DNA of 64,000 nt from NCBI RefSeq assembly GCF_024437735.1, contig NZ_JANFQO010000013.1, positions 62,001-126,000 on the forward strand. The letters are read 5' to 3'. Positions 1-64,000 of this stretch are shown piece after piece. Position 1 is the stretch's first letter. Every line of letters starts with the position of its first letter. Origin of the DNA: Tahibacter harae. GTDB lineage: Bacteria; Pseudomonadota; Gammaproteobacteria; Xanthomonadales; Rhodanobacteraceae. Both the position numbers and the translations under genes were made by a program. The notes under the pieces are model-generated. The model saw only the letters and a program-made list of their open reading frames with translations. It made no database searches and had not been told where the DNA came from.

Positions 1-762
1 TGATGCGGAAGCCGACCCATCCGCCGCCGCGCCCCCGGACGAGCGATTCTGACCAGGCAGCCGTACTGGCGGCATTGACGCCCTTTGCTGCCGGGCGGCC
101 AGGCGGCAACGCGTGCGCCCACGCGGGACAGCCGCAAACGCCATGGCCGGGGATTGTCCGGCCGAACCAGCGCCCGGGCCCATGACAACGGGCGCTGTCG
201 TCGGTACCTGCCGCGCTTGCGCGGCTGCCGCAGTTCCTGATCATCTTTTCCGCCGCAATCCGGTTGGACATAAGCGGAGTAGCACGGCGGTCGAGCGGGC
301 CAGCCGTGAGGGCTGGAAGGGAGGCCAGCCTGACTCCGTATCTCGTCCAGGCGGTGGCCGGTGAGGTCTGTCCAGGCAGATCGGCGCCGCACGGGCGCCG
401 CCGTACCGCGCCGTGTAACCCGCAGCGCGAAGACAGGTTCATCCCGCCTATGACCCACGCACCATCGCCATTGCCGGCAAGGCCGGGGATGCGTGACGTC
501 GCAGGCTGCCGGCCGTGCCGTCAGCCCGGCAGCCATTCCCTGTTGGCCACCCAAATCGCGACGGCTGCTGCCATGAGCCTGCATCGCCTGCTGCGCGCCG
601 GCCTGGGCCGGCGTGTCGCCCCGGTTGCATCAGCGAGCTGGGCGCGGCTGCCCGCAGGCGAATACCGCCGTATCCGCCGCAACGCGACCGGCTGCAATTT
701 GCAGCCTTGTTGACACGGTGTACCCTCAGCCTGGGCCGTTTGCCCGGCGCGAGGACGCTTCG
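1..762. other. Leader region without a recognisable gene
   Basis: I see no open frame here with a family motif, a plausible ribosome binding site or the codon pattern of the neighbouring genes. The short open frames are Arg/Pro-rich translations of GC-rich DNA. TTGACA at 710-715 resembles a -35 box for the parA-like gene at 763, but no good -10 hexamer lies at the right distance. The region may hold degenerate sequence or regulatory DNA for the gene that follows. Confidence 0.5.
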
Positions 763-1392
763 ATGCTGAAAGTCCTGATTGCGAGTTGCAAAGGCGGTTG
801 CGGCAAGACCACGCTGGCGACGCATCTGGCGGCGCACTACGCGGTCGAGGGCAGGAACACCGTGCTGGTCGACTGCGACCGGCTCGCCTCCAGCCGGCAC
901 TGGTGCGAACGCCGCGCCGGCCTGGCCAGCGCGGTACTGCCTATCGACGGCACCCGGCGCAACTGGCGCGAACGCCTGCCTGATGGCGTGGAGCGCGTCA
1001 TCGTCGATACCCCGGCCGGTTCCAGCGCCGACGACGTGGAAGCCCTGCTGGATTTCGCCGACGCTGTGCTGATCCCGGTGCTGCCGTCCCCGTTCGACCT
1101 GGAAGCCTGCGCCCCCTTCGTCGCCGCCGTGGCCGAACTCGGCCGGATCAAGCGCGGCAAGGTCGCCGCCGGCATCGTCGCCAACCGCCTGCGGCCGTGG
1201 ACCCACGCCAGCCAGGCCGCGCTGGAACAGATGCAGGGCTTCGCCCTGCCGGTGATCGCCAAGCTGCGCGACACCCAGGGCTACGTCGCCGCGACCGGCC
1301 TGGGCAAGAGCCTGTTCGACTACCACGCCGAGACCGTGCGCTCGCACCAGGACGACTGGAAGCCGCTGCTGAAGTGGCTGAAGAAGGTTTGA
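763..1392 (+). CDS. Orphan ParA/MinD-family ATPase
   Basis: A 209-residue P-loop ATPase of the ParA/MinD/Mrp group, which positions DNA, proteins or organelles using ATP-driven dimerisation. The deviant Walker A motif CKGGCGKTT is at residues 9-17. An Asp-rich switch (LVDCDRLASS) and a Walker B-like VIVDTPAG follow. The ATG at 763 is preferred because AGGA lies about 8 bases upstream and the homologous fold starts directly with MLKVLIAS; an upstream in-frame start at 613 would add 50 residues of low-quality sequence. There is no parB, minE or chromosome-partition neighbour, so the cargo is unknown. The protein is shorter than chromosomal ParA (about 260 residues), which fits the small orphan ParA group. 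Confidence 0.85.
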   Translation: MLKVLIASCKGGCGKTTLATHLAAHYAVEGRNTVLVDCDRLASSRHWCERRAGLASAVLPIDGTRRNWRERLPDGVERVIVDTPAGSSADDVEALLDFADAVLIPVLPSPFDLEACAPFVAAVAELGRIKRGKVAAGIVANRLRPWTHASQAALEQMQGFALPVIAKLRDTQGYVAATGLGKSLFDYHAETVRSHQDDWKPLLKWLKKV

Positions 1393-1563
1393 AGGCGGGA
1401 ATCCGGGGCTGCAGATCCGGCATTCGTGACCGCGGTGCCGGGTGCTGAGCGGTTGCGCTTCTGCGTTGCTGCCACGTTGCGGCTTCACCAGTCCCGAAAC
1501 CCGGATCTCCCATCCCGGGGCGCCCTTCGCGCAATCCTCACCGCGACCCGTCACACTGCGGGC

Positions 1564-3276
1564 ATGCGCCGGATCGCCCGCGGTTTCGTTCTGCTCATCA
1601 GTCTGTTTGGCGGCGCCGCCCTGGCGCAGGACCCGCTGCCGGCCGTGCGGGAGAAGCTGCGTGTCGAATTCGCCGGCCTAGCCGGCTCGCGCAAGGTGCC
1701 GGGGTTGTCCGTCGCCCTGGTCGTGGACGGCCAGGTGCGCTGGATCGAGAGCTTCGGCCATGCCGATCGTGCCAGCCGCCGCGCCCTGGGCAATGACACC
1801 CGGCATGCCCTGGGCGACCTGAGCAAACCCTTCATCGCCGCGCTGGCGCTGCAACTGGCCGCCGCGGGCAAACTGGAGCCGCAGGCGCCGGTCACGCGCT
1901 ACCTGCCGGATTTGCAGATCGCCGGCGGCGAGATGCAGGCCGTCAGCCTCGACCGCCTGCTCAGCCACCATGCGGGCCTGCCGCCGAACCAGCTCGCCGG
2001 CATGTACCGCGAAGCGGGCCAGCCTGCGCCGGCGCGCTCGCCGCCGGCCGAGGCGCTGTATTTCACCCAGCCGCCGGGGACGAGCTATGCCTATTCGAAT
2101 ATCGGCATGGAACTCGCCGCCCAGGCCCTGGCCGCGGCCGGCGGCGCCGGCTACGCGCAATTGCTGCAGGATCGCGTGCTCACGCCGCTGGGCCTGGACG
2201 GCGCCGGCTTCGTACCGCGCGAGGACGACGCCCGCGGCCACCGCAAGGGCCGTCCGGTCGCGCCGCTGCTGGCGCGCGAACAGGCTGCGCTGGGCCTGCG
2301 CGCCAGCATCGCCGACCTGGCCCGCTTCGCCGCCAACCTGACCGCGGCCGAGCCCGCCGTCGACCTCGCCGCCCTGTTCCGGACCTACAACGGCGACAGC
2401 GTGCTGGACCTGGACTACCGCAACGGCCTGGCCTTCTCCCTGTTCGCCGACCAGCGCAACGAGGTCGGCACGGTGGCGCGGCTGGTGTCCGAATTTCCCG
2501 GTTTCCGCGGCCGCCTGGATGTCGCCCTGCGCCAGCGCGTCGCCGTCATCGTGCTCGCCAACGGCGACGAAGCCGGCGAGGCGGTCAATGAAAGCACCGA
2601 CAGATTGCTCGACGCCTGGCTGCAGGCGGCCCACGGCATTGCCCCGCGCCAGCGCAACGCCACGCTGCCGGAGGTTGGCGAATGGCCCGGGGCCGCGCAG
2701 CGCGACAGCCCGGCGCGCTACTACTCCAGCGCCGCCGGCCTGATCGCGCTGACGCCGGACGGCGAGGATCTCGACGTGCGCGTGCTCGGCCTGCGCCTGC
2801 GCGCCGAACGCCGCGCCGACGGCTGGTACCGGCTGCATCTGCGCCTGCTCGGCCTGCCGCTGGATCTGGGGCCGCTGCGCCGGATCCTGGTGGCGCCGGC
2901 CGTGCTGGCCGAGCGCCGCGTGCTGATGCTGTGGAGCGCGCGGCGACGCTTCCTGATCGGCACCGCCTGGCAGCCGCCGGCGCTGGATGCTTCGTTCCAG
3001 GCCCTGGCCGGGTCGTACAAACTGCTCAATCCGGACCGCCTCAGCGGCGAGCTGGGCATTGCCGGGATGCGGCTGGAACTGCAAGACGGCGTGCTCTGCG
3101 CCACCTATCCGCTGGATATGCCCCTGCTGGAGGCGCGCGTGCCGCTGCAGCCCGAAGGCCCGGACATCCTGCGCGTGCCCGGCCTGGGCTGGGCCACCGG
3201 CGAGCGCCTGCGCGTGGAGCGCGGCGGCGGACGTGTGCGCCTGCATTACTCCGGCTATGTTTTCGAACACGAATGA
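1564..3276 (+). CDS. Secreted beta-lactamase-family serine hydrolase, probably catalytically altered
   Basis: A 570-residue exported protein with a signal peptide (MRRIARGFVLLISLFGGAALA) and a class-C beta-lactamase/PBP4-like domain to about residue 350, followed by a beta-rich lipocalin-like tail. Seen: the YSN triad at 177-179, LLSHHAGLP, and LGLRASIADLARFA. At the SxxK motif the sequence reads G-D-L-S-K, so the nucleophile Ser is replaced by Asp85 (GAC at 1816-1818) while Lys88 is kept. The usual HxG/KTG third motif is also not evident (SEFPGFRG instead). The family normally hydrolyses beta-lactams, peptides or esters in the periplasm. By inference this copy is a pseudoenzyme or has different chemistry. 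Start chosen for the signal peptide; 46 more in-frame codons upstream were rejected. Confidence 0.8.
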   Translation: MRRIARGFVLLISLFGGAALAQDPLPAVREKLRVEFAGLAGSRKVPGLSVALVVDGQVRWIESFGHADRASRRALGNDTRHALGDLSKPFIAALALQLAAAGKLEPQAPVTRYLPDLQIAGGEMQAVSLDRLLSHHAGLPPNQLAGMYREAGQPAPARSPPAEALYFTQPPGTSYAYSNIGMELAAQALAAAGGAGYAQLLQDRVLTPLGLDGAGFVPREDDARGHRKGRPVAPLLAREQAALGLRASIADLARFAANLTAAEPAVDLAALFRTYNGDSVLDLDYRNGLAFSLFADQRNEVGTVARLVSEFPGFRGRLDVALRQRVAVIVLANGDEAGEAVNESTDRLLDAWLQAAHGIAPRQRNATLPEVGEWPGAAQRDSPARYYSSAAGLIALTPDGEDLDVRVLGLRLRAERRADGWYRLHLRLLGLPLDLGPLRRILVAPAVLAERRVLMLWSARRRFLIGTAWQPPALDASFQALAGSYKLLNPDRLSGELGIAGMRLELQDGVLCATYPLDMPLLEARVPLQPEGPDILRVPGLGWATGERLRVERGGGRVRLHYSGYVFEHE

Positions 3277-3340
3277 GTGTCGCCAAACCCGCACGGGCTT
3301 GGTGCACCATAAGCCACTCCGAAAGGCGAGGAAGCCAGCC

Positions 3341-3811
3341 ATGCTAGAACTCATCCTGTTGCGTCACGCGCACGCCGGCGCCAGCGGTCCGGACCAGAGC
3401 GACATCGACCGCCCGCTCAGCCTGACCGGCGAGGCCGAGGCGGAAGCCGCCGCCGCCTGGCTCAAGACCCATCGCGCGCGACCGCAGCGGGTGCTGTGTT
3501 CCCCGTCCACGCGCACGCGCCAGACCCTGGAACGGGTACTGGCCAAGATCGAATACTCCGACACACGCTACGAACCGGCCATCTACGAAGCCACCGCCGG
3601 CGACCTGATGGGCCTGCTCGACGCGCACAAGGATGCCGACCAGGTGCTGCTGGTCGGCCACAACCCCGGCATCGAGACCCTGGTCGCGCTGCTGGCCACC
3701 GGCCAGTCCGGCGAATTCCGCGGCATGCCGCCGGCCGGCATCGCCTGGCTGGAGCTGGGCGGCGAGATCGAACCCGGCGCCGGCAGCCTCAAGGCTTTCT
3801 GGTCGCCTTGA
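3341..3811 (+). CDS. sixA: Phosphohistidine phosphatase SixA
   Basis: A 156-residue histidine phosphatase, close to the usual length for SixA (about 160). The RHG-type catalytic motif is LILLRHAHAG near the N terminus (His9 takes the phosphate), and the second catalytic His is in VGHNPGIE. SixA removes phosphate from phosphohistidine, for example on HPt domains or on NPr in E. coli. AAGG/AGGA sequences 8-14 bases before the ATG support this start. The gene stands alone between the hydrolase-like gene and a YceI gene. Whether it acts on the HPt of the hybrid kinase at 26358 cannot be told from sequence. Confidence 0.87.
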   Translation: MLELILLRHAHAGASGPDQSDIDRPLSLTGEAEAEAAAAWLKTHRARPQRVLCSPSTRTRQTLERVLAKIEYSDTRYEPAIYEATAGDLMGLLDAHKDADQVLLVGHNPGIETLVALLATGQSGEFRGMPPAGIAWLELGGEIEPGAGSLKAFWSP

Positions 3812-3919
3812 GGAAGGTCTGGACAAAGGGTCCGCGGCGCGGCTCCCATGCCCATCCTCTCTTCCCTACAAACCCGCCGGACGCTTGCTGCGCAGGCGTT
3901 CGGCCGCCTCCTTGATTCA

Positions 3920-4537
3920 ATGGGACGGCGCAAACCCGAGCGTGATCCCGGCTTGTTCAGAGGTTCCCCGGCAACCCTGTGGCGCCGCCTGGGCCTGCTG
4001 CTGGCGCTGGGGGCTGCGCCGCTGCAGGCCGAAGTACTCACGCTGGATCCGGCCCGCTCCAGCGCCGATTTCGAGATCCGCGCCATGTGGATGTTCGACG
4101 TCGGCGGCCGCTTCGGCGAGGTCACCGGCGAAGTGGATTTCGACCGGCAGGCGCGCAGCCTCACGGTGCGCGCGCAGATCGACGTGCGCGGCGTGGAGAT
4201 GCGCCGGGACAGCTACGAGGAATGGGTCAAGTCCGACGAGTTCTTTCACGCCGAGAGGCATCCGCATATCGTGTTCCAGTCCGAACCGTTCCCGCTGGCC
4301 ACGCTGGATCTGGGCGGCGACATCGTCGGCAGCCTCAGCCTGCGCGGCGTGACCCGCAGCATGCGTTTCCGCCTGCGCCCCACCGCATGCCCGGGCGCGG
4401 CTGCGCTGGAATGTCCGGTGATCGCCGACGGCAGCCTGCAGCGCAGCGATTTCGGCATGCGCACGCGGCGGGCAACCCTGGCCGACAAGGTGCGCCTGCA
4501 CCTGAGCGTGGTGGCGAAGAAAGCAGTGCAGCCTTGA
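3920..4537 (+). CDS. YceI-family periplasmic lipid-binding protein
   Basis: About 205 residues with a hydrophobic signal segment (WRRLGLLLALGAAPLQA) followed by a YceI beta-barrel fold. Recognisable strands are LDPARSSADFEIRAMWMFDVGG, GEVTGEVDFD, and a C-terminal GSLSLRGVTRSMRF then RSDFGMRT. YceI proteins bind polyprenyl or isoprenoid lipids in the periplasm and are often stress- or base-induced. The start is uncertain: ATGs at 3848 and 3920 are in frame and neither has a clear Shine-Dalgarno; 3920 leaves a more normal, though still long, n-region. Its stop is 2 bases before the next start, so it is probably cotranscribed with the PLD-family gene. Confidence 0.8.
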   Translation: MGRRKPERDPGLFRGSPATLWRRLGLLLALGAAPLQAEVLTLDPARSSADFEIRAMWMFDVGGRFGEVTGEVDFDRQARSLTVRAQIDVRGVEMRRDSYEEWVKSDEFFHAERHPHIVFQSEPFPLATLDLGGDIVGSLSLRGVTRSMRFRLRPTACPGAAALECPVIADGSLQRSDFGMRTRRATLADKVRLHLSVVAKKAVQP

Positions 4538-4538
4538 A

Positions 4539-6371
4539 ATGATCATGTGGAACGGACGCCTATCCCTGTTGTTCCTGGCCGGCCTGGCCCTGCTGCTGGG
4601 CGGCTGCTCGCTGTCGCGCGACCGCGTGCGCCGCGCCGATGCAGTGATCGAGCAGCTGCGCGACCACAGCGCCAGCTGCGGCCAGCCCGACCATTGCGCC
4701 GCGCCGTCGCCGTATCACGGCCTGTACCAGGAAAGCGCGCAGGCGGCCGGACCGCTGCATTTCGTCACCCTGCTCGACCACGGCGCGGATTCGCTGGCCC
4801 TGCGCCTGCATCTGGTGCGCAGCGCGAAGAAAAGCATCGAGGTGCAGACCTTCATCTTCGCCGCCGACGACTCGGGCTATCTGTTCCTGGACGAGCTGAT
4901 CAAGGCCGCGCGCCGCGGCGTCAAGGTGCGCGTGATCGCCGACCAGCTGTTCTCGCTGGGCGACTACACCCTGCTCGCGCGGCTGGCGCGGGCGCATGCG
5001 AATTTCGAGCTGCGCCTGTACAACCCGGCCTTCGACGACGCCGCCACCCAGCCGCTGGAATTCGCCGCCAATCTGCTGTGCTGCTTCTTCCAGTTCAACC
5101 AGCGCATGCACAACAAGCTGCTGCTGATCGACGGCGAGACGGGCCTGGCCGGCGGGCGCAATTACGAGGACCGCTATTTCGACTGGGATCCGGAATTCGA
5201 TTACCGCGACCGTGACGTCGTCGTCACCGGCGCGCGCGCCGGCGCGCAGATGCAGGCCTCGTTCGAGCAGTTCTGGGCCCATCCGCGCACCCGCAGCATG
5301 GCCCAGCTCAAGGACGTCAACCGGCGCCTGCTGCAGGTCACGCGCGAACCTGCGCCGCCGTGGAGCACGCCGGCCTGGGTGCGGCCCGCGCGGGTCGCGG
5401 CGATCTCGCGCCAGGCCGACGACGCGCAGTGGATCGCCAGCCGCTTCGTCGCGCCCAGCTTCCGCGTGGCCGAGGTGGATTACTTTTCCGATTCGCCGAA
5501 CAAGCCGCTGGAACCGGAAAACCGCGCGGACAAGGAACTGACCCGGCACATCATCACCCTGCTCGACGGCGCCCGCCACGAGATCGTGCTGCAGACGCCG
5601 TACCTGGTCATCAGCCGGCCGGCGCGGCGCGTGTTCCGCGCGCTGCGCGAACGTACGCCGGAACTGCGCGTGATCGTCTCGACCAATTCCCTGGCGGCGA
5701 CCGATGCGTTCTACGTCTACGCGCTGTCGCACAAATACAAGAAGCGCTACATCAAGCACCTCGGCTTCGAGATCCACGAATTCAAGCCGTTTCCCGGCGA
5801 TGCGGCGCAGATGATCCAGGGCTACGAGGAACTGTCCGGGCCGGCCGAGCCGCTGGCCGTGGACGACGATCTCGCGCCGGTGCCGCTGCACGCGGACGAG
5901 GACAGGAAAGTGCGCCTGGGCCTGCACGCCAAGTCCATCGTCATCGACGGGCGCATCAGCCTGATCGGCTCGCACAACTTCGATCCGCGCTCGGACAACT
6001 ACAACACCGAATCCGGCTTCATCATTCACGACACCGCCTTCGCACAGGCGCTGCGCCGCTCGGTGCTGCGCGACACCGAGCCGCAGAACGCCTGGACCAT
6101 CGCGCGCCGGCCGCGGCCGGTGCTGGTCGACCGCATCAACAACGCGATCAACGATTTCTCCACCGCCCTGCCGCTGTTCGACTTCTGGCCGTTCCGCTAC
6201 GCCACCAGCTTTGAACTCAAGCCCGGCTGCCAGCCGCTGCGCAGCACCGATCCGGGCTTCTACGACTGCTACGAGCCGGTCGGCGATTTCCCCGGCGTGA
6301 ACCTGCCGCTGAAGAGCATCTACACCCGCATCGTCACCGCCTTCGGCGCCGGCCTGGTCGGAATCCTCTGA
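4539..6371 (+). CDS. Phospholipase D-family lipoprotein, cardiolipin synthase C-like
   Basis: A 610-residue protein with a lipoprotein signal (lipobox ...LLLGGC, Cys23) and two HKD motifs: HNKLLLIDG at about 191-199 and HAKSIVIDG at about 463-471. Each is followed by GGRN or GSHN and an acidic residue, as in PLD-superfamily cardiolipin synthases. ClsC uses phosphatidylethanolamine and phosphatidylglycerol to make cardiolipin. This protein is longer than E. coli ClsC (about 473 residues), with an insertion between the HKD halves and an extended C terminus. ATGs at 4539 and 4545 are both possible. Tight spacing with the YceI gene suggests a small envelope-lipid operon; transphosphatidylation versus hydrolysis cannot be decided here. 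Confidence 0.83.
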   Translation: MIMWNGRLSLLFLAGLALLLGGCSLSRDRVRRADAVIEQLRDHSASCGQPDHCAAPSPYHGLYQESAQAAGPLHFVTLLDHGADSLALRLHLVRSAKKSIEVQTFIFAADDSGYLFLDELIKAARRGVKVRVIADQLFSLGDYTLLARLARAHANFELRLYNPAFDDAATQPLEFAANLLCCFFQFNQRMHNKLLLIDGETGLAGGRNYEDRYFDWDPEFDYRDRDVVVTGARAGAQMQASFEQFWAHPRTRSMAQLKDVNRRLLQVTREPAPPWSTPAWVRPARVAAISRQADDAQWIASRFVAPSFRVAEVDYFSDSPNKPLEPENRADKELTRHIITLLDGARHEIVLQTPYLVISRPARRVFRALRERTPELRVIVSTNSLAATDAFYVYALSHKYKKRYIKHLGFEIHEFKPFPGDAAQMIQGYEELSGPAEPLAVDDDLAPVPLHADEDRKVRLGLHAKSIVIDGRISLIGSHNFDPRSDNYNTESGFIIHDTAFAQALRRSVLRDTEPQNAWTIARRPRPVLVDRINNAINDFSTALPLFDFWPFRYATSFELKPGCQPLRSTDPGFYDCYEPVGDFPGVNLPLKSIYTRIVTAFGAGLVGIL

Positions 6372-6406
6372 GCCCGGCCGGCCGCGGCGCAGCACCGCCG
6401 CGACCG

Positions 6407-6422
6407 GGTGTACCGGTACACC
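6407..6422. promoter_or_regulatory. 16-bp perfect palindrome GGTGTACCGGTACACC
   Basis: A perfect palindrome about 100 bases before the DUF1232 gene and 36 bases after the PLD-family stop. It could be a dimeric repressor or activator operator. No regulator is known for it, and it could be chance in GC-rich DNA, although eight matched base pairs with no spacer are uncommon. Confidence 0.35.
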
Positions 6423-6523
6423 GCCACGCCGTTTTGCGCCGCGCCGCGCGCGGCCCCGCCTCGATTGACGTCACGGCCCCGCGCTGGCAGGCTGCTACGC
6501 CTCCCGCAGCCTGAAGACCAGCC

Positions 6524-7102
6524 ATGTCCCTCACCATCACCATCGAACTCGGCGACGCCGATCTGCAGCACTTCATAGACGGCATGAAAAAGGCGCAGGA
6601 GGAAACCAAGCACCTCAGCGCGCAGCAGGTCACCGACGCCGCCCGCAAGCTGCTGGCCGATTCGGCCAACGTCACCGTGCCGCATTTCATCGCCGAGCGC
6701 CTGGCCAAGCTGGACGCCATGATCGCCATGGTCCACGACGCCGGCTGGGCCCTGCCGGACGAGGACAAAAGCCGCGTGCTGTCGGCGCTGACCTATTTCG
6801 CCGATCCCAAGGACGTGATCCCCGACACCGTGCCGGTGCTGGGCTTCCTCGACGACGCCATCATGATCGAGCTGTGCGTGCGCGAGCTGAAGCACGAACT
6901 CGACGCCTACGACGATTTCTGCGATTTCCGCAACAACGAAGCCGCCCGCCTCGGCGTGGACCCGGCCAGCCACGATGTGCAGCGCGCGCAGTGGCTGGAA
7001 GGCCGCCGCGAGGAACTGCAGGACCGCATGCGCCGCCGCCGCCGCGATTCCTACAGCGGCGCGACCGGTTCCTGGAAGCCGACGCTGTTCCGCTTCGGCT
7101 GA
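6524..7102 (+). CDS. DUF1232 (YkvA-like) protein
   Basis: A 192-residue protein with a DUF1232 core at about residues 70-115. The signature is visible as LTYFADPKDVIPDTVPVLGFLDDAIMIEL, matching the family's A/YxxxPxDxIPDxxPxxGxxDD pattern. The N-terminal third is polar and helical, and the C-terminal tail is Arg-rich (RMRRRRRDSY). DUF1232 proteins are small membrane-associated proteins of unknown biochemical role. The gene stands alone and is followed by a strong hairpin at 7129-7160. No enzyme residues can be named. Confidence 0.8.
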   Translation: MSLTITIELGDADLQHFIDGMKKAQEETKHLSAQQVTDAARKLLADSANVTVPHFIAERLAKLDAMIAMVHDAGWALPDEDKSRVLSALTYFADPKDVIPDTVPVLGFLDDAIMIELCVRELKHELDAYDDFCDFRNNEAARLGVDPASHDVQRAQWLEGRREELQDRMRRRRRDSYSGATGSWKPTLFRFG

Positions 7103-7128
7103 ACCGGTTCCGCGAACAAGGCAGTACC

Positions 7129-7160
7129 GCAAAGACCCCGGCCCCGGCCGGGGTCTTTGC
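7129..7160. terminator. Strong hairpin, probable bidirectional terminator
   Basis: Arms GCAAAGACCCCGGCC (7129-7143) and GGCCGGGGTCTTTGC (7146-7160) pair perfectly over 15 bp with a minimal loop. The stem ends in TCTTT on the plus strand. It sits 27 bases after the DUF1232 stop and before the end of the opposing beta-helix gene, so it can serve both. Confidence 0.8.
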
Positions 7161-7344
7161 GTATGGGGCGGCGCGACGGTCCGGCGGCCTGCGTTGCAGC
7201 GTGCGGATCCGGCATGGGCGGCCTGTCTGCGCCGGAGGCCGGATCTGCCCGCCGGTCGCCGGCCCGTCGCGGCCACCTTGCCGGCGGCCGTTTCCCGTTC
7301 CGGCGCCGGCGCGGGGTCCAGGCCGGGACGCTGCGGCGGGAAGC

Positions 7345-9771
7345 TCAGTCGAACCCGTCCAGGAAGATCGAATCCAGCTGGTAAGTGCGGCAGGCCGACA
7401 GCTCCGAACTCGCGCCGTTGTGCGCCCCGCCGATCTGCGTGGCGATGGCCGTGACCCGGGCATTGGTCAGCTGTGCCAGCGGGCTGCGCGGACGCAGCGG
7501 CAGGTTGAACGCCGCCAGGCCGTTCACACCGGGCGGCGCACTGCCGACGGTGACCAGGGCCCAGCCGGCCGGCTGGCGCGCTTCGGTGCCGCTGATGCAG
7601 TCGCTGGCGATGAAGGCTTCGACGAGGTACTCGCCGGCGTTGGTCAGCAGCCTGCCGCTCACGCTGCCGCGCTGTGCCGGGCCGCCGGCGATCAGCAGCA
7701 CCGGCGCATTGATGCCGCGATTGGGCTGGGCGGCGGCGGCCGCGCTGCCGTCGTAGTCCAGCGGCTCGGGACCGTCGCTGCCCAGGTCCACGGCCAGCCC
7801 GGCGTTGTCCCAGATGCTGTTGCCGATGAAGCTGTTGCGCTGGCCGCCGGTCTGGCGGATGCCGGCGCCGCCGCTGTTGGCGATCTGGTTGCCGCTGATG
7901 CGGTTGTCGCTGGAGCTGCCCTGGATCAGCACGCCGTGGCTGCTGTTGGACAGGTCGTTGTCGCAGCCGCCGCCGGGGCAGAACTGGAAGCCGACCCGGC
8001 GCCCGAGCACGTTGTCGCGGATCTGGTTGCGCGAGGCGTCGAACAAGGCCAGCGGCGAGCTGGTGCCGGAAATGGCGTTGTCCACGACGACGTTGTCGTG
8101 GCTGCTGATGCCCACGCCCACGCCGTTGCCGCCGGTGGCTTCGTTGCCGCTGGCCTTGAGGCCGATCAGGTTGTTCTCCACCCGGCTGCGCGTGCTGGGC
8201 CAGTTCAGCGCGATGGCGTAGTCGCGCAGGCCGGGACCGAACAGGTTGATCCGCCAGGCATCGGCGCCGCCGATCGCGGTCTGTTCGGCGCTGCCGCGCA
8301 CGAACACGCCCAGCGGACTGGCCAGGAATTCATTGCCGGCGATGCTGGAGCCCTGGCCGGCCTCCAGCGCGATGCCGGCCTCGCTGAAGAACGAGAACGC
8401 CATCCCGCTGACGCCGAGCTGCGCCGTGCTGCCGGCCGCCTGCGGCAGGCGCAGGCCGTAGTGCAGGCCGTTGATGCCGGTCAGGCTGACGCAGATCGTG
8501 GCGTTGGTGGACTTGCCTATAGGCGCGGTGTTGGGCGCGCTGCCGGGCTGCGAATAGCCGTCTATGCCGATATGCGAGAGGATCAGCGGCAGCTCGCTGT
8601 CCGGTGCGATCACGCGCGGGCAGGCGCCGGGAATATTGAAGCGGATGACCGAATAATCCGGATCGGCATTGGCCTGGTTCAGCGCCCAGCGCAGTGTGCC
8701 TATGCCGCTGCCGTCGTCGTTGCGCGTCACCAGGATTTCCCCGCCGACGCCAGTGACGGCCGACTCGTAGGCGCCGCGGTCGGGCGCCGGACCGATATGG
8801 CGCGGATTGCCGCTGATGTCGTACTGCGGCAGGCCGCCGCTGGGCGCGATCAGGCCGCTGTTGATGGCGGTGGAGGCGTTCTGCAGGCGGAAGTCCTTCG
8901 CCGCCGGATTCACGAACAGCGGATCGAACGACAGCGAGCCGCTGGAACTGGCCGCGCCGGCGAACTCGACGCTGACGCTGCTCAGCGTGTTGTTGCGGCG
9001 GACATGGTTGGATGTTCCGGCGATATCCAGATCCAGGCCGTTGCCCCAGAAGATGTTGTTGTCCAGGCGCACCGCGGCGCCGCCGTCGCCGGAACCCCGG
9101 CGCCAGCCTATGCACAGCCCGTTGGCCGGGTTGTGGGCGATGGTGCTGTGGTTCATCGTCAGCGCGTCGTCGCTGTCGACCAGGGAGCGGATGGTCAGCG
9201 CGCAGTGCCGCTCGGCCGCCGTATCGGGGCCGCCGCTGGAATGCACCAGCACGTCGGTGACGGAAACCTCCTCGCCCGAGAGGACATTGCCGAGCACGGC
9301 CGGCCCCTCGAAGCGCAGGCGCGCGGCGTCGAGCCGGGCGTTGGCGAACACGGGTCCGGTCGCGCTCAGATACACCTCGCCACCGAAATCGCGAAAGCTC
9401 AGCGAGTTCAGCGAGAGGTTGTCGGCGTAGATGGTCAGGCTCTCGCCGATGGCCGGCCGCAGCACGGTCAGGGCCGGATCGACGCTGCGCGCGGTGCAGC
9501 TGGCATCGGCATAGCCGCCGATCAGCGTGAGGTCGTTGTCGAACTGCGCGACCTCGGGACGGATGGCGTAAGTGCCCTGGACCAGGCGCACGATCGTATC
9601 TTCGCCTTCGTCGAGATAGTCCTGCAGTGCGGCATCGAGCAGTGCATTGCTGTCGACGCAGAAATCCTGCAGCGCCAGCGCCGGCGGCGCAAAAAAGCCC
9701 GCCAGCAGGAACAGCGGAGCCAGCAGGCACCGGCGCAGCAGGCGGGCCTTGGTTTTCGGAATATCGCGCAT
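7345..9771 (-). CDS. Secreted right-handed parallel beta-helix protein with C-terminal FLDGFD tail
   Basis: An 808-residue exported protein. After a basic n-region and hydrophobic core (LLAPLFLLAGFFAPPALA) comes a long region of short repeats rich in N, S, G and D (SLNSLSFRDF, NHSTIAHNPANGLCIG, NNIFWGNGLDLDIAGTSNHVRRNNTLS, ISGNQIANSGGAGI), characteristic of PbH1 beta-helices found in adhesins, lyases and cell-surface proteins. No catalytic residues can be assigned. The protein ends DSIFLDGFD, a tail motif also seen elsewhere in this window. The ATG at 9771 is chosen because AAGGA lies 8 bases upstream; ATGs at 9789 and 9819 are less likely. The gene is divergent from the ECF sigma operon. Confidence 0.75.
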   Translation of the reverse strand: MRDIPKTKARLLRRCLLAPLFLLAGFFAPPALALQDFCVDSNALLDAALQDYLDEGEDTIVRLVQGTYAIRPEVAQFDNDLTLIGGYADASCTARSVDPALTVLRPAIGESLTIYADNLSLNSLSFRDFGGEVYLSATGPVFANARLDAARLRFEGPAVLGNVLSGEEVSVTDVLVHSSGGPDTAAERHCALTIRSLVDSDDALTMNHSTIAHNPANGLCIGWRRGSGDGGAAVRLDNNIFWGNGLDLDIAGTSNHVRRNNTLSSVSVEFAGAASSSGSLSFDPLFVNPAAKDFRLQNASTAINSGLIAPSGGLPQYDISGNPRHIGPAPDRGAYESAVTGVGGEILVTRNDDGSGIGTLRWALNQANADPDYSVIRFNIPGACPRVIAPDSELPLILSHIGIDGYSQPGSAPNTAPIGKSTNATICVSLTGINGLHYGLRLPQAAGSTAQLGVSGMAFSFFSEAGIALEAGQGSSIAGNEFLASPLGVFVRGSAEQTAIGGADAWRINLFGPGLRDYAIALNWPSTRSRVENNLIGLKASGNEATGGNGVGVGISSHDNVVVDNAISGTSSPLALFDASRNQIRDNVLGRRVGFQFCPGGGCDNDLSNSSHGVLIQGSSSDNRISGNQIANSGGAGIRQTGGQRNSFIGNSIWDNAGLAVDLGSDGPEPLDYDGSAAAAAQPNRGINAPVLLIAGGPAQRGSVSGRLLTNAGEYLVEAFIASDCISGTEARQPAGWALVTVGSAPPGVNGLAAFNLPLRPRSPLAQLTNARVTAIATQIGGAHNGASSELSACRTYQLDSIFLDGFD

Positions 9772-10346
9772 GACCAGTTCCTTTTGCATGGAGGCTGTGG
9801 ACGCGGCTTGCCGTGCCACTGCGGGTCCAAGCAGGGCTGGCGCAAAATCCGAACGCGCGCCCTGGTGCTGCGGGTGAACGCGGCTTCATCCTTCGCCGGC
9901 ATGTGCCGCGGCGGACGGGGCAGCCACTGTTCGCGCTGCGGCGGGTGTGCGCGGACGGCTGGCGTCTGGTGCTCCGCTGCACCGCCTTCGATGACGCTGC
10001 ACGAGGCATCGGTGTCAGCCGCGCTGAAATGCCGCAAGTTACATTGTAGAAAATGCAACTTCAGGGCTGCCGCCGGTGCCGTCGCCGCTGTTTGCGGCGG
10101 CCGTGCATGACATCCCGGCTGATCGGACCGCTTTCGGCCTGCATTCCCTGCCGGGCGATCTGCGCCGGCGGCGGCGATACCGTGCCGTACGCCACGCACC
10201 GGCTTGCACCGCAGCGAACGGCGGGAGTAGCTTGGTTTGAAGGCAGGCGCGGATCTCCGGGGCTGCCGGCGGTCACGGTTGCGCCGATCAGGCGCGGTGC
10301 AGAATCCGGACACGCGGCGGCCTTCCGGCCGCAAGGATGGCAAATC
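9772..10346. other. Intergenic region between divergent beta-helix and sigma-factor genes
   Basis: About 575 bases without a convincing gene. It contains an AT-richer island around 10036-10061 with an inverted repeat (listed separately) and should hold the promoters for both flanking genes. Open frames here are low-complexity shadows. Confidence 0.6.
10036..10061. promoter_or_regulatory. Inverted repeat AAGTTACATT-N6-AATGCAACTT
   Basis: Ten-base arms with one mismatch and a six-base spacer, in an AT-rich patch within otherwise GC-rich DNA. The geometry (26 bp, two half-sites one to two helical turns apart) suits a dimeric transcription factor. It lies about 270 bases from the beta-helix start and about 290 from the sigma-factor start, so it could regulate either gene. 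The regulator is unknown. Confidence 0.4.
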
Positions 10347-10949
10347 ATGCGCGACACCCCGCCCGCCCCTGCCGCGGTATCCGTGCACACCACGCAATTG
10401 CTGCTGGCACGCATCCGCGACGGCGACGGCGCCGCGCGCGAGGAACTGGTGCGGCGCGTGCTGCCGCTATTCGAGCGCTGGGCCCACGGCCGCCTGCCGG
10501 CGCGGGCGCGCGGCGCGGTGGATACGGCCGATCTGGTCCAGGTTTCCCTGCTCAGTGCGCTGGGCCGCATCGGGCAGTTCGAGTCCGCCCATCCCGGCGC
10601 TTTCTTCGCTTATCTGCGCCAGATCCTGCTCAATGCGCTGCGCCGCACCCTGGCCAACGAAGTGCGGCCGGGCGCGGCGGTGGATTTCGACGAAGTGCAG
10701 CACGAACTGGTCGACCAAGGTTCGGCGCTGGAGCGCATCGTCGGCCGCGACAACCTGCTCGCCTACGAGCAGGCCCTGGCCGGCCTGCCGCCGCCGCACC
10801 AGGCCCTGGTCGTGATGCGGTTCGAGTTCGGCATGAGTTTCGTGGAGATCGCCGCCGAACTCGGCGAAACGCCGGACGGTGTTCGGATCAAGCTCAATCG
10901 CGTGCTTAAGAAGATGGTGGCGGCGATGGGCGGCGCGCATGAGCAATGA
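10347..10949 (+). CDS. ECF-type RNA polymerase sigma factor
   Basis: A 200-residue sigma-70 ECF protein. Region 2 is recognisable in GDGAAREELVRRVLPLFERWAHGRL and AVDTADLVQVSLLSALGRI. Region 4 carries an HTH in LPPPHQALVVMRFEFGMSFVEIAAELGETPDGVRIKLNRVLKKM. The ATG at 10347 has AAGGA about 9 bases upstream. No anti-sigma gene follows. Instead the stop overlaps the start of a Ser/Thr kinase-TPR gene by 11 bases, the arrangement of kinase-linked ECF factors. By inference the kinase controls the sigma factor, perhaps by phosphorylation. Confidence 0.85.
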   Translation: MRDTPPAPAAVSVHTTQLLLARIRDGDGAAREELVRRVLPLFERWAHGRLPARARGAVDTADLVQVSLLSALGRIGQFESAHPGAFFAYLRQILLNALRRTLANEVRPGAAVDFDEVQHELVDQGSALERIVGRDNLLAYEQALAGLPPPHQALVVMRFEFGMSFVEIAAELGETPDGVRIKLNRVLKKMVAAMGGAHEQ

Positions 10950-13620
10950 ACGGGCACTGGAACGACTCATAGAGCGGCTGCTCACCGGCGCGCCGGGCGA
11001 GACTGCGCAGACGAGTCCGCTCGAAGGCCTCTCGGCTGGCGAGGCGGCCGCACTGGATGTGATCGGCAGCGTGTTCGCCGGCTACGACGCACTGCGCAGC
11101 CAGCCGCTGCCGGCCGCCGCGCCGCGGCCGGAGCCGCAGGAAGGCGACCGGGTCGGGCCGTTCCGGTTGCGCGGCCGGCTCGGCGCCGGCGGCATGGGCG
11201 AGGTCTGGCTGGCCGAACGCGCCGACGGCCAGGTCGAGCAGCGTGTGGCGGTCAAGTTCCTGCGCATCAGCCAGCAGCATTTCGCCGAATGGTTCCAGCG
11301 CGAGCAGCGCCTGCTGGCGCGGCTGGAACACCACTACATCGCCCGCTTCATCGACGCCGGCCACGACGGCCGCGGCCTGCCCTGGCTGGCCATGGAATAC
11401 GTCGACGGCGAAGCGCTGGACAGCCATTGCGATGCGCACGGCTACGGCCTGGAACAGCGCCTGGCGCTGTTCCTGCGCGTGTGCGAGGCGGTCGAGCATG
11501 CCCACCGCCACCTGGTGCTGCACCGGGACATCAAGCCGGCCAATATCCTGGTCAGCCGCGACGGCACGCCCAAGCTGCTGGACTTCGGCGTAGGCAAGGC
11601 CCTGGGCGCCGCCGCCGATGCCGAGACCCGGCAGCCCGCCTTCACCTTCGCCTACGGTGCGCCGGAACAGTTCCGCGGCGCGCCGGTATCCACCGCGACC
11701 GACGTGTTCTCGCTGGGCCTGCTGCTCTACCACTTGCTCGCCGGCGAGCTGCCGCGCTCGCGCCAGCAGGCTTCGGTGGCCGAGCTGGCGCTGCGCGAGC
11801 AGACCCTGGAACCGGCCTCCGCCCAGGCCCAGGACAACCCGGCTGCACCCGTGCCGGCGGCGCGCCTGCGCGGCGACCTCGATGCCATCCTGGCCAAGGC
11901 CACGGCGGCCGATCCGCGCGACCGCTATGCCGCGGTGACCGCGCTGGCCGACGACCTGCGCCGCTTCTGCGACGGCCTGCCGGTCAATGCGCGGCCCGCC
12001 ACGCGCCGCTACCGCGCGCGCAAGTTCGTGCGCCGCCATCGCACCGGCGTTGTCGCCGCGGCCGTGGCGCTGCTGGCGCTGACCCTGGGCCTGGGCCTGG
12101 CCCTGTGGCAGGCCGGCGAGGCGCGCGCCCAGGCGCGCCGGGCCGATCTGCAGGCCGCGCGGGCCGAGCGCATCGCCGATTTCATGACCGGCCTGCTGCG
12201 CGAGCAGGATCCGCTGGAGCGCCCTGGCAGCCGGCCGCGTTCGGCGCAGGAACTGGTGGCCGACGGCGTGCGCCGCGCGCGCAGCGACCTGGCCGAGCAG
12301 CCGGAGCTGCGCGCCAGCCTGCTGGCCGTGCTCGGCGAGGCGACGGCCAACCTGGGCGACCTGGGCGCCGCGCAGGCGGTGCTGAGCCAGGCCCTGGCCG
12401 AAGCGCCGGCCGGCAGCGCCGCCGCGGCGCGCCTGGAAGCCTTGCTGGGCCGCATCGCCATCCAGCAGGGCCATGACGGCGAGGGCGTGGCGCGGCTGGA
12501 CGCGGCCTTGCCGCTGCTGCTGGCCGGCAGCGCGCAGGACCAGGTGTTCGCCGCGCGCCTGCAGGTCTACCAGGCCAACGACCTGTTGCAAAAGGGCAGG
12601 ACCGAGCCGGCGCTGGCGCTGATGCGCACCAGCTACGCGCGTGTCAGCGCGCGCCTGGGCGAGGACAACCTGGATGTGCTGGACGTGCGCGAGAGCCTGA
12701 TCGGCCTGCTCGAACAGGCGCGCCGCGACGACGAGGCCGAACCGCTGGCGCGCGACCTGATCGCGCGGCTGGAACGCCTGGCCGGCGCCGATTCGCCGCA
12801 GCTGGCCGACGCGCTGCGCTACCTGGCCGGCATCGAAAAACGCCGCGGCAACTTCGCCGCGGCGGGTGCGCTGTACCAGCGCGCCATCGCCCTGGCGCTC
12901 AGGCATCTGGGCGCGCGCCACCACGCGACCGCGACGCTGTACTCGCGCTATGCCAATGTGCTGCAGGACGCCGGCCAGCCCGAGTCGGCCCTGGCCCAGC
13001 TGGCCCTGGCCGAGCAGGCCCTGCCCGACGGCGCCGACAAGGCGCGCGCGCAGATCCTCGCCACGCGCGGCGAAACTCTGATCGACCTCAAGCGTGCCGA
13101 CGAGGCCGAGCAGGTGCTGCGCGAAGCCCTGCGCCTGCGCCGCGAAGCCGGCGGGCCGCAGGACGCGCTGGCCTGGTATGCGCAGAGCGAATGGGGCCGC
13201 GCGCTGCTGGCGCAGGGCCATATGGCCCAGGCCGAGGCCGCCCAGCGCGAGGCCCTGGCCCAGATGCAGCGCATCATGGGCGCGGACGCCTATCAGCTGA
13301 CTTTCGTGCTGCGCGCGCTCGGCGATACCTGCATGGCCGCCGGCCGGCCCGCCGAAGCGGCGGCGCTGCGCGGCCGCGCGCGCGAGCTGGCCGCGCGGCG
13401 CTACGCCGCCGGCCACATCATCGTGCTGCAGTTCCGCCTGGGACAGGCCGAGGCGCTGCTGGCCGCAGGCGACGCGGCGGCGGCGCTGGCGCAGCTGCAA
13501 GCCATCCTGGCCGAACCCGAGCAGCCGGGAACCCAGGCAATCCGTGCACGGGCGCGCGAGTTGCAGGCCGCGGCGCCGCACAGCGCCGGTAGCGCCGCGA
13601 AAAAGAGTACGCGGCGGTGA
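10939..13620 (+). CDS. Membrane Ser/Thr protein kinase with C-terminal TPR domain
   Basis: An 893-residue protein. An N-terminal extension is followed by a Hanks-type kinase: glycine loop GAGGMGEVW at 82-90, VAVK Lys106, catalytic HRDIKPAN with Asp197, DFG at 215-217, and APEQ in place of APE. One transmembrane helix lies at about 370-390 (GVVAAAVALLALTLGLGLALW). The remaining 500 residues are Ala/Leu-rich helical pairs with A-x8-G-A-type spacing, a TPR array probably outside the membrane. The start overlaps the sigma-factor stop by 11 bases, so the two are translationally coupled. All catalytic residues are present, so the kinase should be active. Substrate and signal are unknown; the sigma factor is the obvious candidate. 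Confidence 0.88.
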   Translation: MSNERALERLIERLLTGAPGETAQTSPLEGLSAGEAAALDVIGSVFAGYDALRSQPLPAAAPRPEPQEGDRVGPFRLRGRLGAGGMGEVWLAERADGQVEQRVAVKFLRISQQHFAEWFQREQRLLARLEHHYIARFIDAGHDGRGLPWLAMEYVDGEALDSHCDAHGYGLEQRLALFLRVCEAVEHAHRHLVLHRDIKPANILVSRDGTPKLLDFGVGKALGAAADAETRQPAFTFAYGAPEQFRGAPVSTATDVFSLGLLLYHLLAGELPRSRQQASVAELALREQTLEPASAQAQDNPAAPVPAARLRGDLDAILAKATAADPRDRYAAVTALADDLRRFCDGLPVNARPATRRYRARKFVRRHRTGVVAAAVALLALTLGLGLALWQAGEARAQARRADLQAARAERIADFMTGLLREQDPLERPGSRPRSAQELVADGVRRARSDLAEQPELRASLLAVLGEATANLGDLGAAQAVLSQALAEAPAGSAAAARLEALLGRIAIQQGHDGEGVARLDAALPLLLAGSAQDQVFAARLQVYQANDLLQKGRTEPALALMRTSYARVSARLGEDNLDVLDVRESLIGLLEQARRDDEAEPLARDLIARLERLAGADSPQLADALRYLAGIEKRRGNFAAAGALYQRAIALALRHLGARHHATATLYSRYANVLQDAGQPESALAQLALAEQALPDGADKARAQILATRGETLIDLKRADEAEQVLREALRLRREAGGPQDALAWYAQSEWGRALLAQGHMAQAEAAQREALAQMQRIMGADAYQLTFVLRALGDTCMAAGRPAEAAALRGRARELAARRYAAGHIIVLQFRLGQAEALLAAGDAAAALAQLQAILAEPEQPGTQAIRARARELQAAAPHSAGSAAKKSTRR

Positions 13621-13746
13621 TCTCCATTGGCTCGGCAAGTCTGCGCGGAGCCGGTGCAGGTGCTCGCACAGGAGCGCGGCAGTCCGACGCAGCCACGGCG
13701 ACCTGCGGCAGCGTCATGCATGCATTCCCGCCGCATTCGCCGCCAA

Positions 13747-13776
13747 CAAAAAAGCGCCCGGCGGGCGCTTTCTTGT
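13747..13776. terminator. Bidirectional intrinsic terminator
   Basis: Stem AAAGCGCCCG / CGGGCGCTTT (13751-13771), preceded by an A run and followed by TTTCTTGTT. It lies between the convergent kinase-TPR gene and the RDD gene and can act on both strands. Confidence 0.85.
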
Positions 13777-13819
13777 TCCAGCGAAACCGCGCCGCCGTCA
13801 CCGGCGGCGGGCAAGGCGA

Positions 13820-14989
13820 TCAACGCATCGCGGCGACGAAGGCCATCGCGGCGAGGAAGAACAGCGGCGGCAGGGACAGGCAGACAATATTGATCAGCCA
13901 GCCGTACCAGGGCATGGGCGAGCGGTCGGTGGGCAGGGGCTGGCCCGGCTGCACCGTGTCGAAGACCACGAAGGTGCTGGCCAGCATGTCGTGCAGGCCC
14001 TGCTTGCGCTCGGTGAAGCCGACCATGAAGAAGCCGATGCCGAGGATGATGCCGGACAGGATCTTGCCGAAATGGCGGCCGGTGGCGCGGGCGAAGCTGA
14101 TGCGGTTGCCGAATTCGTTGACCACCTTCAGCTGCATGGCGCGCTTGCCCAGCGTGGCCTGGGCGTCGCCGGCTTCGAGCTTGGCGAAGTAGAGCCAGCC
14201 GATGACGATGCCGACCAGCGAAGCGAGCAGGTTGACGCCCAGCGCCACCTCGGCCGAGCCGGTCATGGCACCGGCGAAGCCCAGGATGAAGCTGACGATG
14301 AAGTTGGCAATGCCGATCAGGAAGCTGTCGATCAGGTAGGCGCTGGTGCGGCGCCAGAAACCCGCATGGATGGCTTCGCCGGCGGGCAGCGGCTCGTCGG
14401 AGAGGATTTCGCCACTGTTGACCGGATCGGAGTATTCGGTCGGGTTGGCATAGGGCGAGTATTCCTCGGCCGCGGTCAGCACCGGCGGCGCGGCGGCGGC
14501 GCGCGGTTCTATCGGCTGGTAGGCGCCGGGCGGCGGCTCGGCGCGGAACGCAGGCGGTGCCGGCGGCGGCGGCGGTACCGCGGCGGCCGGCGGCGGAGAC
14601 AGGCGGCTGAACGGGCCCCAGTTGTTCTCGCCGACCTTGGCCACTTCCACATTGCCCGACCAGTCGCCGGTGGCGACCTTGCGCTCGATGAAGGCATGCG
14701 GCACCGGGCCGCGCGGCTTGCCGCCGACGACGGCAAACAGGCTGCCGCGCTCGTCCAGCACATGGATCTCGCTTTCCGCGCCGATGCCGCGCAGGCCGTC
14801 CTGCAGCCCCTGCAGCTTGCCGAGGTCGTCGCTTTCCTTGAGCGTTACCGGCGCGCGCGGCACCAGCTGGGCGCTGACCTTGTCCGGTTCCATGCGGAAA
14901 TAGCTGGCCAGGGCCGGCCATACCGATTCCGCGGCGTGACCGGGCAATACGATGCCGGTCAGCACCAGGGCGTGTTTGGTGTTTTCCAT
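13820..14989 (-). CDS. RDD-family membrane protein with N-terminal GYF_2-like domain
   Basis: 389 residues. The N-terminal part resembles a small sensor domain: LVLTGIVLPGHAAESVWPAL, then a GYF_2-like stretch GPVPHAFIERKVATGDWSGN...NNWGPF near residues 90-128. A Pro/Ala-rich linker follows (PPPAAAVPPPPPAPPA). The C-terminal half is an RDD domain with the Arg-containing motif GFWRRTSAYLIDSFLIG, further hydrophobic helices, and TLGKRAMQLKVVNEFGNRISFARATGRHFGKI. RDD proteins are multi-pass inner-membrane proteins, some linked to Na+/H+ exchange or envelope functions. The gene ends just before the bidirectional terminator at 13747. Function is not assignable beyond the family. Confidence 0.8.
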   Translation of the reverse strand: MENTKHALVLTGIVLPGHAAESVWPALASYFRMEPDKVSAQLVPRAPVTLKESDDLGKLQGLQDGLRGIGAESEIHVLDERGSLFAVVGGKPRGPVPHAFIERKVATGDWSGNVEVAKVGENNWGPFSRLSPPPAAAVPPPPPAPPAFRAEPPPGAYQPIEPRAAAAPPVLTAAEEYSPYANPTEYSDPVNSGEILSDEPLPAGEAIHAGFWRRTSAYLIDSFLIGIANFIVSFILGFAGAMTGSAEVALGVNLLASLVGIVIGWLYFAKLEAGDAQATLGKRAMQLKVVNEFGNRISFARATGRHFGKILSGIILGIGFFMVGFTERKQGLHDMLASTFVVFDTVQPGQPLPTDRSPMPWYGWLINIVCLSLPPLFFLAAMAFVAAMR

Positions 14990-15096
14990 TGTGATCCCCA
15001 GATGACGCGCACGCCGGGACCGGCGCGCTGGCCCGACTTTACCGTTTCAGCATCGGCGCGCAACCCGCGGCGGGCGGCGTGCGCGCGGTGCTGTGC

Positions 15097-16380
15097 CTAC
15101 GGCCGTTCGAGGATCGCCGTCACGCCCATGCCGCCGGCGGTGCAGATCGAGATGAGGCCGCGGCCGGAGCCTTTCTCCTCCAGCAGCTTGGCCAGCGTCG
15201 CGACGATGCGCGCGCCGGTCGCGGCGAAGGGATGGCCCAGCGCCAGCGACGAACCGTTCACATTCATGCGCGCCGGATCGATGCTGCCCAGCGGCGCATC
15301 CAGGCCCAGGCGGTTCTTGCAGTAATCCGGGCTTTCCCAGGCGCGTAGCGTGCACAGCACCTGCGCGGCGAACGCTTCGTGGATCTCGTAGAAATCGAAA
15401 TCCTGCAGGGTCAGGTTGGCGGCCTTGAGCATCTGCGCCACGGCCACGGTCGGCGCCATCAGCAGGCCTTCGCCGTGGACGAAATCCACCGCCGAGACCT
15501 TGGCATGGGTCAGATAGGCCTGCACCGTCAGGCCGCGCGCGGCGGCCCATTCATCCGTGCCCAGCAGCACCGCCGAGGCGCCGTCGGTGAGCGGGGTGGA
15601 ATTGCCGGCAGTCAGCGTGCCCTGGCCCGAGGTCTTGTCGAAGGCGGGCTTGAGCGTGGCGAGCTTTTCCAGCGTGGTATCCGGACGCAGGATGTTGTCC
15701 CGCTCCACGCCGCGGAACGGTATGACCAGATCCTTGAAGAATCCGCGCTGGTAGGCCGCGGCGCCTTTCTGGTGGCTCTCCCAGGCCAGCTTGTCCTGGT
15801 CGGCGCGGGCGATCTTCCACTCCTTGGCCATGAGTTCGCAGTGGTCGCCCATGGACTTGCCCGTGCGCGGCTCGGCCACGCCGGGGAAATGCGGCTTGAG
15901 TTCGCTGAAGCTGAAACCGCGCAGCGCGGTCTTGACCTTGTCCAGCGGCGTCTTGGCGCGGGCCGCGGCGAGCAGGCGCTGCTGCAGCTTGCGGCCGTAG
16001 ACCACGGGCACGTCGCTGGTGGTGTCGGAGCCGCCGGCGACGCCGCAGTCCATCTGGCCGACGGCGATCTTGTTGGCGATGTAGATGGCCGTGTCCAGCG
16101 AAGTGCCGCAGGCCCGCGTGATGGTGATGCCCGGCGTGGTCGGGGCCAGGCCCGAGGACAGGGCCGCCTCGCGCGCGAGGTTCCAGTCCGAGGAATGGTG
16201 GATCACCGCGCCCATCGCCACTTCGCCGACTTCCACGCCGTGCAGGCCGAACTTCTCGACCAGTGCGCCCAGGGTCTTGATCGACATGCCCAGGTTGCCG
16301 ACGTCGGCATAGGCGGTGTTGTTGCGACAGAAGGGGATGCGAACCCCGCCGATGATGCCTACGCGCTGCTTGCTGGTCAC
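15097..16380 (-). CDS. fadI: Acetyl-CoA C-acyltransferase (FadI-type thiolase)
   Basis: A 427-residue thiolase that cleaves 3-ketoacyl-CoA in beta-oxidation, or condenses acyl-CoAs in reverse. Active-site residues seen: acylated Cys91 in RACGTS, the NVNGSSLALGHPFAATG His motif, and the C-terminal CTAGGMGVTA Cys. Length matches FadI (about 436) better than FadA (about 390). The GTG at 16380 is chosen because AGGAAGG lies about 8 bases upstream and the protein then begins TSKQRVGIIGG; an ATG 14 codons upstream lacks such a site. No fadJ or fadE neighbour is present. It is divergent, with a 70-base gap, from the 2OG oxygenase. Confidence 0.9.
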   Translation of the reverse strand: MTSKQRVGIIGGVRIPFCRNNTAYADVGNLGMSIKTLGALVEKFGLHGVEVGEVAMGAVIHHSSDWNLAREAALSSGLAPTTPGITITRACGTSLDTAIYIANKIAVGQMDCGVAGGSDTTSDVPVVYGRKLQQRLLAAARAKTPLDKVKTALRGFSFSELKPHFPGVAEPRTGKSMGDHCELMAKEWKIARADQDKLAWESHQKGAAAYQRGFFKDLVIPFRGVERDNILRPDTTLEKLATLKPAFDKTSGQGTLTAGNSTPLTDGASAVLLGTDEWAAARGLTVQAYLTHAKVSAVDFVHGEGLLMAPTVAVAQMLKAANLTLQDFDFYEIHEAFAAQVLCTLRAWESPDYCKNRLGLDAPLGSIDPARMNVNGSSLALGHPFAATGARIVATLAKLLEEKGSGRGLISICTAGGMGVTAILERP

Positions 16381-16450
16381 GATTCGCCTTCCTGCGGCTG
16401 AGGGAGAAGCGCCTGTTATCATCGGACGTTTCCGGGCGCTTGTTTATTCT

Positions 16451-17167
16451 ATGCCGTACGTTTTCGATCTTGACAGGTTGGGGCTGCTGGCCGAAACCGG
16501 CGCCGCCGGTTTCCGCGCCGCCGATCCCTACCCGCATGCGGTGTTCGAGGACTTCCTGCGGCCCGAAGCCGTGGCCGAGCTGGCGGCGGTGTTTCCCAAG
16601 CCCGAGGATCGCCTTTCCTGGGACCGCTTCGGCGCCATCGGCTACGAAGTGAAGCTGGGCTCGTCCGACGAGGTGCGTTTTCCCGCCGCCCTGCGCCGCG
16701 CCATCCACGACCTCAATTCCGGCCCTTTCATCCGCTTCCTGGAGCGCCTGAGCGGCATCGACCACCTGCTGCCGGATCCCGGCCTGGTCGGCGGCGGCAT
16801 CCATCTCAGCCGCCAGGGCGATCATCTGGGCATCCATGCCGACTTCAACTGGCATGAAGGCCTGCAGGCGCATCGCCGCCTGAACCTGCTGATCTACCTC
16901 AGCCCGCACTGGGAAACCGGCTATGGCGGCGAGCTGGAGCTGTGGGACACCAGCGGCACGCGCCGCGTACGCACGGTGGAGCCGCTGTTCAACCGTGCCG
17001 TGGTGTTCAACACCCGCTCGGACACCTTCCATGGCCATCCCAACCATTGGGCCGCGCCCGACGGCGTCTACCGCCAGTCCATCGCGCTGTACTACTACAC
17101 GACCCAGCGCCCGGCCGAGGAACAGCGCGCGGCCCATGGCACCTTGTACAAGGGTTACAACGTGTAG
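16451..17167 (+). CDS. 2OG-Fe(II) dioxygenase-family protein
   Basis: A 238-residue double-stranded beta-helix oxygenase. The iron ligands are visible: HxD at His129-x-Asp131 (GIHADFNWH), the distal His near 194 (DTFHGHPNHW), and the 2-oxoglutarate-binding Arg about 14 residues later (YRQSIALYYY). The family hydroxylates small molecules or proteins; relatives occur in sugar-, lipid- and natural-product-modifying loci. The substrate is unknown. Start ATG 16451 begins MPYVFDLDRL. The neighbouring divergent thiolase is not necessarily related in function. Confidence 0.82.
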   Translation: MPYVFDLDRLGLLAETGAAGFRAADPYPHAVFEDFLRPEAVAELAAVFPKPEDRLSWDRFGAIGYEVKLGSSDEVRFPAALRRAIHDLNSGPFIRFLERLSGIDHLLPDPGLVGGGIHLSRQGDHLGIHADFNWHEGLQAHRRLNLLIYLSPHWETGYGGELELWDTSGTRRVRTVEPLFNRAVVFNTRSDTFHGHPNHWAAPDGVYRQSIALYYYTTQRPAEEQRAAHGTLYKGYNV

Positions 17168-17171
17168 GAGC

Positions 17172-17293
17172 GGGATTCGGGATTCGTGAGAGCCGGCTTC
17201 GGCTGCGTTGACCAAGCCCTCAATTCCTGGTCAGAAGGCCGGGATTCGGGATTCGCAAGTACCGGCCTTGGCTGCTCCGACCAATCCCGAATC
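17172..17293. repeat. Two copies of an extragenic REP-like repeat with GGGATTCGGGATTCG heads
   Basis: Two about 52-bp units start at 17172 and 17241 (69-bp period). Each opens with GGGATTCGGGATTCG and shares CCGGC-TxGGCTGC and GACCAA segments. In the second copy GATTCGGGATT (17243-17253) is perfectly inverted as AATCCCGAATC (17283-17293), giving an 11-bp stem. The block sits between the convergent oxygenase and DUF2167-like genes, overlaps the latter's stop, and could double as a terminator. Confidence 0.7.
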
Positions 17294-18467
17294 ACGGCAT
17301 ATGCGTGGCCAGCGCCGCCAGGGTATACGGCGCGCGCAGGCCGTCCGGCGGTGCGGCCGGGTATTCCTTGCCTTCGAGGAAGCTGGTGCGGTCGGCCAGC
17401 AGGCGTACGGTGGCCTGGCACAGCGCGAGCTGGCCCGGCGCCATGCCGACGATGCTGAATTCCAGCACGCCGCGCCGGCCCGGCCGCAGCGCGTGGCAGT
17501 CGACCACCTGGTGGTCGGAATTGACCAGCACACGTTCCTCGGCCCATTCCAGCACTTGGCCGTCGAACCGCGGCGCGACGGCGTAGCCGAGCAGGTCGCC
17601 GCTGCTGGCCGCCACGCGCGGCTGCGGCTGCTTGTTATCCAGCGCCGTCTGCAGCAGCTGCACCGGTTCCAGCGCCTGGGTCGCGACCCAGCCGTCGCTG
17701 ATCCAGCGCACCTTCACATGCCAGCTGTCCGGGTCGGCCAGCGGCGTGTTCTCATGCAGTATCCAGGCCATGATGCGGCTGTCCTCGGGTCGCGCCCGAG
17801 CGCTGTCCAGGCGGCGCGCGTCGGCGGCGCTGATCAGGCGGAACTTCGCCGGAACGTCGATGGAGAAGCCGGTGGAATCGCGCGTCCAGCGGCCGCGGTT
17901 GAACACGGCGCGGCGCGCGGCTTCCGCATAGCTCAGGGTTTCGACGGGGCGTTCCTGCGCGGCGACCGGGCGCGGATTGTCGAACTCCGCGTCGCGCGCG
18001 CGCGACGGCTCGCCGCTGCCGTGAGCGCCGGCTGCCACTGCACCGCTGCCGTCGCCCTCGTCGCGCACGCCCAGCTCACGCCAGGCCGCGTCGGATACGG
18101 CCTCGTCCTCGCTGAGCAGGCGCTGTTCCTGTTCCGGGGTGATGGTGAGGCCCTGCTCGCGCATGATCTTGATGACCTGGCTGCGCGCCTGGAGGTCGGC
18201 CTTGTCGCCCACGCCGCTCATGCCGCCGGCGTGGCGGGTCATGCTACTGGCGGACCAGATCGCCACCACGCTGCAGATGAAGATGCCCAGTACGTGGAAG
18301 CGGATGTTGTGATCCGGGTCGTTCCAGTACTTGATCAGCGCGACGATGAAATAGAACGGCAGCAGCAGGGTGAGCACGCCGTCCAGCGTGCTGGCGCGCC
18401 AGACGCGCACCACCATCAGGATGCCGAACACCAGTGAGATCAGATAGGCGACGAGGACCAGGGTCAT
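17292..18467 (-). CDS. Membrane protein with DUF2167-like C-terminal domain
   Basis: 391 residues. Two or three hydrophobic helices occupy the first 75 residues (LVLVAYLISLVFGILMVVRV, GVLTLLLPFYFIVALI, HVLGIFICSVVAIWSAS), followed by a charged linker. From about residue 195 the sequence tracks DUF2167: GFSIDVPAKFRLISAADARRL, WHVKVRWISDGWVATQALEPVQLLQTAL, then GYAVAPRFDGQVLEWAEE. The DUF2167 assignment is from pattern memory and is moderately sure. Known DUF2167 proteins are membrane proteins of unknown role. Nine bases separate it from the preceding small gene, so both may be in the gltBD transcript. Confidence 0.6.
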   Translation of the reverse strand: MTLVLVAYLISLVFGILMVVRVWRASTLDGVLTLLLPFYFIVALIKYWNDPDHNIRFHVLGIFICSVVAIWSASSMTRHAGGMSGVGDKADLQARSQVIKIMREQGLTITPEQEQRLLSEDEAVSDAAWRELGVRDEGDGSGAVAAGAHGSGEPSRARDAEFDNPRPVAAQERPVETLSYAEAARRAVFNRGRWTRDSTGFSIDVPAKFRLISAADARRLDSARARPEDSRIMAWILHENTPLADPDSWHVKVRWISDGWVATQALEPVQLLQTALDNKQPQPRVAASSGDLLGYAVAPRFDGQVLEWAEERVLVNSDHQVVDCHALRPGRRGVLEFSIVGMAPGQLALCQATVRLLADRTSFLEGKEYPAAPPDGLRAPYTLAALATHMP

Positions 18468-18476
18468 GATGCTGCC

Positions 18477-18815
18477 TCAGCGCGGCGCGATGCGCGCGAC
18501 ATTGGCGCGCGGCAGGGTGTAGCTGACGCTGCGCGCGGGCAGCTCTATCGCCAGGGTCAGCGCATCGCGGCTGACGGCGGTCAGGGTGCCGAGATAGACG
18601 CCCTGGCTGCGCGTCTCCACCACCACGCGCTGGCCGACCAGGCTGGCCGCACTGTCGGTTTCGGCGGCCTTGCCGCGGGCCGGCTTGCCCTTGGCTGCCG
18701 GCGCGGCGGCTTCGGGTTTCGCCGCGAGCAACTGCTCGATACGGGCCTCGTCCGGGCCGGCGGCAAGGGCCGGCAGCGCCGCCAGCGACAGCATCGAAAG
18801 CATTACGGCACGCAT
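18477..18815 (-). CDS. Small exported protein of unknown function
   Basis: 112 residues with a signal peptide (MRAVMLSMLSLAALPALA), an Ala/Lys-rich low-complexity linker, and a C-terminal beta-rich half (VGQRVVVETRSQGVYLGTLTAVSRDALTLAIELPARSVSYTLPRANVARI) that looks like a small SH3- or Sm-like barrel. I do not recognise a family. Start 18815 has GGAG upstream and gives a normal signal peptide. It lies between gltD (70-base gap) and the DUF2167-like gene (9-base gap), all on the same strand. Confidence 0.65.
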   Translation of the reverse strand: MRAVMLSMLSLAALPALAAGPDEARIEQLLAAKPEAAAPAAKGKPARGKAAETDSAASLVGQRVVVETRSQGVYLGTLTAVSRDALTLAIELPARSVSYTLPRANVARIAPR

Positions 18816-18885
18816 CAGATCCGGCTCCACCGCGCCCCTCCCGGGCGCGGCGATTCTCCGGGGCGTCCTGCCCGGCTGCAAGCCG

Positions 18886-20306
18886 CTATGTGGCCGCCGT
18901 CACAGCTTGCAGCTGGGCGAGGATGGCGCGCGCGGCCTCGCGGCCGTCCAGCACGGCGCGCACCACCAGATCCGCGCCGCGCACGGTGTCGCCGCCGGCG
19001 AAGACCTTGGGATTGCTGGTCTGCTGGCGCGCGCGGCCGGCGCCGCCGACCACGATACGGCCGCTGGCATCGGTGGCGATGCCGTGGTCCGCGCACCAGT
19101 CCGGCGGACTGGCGAGGAAGCCGAAGGCCTGGATCACCACGTCGGCCGGCAGATCCTGTTCGCTGCCGGGAATGGCGCGGCTCTGCGCGCGGCCGCGGCC
19201 ATCGCTCACCAGTTCGGTCTGCACCACGCGCACGCACTGCGCGCGGCCCTCGCCGTGTATCGCCAGCGGCTGGCGCTGGAACACGAATTCCACGCCTTCG
19301 TCGCGGGCGTATTTCACCTCGCGGCGCGAGCCGGGCATGTTGGCCTCGTCGCGGCGGTAGACGCAGCTCACGCGCGCCGCGCCCAGGCGGATGGAGGAAC
19401 GCACGCAGTCCATCGCCGTATCGCCGCCGCCGAGCACGACCACGCGCTTGCCGGCCAGATCCGGCAATGCATCGCCCGCGCCCGCGGTGCCGAGCAGGCG
19501 GCGCGTGTTGGCGATCAGGAACGGCAGCGCGGCATACACGCCGTCGAGCTGCTGTCCCGGCAGCTGTGCATCGACATTCGTATACGCGCCGGTGGCGAGG
19601 AACACCGCGTCGAATTCGCGCAGCAGCGTAGCGAACGGCAGATCGCGGCCGACCTCGGTGCCCAGGCGGAAACGCACGCCCAGTTCTTCGAGCACGCTGC
19701 GGCGGGTGCGCACCACGCTTTTCTCCAGCTTGAACGCCGGAATGCCGAAGGTGAGCAAGCCGCCGATTTCCTCGTGCCGGTCGAACACGTCGACCTCGAC
19801 GCCGGCGCGCACCAGCCGGTCCGCCGCCGCCAGTCCGGCCGGGCCGGCGCCGACGATGGCCACGCGCCGGCCGCTGCGCTCCTGCGTATGCAGCGCCGGG
19901 CGCCAGCCGCGGCGCAGCGCCTCGTCGGTGACCCAGCGCTCGATGCCGCCGATGGTGACCGCGCCGAAGCCGCCTTCCTCCAGTGTGCAGGCCCCTTCGC
20001 AGAGACGGTCCTGCGGACAGACGCGGCCGCAGATCTCCGGCAGCGGATTGGTTTCGTGCATCAGGCTGGCGGCATCCTCGATGCGGCCGTCGCGCACCAG
20101 CTGCAGCCACTGCGGAATGCGGTTGCCCAGCGGACAGCCCCAGGAACAGTAGGGATTGCCGCAGTCGATGCAGCGCGCGGCCTGGTCGCCCGCATCGCCG
20201 TTGACGAAGCCGCCGTGGATCTCGCCGTGGCCGAGCACGCGGATCGGCACCGGCACTTCCTGCGGCAGGGCGCGGTGGAACTTGAGGAAGGGAAAGGTTT
20301 TCTCGC

Positions 20307-20310
<4 letters not shown>
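18886..20310 (-). CDS. gltD: Glutamate synthase small subunit
   Basis: 474 residues. GltD takes electrons from NADPH via FAD and iron-sulphur clusters to the large subunit, which makes glutamate from glutamine and 2-oxoglutarate. Seen: the N-terminal cluster motif CIDCGNPYCSWGCPLGN and further Cys in EICGRVCPQDRLCEGAC; FAD-binding GAGPAGLAAADRL; NADPH-binding GGGDTAMDC; and the C-terminal VFAGGDTVRGADLVV FAD motif. Length is normal (E. coli 472). Its ATG overlaps the gltB stop (ATGA), so translation is coupled. Confidence 0.95.
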
Positions 20311-24767
<4,457 letters not shown>

Positions 24768-25155
24768 GCTGAATTCCTGGCAAGGCCGCGGCGGCCGTTC
24801 CAGTGCGGCCATACCGGGCAAGGCTTGGGCAGTGCGCGATCCGTCGCGACTGTGAGTTTTGCGCTGGCGTCTTGCGCTTCGAGTTAAACCCCAGATGCTG
24901 CGATGCGTCAAATAACCAAAAGCAAGTGCCGCTTGCTGCTGTGCGGTCCGGGCCAAAGGTTCCAATCCGGTGTCGCAGATCCGATCCGAGCAATCCATCG
25001 AAACCTGTCCGGTCATTGGTCCGGGCGCGGCGATTTCCATTTGTTGCGCTTGCGTGCGACAGGCGGCGCGGCGGGGCCGCCGGCAGCGGCGAGACCGGTT
25101 CACCCACTTGCCCCGGGTTCGCGGTACATTCGGGCGGTCAGGCAAGGGGGGCTGA
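24768..25155. other. Divergent promoter region, gltB / REC-EAL gene
   Basis: About 390 bases without a gene. The gltB-proximal half contains the promoter listed at 24883-24911. The half next to the response-regulator gene shows no clear sigma-70 promoter to my eye. Confidence 0.5.
24883..24911 (-). promoter_or_regulatory. Probable sigma-70 promoter of gltBD
   Basis: On the minus strand TTGACG (24911-24906), a 17-base spacer, then TTTAAC (24888-24883). The -35 matches consensus 5/6 and the -10 4/6, with ideal spacing. The implied transcription start near 24876 gives a leader of about 110 bases before the gltB ATG. Confidence 0.6.
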
Positions 25156-26361
25156 ATGAGTTCACGGATCGCTCAGCTGTCGGTGATGGTGGTCGAAGAC
25201 CACAGCTTCCAGCGCAGCATCGCGCTGCGCCTGCTGGCCGGACTGGGCGTGGAACGCGCCTACGAAGCCGCCCACGGCCGCGAAGCCCTGGACCGCCTGG
25301 AGCAGCTGCTGGAAAAGCCCGATGTCGCGCTGGTCGACCTGGATCTGCCCGAGATGGACGGCATAGAACTGATAGGGCATATCGCCAGCCGCCGCCTGGC
25401 CCGCGCCATCGTGGTGCTGTCGGCGCTGGATCCGGCCCTGCTGCACACGGTGCAGACCATGGCGCGTGCCTCTGGCCTGCGCGTGCTCGGCGCGATAGAA
25501 AAGCCGCTGACCGTGACCAAGCTGCAGGAAGTGCTGAGCCACTTCCACCACGAGCCCGAGGAAAGCGGCTATGTCATGCCGCTGGAATTCGAGCGCGACG
25601 AACTGATCGAGGCGATAGAGACCGAGCAGATCGAACCGTGGTTCCAGGCCCAGGTCGCCATCGCCAGCGGCCATGCAGTCGGCGTGGAGGCGCTGGCACG
25701 CTGGGTGCGCGGCGACCAGGTGCTGCAGCCGGCCCAGTTCCTGCACCAGATCGAGCGCGAAGGACTGATCGACGCGCTGACCGAAAGCATGCTGCGCAAA
25801 TCCTGCCGCTGGCGCGCGCGCTGGGCCGTGGCCGGGCTGGACCTGCGCCTGTCGGTGAACGTGTCCATGCTCAATCTCGCCCGTGTGGACACCGCCGACC
25901 GCTACCAGCAGATCGTGCAGCAGGCCGGCGTACGCACCCGCGATGTGGTGCTGGAAGTCACCGAAGGCTCGGTCATGGGCGAGGCCGCCAGCGCGCTCAA
26001 CGTGCTCGCGCGCCTGCGTCTGAAGGGCTTCGGCCTGGCCATCGACGATTTCGGCACCGGCTATTCCTCGCTGTCGCAGCTGTCGCGGATTCCCTTCACC
26101 GAACTGAAGATCGACCAGGGCTTCGTCACCGGCGCCGTGCGCCAGCCGCGCAAGCGCGCCGTGGTCGAGACCAGCCTGGAACTGGCGCGCAAGCTGGACC
26201 TGGGCACGGTCGCCGAAGGCGTGGAAACCGTCGACGACTGGCAGATGCTGGCCGAGCTGGGCTGCGACTACGCCCAGGGCTATCTGATCGGCTCCGCGGT
26301 ATCCGGCGCCGCACTGATCGAGCAGGTGCGCCATTGGAGATCACCGCAGCTACAGGAATGA
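25156..26361 (+). CDS. Response regulator with EAL (c-di-GMP phosphodiesterase) domain
   Basis: 401 residues. An N-terminal receiver has VVEDHSFQR for the acidic pocket, phosphoacceptor Asp61 ([10 protein letters not shown]) and Lys in IEKPLT. The C-terminal EAL domain is intact: VGVEALARW (E178-A-L), [33 protein letters not shown] and QGYLIG. These are the residues that bind metal and c-di-GMP in active phosphodiesterases, so hydrolysis to pGpG is expected. The gene's stop overlaps the start of a hybrid histidine kinase (ATGA), which is the likely phosphodonor. No DNA-binding domain is present. Confidence 0.92.
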
Positions 26362-28970
26362 AGCCGGGCGTGTTCCGGCTCAGCATCCGCCAGCAGCTGC
26401 TCGGCCTGTTCGGCCTGCTGCTGTTCACCGGCGCCACCGTGCTGGTGCTGGATACGCTCAACGAGCGCGCCACCGTGCGCACCATGACCCAGCTGCGCGA
26501 GGATTCGCTGGCCGGCCTGCGCTACGTCAAGAACATTTCCGACGCCTACGGCCTGGACGTGGTCGATACCACCTTCCGCGTGCGCAACCACCTGATGGGC
26601 TGGGACCAGGGCGTGGAAGTGCTGGACCGCGCCGCGCTGACCATCCAGGAGAACTGGGACAAGCTGGCCAACACCCACCTCACCGAGGTGCAGCAGACCC
26701 TGCTCGACGACGTGCGGCGCCAGCGCGAGACCGCCGACCGCGCTGCGGCCAAGCTGCGCGCCATCCTGATCTCGCGCAAGATCGACGACCTGGGCGTGTT
26801 CGCCGATACCGAGCTGTACCCGGCCATAGATCCGGTCACCACGCGGCTGAAGTTCCTCTCGGAACTGAAGATGATCACGGCCAATGCCAACCTCGATGCC
26901 GATGCGCGGCGCACCTCGCGCATCAGCTACTGGCGCGTGGGCCTGAGCCTGCTTGCGTTCGCGATCGTGTTCGTTGCCGGCCGGCGCATCCTGCGCCACA
27001 TCTACCGCGGCGTGGAAAAGCTGGTGCAGCTGGCCCATGCCACCCGCGCCGGCGACTACACCCGCGCGGTCGGCGAGTGGCCGCGCGGCGAGCTGGGCCA
27101 GGTCGCCCACGCCTTCGTCGACATGCGCGACGCGCTGGCGCGCAATGAGGTGGAGCTGCGCCATTCCGAGGCCCTGGCGACCGAGGCCAACCGCGCCAAG
27201 AGCGCCTTCCTCGCCGCGATGAGCCACGAGATACGCACGCCCATGATCGGCGTGGTCGGCATGCTGGAACTGCTGGGCCATACCGATCTCGACGCCGAGC
27301 AGCGCCGCTGCGTCACCGTGATAGAGACTTCGGCCCAGGCGCTGCTGCAGATCATCGGCGACATCCTGGACTTCTCCAAGATCGAGGCCGGCCGCCTGGA
27401 CATCGCCAGCCGCGCCACCGACCTGCGCCTGCTGCTGGAACAGACCGTCAACAACTTCCTCGGCGTCGCTTCCTCGCGCGGCCTGTACCTGAGCCTGCGC
27501 ATAGACCAGGACGTGGCGCCGGCGCACCTGGTCGATCCGCTGCGGCTGCGCCAGATCCTCTCCAACCTGATCTCCAACGCGCTGAAATTTACTCACAAGG
27601 GCGGCGTGCGCGTGGAGCTGGAACTGCTGATGCAGGACGAGAACGGCCAGACCCTGGCCCTGCGCGTGCACGACACCGGCATCGGCATAGGCCAGGAACA
27701 GCAGGACAAGCTGTTCACGCCCTTCGCCCAGGCCGAGGCCGGCATCGCGCGCAGCTACGGTGGCACCGGCCTGGGCCTGGCCATCAGCCAGCGCCTGGCC
27801 CAGGCCCTGGGCGGCGAGATCGGCCTGCGCAGCCAGCTCGGCGAAGGCACCTCGGTCAGCCTGGTGCTGACCTTGCCGGTGAGCACTGCCGAAGCCGTCG
27901 CCGCCGACGCACCGGCGCGCCCACAGGCAGCCGGACAGTGGCCGCAGCGCGCCGCGCCGGATGTGGAAACGGCGGAACGCGAACGCAGCCTGATCCTGCT
28001 GGTCGACGATCACCCCACTAACCGCGAAGTGATCTCGCGCCAATTGGCCAAGGCCGGCTACGCCTGCCTGACCGCGGCCGATGGCGAGGAAGGCCTGCAG
28101 GAATGGCGCAGCGGCCGCTATGCCCTGGTGCTGGCCGACATCCACATGCCGCGCATGGACGGCTATGCCATGGCCGCGGCCATACGCGCGACCGAGCAGC
28201 GCGAAGGCCGCGTGCGCACGCCGCTGATCGCGCTCACCGCCAACGTGACCAAGGGCGAGGCGGAACGCTGCCTGGCCGCCGGCATGGACGATTTCCTGGG
28301 CAAGCCGGTCAGCATAGGCCAGCTCGCCGCGCGCCTGCGCATCTGGTTGCCGCATGTGTCCTTCGCCGCGAACAGGGCGTTGCCGGCGGCGGTCGCCGTG
28401 GTGCCTGCGCCGGGTCGGACGGGACCGGTGGATGCCGGCGGCGCGGCACCGGCGGCTGCTCGCGGTGGCGCAACGGACGCGGCGGAGAACATCGCGTCCG
28501 CGGCCGATCGCGGCGCGGAGGCGGGCAGCGCTGCGGCCGTCGACGGCCGGACGGCTGCAGCAGCGAGCGGCCCGGCCTCGGCAGCGAGCGAGGCGGCCGC
28601 GGGAGATTTCCGCGCGGCCGCGGGAGAGGATGCTGGCGCGCCAGCCGTGGACGAGCCGGCCTTCGATCCGCGCGTACTGGCCGAAATCACCGGCGGCGAC
28701 GCGGCCGAAGCCGGGCGTCTGCTGGACGAATTCATCGCCACCGCGGCCCAGGACACCGAGGCCCTGCAGGCCACCCTGCAGCGCGGCGACTGCGCCGGCG
28801 CCGCGCGCGAAGCGCACCGGCTCAAGGGCGCGGCGCGGCTGGTCGGCGCCAACGCGCTGGCGGCCGAGGCTGCAGCGCTGGAACAGGCGCTGCGTGGCGG
28901 CGGGGAGGCGGATACGCCTGATCTGGCCGGGCTGCACGCGGCGCTGGCGGCGCTGCGGCGCGGGCGCTAG
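26358..28970 (+). CDS. Hybrid sensor histidine kinase (HAMP-HisKA-HATPase-REC-HPt)
   Basis: 870 residues. TM1 is about residues 13-33. A roughly 155-residue helical periplasmic sensor follows, rich in [13 protein letters not shown]-type heptads and resembling a 4-helix MCP-like sensor. Then TM2 ([19 protein letters not shown]), HAMP, HisKA with His290 ([11 protein letters not shown]), HATPase_c ([32 protein letters not shown]), receiver with Asp594 ([11 protein letters not shown]) and an HPt with His820 ([11 protein letters not shown]). An Ala/Gly-rich linker of about 80 residues joins REC to HPt. This full phosphorelay could pass phosphate to Asp61 of the EAL regulator encoded immediately upstream with a 4-base overlap. 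Confidence 0.93.
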
Positions 28971-29068
28971 TCGGGGATCTGGGCCTCAGCGTGGCGGCGC
29001 CGCTGCCTGCCGCTGCGCCGAAGGCGGGGCGCTGCGCTGGCGGAAACGGGCGCGCGGGTCCCGCCGGG

Positions 29069-30391
<1,323 letters not shown>

Positions 30392-30649
30392 ATGATCGAT
30401 GCACGAACCCTAGACGAACTCGCGCGCCGTCTGGCCGAGCTGATTCCTCCCGGCGCCAGCGCCGCCGGCGCGGACATCGCCGACAACGTCAAGGACGCCC
30501 TGCGGGCCGGCCTGCGCAAGCTGGACCTGGTCACCCGCGAGGAATTCGATGTGCAGCGCTGCGTGCTGCTGCGCACCCGCGAGAAGGTCGAGGAACTGGA
30601 AACCCGCGTCGCGCAGCTGGAACAGCTGCTGCAGGCGCCACGGCATTGA
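30392..30649 (+). CDS. ubiK: UbiK (YqiC/BMFP-type) ubiquinone biosynthesis accessory factor
   Basis: An 85-residue small coiled-coil protein. The pattern DELARRLAELIPPG...DIADNVKDALRAGLRKLDLVTREEFDVQRCVLLRTREKVEELETRVAQLEQLL matches the BMFP family: an N-terminal amphipathic helix then a C-terminal trimeric coiled coil. UbiK binds UbiJ and helps the soluble Ubi complex in aerobic ubiquinone synthesis. GGAG lies about 9 bases before the ATG. comM is the next intact gene on the strand; the decayed SUFU gene separates them. Confidence 0.87.
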   Translation: MIDARTLDELARRLAELIPPGASAAGADIADNVKDALRAGLRKLDLVTREEFDVQRCVLLRTREKVEELETRVAQLEQLLQAPRH

Positions 30650-30677
30650 GCCGCCGCGTTGCGGCCTAGGGCGGCTC
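30648..30677 (+). terminator. Hairpin after ubiK
   Basis: GAGCCGCC (30648-30655) pairs with GGCGGCTC (30670-30677) across a 14-base loop, starting at the ubiK stop codon. There is no T run, so termination is uncertain. Confidence 0.4.
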
Positions 30678-31087
30678 AGCACCGGCGCGGATAGCGCGCC
30701 GGCTGCAGGCGAGCGTCACCGCAGCGAGGGACCGGCATCGCCGGTACCGGACACGAGCCAGTCAGGCCGGCCGCCGCCCGCGGCTGCGGCAACGTTTTGC
30801 CCCGAAGGGACGCAAGTCCCGGCAAGTCAGGAATCCGCTCGCCCAGCCTCGCTGGTCATGTGGAAACCGGCCACGGATGGCCACCCACTTTGCTTCGGTC
30901 TCGGTACCGCCGGTCCGGCTGCCCGCGCCACATCCGCCGCACCTTGGCCTGTGCAACATCCGCTGCACCTGCCGAACCTTTCCCGCGCGGTTCACGCCAG
31001 TGCTGTATGCAAGCGGCGGTTGCGCTCATCGGGCAAGAAGCAGCGACGGGGCGCAATCCGCGGCGGCAAACCCGGGGCCGCCCAGCC
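30650..31087. other. Gene-free segment before the SUFU pseudogene
   Basis: About 440 bases with no recognisable gene beyond the hairpin at its left edge. Together with 31772-32173 it flanks the decayed SUFU gene, so the whole 30.65-32.17 kb stretch may be the remains of an inserted segment between ubiK and comM. No direct repeats, transposase or integrase remnants were identified. Confidence 0.45.
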
Positions 31088-31771
31088 ATGACGCCGTAAA
31101 AATACCGCCGCCAGTTCAACCAAGACGACGCCATAGGCTGGGATTGCCTGGACCGGCACCTGCAAACCGTCTACGGCACCCAGGAACCGCGCCATTACGC
31201 TCGCGCCCTGCGCTGGGCCCGGGGCGGCGACAATCCATTGGACGGCTGCAGCATCTACGACTGCCGCGAAGGCGGTGCCCTGCACCGGTATATCGTCAGC
31301 TACGGCATGTCCGCGTGTACTACGACGAAGACAGCGCCGGCGGTAAATACAGCGGCTGGGGCTTTGAATTCAGCATGCGCGTACTGCCCTTCGCCGGCGA
31401 CCCGGCCGCCGGCGCCCACGCGCACGCGCCCCATTGGGGCCATGGCCGTGATGAAGAACCTCGCCTGTTACGTATCCAACAGCGGCAACGGGCTCGAGTC
31501 CTACCGCTTCATCTCCGCCAACGGCCCGGCACGCCTGCAAACCGACATCCGGATCACCGCCCTGGCCCTGGTGCCCGATCCGGCGCTGGGCACACGGGAC
31601 ACGCCGCACGACCGCGTGAGCTAGCTGCAACTGGCCGTACTGACCGATGCGGAATACGAGTGGCCGCGCGAGGATCCGACGGCGACGCGGACCGAGGCGC
31701 TGATTGCCCGGATGCGGGAGAAGAATCCGTGGCTGGTGACGGATCTGAAGCGGCAGGAATCCTTCGTCTGA
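31088..31771 (+). pseudogene. Decayed SUFU (suppressor of fused)-domain protein
   Basis: Conceptual repair gives about 227 residues that follow the bacterial SUFU domain along its whole length: GWDCLDRHLQTVYGTQEPRHY, ARGGDNPLDGCSIYD, HRYIVSYGMS, then in the second frame YYDEDSAGGKYSGWGFEFSM, then back in the first frame MAVMKNLACYVSNSGNG, FISANGP, LALVPDPALGTRDTP and LQLAVLTDAEYEW. Lesions: TAA at 31097 (codon 4), a 1-base loss near 31313, a 1-base gain in the G run 31436-31439, and TAG at 31622. The natural stop is TGA at 31769. Bacterial SUFU proteins are often immunity proteins of polymorphic toxin systems; no toxin gene is visible here. Confidence 0.85.
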
Positions 31772-32173
31772 GGATGCGTCGGGGGCTGCTCATGCAGCCC
31801 TTGCGCGATTGCCTGGAGTGCAGGACTTGTCGCCAAAGATGGCGGCGTCTGTCCTTCCGCTCCTTCTTTCAGTCCGGAAGCCAAGCGCGCAGGCAACCTG
31901 CGCGCGTAATACGACGACACCGTGGACGCGCGGATTGCCGGTCAGTCAGGTCGGCCAGCGCCGGCACAGCACCACCAGCTTGCTCGCATCTTGCAGTTGG
32001 TGAGCGACTGGGACCTCGACGGCACTACCAGAAATTTCCGATCTCCCATCCGGCAACGAACCCATGCGCCGTGCGCCGCCGCCGGGCCACCATCGCTCCA
32101 TGAAGATCCCGGCGAGCAGCAGTTCCTCTCGGCACACGGCGCCATTGCGCGACTCTGCGCACAGGCCACGCCC
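31772..32173. other. Gene-free segment between SUFU pseudogene and comM
   Basis: About 400 bases with no sustained homology that I recognise. One short stretch translates to LARILQLVSDWDLDGT (about 31983-32030), which looks protein-like but is isolated. It may be further decayed coding DNA. Confidence 0.4.
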
Positions 32174-33685
32174 ATGAGCCTGGCCATAGTCCACTCCCGC
32201 GCCCAGGAAGGCGTAGCCGCGCCGCCGGTGACGGTGGAAGTGCATCTGTCCGGCGGCCTGCCCGGCACTTCCATCGTCGGTTTGCCGGAAACCGCGGTGA
32301 AGGAGGCGCGTGATCGTGTCCGCGTGGCGATACTCAATACGCGGCTGGAATATCCGGGCCGCCGTATCACGGTAAATCTCGCGCCGGCGGATCTGCCCAA
32401 GGACGGCGGGCGCTTCGATCTGCCGATTGCGCTGGGAATACTGGCGGCGTCGGGACATGTGCCGCGGCACGCCTTGTCGCAGTGCGAATTCATGGGCGAA
32501 CTGGCGCTGTCGGGTGAGTTGCGTCCGGTCAGCGGCGTGTTGCCGGCCTTGCTGCAGGCGCAGCGGGCCGGGCGGCAGGCGGTAGTGCCGCGGGCGAACG
32601 CGGCCGAGGCGGCGCTGCTGGGATCGGCGGATGTGCGCGTGGCGGACAGCCTGCTGGAAGTCTGCGGCTTTCTGCGCGGCGCCGGCGAGCTGTCGCGGGC
32701 CACGCAGGACGATACGTGCGCCGCGCCGGCAGCGCCCGGCGGGCCGGATCTGGCCGATGTGCGCGGGCAGTCGCAGGCGCGTCGTGCGCTGGAGATCGCC
32801 GCCGCGGGCGCGCATCACCTGTTGCTGGTCGGCCCGCCGGGTACGGGCAAGACCATGCTGGCCAGCCGTCTGCCCGGTATCTTGCCGCCGCTGTCCGAGG
32901 GCGAGGCGCTGGAATCCTGCGCCGTGCGTTCGGTCGCAGGCCAGGGTGTGGATCTGGCGCGCTGGCGCCAGCGGCCGTTCCGCGCGCCGCATCACACCGC
33001 GTCGGCGGTGGCGCTGGTCGGCGGCGGTTCGATACCGCGGCCCGGCGAGATCAGCCTCGCCCATCACGGCGTGCTGTTTCTCGATGAACTGACCGAGTTC
33101 GACCGGCATGTGCTCGACGTGCTGCGCGAACCGCTGGAAACGGGGCGCATCCTGATTTCACGCGCCGCGCGGCAAGCGGAATTTCCGGCCAGCTTCCAGC
33201 TGGTCGCGGCGATGAATCCCTGTCCTTGCGGCTACGCCGGCGATCCGCGCGGCAATTGCGCCTGCACGCCGGACCAGGTGCAGCGCTACCGTTCGCGCGT
33301 GTCCGGGCCTTTGCTGGATCGCCTGGACCTGCAGCTGGAAGTGCCGCGCGTACCCATGTCCGAACTGCACGGCTCGGCGCCCTGCGGCGAATCCAGCGAA
33401 ACCGTGGCGGCCCGCGTCGCCGCCGCGCGCGAGCGCCAATGGGCGCGCGCCAGCAAGACCAATGCAACGCTGGACAACAGCGAGGCCGAACGCGACTGCG
33501 CCCTCACGCGGCGCGATTGCGCGCTGCTGGAGCGGGCCGTGGATACGCTGGGACTGTCGGCGCGCGCCTACCACCGCCTGCTGCGCGTGGCGCGCACCAT
33601 CGCCGATCTGGACGGCAGCGATGCGATCGCCTCGGTGCACCTGGCCGAGGCGATCCAGTACCGGCGGCTGGAGCGGCGCGAGTGA
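32174..33685 (+). CDS. comM: ComM/YifB family Mg-chelatase-like AAA+ helicase
   Basis: 503 residues, the normal length. The N-terminal Lon-like domain contains EVHLSGGLPGTSIVGLPETAVKEARDRVR. The AAA+ module has Walker A GPPGTGKT at about 220-228, Walker B VLFLDELTEF and the zinc-like CPCGYAGDPRGNCACTP motif typical of the family, followed by the C-terminal Mg-chelatase region. ComM is a hexameric branch-migration helicase that helps integrate DNA taken up by natural transformation. Start MSLAIVHSRA matches homologues. It is separated from ubiK by the decayed SUFU segment. Confidence 0.93.
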   Translation: MSLAIVHSRAQEGVAAPPVTVEVHLSGGLPGTSIVGLPETAVKEARDRVRVAILNTRLEYPGRRITVNLAPADLPKDGGRFDLPIALGILAASGHVPRHALSQCEFMGELALSGELRPVSGVLPALLQAQRAGRQAVVPRANAAEAALLGSADVRVADSLLEVCGFLRGAGELSRATQDDTCAAPAAPGGPDLADVRGQSQARRALEIAAAGAHHLLLVGPPGTGKTMLASRLPGILPPLSEGEALESCAVRSVAGQGVDLARWRQRPFRAPHHTASAVALVGGGSIPRPGEISLAHHGVLFLDELTEFDRHVLDVLREPLETGRILISRAARQAEFPASFQLVAAMNPCPCGYAGDPRGNCACTPDQVQRYRSRVSGPLLDRLDLQLEVPRVPMSELHGSAPCGESSETVAARVAAARERQWARASKTNATLDNSEAERDCALTRRDCALLERAVDTLGLSARAYHRLLRVARTIADLDGSDAIASVHLAEAIQYRRLERRE

Positions 33686-33719
33686 GTCCGCTGAAAACCC
33701 GCCGATCTGCGCGCCCGCC

Positions 33720-34868
33720 TCAGCGCTTTCCGGCCGCCTCGCAATTCACCCGCAGCTTGAGCGCCTTGGCAATATCCCGCCAATCGAACGCTCCCACCGC
33801 CTGGTCGTCATGCACGGCATAGAACACGCCGTCCGGGAAGCGTTTCGTGCCGGCCTGGTGCAGCCAGATGCCGTCGGTATTGGCCACGGTGGCGCCGGCG
33901 AAGGCGCCGAGGTGCTCCAGGCTATTGCGGTCGTAGACGTGGAACAGGGAGCGGTCCTTGAACTGGTCGGTGGCGATCCAGTAGCCGCTGCCGTCGCTGC
34001 ATTGCCACAGGGTCAGGCCCTCGGCCTGGGCCCTGAACAGGCCCAGGCCTATGCTGCGGCCGCGGAAGCGACCATCGAGGTCGTATTCGCGCACGGCGGT
34101 GCCGGTGGCGGTGTCTTCCTCGGCGATCAGCAGGCGGTCGTGGGCGCTGTCGCCCCAGATCGATTCCGGGATGCGGATTGCGCCGGCTTCGCCGGTATCG
34201 CCGATGCTGCTGTCGAAACGGGCTTCAAGCCTGGTGCCGACGCTGACGCTGTAGCGGCGAACGCGCTTGTCCAGCTGGGCCAGCGGCGGCACCACGTCGT
34301 CGCCCTTGGCGTCCTTGCCGGCCATGTAGGCGTCGCTGATGAAGACGTCGAAGCGCTGCGGGCCCAGGCGGCGCAGCCAGATGCCGTACGGCTGCTGCAG
34401 TTCGTGCGGGCCGAAGGAGCCCAGCGGCTGGAATTCCGGCAGGCGCAGCACCTGCACGCGGCGGTTATCGCGCTCGACCACGAACACCAGGTCGTCGACG
34501 ACGAAGATGCCGTTGGGACGGTCGAATTCGCCGGCGCCCTTGCCGGCCTTGCCGCGCACGCCCAGCGCGGCGCCGCTGTCGCCATCGTAGGTCATCAGCC
34601 GGCCCGTGGCCTTGGCGGTGGCCAGCAGCAGGGGCTTGCCGTCGGGGCTCATCCACAATGCGGGAGAGTCCACATTGTCCTGCGGCGTGGCCGGCGTGAC
34701 GAAGGCTTCGCGCAGGCTGGCGTGGGCGATGCCGGCCGTGGCCAGCCGGGGTTCGGCCGCGGCCTGCTCGTCGGGTTCGCGCTCCACGGTCTGCCGGGTG
34801 GCACAGCCGCCGGCGAGGACGGCTGTCAGGCCCAGGACGAGCAGCGCGCGAAAGCGGGAAGAGAGCAT
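33720..34868 (-). CDS. Beta-propeller phytase-like lipoprotein
   Basis: 382 residues with a lipoprotein signal (VLGLTAVLAGGC, Cys22). The mature protein resembles beta-propeller phytase: DNVDSPALWMSPDGKPLLLATAKATGRLMTYD, PNGIFVVDDLVFVVERDNRRVQVLRLP, ESIWGDSAHDRLLIAEED, EGLTLWQCSDGSGYWIATDQ and NTDGIWL. Such enzymes release phosphate from myo-inositol hexakisphosphate with calcium. A TonB-dependent receptor starts 148 bases away on the other strand, a pairing known for these phytases, which supports a substrate-capture and phosphate-release role at the outer membrane. A Pho-box-like element lies between them. Individual calcium ligands were not checked. Confidence 0.8.
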   Translation of the reverse strand: MLSSRFRALLVLGLTAVLAGGCATRQTVEREPDEQAAAEPRLATAGIAHASLREAFVTPATPQDNVDSPALWMSPDGKPLLLATAKATGRLMTYDGDSGAALGVRGKAGKGAGEFDRPNGIFVVDDLVFVVERDNRRVQVLRLPEFQPLGSFGPHELQQPYGIWLRRLGPQRFDVFISDAYMAGKDAKGDDVVPPLAQLDKRVRRYSVSVGTRLEARFDSSIGDTGEAGAIRIPESIWGDSAHDRLLIAEEDTATGTAVREYDLDGRFRGRSIGLGLFRAQAEGLTLWQCSDGSGYWIATDQFKDRSLFHVYDRNSLEHLGAFAGATVANTDGIWLHQAGTKRFPDGVFYAVHDDQAVGAFDWRDIAKALKLRVNCEAAGKR

Positions 34869-34937
34869 GGGCGGTTTCCAGGTTGGCGGGAGACGGCGCT
34901 TCTAGCATGCCTTGATTGCGCATTCCTGGCGACTGCG

Positions 34938-34993
34938 TGACAGGGCGGCCGAAAACTCCCTGTCATCGCCGCGCCATGCAGCCTGATTAAAAA
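34938..34993 (+). promoter_or_regulatory. Pho-box-like promoter of the TonB receptor gene
   Basis: CTGTCAT (34960-34966), four bases, then GCGCCAT (34971-34977, 4 of 7 to CTGTCAT), matches PhoB half-site geometry (7-4-7). Exactly 10 bases downstream is TAAAAA (34988-34993), a reasonable -10, and the receptor ATG is at 35017. TGACAGGG (34938-34945) and CCCTGTCA (34958-34965) also form a perfect 8-bp inverted repeat, so a CTGTCAC half-site faces the phytase gene too, although its second half-site (TCGCCAG) and -10 are weak. Confidence 0.5.
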
Positions 34994-35016
34994 GCCGTGC
35001 TTTTCAGGGAGTGGAC

Positions 35017-37347
35017 ATGAAGAAGCACGTGCTTGCACTGGCCCTGCTGCAGGCCCTGTCCGGCTTCGCCGCCAGCGGCGCCGTCCTGGCCGGAGGCAGC
35101 GCCGAAGCGCAGCCGGATGCGGCGCCGGTCACGGAGCTGGACAAGGTCCTGGTCACCGGCGAGATCACCTATCGCGACCGCGCCGACGAGATCGCGCCGG
35201 TGCTGGCTTATGACCTGGAGTTCTTCCAGCGCTTCGAGCCGCGCACGGTCGGCGACATGCTCAAGCGCGTGCCCAGCGTGGCCTTCGTGTCCGACGTGCT
35301 GGAATACGACGGCGCGCGCCTGCGCGGCCTGGATCCGGGCTATACCCAGATCCTGATCAACGGCAAGAAAGTGCCGGGCGGCGGCGACGACCGTTCCTTC
35401 TTCGTCGACCGCATTCCGGCCGAAGTGGTCGAGCGCATCGAGATCGTGCGCAGCGCCAGCGCCAACCGTTCCGGCGATGCCGTCGCCGGCGCCATCAACA
35501 TCGTGCTGCGCGACGCTTACGAATTCGACGGCGGCTATCTGCGCGCCGGCGTTTCGCATTTCGACGACGGCGAGAACAAGCCCACCGCCGCCGCCGTGGC
35601 CAGCGGCGAGTTCGCCGGCGGCCGGCTGCTGGCCGGCGTCAGCCACCAGGGCCGCTACAACCCCAAGAGCAAGCTCAGCCTGCGCTATGACGAACCGCGC
35701 GGCGCGTTCGACAACCGCGAGGACCAGAGCGATGTGCGCGACGGCACCGACGATTCGCTCAACCTGTCCTATGCGCGCGAGATCGGCGCGGGCAAGCTGA
35801 ACCTGTCCGGCCTGTACGTGCGCACCGACCGCAGCGAGACTGAGCACTCGCTGGAATACAACGATCGCCGCAGCACTGCGCGCGACAACCTGCTGTCGCT
35901 CAACGACCAGGTCGCCGCTATCCGCCAGCACAATATCGCGGTCAAGGGCGACTACCGCATCGACCACGCCGACGGCGCCCGGACCGCGCTGGATTTCAGC
36001 TACGCGCGCATGAAGGACGCCACGCGCGATGTCGAACAGGAAATCGGCTACGACGATGAAGATACGCCGCCGTCCTTCGACGAGTCCGAAGGCGCGCTGC
36101 AGCTGTCGCGCCTGCGCGACAGCGAACGCGGCATAAGCCTCTCGCACGCTCGCAGCGCCGGCGCGGCGCGCATGGAGTTCGGTCTGGACTACAGCGACAA
36201 GCGGCGCGATTTCCGCCTGGACCTGAGCGAAGTCGACACCGATGAGGAAGGCGCGCCGCTGCCGCCCTACGTCGAGTTCGATACCAGCGCCAGCCGCATC
36301 AGGGAGCGTCGTGCCGACCCTTATCTGATGTTCTCGGGCAAGGGCCGGGCCCTGTCCTGGGAAGCCGGCCTGCGCTACGAGACCACGCGCAGCGAAGTCG
36401 GTGCCGGCGGCGAGCGCCACACGCGCGACTACAAGCTGCCGCTGCCCTCGGCGCATCTGCGCTGGGACCTCGGCGATGCGGACCGCCTGAGCTTCTCGGT
36501 CGCGCGCACCGTGCGCCGGCCCAACTTCAACTACCTGCTGCCGGTGCTGCTGGAAGGCGAATACGGCGACAACGATTTCGTCGGCAATCCGCGCCTGAGC
36601 CTGGAAAAGGCCTGGGGCGTGGATCTGGGCTTCGAGCACCGCCTGGGCAGGCACGGCGTGGTCGGCGTCAATCTGTTCTACCGCGACGTGACCGACCTCA
36701 TCGAGATCAGCAACACCGGCGCCGCCAGCGCCACCGCGCTGGAGGATTTCGAGGACGAGGTTGCCGAATTCCTGGAGGAAAATCCCGGCGCCACCCCGGC
36801 CACGCCGGGCTATCCGGTGCTGGATCCGGACAGCTTCGTCTACACCGCGTCCAACGTCGGCGACGGTCAGGTCTACGGCGTGGAGTTCGACCTGTCCACG
36901 CCGCTGACCGCGCTGAACCTGCCCGACACCGGCGTATTCCTCAACTATTCCTGGCTGGACAGCCGTGTGCGCGACACGCTGGGCCGGCGCCGCTTCAACG
37001 ACCAGGCGCGTTCGGTGCTCAATGTGGGCTTCATCCAGGATCTGCCCGGACTGCAGGCCAGTTTCGGCGTGAGCTACCGGCGCCAGGGCCAGGCGCTGTC
37101 GCGGGTGCTGGCCGAGGAAGTGGAGACCCGCTACGGCGCCGATCTCGAAACCTTCATCGAAAAGCGTTTCGGCACGCAGTGGTCGGTGCGCCTGACCGGC
37201 ACCAACCTGCTGGACGCGTCCAAGGACGAATATTTCCACAAGTTCGACACGCTGGACGATCAGCTCGGCCGCGACTACGACGAATACGAAATCGAGCGCG
37301 AAAAGGCCGGCCCGGTCTACCAGCTGGTCGCGCGCTACGCCTGGTAA
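35017..37347 (+). CDS. TonB-dependent outer-membrane receptor
   Basis: 776 residues. Signal peptide (MKKHVLALALLQALSGFAASGAVLA), then a TonB-box-like ELDKVLVTGEI, a plug domain (VGDMLKRVPSVAF, RLRGLDPGYTQILINGKKVPG, DRIPAEVVERIEIVRSASANRSGDAVAGAINIVLR) and a 22-strand barrel. It ends ...QLVARYAW, an aromatic C-terminal residue as expected for barrel assembly. It imports a scarce ligand using TonB energy. Pairing with the divergent phytase suggests inositol phosphate or a related phosphorylated ligand, by inference. The ATG at 35017 has CAGGGA about 6 bases upstream; a GTG two codons earlier is less well placed. Confidence 0.92.
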   Translation: MKKHVLALALLQALSGFAASGAVLAGGSAEAQPDAAPVTELDKVLVTGEITYRDRADEIAPVLAYDLEFFQRFEPRTVGDMLKRVPSVAFVSDVLEYDGARLRGLDPGYTQILINGKKVPGGGDDRSFFVDRIPAEVVERIEIVRSASANRSGDAVAGAINIVLRDAYEFDGGYLRAGVSHFDDGENKPTAAAVASGEFAGGRLLAGVSHQGRYNPKSKLSLRYDEPRGAFDNREDQSDVRDGTDDSLNLSYAREIGAGKLNLSGLYVRTDRSETEHSLEYNDRRSTARDNLLSLNDQVAAIRQHNIAVKGDYRIDHADGARTALDFSYARMKDATRDVEQEIGYDDEDTPPSFDESEGALQLSRLRDSERGISLSHARSAGAARMEFGLDYSDKRRDFRLDLSEVDTDEEGAPLPPYVEFDTSASRIRERRADPYLMFSGKGRALSWEAGLRYETTRSEVGAGGERHTRDYKLPLPSAHLRWDLGDADRLSFSVARTVRRPNFNYLLPVLLEGEYGDNDFVGNPRLSLEKAWGVDLGFEHRLGRHGVVGVNLFYRDVTDLIEISNTGAASATALEDFEDEVAEFLEENPGATPATPGYPVLDPDSFVYTASNVGDGQVYGVEFDLSTPLTALNLPDTGVFLNYSWLDSRVRDTLGRRRFNDQARSVLNVGFIQDLPGLQASFGVSYRRQGQALSRVLAEEVETRYGADLETFIEKRFGTQWSVRLTGTNLLDASKDEYFHKFDTLDDQLGRDYDEYEIEREKAGPVYQLVARYAW

Positions 37348-37458
37348 ATCCGGCGCTGGCGGCGGATGCGGCCGGGCGAGCCGCGTCCGCGCCGCGCCGT
37401 TGCCGCCGGCGGGCCGGGCGTGCGTAGAATCGCCGCACCGATTCGACCGCAGGCAGCG

Positions 37459-38430
37459 ATGGGCGACCCCACAGCGAACGGCACCGACTCCGGCGGCAGC
37501 CTGCGCGCGCTGCTGCAGGCAATCGGCGCCGACAGTTTCCAGGCTGCCACGCTGGCCGTGGTGGTGGACACGCAGGGCTCTACCTACCGCAAGCCCGGTG
37601 CGCTGATCCTGCTGGCGCGCGCGCAGCGCCGCGGCTGGCTCTCCGGCGGCTGCCTGGAGGCCGAGCTGGAGCAGGCCGCGGCCGAAGTCGCCGCCCAGGG
37701 CCGCGCGCGCCATCTCACCTTCGACACGCGCAGCGACGACGATCTGGTATTCGGCTCGGCCTCGGGCTGCCGCGGCATCGTCGAACTGATGCTGCTGCCG
37801 CTGACGGCGCAGGCGCCGTTGCGCCAGGCCCTGTGCGCGCTGGCTCTGCGCGGGCCGCTGGATCTGCAGCTGGATACGGCAGGCGGCGGCATGGCCGCTA
37901 TCGGCGCGCAGCGATGGGCATGGCCGGGCGCCATGCCTGCGCCGCCGCGCTGGCGGCTGCGGCTGCGCGCACCGCCGCGGCTGCTGCTGCTGGGCGCCGG
38001 GCCGGAATCCGTGCCGCTGCTGCGCCTGGCCCGGCTGCTGGGCTGGCAGAGCGAACTGGTCGAGCAGCGCGCCCGCTGGGCCGCCGCCGCCGCTGCCGCG
38101 GACAGCCACCACGACCTGCCGGCCGGCGCACTGGCGCCGCTGCTGGCCGCGGGCGCGTTCGACGCGGCGCTGGTGATGAGCCATCACTATTCGCGCGATC
38201 TGGACGCGCTACGGCTTTGTGCACAAAGCGATATTCCATGGATAGGCCTGCTCGGGCCGCCGGCGCGGCGCGACGCCCTGCTGGGCGAATTGGACGAACT
38301 CAGCCGCGCCCGGCTGCGGCCGCGCCTGCAGGCGCCGGTGGGGCTGCGCCTGGGCGGCGAAGGGCCCGAGGCCATCGCCCTGTCCATCGTTGCGGCGCTG
38401 CAAAGCCACATCGCCGGCGGCACGCCATGA
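37459..38430 (+). CDS. XdhC-family molybdenum cofactor insertion/maturation protein
   Basis: 323 residues with the two-part XdhC/CoxI architecture. The N-terminal part has ATLAVVVDTQGSTYRKPGALILL, RRGWLSGGCLEAELEQAA and SGCRGIVELMLLPL. The C-terminal Rossmann domain has PRLLLLGAGPESVPLLRLARLLGW and DAALVMSHHYSRDLDALRL. XdhC proteins bind sulfurated molybdenum cofactor and deliver it to xanthine-dehydrogenase-type enzymes. AGGCAGCG precedes the ATG. The stop overlaps the next gene (ATGA). No molybdenum hydroxylase subunit lies in the window. Confidence 0.87.
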   Translation: MGDPTANGTDSGGSLRALLQAIGADSFQAATLAVVVDTQGSTYRKPGALILLARAQRRGWLSGGCLEAELEQAAAEVAAQGRARHLTFDTRSDDDLVFGSASGCRGIVELMLLPLTAQAPLRQALCALALRGPLDLQLDTAGGGMAAIGAQRWAWPGAMPAPPRWRLRLRAPPRLLLLGAGPESVPLLRLARLLGWQSELVEQRARWAAAAAAADSHHDLPAGALAPLLAAGAFDAALVMSHHYSRDLDALRLCAQSDIPWIGLLGPPARRDALLGELDELSRARLRPRLQAPVGLRLGGEGPEAIALSIVAALQSHIAGGTP

Positions 38431-38996
38431 GCAACCACGGCGCGGTCGTGCTCGCGGCCGGCGCCTCGCGCCGGCTGGGCCGGCCCAAGCAGTTAGTGCA
38501 GGTCGACGGCGAATCGCTGCTGCGGCGCAGCCTGCGCTGCGTGCTGGCGACGGCGCCGCGCGATACCGTCGTGGTGCTGGGCCACGCGGCGCAGGAACTG
38601 GCCGCGCATATCGCCGATCTGCCGGCGCGCTGCGTGCTGGGCGCGCAGTGGCAGCAGGGCATGGGCCATTCGCTGCGCCAGGGCGTGGCGCAACTCGCGC
38701 CCGGCTGCGATGGTGTGCTGGTTGTGCTGTGCGACCAGCCGGCGCTGGACGAGGCACATCTCCAGGCCCTGCTGCGCGCCTGGCAGGCGAACCCGCGCCA
38801 GGCCGCCGCGACCGGCTACGCGCAGACCTTGGGCGTGCCCGTGCTGCTGCCGCGCGGCTGGCTGCGGGATGCCGCGCTGGACGGCGACCGCGGCGCGCGC
38901 GATCTGCTGCGCGCCCGGGCGGCGCAGGTGCAGGTAGTGGAGAATGCGGCATTGGCGCGCGATGTCGATGTGCCGGGCGATCTCGCCGACGGCTGA
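38427..38996 (+). CDS. mocA: MocA-type molybdenum cofactor cytidylyltransferase (MobA-like NTP transferase)
   Basis: 189 residues. The nucleotide-binding signature LAAGASRRLGRPKQL is at the N terminus and the metal-binding region is VLVVLCDQPALDEAHL, as in MocA/MobA-like transferases. MocA joins CMP to molybdopterin to give the MCD cofactor used by xanthine-dehydrogenase-family enzymes. Overlap with the XdhC gene indicates one cofactor-maturation unit. A more general NTP-transferase role is possible. Confidence 0.83.
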   Translation: MSNHGAVVLAAGASRRLGRPKQLVQVDGESLLRRSLRCVLATAPRDTVVVLGHAAQELAAHIADLPARCVLGAQWQQGMGHSLRQGVAQLAPGCDGVLVVLCDQPALDEAHLQALLRAWQANPRQAAATGYAQTLGVPVLLPRGWLRDAALDGDRGARDLLRARAAQVQVVENAALARDVDVPGDLADG

Positions 38997-39125
38997 GTCC
39001 GTCATCCGTATTTGTCGTTTTCCGTTGCGTCTGCGGCTTTGTCATACAAAATCTGCGCTGGCCCTGACCAAAGTAATACGACTTTTGTCCTATTCATCGG
39101 GCCGCCGCGCGACGGGATAATGCTT

Positions 39126-39143
39126 ACCAACCAATCGGTCAGT
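39126..39143. promoter_or_regulatory. Candidate TetR operator
   Basis: ACCAACCAATCGGTCAGT is an imperfect palindrome (6 of 9 pairs) ending 10 bases before the GTG start of the TetR gene. Its AACC-N-TCGGT core looks like many TetR-family operators, which suggests autoregulation. Confidence 0.4.
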
Positions 39144-39153
39144 TGCAGTCTCT

Positions 39154-39795
39154 GTGGTCCCTATCCCGCTGGCATCCGCACCTGAAATCGCCGAGAGATC
39201 GGCGCTCACGCGGATCCTGGCCGAAGCCGAGATGCTGTTCGCGCAGCGTGGCTTCGACGGGGTTTCGATCAACGAAGTCGCCCTGGCCGCCGGTGTGTGC
39301 AAGGCGAATGTCTTTCATCATTTCGCGACCAAGCAGGATCTGTACGAGCGCGTACTCGCCCAGGCCTGCGATGCGTTCGGACGTTCGCTCAATGCACTGG
39401 AATTGAAGGAGCAGGATCTCGCGACGCGCCTGCGCCGCCTGGTGGAATGGCATAACGCCTTCCTGTACCAGCGGCCGCACGGCACCCGCCTGATACTGCG
39501 CGAGCTGACCGGTTCGCCGACGGTGCTGGAACGCAATCCCGTGTTCGAGCTGGTGCGGCGCAACTTTGATCGTGTGGTGGCGCTGCTGGCCGAGGTTTCG
39601 GATCAGATGCGCGAAGGAATCAGCCCGGCCCTGGTGGCCAAGGTGGTGCTTTCGCTCAACCTGTTCGGATTCCAGACCGAGCGTCTGAATGAGAAACTGG
39701 CGGTGGCCGGTTCACTGGCGACGCGGCCCGAACTGCAACAGCAATTGCTGGATCTGCTGCTGCACGGGATCGAGGCGCCGAACCATCCGCCCTAA
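39154..39795 (+). CDS. TetR-family transcriptional regulator
   Basis: 213 residues. The N-terminal TetR helix-turn-helix is clear: TRILAEAEMLFAQRGFDGVSINEVALAAGVCKANVFHHFATKQDLYERVL. The C-terminal ligand domain (LRRLVEWHNAFLYQRPHGTRLILRELTGSPTVLERNPVFELVRRNFDRVVALL) resembles regulators of fatty-acid or hydrocarbon metabolism only vaguely. GTG 39154 is the only plausible start, though no strong Shine-Dalgarno precedes it and an operator-like palindrome abuts it. No obvious target gene is adjacent: xdhC-mocA lie upstream on the same strand and the next gene is on the other strand. Confidence 0.87.
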   Translation: MVPIPLASAPEIAERSALTRILAEAEMLFAQRGFDGVSINEVALAAGVCKANVFHHFATKQDLYERVLAQACDAFGRSLNALELKEQDLATRLRRLVEWHNAFLYQRPHGTRLILRELTGSPTVLERNPVFELVRRNFDRVVALLAEVSDQMREGISPALVAKVVLSLNLFGFQTERLNEKLAVAGSLATRPELQQQLLDLLLHGIEAPNHPP

Positions 39796-40167
39796 ACAAC
39801 GCGGCGCACGGACGCCCGCCACAGGACTCCCTGGTCCGGTCCGTCCGTGCTCCTCCCTGCCCTCCGTTGCCAGGTGGCCGGGTCAGGGAAACTGAAAAAA
39901 CGGCGATTTTTTCGCTGCTGTACTTGAAGACGCGAAACGTGTCCTCACCTAGGCAACAACCGGGTTCCCCGCCTGCCCCGGTACCGGCTGACTCCCTCCT
40001 CCCCCCCCCGATCACCGGTACCGGGCCAGGCACCTTCCTCGCCACGCCAGGCGGCGCGTATCGCGCCGCCTGGCGTCGGATGACCTTCTCTCCCGTTTTC
40101 GCAGCAGTGCCGGCTGCGCCTGCGTCGTTTGCGCGGGAATCCGCGCAGCTCTCGCTTCACGCTCCCG
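39796..40167. other. Intergenic region with C9 tract and AT hairpin
   Basis: About 370 bases between convergent genes. It holds an A6/T6 inverted element (GAAAAAACGGCGATTTTTTC, about 39894-39913) that could end the tetR transcript, a run of nine C at 40001-40009, and the strong hairpin listed at 40044-40076. No gene is seen. Confidence 0.55.
40044..40076. terminator. Perfect 15-bp stem with TAT loop
   Basis: ACGCCAGGCGGCGCG (40044-40058) and CGCGCCGCCTGGCGT (40062-40076) pair perfectly across a TAT loop, between the convergent tetR gene and the unknown gene ending at 40168. There is no T tract, so it may be a Rho-independent terminator of the no-tail type or an mRNA-stabilising hairpin. Confidence 0.55.
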
Positions 40168-41166
40168 TCAGGTACGGCCCCATTCGATACTCGTGATCCG
40201 TGCCTGGCCGTGTTCGCGCGCCACGGTGACGATGACGGCTTCATGAAAACCGGCGCCGTTGAGGGATACATAGACCAAAGCCAGTTCGCCGCCTTCCAGA
40301 TCCACTATTTCGCTGTCCGACGACATGGGCAGCACGTCGATTTCCTCGTTCTCGACCGCTTCCTCGCCGTCCCGTCCCGCCTCGATCAGCTGCTCGTATT
40401 CCCGGCGCAGCTCATCCGCGGACAGATCCCGCAGCGATTCGCCCAGCAGGGCCGTGGCGCCGTCGAAATCACCGTCAACCAGATGCTCGACGAAGCATTG
40501 CCCGGTCTCCGCAGCGAGATCCACGTCGGCGAGGTTGACTTCGACGGCGATTTCCTCGTTTTCCCCGTCATCGCCTTCGGGCGGCGGCATGCCGGACACC
40601 GAGGCCCACATTTCGTTGAAGGACTTGTGCAGTGCATCCTCGCTGCCGGCCTCTTCCACCATGCGCTCGTAGAGCTGTTGCGCTGCATCTTCCAGCTCGT
40701 CGGGAATGCCGGCCGCCTGCCGGCGGTATTGCTCGGCAAGATGCGTGGCCGCGCCTTCATAGTCTCCGCGGACGGCTTCCAGCGCCTGACAGGCCGCGGC
40801 AGGGTCGCCGTTCTCGCTCAGCTGGATACCGCGCAGATAGGCCCAGTACGATTCGTAGTGCAGTTCCAGCGCAATGTCGTACAGAAGCACCACGTCGTTG
40901 CCGGAGCGGCGCTGCAGCAGCGCGTAAATCTCGTTCGCGGCGGCCCTGCGGTCTTCCGGTGTGATCGCCACGCTTTCGCCGCCGGATGCCTGCGCCGCCG
41001 CCTGCGCATGGGCCGGCGAAAGCTGCGCGGCGATCTGCAGCAATGCCCGGCTGCGCTGCTGCCGCACCGCCAGCCGGGCGGCGTCGAAATTGCCCGCTGC
41101 CGCCAGCCGCCGGGCTTTCGCCGCGATCACCCGGGCCGCGCTTTCTGCGAGTTCGTGATTTTCCAA
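40168..41166 (-). CDS. Acidic protein of unknown function, TTG start
   Basis: 332 residues, rich in Glu, Asp and Ala. The N-terminal two thirds are helical (VIAAKARRLAAAGNFDAARLAV, DPAAACQALEAVRGDYEGAATHLAEQYR). The C-terminal part, AETGQCFVEHLVDGDFDGATALL...LVYVSLNGAGFHEAVIVTVAREHGQARITSIEWG, could be an NTF2-like fold with an acidic insert. I do not recognise a family. The TTG at 41166 is chosen because GGAGG lies 7 bases upstream, the best ribosome site nearby; no ATG is near. There is no signal peptide, so it is probably cytoplasmic. Confidence 0.6.
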   Translation of the reverse strand: MENHELAESAARVIAAKARRLAAAGNFDAARLAVRQQRSRALLQIAAQLSPAHAQAAAQASGGESVAITPEDRRAAANEIYALLQRRSGNDVVLLYDIALELHYESYWAYLRGIQLSENGDPAAACQALEAVRGDYEGAATHLAEQYRRQAAGIPDELEDAAQQLYERMVEEAGSEDALHKSFNEMWASVSGMPPPEGDDGENEEIAVEVNLADVDLAAETGQCFVEHLVDGDFDGATALLGESLRDLSADELRREYEQLIEAGRDGEEAVENEEIDVLPMSSDSEIVDLEGGELALVYVSLNGAGFHEAVIVTVAREHGQARITSIEWGRT

Positions 41167-41302
41167 GATCCTTCCTCCCCTGCGGTCGGCCGGATTTCCG
41201 GCGGGCCGCTGTCGATACAGTCCACCCAGGCTTGCAGCAGGGGATTCTATCGGCCGAGCGCGCCGGGACGGATCGCGCTGCGGATCCGGATGCGAGCGGA
41301 AC

Positions 41303-41328
41303 AAAAAAGCCCGGCACAAGGCCGGGCT
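41303..41328 (-). terminator. Intrinsic terminator of the Ax21-family gene
   Basis: AGCCCGGC (41308-41315) and GCCGGGCT (41321-41328) with loop ACAAG; read on the minus strand the stem is followed by six T. It lies 37 bases after the ax21-like stop. Confidence 0.88.
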
Positions 41329-41365
41329 CGGAGTGCTGCGCTTGCGCGCGGTGATGAGCGGTGGA

Positions 41366-41917
41366 TCAGAAGGTCAGGCGCGGGCCGACCAGGAACGACT
41401 TGTCGTTCTCTGCCACGCGCGCCTCGGCGACGAGGCCGAAGACCGGCGTGAACTTGTACTGGCCGGAGACGCCGAGCGAGGCATTGCTGTCGGTGTGGTC
41501 CAGCTTCTCATAGCCGACCCAGGCCGCGCCTTCAAACTTGGGCGTCAGGGCCGAGCGCACGCCGACACGGGCGCCGTAGCCGTCCAGATCCAGCGTGGTG
41601 TTCTTGAGGTAGGAAACGTCGGTGAACAGGTCGGTGCGGTCGCTGATCGGCGTGTGGTAGCCCAGGCCCAGGTACCAGGACTTCAGATCCTTGGCCAGCG
41701 GCGCATCGACGTTGAGCTTGTTCCAGCCGGCGATGACGTTGAAATTGGCGCCGAGTTCGCCGGAGCCGCGGATGGCGACGCCGTCGGTGTTGTCGGCATT
41801 GTCGGGGTTGACATGCACGTAATCCGCTTCGAGCCAGTTGTAGCTCAGATCAGACGCCTGCGCAGCAGCGAACGGCAGGGCCAGCAGACCAGCAAGGACG
41901 AGGGCAGTACGCTTCAT
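41366..41917 (-). CDS. Ax21-family outer-membrane beta-barrel protein
   Basis: 183 residues: signal peptide MKRTALVLAGLLALPFAAAQA, then SDLSYNWLEADYVHV and about eight amphipathic strands ending VGPRLTF, with a terminal Phe as expected for BAM-assembled barrels. The LSYN(W/Y)xE start and overall form match the Ax21/OMP_b-brl group of Xanthomonas and relatives, once proposed as a secreted signal and now seen as an abundant outer-membrane protein. AGGAAT precedes the ATG and a GTTTGG-CTTT-CCAAAC hairpin sits just upstream. A strong intrinsic terminator follows, consistent with a highly expressed single gene. Confidence 0.78.
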   Translation of the reverse strand: MKRTALVLAGLLALPFAAAQASDLSYNWLEADYVHVNPDNADNTDGVAIRGSGELGANFNVIAGWNKLNVDAPLAKDLKSWYLGLGYHTPISDRTDLFTDVSYLKNTTLDLDGYGARVGVRSALTPKFEGAAWVGYEKLDHTDSNASLGVSGQYKFTPVFGLVAEARVAENDKSFLVGPRLTF

Positions 41918-41929
41918 TGTTGTATTCCT

Positions 41930-41945
41930 GTTTGGCTTTCCAAAC
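41930..41945. promoter_or_regulatory. Inverted repeat in the ax21-like leader
   Basis: GTTTGG (41930-41935), CTTT, CCAAAC (41940-41945): a perfect 6-bp stem and 4-base loop immediately before the Shine-Dalgarno of the Ax21-family gene. It could be an mRNA 5' hairpin that stabilises the transcript or a small operator. Confidence 0.4.
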
Positions 41946-42050
41946 GGCAGATCGCCGTGGCCAGCAACCTATGGGGCATCGGCGCGAAACCAAGGCAGGC
42001 GTACGGCTGTGTTTACGGCGGATTCATCACACTGAACCGCTCGCTGAAAT

Positions 42051-42515
42051 TTAGAGCGATCCTTCAAATCCGAACTGGCGCCATGCCTCGTAGGCAACCA
42101 CGGCGACCGCGTTGGAGAGATTCAGGCTGCGGTTGTCCGGCCGCATCGGCAGGCGCAGGCAGTGCTGCGGCGGCAGCGCATCGAGCAGTTGCTGCGGCAG
42201 GCCGCGCGTTTCCGAACCGAACAGCACCGCGTCGCCGCGTTCGAAGCGCACGGCGTAGGGACTCGTCGTGCCGCGGGTGGAGAGCGCATATACGCGCGCC
42301 GGAGCGACCTTGCTCAGGAATGCGGCGTAGTCGTCGTGCAGCTGCAGGCGGGTGTATTCGTGATAGTCCAGGCCCGCGCGGCGCAGGCGCGCATCGTCCA
42401 GCTCGAAACCGAGCGGACGGATCAGGTGCAGCGCCGCGCCGGTATTGGCGCAGAGCCGGATCACGTTGCCGGTGTTGGGCGGAATTTCCGGCTGGTGCAG
42501 GACGACATGCAGCAT
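42051..42515 (-). CDS. trmL: tRNA (cytidine(34)-2'-O)-methyltransferase TrmL
   Basis: 154 residues, the normal length for this minimal SPOUT enzyme, which methylates the wobble base of tRNA-Leu isoacceptors using SAM. Seen: MLHVVLHQPEIPPNTGNVIRLCANTGA, LHLIRPLGFELDDARLRRAGLDY, and the trefoil-knot SAM site LFGSETRGLP...LRLPMRPDNRSLNLSNAVAVVAYEAWRQ. Start ATG 42515 matches homologues; an in-frame extension upstream does not. Divergent from the cytochrome gene. Confidence 0.93.
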   Translation of the reverse strand: MLHVVLHQPEIPPNTGNVIRLCANTGAALHLIRPLGFELDDARLRRAGLDYHEYTRLQLHDDYAAFLSKVAPARVYALSTRGTTSPYAVRFERGDAVLFGSETRGLPQQLLDALPPQHCLRLPMRPDNRSLNLSNAVAVVAYEAWRQFGFEGSL

Positions 42516-42625
42516 CGCGGGATTATCACCAGCGCGGCGAAAGCGCGCCAGCTGACAGTTTCTGCAACCCCGCTGCGTCCTCTGGCACATACGCCGCACG
42601 CCGCGGCTCTTTCCCAGGAACTGCC

Positions 42626-43120
42626 ATGTACAAGACCTTGCTGCTGCTCGCCCTGTGTGCGGCCGGGCTGCCCGCGCTGGCGCAGCCGCCGGCAGCCGAT
42701 GCCGCCACCCTCAAGCGCGGCCGCGAGCTGCTGTTCACCAGCGGCTGCCATGACTGCCATACGCCAGGCTTTGCCATGGCCGGCGGCACGGCGCCGGAAT
42801 CGGTCTGGCTGATCGGCGACAAGCTGGGGTGGAACGGACCCTGGGGCACCAGCTATGCGACCAATCTGCGCCTGCGCCTCAACGACATGAGCCTGGTCGA
42901 ATGGCGCGCCTTCGCCAAGGCGATGAAGGCGCGCCCGCCGATGCCGTACTGGGCGCTCAACCAGATGGCGGAGAGCGATCTGGACGCGATCTGGCTGGTG
43001 GTGAAATCGCTGGGCAAGGCCGGCGAAGCCGCGCCCGCCGCGCTGCCGCCGGGCGTGGAGCCGCAGGGACCGGCCGTACGTTTTCCGGCACCGCCGCCGG
43101 CCATGGCCGCGGCGCGCTGA
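42626..43120 (+). CDS. Periplasmic mono-haem cytochrome c
   Basis: 164 residues with a signal peptide (MYKTLLLLALCAAGLPALA), one CxxCH haem site (CHDCH in LLFTSGCHDCHTPGF), probable Met ligand in MKARPPMPYWALNQM, and a Pro-rich C-terminal tail. It is a small electron carrier, or a subunit-like cytochrome without its partner here. AGGAA lies about 8 bases before the ATG. The stop is 1 base from the end of the convergent SDR gene. Confidence 0.85.
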   Translation: MYKTLLLLALCAAGLPALAQPPAADAATLKRGRELLFTSGCHDCHTPGFAMAGGTAPESVWLIGDKLGWNGPWGTSYATNLRLRLNDMSLVEWRAFAKAMKARPPMPYWALNQMAESDLDAIWLVVKSLGKAGEAAPAALPPGVEPQGPAVRFPAPPPAMAAAR

Positions 43121-43121
43121 G

Positions 43122-43820
43122 TCACCAGGGCAGTTCCTCGTCCTCGCTGCCGAAGAAGCGGCCGCTGCCTTCGGCGTCCAGGCGCAGGATGCGCTCCAGC
43201 AGCGCGCTCACCGCGCCTTCCACGTCCAGGGTCGCGTTCGGCCCGCCCATGTCGGTCTGCACCCAGCCGGGGTGGAAACTGGCCACGCGGATGCCGCGCG
43301 GTGCGAGTTCCGCGGCGAGCAGGCGCGTGGCCATGTTCAGCGCGGCCTTGCTCATGGCATAGCTGGGACTGCGGAACACTTCCGCGCGGGCGATCGAACC
43401 CATCACGCTGGAAATGTTGGCCACACGCGCGGCCGCCGCATTGGCCAGCAGCGCGGCGCAGGCCTGGGTCAGCAGCAGCGGGCCGCTGGCGTTGACGGCA
43501 AAGCTCGCGGCGAGGTTTTTCGCCTCGACGGCGCCGAAACGCTCGCCGCCGACCAGCAGGCCGGCGTTGTTGACCAGAAGATCCAGCCTGTCGGCGACCA
43601 GGCCGGCCTCGCCGACGAAGGCGGCGATGGAGCGCTCGCTGGTCACGTCCAGCGGCATCACATGCAGATGGCCGGGATGCGCGCCGGCCAGGCCGGTCAG
43701 GCGCAGGCCCTGGCCGGTGTCGCGGCAGGCGGCAATGACGCGCCAGCCGCGTTGCAATAATTGCTGCACCATTTCCAGGCCCAGGCCGCGGTTGGCTCCA
43801 CTGACGATGGCGACAGGCAT
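43122..43820 (-). CDS. Short-chain dehydrogenase/reductase
   Basis: 232 residues. NAD(P)-binding GANRGLGLEM, the structural NNAG motif (LLVNNAGLLVG), catalytic Ser in ISSVMGS, and YxxxK (SYAMSKAALN). The sequence type (C-factor/CsgA-like, without a long C-terminal substrate loop) does not fix a substrate. It is divergent from the M16 peptidase gene with 174 bases between starts and abuts the cytochrome gene tail to tail. Confidence 0.87.
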   Translation of the reverse strand: MPVAIVSGANRGLGLEMVQQLLQRGWRVIAACRDTGQGLRLTGLAGAHPGHLHVMPLDVTSERSIAAFVGEAGLVADRLDLLVNNAGLLVGGERFGAVEAKNLAASFAVNASGPLLLTQACAALLANAAAARVANISSVMGSIARAEVFRSPSYAMSKAALNMATRLLAAELAPRGIRVASFHPGWVQTDMGGPNATLDVEGAVSALLERILRLDAEGSGRFFGSEDEELPW

Positions 43821-43994
43821 GGGCGGCTCCGCTGCGATGGCCGCTCCATGCTGCGGCAGCCGCGCCGGCCTGGCAACCGCGGCCGTGCGGCGGTGAACTG
43901 TCGTACATGCCTTGCGGTCATGGCCGGGCAATTGCCACTGGCGGCGCGGCTGGTTAGCCTGCCGCCTCGCCGCACCATTGCCCTGGAGTGATAC

Positions 43995-46733
43995 ATGCGC
44001 AAGACGCTCGCCTTCGCGGCCGTCGCCCTGTTCGCCGCCGGCCGCAGCTTCGCCGCCGCGGCCGATGCCATCGACATCCCGTACGAGAAATTCCAACTGG
44101 CCAACGGCCTCACCGTCGTCGTGCACGAGGACCGCAAGGCGCCCGTGGTCGCGGTCGGCGTGTGGTACCACGTCGGCTCCAAGGACGAGCGTCCCGGCAA
44201 GACCGGCTTCGCCCACCTGTTCGAGCACCTGATGTTCCAGGGTTCGGAAAACCACAAGGACGAGTTCTTCAAGCCGCTGGAGCTGGTCGGCGCCACCGAC
44301 AGCAACGGCACCACCAATCCGGACCGCACCAATTACTACGAGACCGTGCCGACCACGGCGCTGGACATGGCGCTGTGGCTGGAATCCGACCGCATGGGCC
44401 ACCTGCTCGGCGCGATCGACCAGAAGCTGCTGGACGAGCAGCGCGGCGTGGTGCAGAACGAAAAGCGCCAGGGCGACAACGAACCCTACGGCCTGACTTA
44501 CGAACACGTCTTCCGCGCCAGCTATCCCGAAGGCCATCCCTACCGCTGGGAAACCATAGGCTCGATGGAAGACCTCAATGCGGCCACGCTGGACGACGTC
44601 AAGCAATGGTTCCGCGACTACTACGGCGCGGCCAACACCACCCTGGTGCTGGCCGGCGACATCGACGTCGCCACGGCCAAGGAAAAAGTGCAGAAATACT
44701 TCGGCGCGATCGCATCCGGCCCGCCGGTGGCGCGGCGCGAGGCCTGGGTGGCCGCGCGCACCGAATCTACCCGCGACGTGATGCAGGACCGCGTCGCCCA
44801 GGTGCGCATCCTGCGCCACTGGAATGTGCCGCAGCGCGGTACCGAGGACCTGACCCGGCTGCAGCTGGCCGCGGCCGTGCTTGGCGGCGGCAAGACCTCG
44901 CGCCTGTACGAACGCCTGATCTACCGCGAGCAGCTGGCCGACTCGGTCAGCGTGGGCGTGGATGCGATGGAGCTGTCCAGCCTGTTCGGGCTGGAAGTCG
45001 ATGTGAAGGCCGGCGTGGATCCGGCACGGGTGGAGCAGGTCATCGCCGAGGAATGGCAGCGCTTCCTCGACAAGGGCCCGACCGAGGATGAACTCAAGCG
45101 CGTCAAGACCAGCGCGCTGGCCGGCATGGTGCGCAGCCTGGAAAAGGTCGGCGGCGGCGGCAAGGCGCGCGTGCTGGCCGAAGGCCAGGTGTTCAACGGC
45201 GATCCGGCCTCGTACAAGAAGGGCCTGGCGCGCATGGACGCGGCCACGCTGGCCGATGTGCACAATGCGGCAAAAGCCTGGATCGCACGCGGCGACTACA
45301 CCCTGATCGTGGAACCCTTCCCCGAATTCAACACCAGCGCCGACACGGTGGATCGCAGCAAGGGTCCGCCCACGGTCGACCGCTTCCCGGACCTGAGCTT
45401 CCCCGCGATCGAGCGCGGCAAGCTGCGCAACGGCATCGAAGTGGTGCTGGCGCGGCGCAGCTCCCTGCCGGTGGTGCAGCTGAGCATGCAGTTCGACGGC
45501 GGCTACGCCTCCGACCAGGGCCGCAAGCTGGGCACGGCATCGTTCACCATGTCCATGCTCGACGAGGGCACGAAAACGCTGGACACGCTGCAAATCGCGC
45601 GGCGCCAGGAAGAGCTGGGCGTGGGCATCTACGCCGGCGCCAGCCTGGACGTGGCGGCGGTGTCGATGAATGCGCTCAAGGCCGAACTCAAGCCTTCGCT
45701 GGCGCTCTACGCCGACATCGTGCGCAACCCGGCCTTCGGCGCCAAGGACATGGAGCGCGTGCGCGGCCTGTGGCTGTCGAGCATCGCGCAGGAACGCACC
45801 CAGCCCACCTCGATCGCGATGCGCCTGCTGCCGCCGCTGGTCTACGGCCAGGGCCATCCCTATGCCATCCCGCTGACCGGCACCGGCACGCTGGAATCGG
45901 TCAAGGCGCTGACGGCGCAGGATCTGGCCGACTACCACCGCGATTTCATACGCCCCGACAACGCCCGCATCCTGGTCGCCGGCGACACCACGCTGGCGGA
46001 AATCACGCGCGAGCTGGACGCCGTATTCGGCGACTGGAAGGCGCCGTCCGCGCCGCTGCGCAAGCCCGAGATCGCCCAGGTCGCGCCGCCGGCCAAGCCG
46101 CGCGTATTCCTGATGGACCGCCCGGGTGCGCAGCAGTCGCTGATCCTCGCCGGCGCGCTGGCGCCGTCCTCGCGCGCGCCGAACTATCTGGAAATCAGCA
46201 CCATGAACACGGTGTTGGGCGGCAATTTCACCTCGCGCCTGAACATGAACCTGCGCGAGGACAAGCACTGGGCCTACGGCGCCTACAGCCTGCTGCAGGC
46301 CGCCGAAGGCCAGCGCATGTTGATGCTGTACGCGCCGGTGCAGACCGACAAGACCGCCGAATCCGTGGCCGAACTGGTCAAGGAAGTGCGCGAGATCAAT
46401 GGCGCCCGGCCGATCACGCGCGAGGAGATCGAGCGCGTGCGCAGCAACGAGGTGCGCGAGCTGCCGGGCCGCTTCGAGACCATAGGCGCGGTATTGGGCG
46501 CGGTCATCGACATCGTGCGCTACAACCGTCCCGACGACTACGTGCAGACCTACAAGGCGCGCGTCGAAGGCCAGAAGGACGATGCCATCCGCGCCGCTGC
46601 GCGCGAGGTGATCAAGCCCGACGGTATGACCTGGGTCGTGGTCGGCGATGTGGCCAAGATCGAGGCCGGCATGCGTGCGCTGAACCTGGGCGAAGTCAAG
46701 GTGGTCGACGCCGACGGCAAGCCGTTGCGCTGA
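43995..46733 (+). CDS. Periplasmic M16 zinc peptidase with two domains
   Basis: 912 residues: a signal peptide, an N-terminal catalytic M16 half with the inverted zinc motif HLFEH (His74, Glu77, His78) and downstream Glu in the LLDEQRGVVQNEKRQ helix, then a C-terminal non-catalytic M16 half (FPAIERGKLRNGIEVVLARRSSLPVVQLSMQFDGG...LGTASFTMSMLDEGT). Such pitrilysin/PqqL-like proteins close like a clamshell on peptides. The second half lacks HxxEH, as expected. The gene is followed at once by an extragenic repeat hairpin. Substrate unknown. Confidence 0.92.
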   Translation: MRKTLAFAAVALFAAGRSFAAAADAIDIPYEKFQLANGLTVVVHEDRKAPVVAVGVWYHVGSKDERPGKTGFAHLFEHLMFQGSENHKDEFFKPLELVGATDSNGTTNPDRTNYYETVPTTALDMALWLESDRMGHLLGAIDQKLLDEQRGVVQNEKRQGDNEPYGLTYEHVFRASYPEGHPYRWETIGSMEDLNAATLDDVKQWFRDYYGAANTTLVLAGDIDVATAKEKVQKYFGAIASGPPVARREAWVAARTESTRDVMQDRVAQVRILRHWNVPQRGTEDLTRLQLAAAVLGGGKTSRLYERLIYREQLADSVSVGVDAMELSSLFGLEVDVKAGVDPARVEQVIAEEWQRFLDKGPTEDELKRVKTSALAGMVRSLEKVGGGGKARVLAEGQVFNGDPASYKKGLARMDAATLADVHNAAKAWIARGDYTLIVEPFPEFNTSADTVDRSKGPPTVDRFPDLSFPAIERGKLRNGIEVVLARRSSLPVVQLSMQFDGGYASDQGRKLGTASFTMSMLDEGTKTLDTLQIARRQEELGVGIYAGASLDVAAVSMNALKAELKPSLALYADIVRNPAFGAKDMERVRGLWLSSIAQERTQPTSIAMRLLPPLVYGQGHPYAIPLTGTGTLESVKALTAQDLADYHRDFIRPDNARILVAGDTTLAEITRELDAVFGDWKAPSAPLRKPEIAQVAPPAKPRVFLMDRPGAQQSLILAGALAPSSRAPNYLEISTMNTVLGGNFTSRLNMNLREDKHWAYGAYSLLQAAEGQRMLMLYAPVQTDKTAESVAELVKEVREINGARPITREEIERVRSNEVRELPGRFETIGAVLGAVIDIVRYNRPDDYVQTYKARVEGQKDDAIRAAAREVIKPDGMTWVVVGDVAKIEAGMRALNLGEVKVVDADGKPLR

Positions 46734-46734
46734 G

Positions 46735-46813
46735 AGCCGGGATTGGTGATTCGGGATTCGGGATTGAGAACGGAGGCGGGACATCCCGGATCCTCGATCC
46801 CGGATCCCGGCTG
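46735..46813. repeat. REP-like hairpin with GGGATTC heptamers
   Basis: Begins AGCCGGGAT and ends ATCCCGGCT (a perfect 9-bp inverted repeat). The left arm carries ATTCGGGATTCGGGATT and the right arm GGATC/GATCCCGGATCCCGG. It shares the GGGATTCGGGATT core with the block at 17172-17293. It directly follows the M16 peptidase stop. Confidence 0.65.
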
Positions 46814-46897
46814 TTCAGAGCTTTCTCAGCTTGCGGCGGCGACGCTGCGGCAGTCATGCCGCGCGTCCCGCCGCGGCTGCCGACAGGGAACCCCGCC

Positions 46898-47293
46898 ATG
46901 AAGAAAATCCTGCTGCCTGTTTCCGCCCTCGCGCTGCTCGCCGGCTGCACCTGGGTCAAGCTCGACGATGCCGGCTCGCGCGTGCGTGTGGCCTACGACG
47001 GCCGCGTCGGCGGCTGCGAGCGGGTCGGCGAGGTCAGCGTCTCGGTCAAGGACCGCGTAGGCCTGTACGAGCGCAATGGCCTCAAGGTCAAGGACGAACT
47101 GGAAACCCTGGCGCGCAACGAAGCCGCCGGCATGCCCGCCGACACCCTGGTGGCAAAAGGCGAGCCGCACAACGGTGCGCAGGCCTTCGACGCCTACCGC
47201 TGCGGCGCCGGTCCGCGCGGCGCGGCGCGGGAAAATCCGCCGCCCGCGCCGCCGGCGCGCGGCGGCGAAGCCGAGACCTTTCCGGTACGTTGA
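46898..47293 (+). CDS. DUF4156-type lipoprotein
   Basis: 131 residues. Lipobox LALLAGC (Cys17), then V-x-Y near GGCERVGEVSVSVKDRVGLYERNGLKVKDELETLARNEAAGMPADTLVAKG, which follows the DUF4156 pattern of a conserved Cys-x-x-(L/V)-G-E and a later N-x-A motif; the terminal YRC completes a possible disulphide. A Pro/Gly/Ala-rich tail follows. Probably an outer-membrane or periplasmic-facing lipoprotein of unknown role. AGGGAA lies about 8 bases before the ATG. Confidence 0.72.
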   Translation: MKKILLPVSALALLAGCTWVKLDDAGSRVRVAYDGRVGGCERVGEVSVSVKDRVGLYERNGLKVKDELETLARNEAAGMPADTLVAKGEPHNGAQAFDAYRCGAGPRGAARENPPPAPPARGGEAETFPVR

Positions 47294-47307
47294 AAAACCC
47301 GCCCGTT

Positions 47308-47336
47308 TTCCGGCGGCGGCCGTGCCGCCGCCGGAA
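47308..47336. terminator. Perfect 13-bp hairpin between convergent genes
   Basis: TTCCGGCGGCGGC (47308-47320) and GCCGCCGCCGGAA (47324-47336) with a CGT loop; TTTT precedes it on the plus strand (AAAA on the other), so it may act mainly on one or both of the convergent DUF4156 and hydrolase transcripts. Confidence 0.6.
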
Positions 47337-47344
47337 GCGCTGCA

Positions 47345-49405
47345 TCAGTCGGTGCAGTGCGGCATGGTGTCCGGCAGGCTGAGGCGCTCCAGGTTCAACG
47401 CCACCGGCGCGCTGCCGGGCCTGGTCAGCTGGGCCGTGCCGCGGGTGCAGCCCAGGCGGATCCTGAGCGCCAGCGCATCCCGCGTGATGACCACCGCGGC
47501 CGGATCGTAGTTGTCGCCGAACACCGGGCCGCGCACCGTGACCATGAAGATGTCGCGTTCCGTGGCGAGGTTGCCGTCGACCACCGCGCTGGCCCAGCCG
47601 ACGAAGTCGCTGCTGCCCGGCGCGCCGTAGTACATGATCAGGCTGCGATTGTCGCCCAGTTCCTCGACGTGGAAGCCCGAGCCCGCATGGGCCGGGTCGA
47701 ACCAGGAGCCGCTGGCCTGTACCGGCGCCGGGCCGCTGTCGCCGCAGCCCAGGCCCTTGAGCGCGGTGATGCGGCTGAGCTTGACCGTCTTGCGGCCCCA
47801 GCCGTCCGGGCCTTCCCAGCGCAGTTCGCCGTTGTTGCAGTCGCTGAAGCCGATCCAGAAGCGGCCCCAGTTCGTTGCCTCAGGCGTCAGCGGGCCGCCG
47901 TCGGGGCGGCTGGGCCGGTAGGCCGCCTGCTCGAAGGCGATGCCGCCGGGCACGACACGGCCTTCGCCGAGTATCCAGGCCTGCGGCGGCGTCTGGCCCT
48001 GCGGCGGGAAAGTGAAGAAATAAACAATGGCGCGGTTGTCGGGAAGTATCTCCAGCATGATGCCTTCGCCGTTGCGCGACGGATCGAACCAGCTGCCGCT
48101 GAAGCGCGCGTCCACCAGTACGGGTTCGCTGCGCGGCGGCACCTTGGCGTCGAAGGAGGTCGGCTCGAAGTCCGGGTCGAAGCGGCACTCGCCATCGCCG
48201 CTGACACTCAGGCAGCCCTGCTGCAGCAGGGCCACGGTCGGCTTGGCGCCGCCGTCCTTCCAGCGCCGCAGCGCCTCCCAGGCGACCAGGCCCTCGCGTT
48301 CGGAGAAGCCGCAGTGGCTGGGCTCGGCCTCGCGCACCACGCTGCTGACCAGCTGCGCCGGCGGCGTGAGCTGGCGCAGCACGTACTGGTGCTGCGGCAC
48401 GACCAGCTCGTCGCCGCTGGTATGCACCGAAAGGATCTTGGCCGAGCCCACGTCGCCGCGGTAATTGGAATGCCAGTTGAACTCGACCTGCGCCGCCGGC
48501 TGCGGCGTCACGCGGCGTATGCGCGCGTCGAGATCGGCGTCGGCGTAGGCCGCGCCGATGTTGCCGAAGGGATTGCGCCCGCCCATCTTGTCCGCCGCGC
48601 GCAGCACGTCGCTCATGACAAAGGTGGAATAGGCGATGTTGGTGAGCAGGAATTTCTCGTCGCGGATGCCGGTGATCGCCTGCAGCCGCGCCAGGCGCGA
48701 GCGCATGCCGTTGGTGCGTATGCTCTGCGGCAGGGTGATGCCGGTGCAGACGGTCACGTTGAGCAGGGCGCTGCGCACGTCCGGATCGAATTCCAGGTTG
48801 TCCAGGTCGTCCGGGATGTCGTCCATGTTGTAGGCCCAGGGATAGGGCTCCGCGCCGGTCTTGAGCTGGCCGTGGTCGATGTCGGCGCAGACCACGTCAT
48901 AGGCCAGGCGCACATCCAGGCCGCTGTCCCAGGCGCGCGAGGCGGCCACTGGTGGGCACAGCGCCAGGGCGCCCTTGATCAGGGGGTTGAGATCGCGGTC
49001 CTCGGTGAGCTTGAGCGCGATCAGCCCGCCCATGGAGCCGCCGAAGGGCACCAGCTCGCCCGGTGCGCCGACGCGGGCGCGGAAGATCTGCAGCAGCTCC
49101 TTGTTCTCGTCCACCGCGCGCAGCAGCGACCAGCCGCGCGAACTGAAGCCCGACGCCGCAATGGCATAGCCCTGCTGCAGCGCGATGTCGCGCAGCGGGC
49201 CCAGGCCGGGATCGGTGTCGGGCGAAAAATTGAGACCGTGCTGATACAGCACCAGCGCACCGCCCGGCTGCCAGCCGTCGGGCACGGCGATCTTGTAATA
49301 GGCGCCGGAGGCGGCCTGGCCCTCGATCTCCTGCACCGCCGCCGCGGCCTGGACCAGACCGCAGGCCAGCAGGCCGCCGAGCAGGACGCGCATTCCCATG
49401 TTCAT
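47345..49405 (-). CDS. Secreted alpha/beta hydrolase with two C-terminal GSWFDP modules
   Basis: 686 residues with a signal peptide (MRVLLGGLLACGLVQAAAA). The first about 430 residues are an alpha/beta hydrolase: ALVLYQHGLNF near the oxyanion strand, nucleophile elbow GGSMGG, acid/His candidates in HTSGDELVVPQHQYVLR and EPSHCGF. Two related modules follow, starting SGSWFDPSRNGEGIMLEILPDN and SGSWFDPAHAGSGFHVEELGDN, separated by a Cys-rich connector. The module (G-x-W-x-x-P-x3-G-x-G) recurs in secreted Lysobacterales proteins to my knowledge but has no known function. Start 49405 has GGGAGA upstream. Substrate unknown. Confidence 0.75.
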   Translation of the reverse strand: MNMGMRVLLGGLLACGLVQAAAAVQEIEGQAASGAYYKIAVPDGWQPGGALVLYQHGLNFSPDTDPGLGPLRDIALQQGYAIAASGFSSRGWSLLRAVDENKELLQIFRARVGAPGELVPFGGSMGGLIALKLTEDRDLNPLIKGALALCPPVAASRAWDSGLDVRLAYDVVCADIDHGQLKTGAEPYPWAYNMDDIPDDLDNLEFDPDVRSALLNVTVCTGITLPQSIRTNGMRSRLARLQAITGIRDEKFLLTNIAYSTFVMSDVLRAADKMGGRNPFGNIGAAYADADLDARIRRVTPQPAAQVEFNWHSNYRGDVGSAKILSVHTSGDELVVPQHQYVLRQLTPPAQLVSSVVREAEPSHCGFSEREGLVAWEALRRWKDGGAKPTVALLQQGCLSVSGDGECRFDPDFEPTSFDAKVPPRSEPVLVDARFSGSWFDPSRNGEGIMLEILPDNRAIVYFFTFPPQGQTPPQAWILGEGRVVPGGIAFEQAAYRPSRPDGGPLTPEATNWGRFWIGFSDCNNGELRWEGPDGWGRKTVKLSRITALKGLGCGDSGPAPVQASGSWFDPAHAGSGFHVEELGDNRSLIMYYGAPGSSDFVGWASAVVDGNLATERDIFMVTVRGPVFGDNYDPAAVVITRDALALRIRLGCTRGTAQLTRPGSAPVALNLERLSLPDTMPHCTD

Positions 49406-49742
49406 AGGCTTTCTCCCTAGAGCTGCAACGGACGCCGAACTTATCCGGCCCAGTCTGAACCCGGCGTTGAGCCGGCTTCGCTGCCGGTCCACGCAGGCGG
49501 CGTGCCAGCCTGCATACTCGCAGGTTCGCGCGGGCCTGGCTCCAAGCCCTTGTTGTAAAAACGTTTTGTTAACGAGAAATTGATCCGGACGAGAGCCGCA
49601 CCGGGCAGTCCGCACTGCACGGCGGCCGCCGCGGCGTGCAGAGTGCAGGGCCGCCCGGCCTGTTTCCTGGCCGTCACATCGGTTGCGGGCCAGGGACTTA
49701 GCCTATAGCCTTCGCGGTCACCCCATTGCGGCACCTCACCAA
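49406..49742. other. Divergent intergenic region hydrolase / oleA
   Basis: About 337 bases without a gene. An AT-rich island around 49551-49580 (containing AAAAACGTTTT and GTTAAC) is the likeliest place for promoters; no hexamer pair is convincing enough to assign. Confidence 0.45.
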
Positions 49743-50759
49743 ATGCTCTTCAAGCACGTCGCCATCGCCAGCGTTGCTCATATCGACGCGCCGGTCCGCC
49801 TGACCTCGGCCGAACTCAACGAGCGGCTGAAACCGACGATCGAGCGGCTGGGCATCCGCGACAACGTGCTGGAAGACATCGCCGGCATCCGCGCCCGGCG
49901 CATCTGGGCCAAGGACACCATGCCGTCGGAAGCCGCCACCGCCGCGGCGCAGAAGGCGCTGGCCGAGTCGGGCGTGCCGCACGAGAAGATCGGCATTCTG
50001 ATCAACACCTCGGTCTGCCGGGATTACCTGGAACCGTCCACCGCCAGCATCATCCACGGCAACCTGGGCCTGGCCGACACCTGCCAGAATTTCGATGTCG
50101 GCAATGCCTGTCTGGCCTTCCTCAACGGCATGGACATCGCCGCGCGCATGATCGAGCGCGGCGACATCGAATACGCCCTGATCGTCGACGGCGAAACCTC
50201 GAACCTGATCACCGAGAAGACCATCGAGCGCATGCTCTCGCCGGATATCGAGGAAAAGGAGTTCCGCAGCGAATTCGCCTCGCTGACCCTGGGCTCGGGC
50301 GCCGCCGCCATGGTCATGGGCCGTGCCGAGCTGCTGCCGGAAGGCCACCAGTTCCTGGGTTCGGTCACGCGCGCGGCGACGGAATTCTCGCACCTGTGCC
50401 GCGGCAACCTGGACCGCATGATCACCGACACGCGCAGCCTGCTGGTCGAAGGCCTCAAGCTCGCCGGCAAGACTTTCCAGGCCGCCCGTGCCGCGCTGGG
50501 CTGGGCCATCGATGAACTCGACGAATTCGTGATCCACCAGATCAGCCGCGTCCACACCGAGGAATTCTGCCGCCTGCTCGGCATCGATCCGAAGAAGGTC
50601 CACGCCATCTTCCCCGAGCACGGCAACATCGGTCCGGCCTCGGTGCCCATCGTGCTGTCCAAGCTGCGCGAGATGGGCCGGCTGCAGAAGGGCAAGCGTG
50701 TCGCCCTGCTCGGCATAGGCTCGGGCCTGAACTGCTCGATGGCCGAAGTCGTCTGGTAA
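49743..50759 (+). CDS. oleA: OleA, 2-alkyl-3-ketoacid-forming thiolase-fold synthase
   Basis: 338 residues, the same length as Xanthomonas OleA, with very similar sequence as I recall it: start MLFKHVAIASVAHIDAP, LINTSVCRDYLEPSTASIIHGNLGL with the base Glu97, nucleophile Cys123 in GNACLAFLNGMDIAARM, His in EFVIHQISRVHT, Asn in EHGNIGPASVPIVLSKL, and end IGSGLNCSMAEVVW. OleA condenses two acyl-CoAs head to head without decarboxylation, giving a 2-alkyl-3-ketoacid, the first step to long-chain olefins. oleB follows 109 bases downstream and oleC two genes later. Confidence 0.95.
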   Translation: MLFKHVAIASVAHIDAPVRLTSAELNERLKPTIERLGIRDNVLEDIAGIRARRIWAKDTMPSEAATAAAQKALAESGVPHEKIGILINTSVCRDYLEPSTASIIHGNLGLADTCQNFDVGNACLAFLNGMDIAARMIERGDIEYALIVDGETSNLITEKTIERMLSPDIEEKEFRSEFASLTLGSGAAAMVMGRAELLPEGHQFLGSVTRAATEFSHLCRGNLDRMITDTRSLLVEGLKLAGKTFQAARAALGWAIDELDEFVIHQISRVHTEEFCRLLGIDPKKVHAIFPEHGNIGPASVPIVLSKLREMGRLQKGKRVALLGIGSGLNCSMAEVVW

Positions 50760-50868
50760 GTTCCTGACCGCCGCCGGGCCGGCCCTGCGCCGGCCTCGGC
50801 CGCGCCCGCGGGTCGGCTATCATGCGCCCGCCGCGGCAGCTGCCGCCTGACGAGTGACTACGCCGCGC

Positions 50869-51768
50869 ATGCGCGTACTACCCGACTACCCGTTCCGCGG
50901 GCTGCGCTTCACCCACGCCAACGGCCTGAGCCAGCACTACCTCGACGAAGGCGCGCCCGACGCGCCGCCGGTGCTGATGCTGCACGGCAATCCGTCCTGG
51001 TCGTACTACTGGCGCCGCCTGGTGCTGGGCCTGCGCGACAGCTACCGCTGCATCGTGCCCGACCACATCGGCATGGGCCTGTCGGACAAGCCCGACGACA
51101 GCCGCTACGCCTATACCTTGCAGTCGCGCGTGGACGACCTGGATGCGCTGGTCGACAACCTGATCCGCGCCGGCGCGCCCGAACGCGGCTGGACCCTGGC
51201 CGTACACGACTGGGGCGGCATGATCGGCATGGCCTGGGCCTGCCGCCGGCCCGAGCGCATCGCGCGCCTGATCGTCACCAACACGGCCGGGTTTCCCAAT
51301 CCCAAGGGCCGGCGCCTGCCGCCCAGCCTGCGCCTGGGGCGCGATTCAAAACTGGGCGAATGGCTGATCCGCGAACACAACGCCTTTGCCCGCGGCGCTG
51401 CGCGCTGGGGCGTGACGCGGCCGCTGCAGCCGGAGGTGCGCGAAGCACTGCTGGCGCCCTACGACTCGCCGGCCAACCGCATCGCCACCGCGCGCTTCGT
51501 GCAGGATATTCCGCTGGGACCGGGCGACCGCGCCTGGCCGCTGGTGGAGGCCACCGGCCGCGAGCTGGCCCAGTTCGGCGACCGTCCCATGTTCATCGGC
51601 TGGGGCCTGCGCGATTTCGTGTTCGACCGCGCCTTCCTGGCCGAATGGCGCCGCCGCTTCCCCGGCGCGGAGGCGCACGAATACGCCGACGCCGGCCACT
51701 ACGTGCTGGAAGATGCGCACGAACGGCTGCTGCCGGCGGTGCGCGCCTTCCTGCAGCGCACCGGCTGA
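50869..51768 (+). CDS. oleB: OleB, beta-lactone decarboxylase (haloalkane-dehalogenase fold)
   Basis: 299 residues. It begins MRVLPDYPFRGLRF, matching OleB N termini, so ATG 50869 is preferred over an in-frame GTG at 50854. Dehalogenase-fold motifs: HGNPSWSYYW for the oxyanion/Trp, nucleophile Asp114 in VHDWGG, and His in ADAGHYVLED. OleB converts the cis-beta-lactone made by OleC to a cis-olefin with loss of CO2. The position in an oleA-oleB-x-oleC run supports this over a generic dehalogenase. Confidence 0.92.
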   Translation: MRVLPDYPFRGLRFTHANGLSQHYLDEGAPDAPPVLMLHGNPSWSYYWRRLVLGLRDSYRCIVPDHIGMGLSDKPDDSRYAYTLQSRVDDLDALVDNLIRAGAPERGWTLAVHDWGGMIGMAWACRRPERIARLIVTNTAGFPNPKGRRLPPSLRLGRDSKLGEWLIREHNAFARGAARWGVTRPLQPEVREALLAPYDSPANRIATARFVQDIPLGPGDRAWPLVEATGRELAQFGDRPMFIGWGLRDFVFDRAFLAEWRRRFPGAEAHEYADAGHYVLEDAHERLLPAVRAFLQRTG

Positions 51769-51793
51769 GTCACCCGCAGCAAAGGAGACGGCG

Positions 51794-52513
51794 ATGAGTG
51801 GTTTCTCCGACGGTTGGCGCTGGACCGAGCTGGCCGGACTGGCCGGGCTCACCCTGATCCTGCTGGTGCTGGCGCAAGTCCCGGGCGTGGGCCTGCTGGT
51901 CTATCCCTTCCGCCTGTTCGGCACCTTCGTGCACGAAATCAGCCACGGCCTGGCCGCGCTGGCCACCGGCGGCGATTTCCACCGCTTCACGGTGAGTCCG
52001 GATCTCTCCGGCCTGGCCTGGTCCGCCGGTGGCTGGCGCTGGGTCATTTCCAGCGCGGGCTATGTCGGCAGTGCGGTGTTCGGCGGCGTGCTGATCCTCG
52101 CTGCCGCGCGCGGCATCGCCGCACGCCATCTGCTGCTGGCCCTGGGCATAGGCCTGGCCGTGCTCTGCCTGCTGTTCGTGCGCAACCTGTTCGGCATCGT
52201 CACCGGGCTGGGCCTGGCGGCGCTGCTGTTCCTGGCCGGCAGCCGGCTGCGCCCGCCCTGGAGCGACCTGACCCTGCTCGTGCTGGCCCTGCAGCTGGTG
52301 CTGGACGGCTTCAACAGCTTGTTCATCCTGCTGCGCCTGTCCGCGGCGAGCAACGTGCAGACCGACGCCATGAGCATGGCCCAGGCCACCGGCATACCGG
52401 CGGTGATCTGGACCGTGATCTGGGCCGCGGTGTCGCTGGCCATGCTGGCCTGGACCCTGCGCGCGGCCTACCGCAAGCGCGCCGCGCCGGCCGTCGCCGC
52501 GCCGGTGCGCTGA
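51794..52513 (+). CDS. M50-like membrane metalloprotease embedded in the ole cluster
   Basis: 239 residues and five or six hydrophobic helices. The second helix ends in FVHEISHGLAALATGG, an HExxH zinc motif as in M50/FtsH-like site-2 proteases of the M50B type. A further possible ligand Asp is in LVLDGFNSLF. AAAGGAG lies 8 bases before the ATG, so it is well expressed. It sits 25 bases after oleB and 4 bases before oleC, hence in the same transcript. It is not one of the four classical Ole enzymes; whether it processes a protein of the pathway is unknown. Confidence 0.78.
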   Translation: MSGFSDGWRWTELAGLAGLTLILLVLAQVPGVGLLVYPFRLFGTFVHEISHGLAALATGGDFHRFTVSPDLSGLAWSAGGWRWVISSAGYVGSAVFGGVLILAAARGIAARHLLLALGIGLAVLCLLFVRNLFGIVTGLGLAALLFLAGSRLRPPWSDLTLLVLALQLVLDGFNSLFILLRLSAASNVQTDAMSMAQATGIPAVIWTVIWAAVSLAMLAWTLRAAYRKRAAPAVAAPVR

Positions 52514-52517
52514 GCGC

Positions 52518-54176
52518 ATGGGCGGCCCGGTCAACATCGCCCACGCGCTGAGCGAGATGGCGCGGCTGCGCCCGCAAGCCATCGCCCTGCGCGTGCCGCA
52601 GCGGGCCTCGCGCGGCGCGGAACTGCCGCCGTACCTGGACATCAGCTACGCCGACCTCGACGCCGGCAGCGACCACTGCGCCGCGGCGCTGGCCCATGCC
52701 GGCATCCGCCGCGGCATGAAGACCGCGCTGATGGTGCGGCCCGGGCGCGCCCTGTTCGAGCTGATGTTCGCCCTGTTCAAGCTGGGCGCGGTGCCGGTGC
52801 TGATCGACCCCGGCATAGACCGCCGCGCCCTGCGCCAATGCCTGGCCGAGGCTGCGCCGGAAGCCTTCGTCGGCATACCGCTGGCGCAGATTGCGCGCAT
52901 CCTGCTGGGCTGGGCGCGGCGCTCGGTGCGCATCAAGGTGACCGTGGGCGGCCGCCTGGCCTGGGGCGGCCAGCGCCTGGACGCGCTGCGCGCAGCCGTG
53001 CCGGCGCAGCGGCTGACGGCGGCGCCGACGCAGGCGGATGAACTGGCCGCCATCCTGTTCACTTCCGGCTCCACCGGCGTGCCCAAGGGCGTGGAATACC
53101 TGCACCGGCATTTCCTCGCCCAGGTCGAGCTGTTGCGCGAGGCCTTCGCGCTGGCGCCGGGCCTGGTGAACATGCCTACCTTTCCACCTTTTGCCTTGTT
53201 CGATCCGGCGCTGGGCTCGACTTCGGTCATTCCCGATATGGACCCGACCCGGCCGGCCTCGGCGGATCCGCGCAAGCTGGTCGCCGCGATCGGACGCTAC
53301 GGCGTGGACATGCTGTTCGGTTCGCCCGCGCTGCTGGATACCCTGTCGCGCCATTGCGAGCGCCACGGCGTGCGCCTGTCCGGCCTGCGCCGGGTGATTT
53401 CGGCCGGCGCGCCGGTGGCGCCGGCGATACTGGCGCGGCTGCGCCCGCTGCTGGACGAGGATGCCGGCATCTACACACCCTACGGCGCCACCGAATGCCT
53501 GCCGCTGGCGGTGATCGAAAGCCGCGAACTGCTGCGGGAGCGCGCCCGCACCGAAGCCGGCGCCGGCACCTGCGTGGGCCGGCCGCTGGCGGCCAACACG
53601 GTGCGCATCATCGCTGTCAGCGATGCGCCCATCGCCGACTGGAGCGCGGTGGTGGAACTGCCGCCCGGCGCGGTCGGCGAGATCACCGTCGCCGGCCCGA
53701 CCACGACCGAGCGCTACCACGCCCGGCCCGAGGCGACCGCCCTGGCCAAGATCCGCGACGGCGCGCGCTGCGTGCACCGCATGGGCGACCTGGGCTATTT
53801 CGACGCCGACGGCCGGCTCTGGTTCTGCGGACGCAAGTCGCAGCGCGTGCGTGCGGCGGCCGGCGACATCTATACCGAACAGGTGGAACCGATCTTCAAC
53901 GCCATCGCCGGCGTGCGCCGCAGCGCCCTGGTCGGCATCGGCCCCGCCGGCGCCCAGCGCGCGGTGCTGTGCCTGGAGCTGGAGCGCGGCGCCGCCGATG
54001 CGGCCGAGCGCATCGAGGCCGAGGCGCGCAATCGCGCGCGCCAGTACGCCCATACCCGCGACCTGGCGCATTTCCTGTTCCACCCGGCCTTTCCGGTGGA
54101 TATCCGCCACAACGCCAAGATCGGCCGCGAGAAGCTCGCCGTCTGGGCGGCGCAGCGGCTGGGCGCCGGACGCTGA
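52518..54176 (+). CDS. oleC: OleC, beta-lactone synthetase (acyl-AMP ligase family)
   Basis: 552 residues of the ANL superfamily. Phosphate loop ILFTSGSTGVPKGVEYLHRHF, aromatic motif YTPYGATECLPLAV, and MGDLGYFDADGRLWFCGRKSQRV with the hinge/Asp, and a late Lys in HNAKIGREKLAVWA. OleC activates a 2-alkyl-3-hydroxyacid with ATP and closes it to a beta-lactone, which OleB then decarboxylates. The GVEYLHRHF segment and the YTPYGATECLP motif fit OleC better than generic acyl-CoA ligases. It starts 4 bases after the M50 gene. Confidence 0.92.
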   Translation: MGGPVNIAHALSEMARLRPQAIALRVPQRASRGAELPPYLDISYADLDAGSDHCAAALAHAGIRRGMKTALMVRPGRALFELMFALFKLGAVPVLIDPGIDRRALRQCLAEAAPEAFVGIPLAQIARILLGWARRSVRIKVTVGGRLAWGGQRLDALRAAVPAQRLTAAPTQADELAAILFTSGSTGVPKGVEYLHRHFLAQVELLREAFALAPGLVNMPTFPPFALFDPALGSTSVIPDMDPTRPASADPRKLVAAIGRYGVDMLFGSPALLDTLSRHCERHGVRLSGLRRVISAGAPVAPAILARLRPLLDEDAGIYTPYGATECLPLAVIESRELLRERARTEAGAGTCVGRPLAANTVRIIAVSDAPIADWSAVVELPPGAVGEITVAGPTTTERYHARPEATALAKIRDGARCVHRMGDLGYFDADGRLWFCGRKSQRVRAAAGDIYTEQVEPIFNAIAGVRRSALVGIGPAGAQRAVLCLELERGAADAAERIEAEARNRARQYAHTRDLAHFLFHPAFPVDIRHNAKIGREKLAVWAAQRLGAGR

Positions 54177-54256
54177 AATTCGGCCCGGGCCGCGGCGCGC
54201 GGCGGCGGCTAAACTAGGCGGTCCCGGGCCAGTCCCGCCTGATTACGGAATCCGCT

Positions 54257-55126
54257 ATGCAAGCTATCCGCGCCGGCTTCGTCGGCCTGGGCGCCATGGG
54301 CTGGTCCATGGCCGCGCACCTGCACCGTCTCGGCCTGCTGGCCGCGGTCGCCAACCGCAGCGCGGAGAAGGCGCAGCGCTTCGCCGCCGAACACGCCGGC
54401 GTCGGCGCCGCCACGGCGCAGACAATTGCACAAGGCTGCAATGTGATCGTGCTTTGTGTGAGCGCCGATGCCGATGTGCTCGACGTCTGCCGCGCGGTCG
54501 CCGCGAACGCCGCCCCCGGCAGCGTGGTGATCGACCACTCCACCGTGTCCTCGGCCACGGCGATGCAAGCCGCGGAGCTGCTGCGCGCCGCCGGCGCGGA
54601 CTTCGTCGATGCGCCGGTCTCCGGCGGCGTGGAAGGCGCGCGCAACGGCAAGCTGTCGATCATGGCCGGTGCGCGCGACGGCGTGCTCGAGCGGGTGCAG
54701 CCGGTGTTGCAGGCCTACGGCGCGCGCATCAGCCACATGGGCGGCATCGGCGCCGGGCAGAACACCAAGGCGGTCAACCAGGTGCTGATCGCCGGCATCG
54801 CCCAGGCCGTCACCGAAGGCCTGGCCCTGGGCGAGGCGCTGGGCCTGGATCCGGCCGTGCTGCTGCCGACGCTGGGCGCCGGCGCCGCCGGCAACTGGTT
54901 CCTGGAAAAGCGCGGCGCGACCATGCTGCGCAACGAGTTCAGCGTGGGCTTCAAGCTGAGCCTGCTGTACAAAGACCTGGGTATCGTACAGTCGCTCGCC
55001 GCCGCGGCCGGCACCGACCGCAGCATCATCGAGAAGTCGCTGCACGACTATGCGGAGCTGCTGGCGCGCGGCCATGGCGACGAGGACATCTCCGCGCTGA
55101 TCCGGCTGAAACGGCCGCAGGTCTGA
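54257..55126 (+). CDS. 3-hydroxyisobutyrate-dehydrogenase-family oxidoreductase
   Basis: 289 residues of the beta-hydroxyacid dehydrogenase family. Cofactor loop GFVGLGAMGWSMAAHL (the NRS at 33-35 suggests NADP(H)), substrate motif DFVDAPVSGGVEGARNGKL, catalytic Lys171 in NTKAVNQVL, and KDLGIVQSLA in the C-terminal helix. Members reduce or oxidise 2-substituted 3-hydroxy/3-oxo acids or aldehydes. It starts 80 bases after oleC, where oleD (a 2-alkyl-3-ketoacid reductase of the SDR fold) is usual, and could by inference supply that step. Other family roles (tartronate semialdehyde or gamma-hydroxybutyrate) remain possible. Confidence 0.83.
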   Translation: MQAIRAGFVGLGAMGWSMAAHLHRLGLLAAVANRSAEKAQRFAAEHAGVGAATAQTIAQGCNVIVLCVSADADVLDVCRAVAANAAPGSVVIDHSTVSSATAMQAAELLRAAGADFVDAPVSGGVEGARNGKLSIMAGARDGVLERVQPVLQAYGARISHMGGIGAGQNTKAVNQVLIAGIAQAVTEGLALGEALGLDPAVLLPTLGAGAAGNWFLEKRGATMLRNEFSVGFKLSLLYKDLGIVQSLAAAAGTDRSIIEKSLHDYAELLARGHGDEDISALIRLKRPQV

Positions 55127-55224
55127 ACTCCTGTGCACGGCGTCACGCCAGTGCGCTGCCGTGCTGGTTTCCGCTGCGGCGCTGGCGTACAACGGGGAGT
55201 CTTTTCCGCACCGGGAGATTCCCC

Positions 55225-56547
55225 ATGTCTCGCTTCCATGGCTTGTTCGCGGCCGCGCTGTTCGCCGCCGCCGCTGTGCCTTCGTTCGCCGCTCCGCCGC
55301 CGGATCTCGCCGCGGTGCGTGTGCCTAACAGCTCGACCACGTTCTCCAGCGCCGTCGCCATACGCGCCCCGCACGACGGCAGCGGCCGTCTGTTCGTGGT
55401 CCAGCGCAACGGCACCATCCGCGTCATCAAGAACGGCGCGCTGCTGACCGCGCCCTTCATCACCGTCCCCACCAGCATGGGCAGCGAAAGCGGCCTGCTC
55501 GGCATGGCCTTCCATCCGAACTTCGGCAAGCCCAGCCTGCCGCATAACACCGAGTTCTACCTTTTTTACACGCGGCCTTCGTCCGATCCGCAGCTGGGCC
55601 AGTACGAAGACGAAGTCGTCGCACGCTTCACCGTGCCCACGCCCGACGCCGACGTGGCCAATTCCGCCGGCACCCTGGTGCTGCGCCTGCCCGACCTGCA
55701 GGACAACCACAACGGCGGCGACATCCATTTCGGCGCCGACGGCTATCTGTACGTTTCCTCCGGCGATAGCGGCGCCCAGGGCAATCCGCACGGCTTCGCC
55801 GAATGCCTGTGGAAGAAGCCGGCCGACAACAACAAGAACAGCTGCGGCACCAATCCCAGCGGCACGCAGTATTTCCTGCTCGGCAAGATGCTGCGCATCG
55901 ACGTGGACAACCGCGGCGGCACGGTCAGCGCCGACATGTGCGGTTCCAGCGGGATCAGCCCGGCGGAATATTCGATCCCGGCCAGCAATCCGCATGTCGG
56001 CACCAGCCAGACCTGCGACGAGATCTGGTCCGCCGGCTTCCGCAATCCCTGGCGCTTCAGCTTCGACCGCGCCGACAACCGCCTGATCATCGGCGACGTA
56101 GGCCAGGGCTCGTACGAGGAAATCACCGTCAGCGCCGCCGGCGTCGGCGGTCTCGATCATGGCTGGAGCCGCTGCGAAGGCCGCCACTACGACGACGCTT
56201 CCGGCACCGGCACCACCTGTCCGCAGACCACCAATACCGTCGCGCCGGTGATCGAATACGACCACAGCAGCCGCTGCGCGGTCAGCGGCGGCTTCGTTTT
56301 CCGCGGCCCTGTGCGCCGCATGCACGGCACCTATTTCTACGGCGATTCCTGCAACAGCCAGCTCTGGTGGAGCGAAAGCACCGGCGCAACCTGGGACAGC
56401 GGCGGCGAGCACTCGCTCACCCTCGGCAGCGGCAACATCTACGGCTTCGGCGAGGACGAGGACGGCTACGTCTACATCGTGCGTTCCAACGGCCAGATCC
56501 ACAAGCTGGTGTCGGAATTCATCTTCGACGACGATTTCCAGCAGTAA
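55225..56547 (+). CDS. Secreted PQQ-dependent sugar dehydrogenase-type beta-propeller
   Basis: 440 residues: signal peptide (MSRFHGLFAAALFAAAAVPSFA) and a soluble glucose/sorbosone dehydrogenase-type propeller. Seen: FVVQRNGTIRVIKNG, GLLGMAFHPNF, NHNGGDIHFGADGYLYVSSGD with the presumed catalytic His, SAGFRNPWRFSFD, IGDVGQGSYEEI and GGFVFRG. The family oxidises sugars in the periplasm using PQQ and calcium; several Cys pairs suggest disulphides. GGGAGA lies upstream of the ATG. The C terminus EFIFDDDFQQ resembles the FxDGF(E/D) tail of the beta-helix protein. A convergent terminator follows. Confidence 0.83.
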   Translation: MSRFHGLFAAALFAAAAVPSFAAPPPDLAAVRVPNSSTTFSSAVAIRAPHDGSGRLFVVQRNGTIRVIKNGALLTAPFITVPTSMGSESGLLGMAFHPNFGKPSLPHNTEFYLFYTRPSSDPQLGQYEDEVVARFTVPTPDADVANSAGTLVLRLPDLQDNHNGGDIHFGADGYLYVSSGDSGAQGNPHGFAECLWKKPADNNKNSCGTNPSGTQYFLLGKMLRIDVDNRGGTVSADMCGSSGISPAEYSIPASNPHVGTSQTCDEIWSAGFRNPWRFSFDRADNRLIIGDVGQGSYEEITVSAAGVGGLDHGWSRCEGRHYDDASGTGTTCPQTTNTVAPVIEYDHSSRCAVSGGFVFRGPVRRMHGTYFYGDSCNSQLWWSESTGATWDSGGEHSLTLGSGNIYGFGEDEDGYVYIVRSNGQIHKLVSEFIFDDDFQQ

Positions 56548-56576
56548 CGCGCACGGCATAGCCGTCCCGATGCGGA

Positions 56577-56612
56577 AACGAGAACGGCGGGCCTGGCCCG
56601 CCGTTTCTCGTT
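56577..56612. terminator. Bidirectional terminator between convergent genes
   Basis: AACGAGAACGGCGGGCC (56577-56593) pairs with GGCCCGCCGTTTCTCGTT (56595-56612) with a single bulge. It separates the sugar dehydrogenase and redoxin genes. Confidence 0.82.
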
Positions 56613-56627
56613 CCGGCCTGCCTGAAA

Positions 56628-57239
56628 TCAGGAACCGTATTTCACCGAACAGCCGTACGGCTGCGATACCGGCACGCTGACCGCCTTGCCGCTGCCGAGT
56701 TCGGCCAGGGCCTGCTTCACGTATTGCGTCGCTTTGGGAATGTCGGCGGCGTCGGCGCTCTGGATGGAGTCGATGCCGCCCATGTAGCGCAGCACGCCCT
56801 GGCCGTCGATCACGTACATATGCGGCGTGGTCTTGGCGCCGTAGGCCTTGCCGGTGGCGCCTTCCGGGTCGAGCAGGTAGGCGGTGGGCGCGGCATTGCC
56901 GGTCTTGACGATGGCGTTGGCGCCGGCGCCGTCCACGGCGCCCTGCTTGCCCGGCGCGCCGGAATTGATCGACAGCCAGACCACGCCGGCGGCGGTGGCT
57001 TCCTTCTGCTGCGCCTGCATGTTGCCGCTGCCGTAGTGCTTCTTCACGAACGGGCATTCGGCGTTGGTCCATTCCAGCACGACGGTCTTGCCTTTGAATT
57101 CTTCCAGCGTGCGCGTCTTGCCGTTGCTGTCGGCGAGGCTGAAGGCCGGCGCGGGCTGGCCGACTTCGACCTTGGCGAGCGCGGGCAGGGCGGCGGTGGA
57201 CAGGAGGGCGGCGGCGAGGAAGGCGGACAGGTGTTTCAT
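56628..57239 (-). CDS. Periplasmic thioredoxin-fold peroxiredoxin-like protein, copy A
   Basis: 203 residues with a signal peptide (MKHLSAFLAAALLSTAALPALA). AhpC/TSA-type fold: VGQPAPAFSLADSNGKTRTLEEFKGKTVVLEWTNAECPFVKKHY with reactive Cys62, PTAYLLDPEGATGKAYGAKTTPHMYVIDGQGVL, and a second Cys197 near the C terminus (PYGCSVKY). No CxxC, so it is peroxiredoxin-like rather than a thioredoxin. It is a close paralogue of the next upstream gene and is third in a DsbD-type operon, so it is probably a substrate of that reductant transporter. Confidence 0.85.
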   Translation of the reverse strand: MKHLSAFLAAALLSTAALPALAKVEVGQPAPAFSLADSNGKTRTLEEFKGKTVVLEWTNAECPFVKKHYGSGNMQAQQKEATAAGVVWLSINSGAPGKQGAVDGAGANAIVKTGNAAPTAYLLDPEGATGKAYGAKTTPHMYVIDGQGVLRYMGGIDSIQSADAADIPKATQYVKQALAELGSGKAVSVPVSQPYGCSVKYGS

Positions 57240-57309
57240 GAGGCACTCCAGCTGGCGGGGGATCGGAGGCAACCGCGCCGGCGCTGCCGGCCGCGGCGCC
57301 GGTGCGTAC

Positions 57310-57921
57310 TCAGTTCGGGGCGTATTTCACGGCGCAGCCGTAGGGCGCGGACAGCGGCACGCTGACGGGCTTGCCTGCAGCCAGTTCGGCCAGCGCCTGC
57401 TTCACGTATTGCGTCGCTTTGGGAATGTCGGCCGCATCGTCGCTGATGATGGAGTCGATGCCGCCCTTGTAGCGCAGCACGCCCTGGCCGTCGATCACGT
57501 ACATGTGCGGCGTGGTGGCCGCGCCGTAGGCCCGGCCGGTGGCGCCGGTGGGATCGAGCAGGTAGGCCGTCGGTGCGCTGTGGTCTATCTGTATCTGCTG
57601 GTTGGCGTCGCCGCCGTCGACTTCGCCCTGTTTGCCGGGCGCGCCGGAATTGATCGCGAGCCAGACCACGCCGGCGGCGGTGGCTTCCTTCTGCTGCCGC
57701 TGCATGTTGCCGCTGTCGTAGTGCTTGCGCACGAAGGGACATTCGGCGTTGGTCCATTCCAGCACCACGGTCCTGCCTTTGAATTCTTCCAGCGTGCGCG
57801 TCCTGCCGTTGCTGTCGGCGAGGCTGAAGGCCGGCGCGGGCTGGCCTACGTCGACACGTGCCGAAAGCGATGTGGCGCTCAGCGCGAGGACGGCGGCGAG
57901 CAGGGCGGACATCCGTTTCAT
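57310..57921 (-). CDS. Periplasmic thioredoxin-fold peroxiredoxin-like protein, copy B
   Basis: 203 residues, colinear with copy A and nearly identical in the central segments (TRTLEEFKG, VVLEWTNAECPFV, PKATQYVKQALAEL), so a tandem duplication. The reactive Cys is in ECPFVRKHY and the C-terminal Cys in PYGCAVKY. The middle differs (GGDANQQIQIDHSAPT versus GAGANAIVKTGNAAPT), suggesting a changed substrate or partner surface. Its ATG overlaps the DsbD-family stop (ATGA), so translation is coupled to the membrane transporter. Confidence 0.85.
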   Translation of the reverse strand: MKRMSALLAAVLALSATSLSARVDVGQPAPAFSLADSNGRTRTLEEFKGRTVVLEWTNAECPFVRKHYDSGNMQRQQKEATAAGVVWLAINSGAPGKQGEVDGGDANQQIQIDHSAPTAYLLDPTGATGRAYGAATTPHMYVIDGQGVLRYKGGIDSIISDDAADIPKATQYVKQALAELAAGKPVSVPLSAPYGCAVKYAPN

Positions 57922-60065
57922 GGGGAACTCCCGGAAGTTGAATAGGACGGGGACGGGGAGGCCGCCGCGCGCGCCAGGGCTGCGTCGACCAGGCCGGGCG
58001 TGAGCAGCTGCGGCAGCACTTCCGGCGCGCCGCCGCCGCGCGGGTAGACCACGTAGAGCGGCACGCCGCTGCGCTGGAAATTGGCGAGGTAGCGGGTGAT
58101 GGCGGCGTCCTGGTTGGTCCAGTCGCCCTTGAGGTAGTGGATGCCGTCGCGGCGCAGGCGCGCAGCGAAATCCTCCGACGACAGCGCGATGCGCTCGTTG
58201 GCCAGGCAGGTGATGCACCAGGCCGCGGTCATGTTGACGAAGACGGGTTCGCCGCGGTGCTGCAGTTCCTCGAAGCGCTGCGGCGTCCAGGTCTGCCAGG
58301 CCTGGCCTGCGCCGGCTTCGGCACCGGGACGGACGGCGAGCGTGGTCAGCGCGGACAGCGGCGCCAGCGCCAGCAACAACAAGGCGGCGAAGACCAGGCG
58401 GCGCCCCCAGCCGGCCTGCGGCTGCAACTGGCTGCGGCCGTGGTAGAGCAGCGCCGCAATCAGCGCGACCAGGCCCAGCAGCGCGACGGCGGCCGCATCC
58501 GCGCCGACCTGGCGCATCAGCACCCAGAACAGCCAGACCGCGGTCACGTACAGCGGCCAGGCCATGACCTGCTTGAAGGTCTCCATCCAGGCGCCGGGCC
58601 GCGGCAGCCAGCGCGCCAGCAGCGGGATGAAGCTCAGCGCGACGATGGGCAGCGCCAGGCCGGCGCCCAGCGCGGCAAACACCGCCAGTGCCGCCGCCGC
58701 CGGCTGGGTCAGCGCGAAACCCAGCGCCGGCCCCATGAACGGTGCGGTGCAGGGGCTGGCGACGACGCAGGCGAGCACACCGGTGAAGAAAGCTCCGCGC
58801 GCGCCGCCGCCGCCGGCCAGCGACTGGCCCACGCCCATCAGGCGCGCGCCGATGACGAAGGCGCCGGAAAGACTCAGGCCCATCGCGACCATGAGATAGG
58901 CCAGCGCCGCGACCAGCAGCGGCGATTGCAGCTGGAAGCCCCAGCCCAGGCTCTGGCCGGCCGCGCGCAGGGCCAGCAGCACCGCCGCAAGCACGAGAAA
59001 GCCGCTGACGGCACCGGCGAGATAGGCCAGGCCGTCGCGCCGCGCCGCGGCCGGCGCATGCGCCGATTCGGCCAGGCCCAGCGCCTTGAGCGACAGCACC
59101 GGGAATACGCAGGGCATCAGGTTCAGCACGATGCCGCCGAGGAAGGCCAGCAGCAGCGCGATGCCGAGGCCGCCGACCTCGCCCGGCGCGGCGCCGTGCG
59201 CCGTCTCCGCGGCGGCCGGTCCCGCCGCGGCGGCGGCCGCCGGCCAGGGCGCCGCAACCTGCCAGGCGCGCAGCGCTTCGCCGCGGCGCTCGACGAAAAC
59301 CAGGTCCAGCGCCGCCGGTGCCGCGACGAAATATTCGCTGCGCGCCGCGTTCACCACGAGCGCGGCGCCGTCGCGCGCGATCTGCGCCGGCGCATTGGCC
59401 AGCACCTGCGGTTGCAGGGCGAACACGTCAAGGGCGTCGGCCGCGGGCAGATCGGCGCCTTGTACGCGGATGTTGATGCGCTCGCCGTCTGCACTGACCG
59501 CCGCCTTCCAGCTTGCCGCGACCGGCCGCCGGGCCAGCGCTGCGCGGACGGCCGCGGCAGCCGGGCTGTCCGCCGGCGCGGCGGCGGCGGCGGCGACCGG
59601 CAGGGTCAGCGTCAGCTCGGCCTTGCCCGGTATGCATTCCTCCTTGCACACCAGCCAGTTCGCCGCCAGCCGGACGGTCGCCTCGGTGCCGGCCGCGGCG
59701 GCCGGCACCTCGATCGCAACCGGCAGCAGGGCCGTACCCGAATAGCCGAAATTGAACAGGTCGCCGATCTGCAGCCGCTCCGGAGCCGGCCAGGCGATGG
59801 GGCCGGCCTTCCAGCCGGGCGGCAGCGTCCATTCAAACCGTGTGGGCAGGCCGGTATCGCCGGCGTTCTGCCAGTAGGTATGCCAGTGTTCCTCGTGCTC
59901 CAGGCGCAGGCCGACCCAGTTCGCCGCGCCGGCGACCAGCGCCTGGCGCTCGGCCACCAGTTCGACGGCGAGATGCTCGCTCTGTAGCGGCGCGGCCTGC
60001 ACCGCGCCGGCCGACAGGGCGGCCAGGCCGATCAGGCTGAGCAGTCTTGGCCAAGAGTGCGGCAT
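57918..60065 (-). CDS. DsbD/ScsB-family membrane thiol reductant transporter
   Basis: 715 residues. Signal peptide, an N-terminal periplasmic domain of ScsB/DUF255-type with WLVCKEECIPGKAELTLTLP (two Cys), a polytopic core with NLMPCVFPVLSLKALG and ACVVASPCTAPFMGPALG (the two transmembrane redox Cys), and a C-terminal thioredoxin domain with WCITC at 616-620. It carries electrons from cytoplasmic thioredoxin to periplasmic proteins. AGGA lies upstream of the ATG. The two coupled redoxin genes downstream are the likely acceptors, like the ScsB-peroxiredoxin systems known in other proteobacteria. Confidence 0.9.
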   Translation of the reverse strand: MPHSWPRLLSLIGLAALSAGAVQAAPLQSEHLAVELVAERQALVAGAANWVGLRLEHEEHWHTYWQNAGDTGLPTRFEWTLPPGWKAGPIAWPAPERLQIGDLFNFGYSGTALLPVAIEVPAAAAGTEATVRLAANWLVCKEECIPGKAELTLTLPVAAAAAAPADSPAAAAVRAALARRPVAASWKAAVSADGERINIRVQGADLPAADALDVFALQPQVLANAPAQIARDGAALVVNAARSEYFVAAPAALDLVFVERRGEALRAWQVAAPWPAAAAAAGPAAAETAHGAAPGEVGGLGIALLLAFLGGIVLNLMPCVFPVLSLKALGLAESAHAPAAARRDGLAYLAGAVSGFLVLAAVLLALRAAGQSLGWGFQLQSPLLVAALAYLMVAMGLSLSGAFVIGARLMGVGQSLAGGGGARGAFFTGVLACVVASPCTAPFMGPALGFALTQPAAAALAVFAALGAGLALPIVALSFIPLLARWLPRPGAWMETFKQVMAWPLYVTAVWLFWVLMRQVGADAAAVALLGLVALIAALLYHGRSQLQPQAGWGRRLVFAALLLLALAPLSALTTLAVRPGAEAGAGQAWQTWTPQRFEELQHRGEPVFVNMTAAWCITCLANERIALSSEDFAARLRRDGIHYLKGDWTNQDAAITRYLANFQRSGVPLYVVYPRGGGAPEVLPQLLTPGLVDAALARAAASPSPSYSTSGSSP

Positions 60066-60275
60066 GCGGATCCTCGCGCTGGACGCCGCGCCGGCGGCGG
60101 GCTGTGGATGATGGGCTGTCGGAAGCAGGACCGCACAGTAGCGCGGGCTGTTTCAGGTCTTCTGGCTAATCAGCGCCCAGATGTTGCAATGCTGCGCCAG
60201 TCCGAGTCGCCGCCCGACAGTTCCGCGCCGCCTTCCCCGTCCTGCGGATCCATACGACAGAGAAGGGGAAATCTC

Positions 60276-61985
60276 ATGCGGCTGTTCCTGCGTGCCCTGG
60301 TCCTGCTGGCCGGGCTCTGGCCGGCCCTGCCGGCGTTTGCCGCCGAGCTGGTCTTCCGCGACGGCTTCGAGACGTCCCTGCGCCCGGCCACGCGCGGCGA
60401 GGCGGCGCGCTTCCTGACCCAGGCCACGTTCGGGCCTTCCGACAGCACGGTGGATGCGCTGGCCGCCAGCGACTACGCCGCCTGGATCCAGGCCCAGACC
60501 GCGCTGCCGCCGAGCTTCGTGCTGCCCTACATGCGCACCCAGGCGGGCATCGGCAATCCGCTGGAACCGATTCCCTTCCACTATTTCCGCCAGGCCTGGT
60601 TCGTGCGCGTGCTGGATGCGCCGGACCAGCTGCGCCAGCGCGTGGCCTTTGCGCTGAGCGAGATCCTGGTCGTGTCCGAACGCGGCAACGCCCTGGGCAA
60701 CGACGGCCTGGCCCTGGGTGCCTACTACGACATCCTGCTGCGCAACGCACTGGGCAACTACCGCCAGCTGCTGGAGGACGTGACCCTGAGCCCGGCCATG
60801 GGCCGCTACCTGAGCATGTACCGCAACCGCAAGCCCGATCCGGCCAACAACATCCAGTCGGACGAGAACTATGCGCGCGAGGTGATGCAGCTGTTCTCCA
60901 TCGGCCTGGTCAAGCTCAACCGCGACGGTACGCCGGTGCTGGTCAATGGCCAGACCGTGCCGACCTACGACGGCGATGTGGTGCGCGGCTTCGCCCGCGT
61001 GTTCACCGGCTGGGCCTGCCATTGCGGACCGGGCCAGCCCTGCCCGGCCGATCCCTTCCCGGTGGAGCCGTTCACCTGCAGCACCGAGCACGAGATGGTG
61101 CCGTACGAGAACTACCACGATCAGGGCGAGAAGCGCGTGCTCGACGGTGTGGTGCTGCCGGCCGGCGTGACCGCCCGGGCGGAGCTGGAGCACGCGCTGG
61201 ACATCCTGTTCCAGCATCCCAACGTGGCGCCGTTCGTCTCGCGCCAGCTGATCCAGCGCCTGGTCACCAGCAATCCGTCGCCGGCCTATGTCGAGCGCGT
61301 GGCGAGCGTGTTCGAGAACAATGGCCAGGGCGTGCGCGGCGATCTCGCCGCCACCGTCGCGGCCATCCTGCTCGACCGCGAGGCGCGCACGCCGCAGCCC
61401 GACAGTGCCGCCTTCGGCAAGGTGCGCGAACCGCTGCTGCGCCTGACCGCGCTGTGGCGCGCCTTCGACGTGATGTGGGAGAACGACGAACTGTTCCCCA
61501 ACGACCGCGAGATCCACGAGACGCACAACCAGTCGCCGCTGTTCTCGCCGTCGGTATTCAATTTCTTCTCGCCCGCCTACGCCCCCGGCGGCGCCCTGGC
61601 CGATGCGGGGAAAGTGGCGCCGGAAATGCAGATCATCACCGCGAGCTTCGCCATCAGCCTGGCCAACGATGTGTCCAACCGCGTGTTCTGGGGCTATCGC
61701 GGCGGGCCCATGGACGAATTCGACGACCGTGTGCGGCTGATCCAGCTGCAGCGCTGGGAACAGGCGCTGCGCCCGGCCGCCGGCGAGAACGAGGCGCCGG
61801 CCGGCGCGGTGGACCGCCTGCTGGACCGCTGCGCCGAGCTGCTGCTGGGCGGGCGGATCTCGCCGGCGCTGCGCAGCCGCATCCGCAGCCGCGTGCTGGC
61901 GCTGCCGGCGGACGAGCCGCTGCGCCGCGTGCAGAACGCGATCTATCTGATGGCCACTTCGCCGGAATTCGCGGTACAGCGCTAG
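60276..61985 (+). CDS. DUF1800 family exported protein
   Basis: 569 residues: signal peptide (MRLFLRALVLLAGLWPALPAFA), then AELVFRDGFETSLRPATRGEAARFLTQATFGPSDSTVDAL, so the mature N terminus carries an FRDGFE motif before the DUF1800 core. Core signatures: QRVAFALSEILVVSE, IQSDENYAREVMQLFSIGLVKLNRDG, FARVFTGWAC, FVSRQLIQRLVTSNPSP and SPSVFNFFSPAYAPGG. DUF1800 proteins are secreted, function unknown, and almost always paired with a DUF1501 gene, which follows here after 10 bases. AAGGGGA lies 6-7 bases before the ATG. Confidence 0.88.
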   Translation: MRLFLRALVLLAGLWPALPAFAAELVFRDGFETSLRPATRGEAARFLTQATFGPSDSTVDALAASDYAAWIQAQTALPPSFVLPYMRTQAGIGNPLEPIPFHYFRQAWFVRVLDAPDQLRQRVAFALSEILVVSERGNALGNDGLALGAYYDILLRNALGNYRQLLEDVTLSPAMGRYLSMYRNRKPDPANNIQSDENYAREVMQLFSIGLVKLNRDGTPVLVNGQTVPTYDGDVVRGFARVFTGWACHCGPGQPCPADPFPVEPFTCSTEHEMVPYENYHDQGEKRVLDGVVLPAGVTARAELEHALDILFQHPNVAPFVSRQLIQRLVTSNPSPAYVERVASVFENNGQGVRGDLAATVAAILLDREARTPQPDSAAFGKVREPLLRLTALWRAFDVMWENDELFPNDREIHETHNQSPLFSPSVFNFFSPAYAPGGALADAGKVAPEMQIITASFAISLANDVSNRVFWGYRGGPMDEFDDRVRLIQLQRWEQALRPAAGENEAPAGAVDRLLDRCAELLLGGRISPALRSRIRSRVLALPADEPLRRVQNAIYLMATSPEFAVQR

Positions 61986-61995
61986 GAGCATGCCC

Positions 61996-63426
61996 ATGAG
62001 CAACGATTTCCAGAACGCCTCGCGCCGGCGCTTCCTGCGCAACAGCCTGGCCGCGCTGGCCGGCGGCGCCGGCTTCTTCGGCGCGCCGCAGAGCCTGTCC
62101 CTCATCAACAGTGCCTGGGCGCAGCAGCGCGGCGCCGAGTGCGGCGGCGACTACAAGGCGCTGGTCTGCGTGTTCCTGCTCGGCGGCAACGACGGCCACA
62201 ACCTGGTCGTGCCGCGCGGCAACGTGGAATACGGCCACTACGCCCAGCGCCGCCGCGGCCTCTCCATTCCCCAGGCCCAGCTGCTGCCGCTGCAGGCCCA
62301 GGGCGCACCGTTCGCGCTGGGCCTGCATCCGGCCATGACGCGGATGGCGAATTTGTTCAATACGGGAAAAATGGCCGTTATCGGCAATGTCGGCGCGCTG
62401 CTGCAGCCAGTCAGCCGGCAGCAGTACGACGACCGCACCGCGCGCCTGCCGCCGCAGCTGTTCTCGCACAACGACCAGCAGGCGTTCTGGCAGTCGCTGC
62501 AGGTGCGCTCGCCTACCGACATCACGCCGGCGACCGGCTGGGCCGGCCGCCTGGCCGAGCTGATCCAGGACAGCCACAACCCCTGCGGCCGTCTGACCAT
62601 GAACCTGTCCCTGGCCGGCGCGAATCCGTTCCAGGCCGGCAGTGCCAGCGAGGCGCTGAGCGTGGACAGCGGTCCCATCCGCGCCGTCGAAAGCGACCGC
62701 GAGCCTGGCGCCGTGGCCGAACTCGAAGCAGTCTACGCCCTGGGCCAGGGCAATCCGCTGGTCGAGGAATACCGCCGCGCCACACGCAGCGCGATCGACA
62801 ACTACGCCGTGCTGCGCGAGGTGCTGGCCGCCGCACCGGCGCTGCCGACCGTGTTTCCGCCGGCGCCGGAAGCGGGCGATCCGCCGTCCGCGCGCTTCGC
62901 CTATGCCCTGGGCAGCCAGCTGCGCCGCGCCGCGGAGCTGATCTCGGTGCGCGCCGCGCTGGGCCAGCGCCGGCAGATCTTCTTTTGTTCGCTCGGCGGC
63001 TTCGACACTCACGATGCGCAGAGCGCCGATCAGCCCGAACTGCTGAGCGGCCTGGACCAGGCCCTGGCCGCGTTCCACCAGGCCACGCGCGACCTCAATG
63101 TGGAAAACGCCGTCACGACATTTGCCGCCAGCGAATTCGGCCGCTCCCTGACCAGCAACGGCGACGGCTCCGACCATGGCTGGGGCAATCATCTGTTCGC
63201 GCTCGGCGGCGCGGTCAACGGCGGCCGCGTCTACGGCGCGATTCCGGATCTTTCGCCCGGCAGCACCGATTTCGCCGGCGACGGCAACCTGATCCCGAAA
63301 CTGTCGGTGGATCAGTACGGCGCCACGCTGGCGCGCTGGTTCGGCGTGAGCGATGCGGCGCTGCTGGATCTGTGCTTTCCCAACCTGGCGAATTTCAGCG
63401 TGCGCGACCTGGGTTTCCTGGCCTGA
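61996..63426 (+). CDS. DUF1501 family Tat-exported protein
   Basis: 476 residues. The N-terminal Tat signal is SRRRFLRNSLAALAGGAGFF. The alkaline-phosphatase-like (DUF1501) fold shows FLLGGNDGHNLVVP, LFSHNDQQAFW, FFCSLGGFDTHDAQ, TFAASEFGRSLTSNGDGSDHGWGNHLFALGG, with His/Asp residues at metal-site-like positions. Enzyme activity is unproven for the family. AGGAG at 61984-61988 favours ATG 61996 over ATG 61990. Partner of the DUF1800 gene upstream; together they probably act outside the inner membrane. Confidence 0.88.
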   Translation: MSNDFQNASRRRFLRNSLAALAGGAGFFGAPQSLSLINSAWAQQRGAECGGDYKALVCVFLLGGNDGHNLVVPRGNVEYGHYAQRRRGLSIPQAQLLPLQAQGAPFALGLHPAMTRMANLFNTGKMAVIGNVGALLQPVSRQQYDDRTARLPPQLFSHNDQQAFWQSLQVRSPTDITPATGWAGRLAELIQDSHNPCGRLTMNLSLAGANPFQAGSASEALSVDSGPIRAVESDREPGAVAELEAVYALGQGNPLVEEYRRATRSAIDNYAVLREVLAAAPALPTVFPPAPEAGDPPSARFAYALGSQLRRAAELISVRAALGQRRQIFFCSLGGFDTHDAQSADQPELLSGLDQALAAFHQATRDLNVENAVTTFAASEFGRSLTSNGDGSDHGWGNHLFALGGAVNGGRVYGAIPDLSPGSTDFAGDGNLIPKLSVDQYGATLARWFGVSDAALLDLCFPNLANFSVRDLGFLA

Positions 63427-63550
63427 GGCCCGGCGCCGGCCGGGCGCCGCGGCCGGCGGACGAAGTCAGCAGCGAGCGGCGCCGGCCGGTCGTGCGGACC
63501 GGCCGGAACGGTCTGCTAGACTGCGCGCCGCCGCACCCGCAGGAACCGTC

Positions 63551-64000
63551 GTGTCCTCCCCCGCTCCCGTTTCGCCCGCGCGCAAGGCCGCGCTGGCCTT
63601 CATCTTTGTCACCGTACTGCTGGACATACTCGCCTTCGGCATCATCATTCCGGTGCTGCCGCAGCTGATCAAGCAGATGGTCGGCGGCGACACCGGCGCG
63701 GCGGCGACCTGGTACGGCGTCATCGGCATGGTGTTCAGCGCCGTGCAGTTTTTCTGCAATCCGGTCCAGGGCGCGCTGTCGGACCGCTACGGGCGGCGCC
63801 CGGTGATCCTGCTGTCCAATCTCGGCCTGGGCCTGGATTTCGTGCTCATGGCCCTGGTGCAGACCCTGCCCTGGCTGATCGTCGCGCGCGTGATCTCGGG
63901 CATGACCTCGGCCAGCTTCAGCACCGCCAACGCCTACATCGCCGACGTGACGCCGCCGGAGCGGCGCGCCGCCGCGTTCGGCCTGCTCGGCGCGGCCTTC
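63551..64000 (+). CDS. TCR/Tet-type MFS transporter (partial, runs off the window)
   Basis: The first 150 residues are visible. GTG 63551 has AGGAA about 7 bases upstream. The first helix LAFIFVTVLLDILAFGIIIPVLPQL, the cytoplasmic motif A loop GALSDRYGRRPVILLSN and the fourth and fifth helices (LGLDFVLMALVQTLPWLIVARVISGMTSASFSTANAYIADVTPPERRAAAFG) match 12-TM drug:H+ antiporters of the TetA type. The 3' end and the C-terminal half lie beyond 64000, so drug specificity cannot be judged. Confidence 0.85.
   Translation, partial: MSSPAPVSPARKAALAFIFVTVLLDILAFGIIIPVLPQLIKQMVGGDTGAAATWYGVIGMVFSAVQFFCNPVQGALSDRYGRRPVILLSNLGLGLDFVLMALVQTLPWLIVARVISGMTSASFSTANAYIADVTPPERRAAAFGLLGAAF

Follow-up and report, generated by a model that had tools for sequence, protein, structure and literature searches.

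In the 64,000-nucleotide stretch of Tahibacter harae DNA analysed here (the window), the genes for a beta-propeller-phytase-like lipoprotein (- strand) and a TonB-dependent receptor (+ strand) are divergent, with a gap of 148 bp (34869-35016) between them. Two opposite PhoB-activated promoters in this gap very probably drive the receptor and the phytase under phosphate limitation. During such limitation, phosphorylated PhoB would bind 11-bp-spaced half-sites in the gap. These lie 10 bases before each -10 element and would serve in place of a -35 box. So bound, PhoB would activate the outer-membrane receptor on one side and the exported phytase lipoprotein on the other side. The receptor would probably carry phytate or other phosphorylated compounds across the outer membrane, the phytase would free phosphate, and the Pst system would then import it. 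As a prediction from sequence and structure models, there is strong support for a phosphate-starvation module under PhoB-type promoters: two matrices, conservation in the Lysobacterales, a true PhoB and the phytase fold all point to it. New here is that the receptor lineage mostly retains its PhoB-type promoter while the neighbouring phosphatase changes.

The divergent arrangement in the original prediction is borne out by the open reading frames (33720-34868, -; 35017-37347, +) and their profile matches. The first encodes a small phytase-like lipoprotein of 382 aa, assigned by PF02333, its fold and a lipobox (LAGGC) read by eye. The second encodes a receptor of 776 aa with plug and barrel (PF07715 and PF00593), whose orthologues in the Lysobacterales are 50-80% identical. 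The receptor frame is listed from GTG 35011 and is open from there; the ATG at 35017 is the likelier start, behind AGGGAG (35006-35011, +), a putative ribosome-binding site read from the sequence. The direct neighbours flanking the pair are a Mg-chelatase-like gene (ComM/YifB type) and XdhC, and no SusD-type lipoprotein is present among the direct neighbours on either side.

The product of 33720-34868 is a predicted phytase, and a propeller fold like that of Bacillus phytase is supported by its AlphaFold2 model (pLDDT 90.5). The PF02333 match scores 35.3 bits against a cut-off of 21 and covers only profile positions 206-333 of 375, the C-terminal half, while the N-terminal half of the protein scores best against NHL repeats. 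The nearest solved fold is Bacillus phytase 1poo (Z 33.2). In the structure comparison (VIA), the top three are phytases (Z 33.1-33.2, 290-291 residues, 2.6 A), and NHL domains come next (Z 30.5). Residues E235, E250/E251, E283 and D332 align with the phytase chain 3amr, including those that we take to bind calcium or phosphate; among the C-terminal-half residues examined, E235, E251, E283 and D332 are invariant across 30 sequences. A search of plasmids found nothing matching the phytase. Phytases were reportedly also the subject of a study by Lim in 2007.

On the receptor side, the predicted arrangement CTGTCAT-N4-GCGCCAT, exactly 10 bases and TAAAAA can be read directly at 34960-34993 (+). 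The candidate PhoB box CTGTCAT-CGCC-GCGCCAT (34960-34977, +) consists of two 7-bp half-sites (34960-34966 and 34971-34977) with an 11-bp period around the CGCC spacer, and the -10 element TAAAAA (34988-34993, +) lies 10 bp downstream, replacing a -35 box. The same hexamer is found at the identical distance from the box of Escherichia coli phoE. An E. coli matrix was built from 18 half-sites upstream of phoA, phoB, phoE, pstS, ugpB and phnC, chosen by their match to the consensus CTGTCAT rather than from footprints. Among seven E. coli upstream regions read, those of phoA, phoE and ugpB have a clear 7-4-7-10 layout, and those of yjdN and phnC have no clean site of this kind. With this matrix plus a -10 element, for which textbook-like frequencies were used in all E. 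coli-matrix scans (the window and the 32, 49 and co-directional loci below), the receptor-facing site ranks first of 127,932 window positions (score 20.4; next 10.8); the half-site pair without the -10 ranks third. The original prediction had also called for scoring with a PhoB matrix from the Lysobacterales. A matrix derived from 21 of 27 pstS loci, after L109, L120, L122, L126, L130 and L131 had been dropped for a poor-looking fit, likewise puts the site plus its -10 first of 127,932 (next 15.4), and the pair without the -10 only at rank 16. Both matrices thus agree with the proposed layout of a PhoB-activated promoter.

The genome encodes a true PhoB (358 bits to the PhoB model), which is 60% identical to E. 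coli PhoB and differs by one residue, D to E, in the stretch that we take to be the recognition helix. PstS is also present, and the promoter of its gene carries four half-sites that keep the 11-bp register, with TACAAA 10 bases on. More generally, Lysobacterales pstS promoters contain the half-site CTGTCAT/C with the same period, and in most loci a hexamer resembling a -10 element follows at that distance. The strict pattern TGTCAYN5CGCCATN10TANAA has one match in 200 Lysobacterales genomes, the window site, against one for the reversed control, and the exact letters are therefore rare; the relatives in this sample carry variants that the strict pattern misses. In relatives, the second receptor-facing half-site is often CGCCAT instead of TGTCAT. 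Within the own genome, TGTCATN5YGYCAT with at most one mismatch has 35 matches against nine for the control, two of them exact, including the window site; in a further pattern search, one of four exact matches is the pstS promoter. Little was gained from such matches for a genome-wide Pho regulon: 28 of the 30 sites examined (of 35) lie within at least one open reading frame of at least 90 aa, many of which may be spurious at such a high G+C content; the two exceptions are the window site and L167. L154 has a good-looking site ahead of a frame resembling an ABC transporter ATPase, for which no connection with phosphate is apparent.

Conservation of the half-sites in orthologous intergenic regions, on which the original prediction had been made to depend, was found on both sides. 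Across 32 divergent loci, which like all loci scored are related to each other and not independent, the E. coli matrix places the receptor-facing box at rank 1-2 within its own locus in 31 (the miss is L089) and the phytase-facing box at rank 1-3 in 26. For the receptor-facing boxes, a period of 11 is best (31; next 16), as is a -10 distance of 10 (31; next 27 at 8), and none of 100 column-permuted matrices reaches 31 (mean 6.9, maximum 29; reversed matrix 2); on the phytase side, one permuted matrix likewise reaches 26 (mean 4.5). In a set of 49 receptor-orthologue loci, which overlaps the 32, the box ranks 1-3 in 47 and first in 33 (permuted mean 10.9, maximum 37), a -10 distance of 8 doing almost as well as 10 (45 vs 47). 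Forty-five of these 47 boxes are placed plausibly, 53-140 bases upstream of where the receptor is estimated to start, and two look misplaced (L230 at -305, L248 at -22); the misses are L221 (rank 25) and L244 (rank 4), and in L004/L255 the top-ranked site sits one repeat upstream of the site that fits the -10. Alignment A1 was made without L037, L071 and L083, which have a stop within the stretch, and without L038 and L041, for which there is no such cause.

Co-directional loci also carry the box. In 27 Xanthomonas loci, a different receptor is co-directional with the phytase, and a box of rank 1-3 lies upstream of the receptor in 26. For the co-directional loci as a whole, 36 of 37 were scored (L093 was omitted, its contig being cut) and 30 have rank 1-3. 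In four misses (L071, L078, L079 and L083; ranks 13-66) the automated receptor start is probably wrong, and with another start L078 and L079 show GTGTCAT-N4-ATGAAAC-N10-TACCGT; L080 (rank 10) and L058 (rank 15) are missed as well. Of 73 phytase loci, 64 have a receptor upstream, and six have at least 3.3 kb of upstream sequence with no receptor in that stretch. Of 99 genomes, 21 have a phytase match below E 1e-70, only nine of them with this receptor at E 1e-100.

The candidate phytase-facing box comprises three half-sites at 11-bp spacing, CTGTCAC-GCAG-TCGCCAG-GAAT-GCGCAAT, followed after 10 bases by TAGAAG. The distal half-site CTGTCAC (34937-34943, -) is in register with two weak proximal ones, TCGCCAG-GAAT-GCGCAAT (34915-34932, -), and the putative -10 element TAGAAG lies at 34899-34904 (-). 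The three halves plus the -10 rank second (E. coli half-sites) or fourth (pstS half-sites) of 127,910. With the E. coli matrix, the distal pair ranks 16 in the window (25 with a -10) and the pair in the correct register 2625 (161 with its -10). The window's own phytase-facing box is thus weak, and it is stronger in the nearest relatives (L003/L032, L004/L100). The inverted repeat TGACAGGG-N12-CCCTGTCA (34938-34965, no strand assigned), said in the original prediction to be perfect and to give a matching half-site towards the phytase, is indeed perfect over 8 bp (arms 34938-34945 and 34958-34965, 12 bases apart). Its arms come from the outermost half-site of each of two boxes that point in opposite directions, and the repeat itself is no operator.

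A single dyad operator, at which a dimeric regulator would act on both genes, is suggested by the perfect 8-bp arms and is highly improbable: it was rejected because the spacing and pairing of the arms vary among the relatives compared, while each 11-bp register stays. Control by a different regulator of the OmpR family, recognising a TGTCA-like direct repeat with an 11-bp period, finds some support in the recurring CGCCAT, which deviates from the E. coli consensus, and in the 106 genome matches to the PhoB model (E 0.001 or better), of which many are other response regulators. This is nevertheless quite unlikely, since the matrix derived from E. coli PhoB alone finds the receptor-side sites in 31 of 32 loci, the pstS promoters of the same group share half-site, period and mostly hexamer distance, and the Xanthomonas loci use the pstS-like half-site TGAAAC. 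From these sites we infer PhoB binding, PhoB dependence and induction of the pair.

What the receptor carries is a separate question. Beside the 49 receptor orthologues are found a small phytase (40), a long phytase (1), an alkaline phosphatase (3), a pyrophosphatase (2) or no enzyme (3: L230, L234 and L250, in which none was seen among 19 chosen reading frames scanned in the five receptor loci that had neither a phytase nor an alkaline phosphatase, so absence is not proven). Because the neighbouring enzyme varies, the receptor seems to be linked to phosphorus and not just to phytate. The original reading of a phosphate-starvation module for inositol-phosphate use stands as to phosphate and suits the phytase, though it may describe the receptor too narrowly. 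Tentatively, the receptor may be a general, PhoB-driven importer that brings highly charged phosphate compounds, such as phytate, pyrophosphate and perhaps polyphosphate, through the outer membrane, with interchangeable exported phosphohydrolases; a fixed importer would feed whichever enzyme the lineage has recruited, and hydrolysis would therefore come after import. Phytate chelates metals, and the lipoprotein, its lipobox judged by eye, could face outwards. The pair could thus be phosphate-controlled with an extracellular enzyme and a receptor for other cargo, for instance a metal that phytate binds or has released. This is compatible with the promoter part of the main explanation and is rather doubtful, as the pyrophosphatase and alkaline phosphatase neighbours have phosphate release as their common trait and one genome has the receptor orthologue followed by phytase, CHAD and PstS genes. 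For the pair in the window, the order of import and hydrolysis and the phosphorylated substrate are predictions.

How large, charged phosphate esters such as phytate get through the outer membrane is, to our knowledge, not well understood. A lineage of receptors beside different phosphatases offers a handle, as a single importer can be tested on phytate, pyrophosphate and phosphomonoesters, and the result supplies a well-supported description of the Pho box for the Lysobacterales. Among the literature matches listed, and in the portions available of PMC11208175, PMC5439949, PMC9403785, PMC9414882, PMC8115612 and PMC11138164, there is no report of a PhoB-controlled phytase-receptor pair in this group.

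The E. coli Pho boxes of phoA, phoE and ugpB share with the boxes described here the 7-4-7 direct repeat, the 10 bases and the -10, whereas here the second half-site is often CGCCAT and two boxes are arranged back to back. The beta-propeller phytase of Bacillus (1poo, 3amr) resembles the window protein in its propeller fold (Z 33) and aligned acidic motifs, in contrast to an identity of about 21%, an NHL-like N-terminal half and the lipoprotein character here. According to PMC8115612, Flavobacterium phosphate utilisation systems (PUS) have a phosphate-controlled TonB transporter beside a phytase or a PhoA-type phosphatase, and one such transporter adjoins a 3-phytase, Fjoh_1368. The pair described here has the same neighbourhood, with phosphate control predicted from sequence; unlike the Bacteroidetes systems (PusCD) as presented there, it has no directly adjacent SusD-type gene, belongs to another phylum, and has one receptor lineage that accompanies several enzyme types. 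In Caulobacter crescentus, a phytase and various TonB receptors belong to the PhoB regulon (PMC11208175), members shared in kind, their adjacency not being stated in the part of that source available. Xanthomonas oryzae PhyA is a secreted phytase that allows the use of phytate as a phosphate source (Chatterjee 2003, cited in PMC9403785). Xanthomonas orthologues of the window phytase, possibly not PhyA itself, are 55-60% identical, and in the Xanthomonas loci compared the phytase is co-directional with another receptor class.

The gene of a phytase-like lipoprotein (382 aa, 33720-34868, minus strand) and that of a TonB-dependent receptor (35017-37347, plus strand) are divergent and separated by a 148-bp gap; the window lies at G000:C5:62001-126000 of a 5.99 Mb genome. 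The nearest named phytase relatives are found in Tahibacter (72% and 77% identity, the latter over a partial stretch) and in a Lysobacterales MAG (72%). The Pfam match spans the C-terminal half of the phytase alone, and the N-terminal half is NHL-repeat-like. Among solved folds, the AlphaFold2 model (pLDDT 90.5) comes closest to the Bacillus phytase 1poo (Z 33.2 over 290 residues, 2.6 A); NHL domains are next after the phytases (Z 30.5). The ligand comparison covered the C-terminal half, where the acidic residues E235, E250/E251, E283 and D332 align with phytase chain 3amr and are presumably calcium ligands.

Phosphate-starvation control of this pair had been proposed from motifs in the gap, all of which were found at the spacing described when the sequence was read directly. 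The receptor-facing site is CTGTCAT-CGCC-GCGCCAT (34960-34977, plus strand), followed after 10 bases by TAAAAA (34988-34993). One protein of the genome exceeds the equivalog threshold for PhoB (358 bits); it shares 60% identity with E. coli PhoB, and its putative recognition-helix stretch reads VYVEERTVDVHIRRLRK versus VYVEDRTVDVHIRRLRK in E. coli. Seven pho upstream regions of E. coli MG1655 were used for comparison, and in three (phoA, phoE and ugpB) a 7-4-7 direct repeat is clearly followed, after 10 bases, by a -10 hexamer. In pstS, TATAAC likewise occupies the -10 place, and the phoE hexamer, TAAAAA, is identical to that of the receptor-facing site. With an 18-half-site E. coli matrix and a -10 matrix of textbook-like values, this site scores 20.4 and ranks first among 127,932 positions on both strands (runner-up 10.8). 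A Lysobacterales matrix, the check suggested in the original prediction, was built from pstS promoters (84 half-sites, 21 of 27 loci); by this matrix the site again tops all 127,932 positions if the -10 is included and is 16th if it is not. In the genome's own pstS promoter, four half-sites stand in 11-bp register, with TACAAA 10 bases on. Many of the pstS loci (L105-L131 and G000:C23:55968 of the own genome) fit four 11-bp-spaced half-sites, then 10 bases and a -10-like hexamer. Elsewhere in the genome (L154, locus position about 1500), CTGTCAT-GGAA-TTGTCAG-N10-TTAACT lies about 70 bases 5' of an ABC-transporter-ATPase-like frame.

Relatives of the phytase occur at 73 loci in named genomes, 64 of which have a TonB receptor upstream (27 divergent, 37 co-directional). 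The best receptor match ends about 1 kb from the phytase in L054 and L058 and at most 0.5 kb away in the remaining loci with a receptor. At three further loci the upstream side ends at the contig edge, and six have no upstream receptor despite at least 3.3 kb of upstream sequence. One such phytase-receptor locus, Lysobacterales-like, lies on a contig filed as the cyanobacterium Tolypothrix campylonemoides (L044), probably through contamination. Together with further relatives and the window, 32 distinct divergent loci were compared. Within its own locus, the receptor-facing site takes first or second place in 31 of them, and the phytase-facing site is among the top three in 26; loss of the half-sites from orthologous gaps, named beforehand as one refuting outcome, therefore did not arise. 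On the receptor side, the count falls to at most 16 with a repeat period of 8-10 or 12-15 instead of 11, to at most 27 at other -10 distances from 4 to 16, and to 2/32 with a reversed matrix; no column-permuted matrix out of 100 attains 31 (mean 6.9, maximum 29). On the phytase side, permuted matrices give a mean of 4.5, and their maximum, 26, equals the true count.

The perfect inverted repeat (34938-34965, 8-bp arms, 12 bases between) had been read as giving a half-site towards the phytase. Its two arms belong to different boxes of opposite orientation, each arm being the outermost half-site of its box. The phytase-facing box (opposite strand, between 34915 and 34943) reads CTGTCAC-GCAG-TCGCCAG-GAAT-GCGCAAT, then 10 bases and TAGAAG (34899-34904). 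In the same register, L003 has CTTTCAT, TTGCCAG, CCGTCAT and TAAAAG, and L004 has ATGTCAC, CTGCCAA, CTGTCAT and TACAAG, and the proximal half-sites of the window appear worn against those of its near relatives. With three half-sites and the -10, the box ranks 2 or 4 of 127,910, depending on the matrix; the correct-register pair is 161st when scored with the -10 and 2625th on its own. The worn half-sites and the low pair rank suggest that phytase control may be weaker in this genome.

The receptor is present in 49 of the 398 Lysobacterales genomes searched, the own genome counted, and 49 loci were analyzed, from the 48 other genomes and one relative genome (G003). These overlap the 32 divergent loci and share ancestry, so they do not count as independent events. 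In 47 the receptor-facing box is among the top three (first in 33), and implausible site positions in L230 (-305) and L248 (-22) leave 45 of 49. Column-permuted matrices (n=150) average 10.9 and reach at most 37; scored separately, the half-site pair yields 43 and the -10 yields 9. Period 11 yields 47 versus at most 22 for other periods, and -10 distance 10 yields 47 versus 45 at distance 8.

The enzyme beside the receptor is a small phytase in 40 of these loci, a long phytase in one (L179), an alkaline phosphatase in three (L180, L181, L221) and none of these in five. L179:6705-13194 encodes, in order, the receptor, a long phytase of 621 aa, a protein with a CHAD domain and a PstS paralogue. 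Pho-box-like sites lie 5' of the receptor and PstS-paralogue genes; the small phytase has no match in that genome, which belongs to the same genus as the window. The PF00245 alkaline phosphatase beside the receptor orthologue in L180:4742-8476 and L181:6664-10310 is divergent in one and downstream in the other, and the L180 box towards it is strong (21.1, rank 1). A divergent inorganic pyrophosphatase takes the phytase's place in L247:6671-7366, where it likely carries a signal peptide, and in L244:3211-3849, assigned by 75% identity; no phosphatase was found among the reading frames scanned in L230, L234 and L250. On the receptor tree, alkaline phosphatase requires 3 changes, pyrophosphatase 2 and small phytase 9, of which 7 are forced by well-supported branches. 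Shuffled partner labels need about as many changes, and partner type is therefore not clustered on the tree. Judged from these gene neighborhoods, the receptor appears to retain its switch while the adjoining enzyme varies.

Among 99 relatives, the receptor (E 1e-100) was detected in 12; in nine of these the phytase, too, is matched below E 1e-70, and 12 more genomes have such a phytase without a window-type receptor. This distribution speaks against tight phytase-receptor pairing; some of the latter 12 belong to groups using another receptor. In Xanthomonas, the phytase is co-directional and downstream of a different receptor class (domains checked for L056 alone), with weak BLAST matches to the window receptor (24-31% identity). 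Across L056:2365-4926 and 26 more Xanthomonas loci, it is the receptor and not the enzyme that varies, and the box is pstS-like, usually ATGTCAT-N4-GTGAAAC-N10-TAGTGT, 68 bases 5' of the receptor; it ranks 1-3 in 26 of the 27 loci, the exception being L080.

Inositol-phosphate use, as originally predicted, agrees with the phytase but may not cover the receptor; the feature common to the receptor's partner enzymes is phosphate release, not phytate. Most economically, PhoB would drive the import of phosphate esters, which would be hydrolyzed after import, an order that we infer, and the freed phosphate would then be taken up by Pst. A literature search, with most subscription journals outside its coverage, returned no recognized description of such a pair in Lysobacterales. 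Elsewhere, phosphate depletion in Flavobacterium johnsoniae induces a TonB transporter adjoining a 3-phytase, as well as PusCD systems beside PhoA and phosphodiesterases (PMC8115612), and TonB receptors and a phytase belong to the Caulobacter PhoB regulon (PMC11208175).
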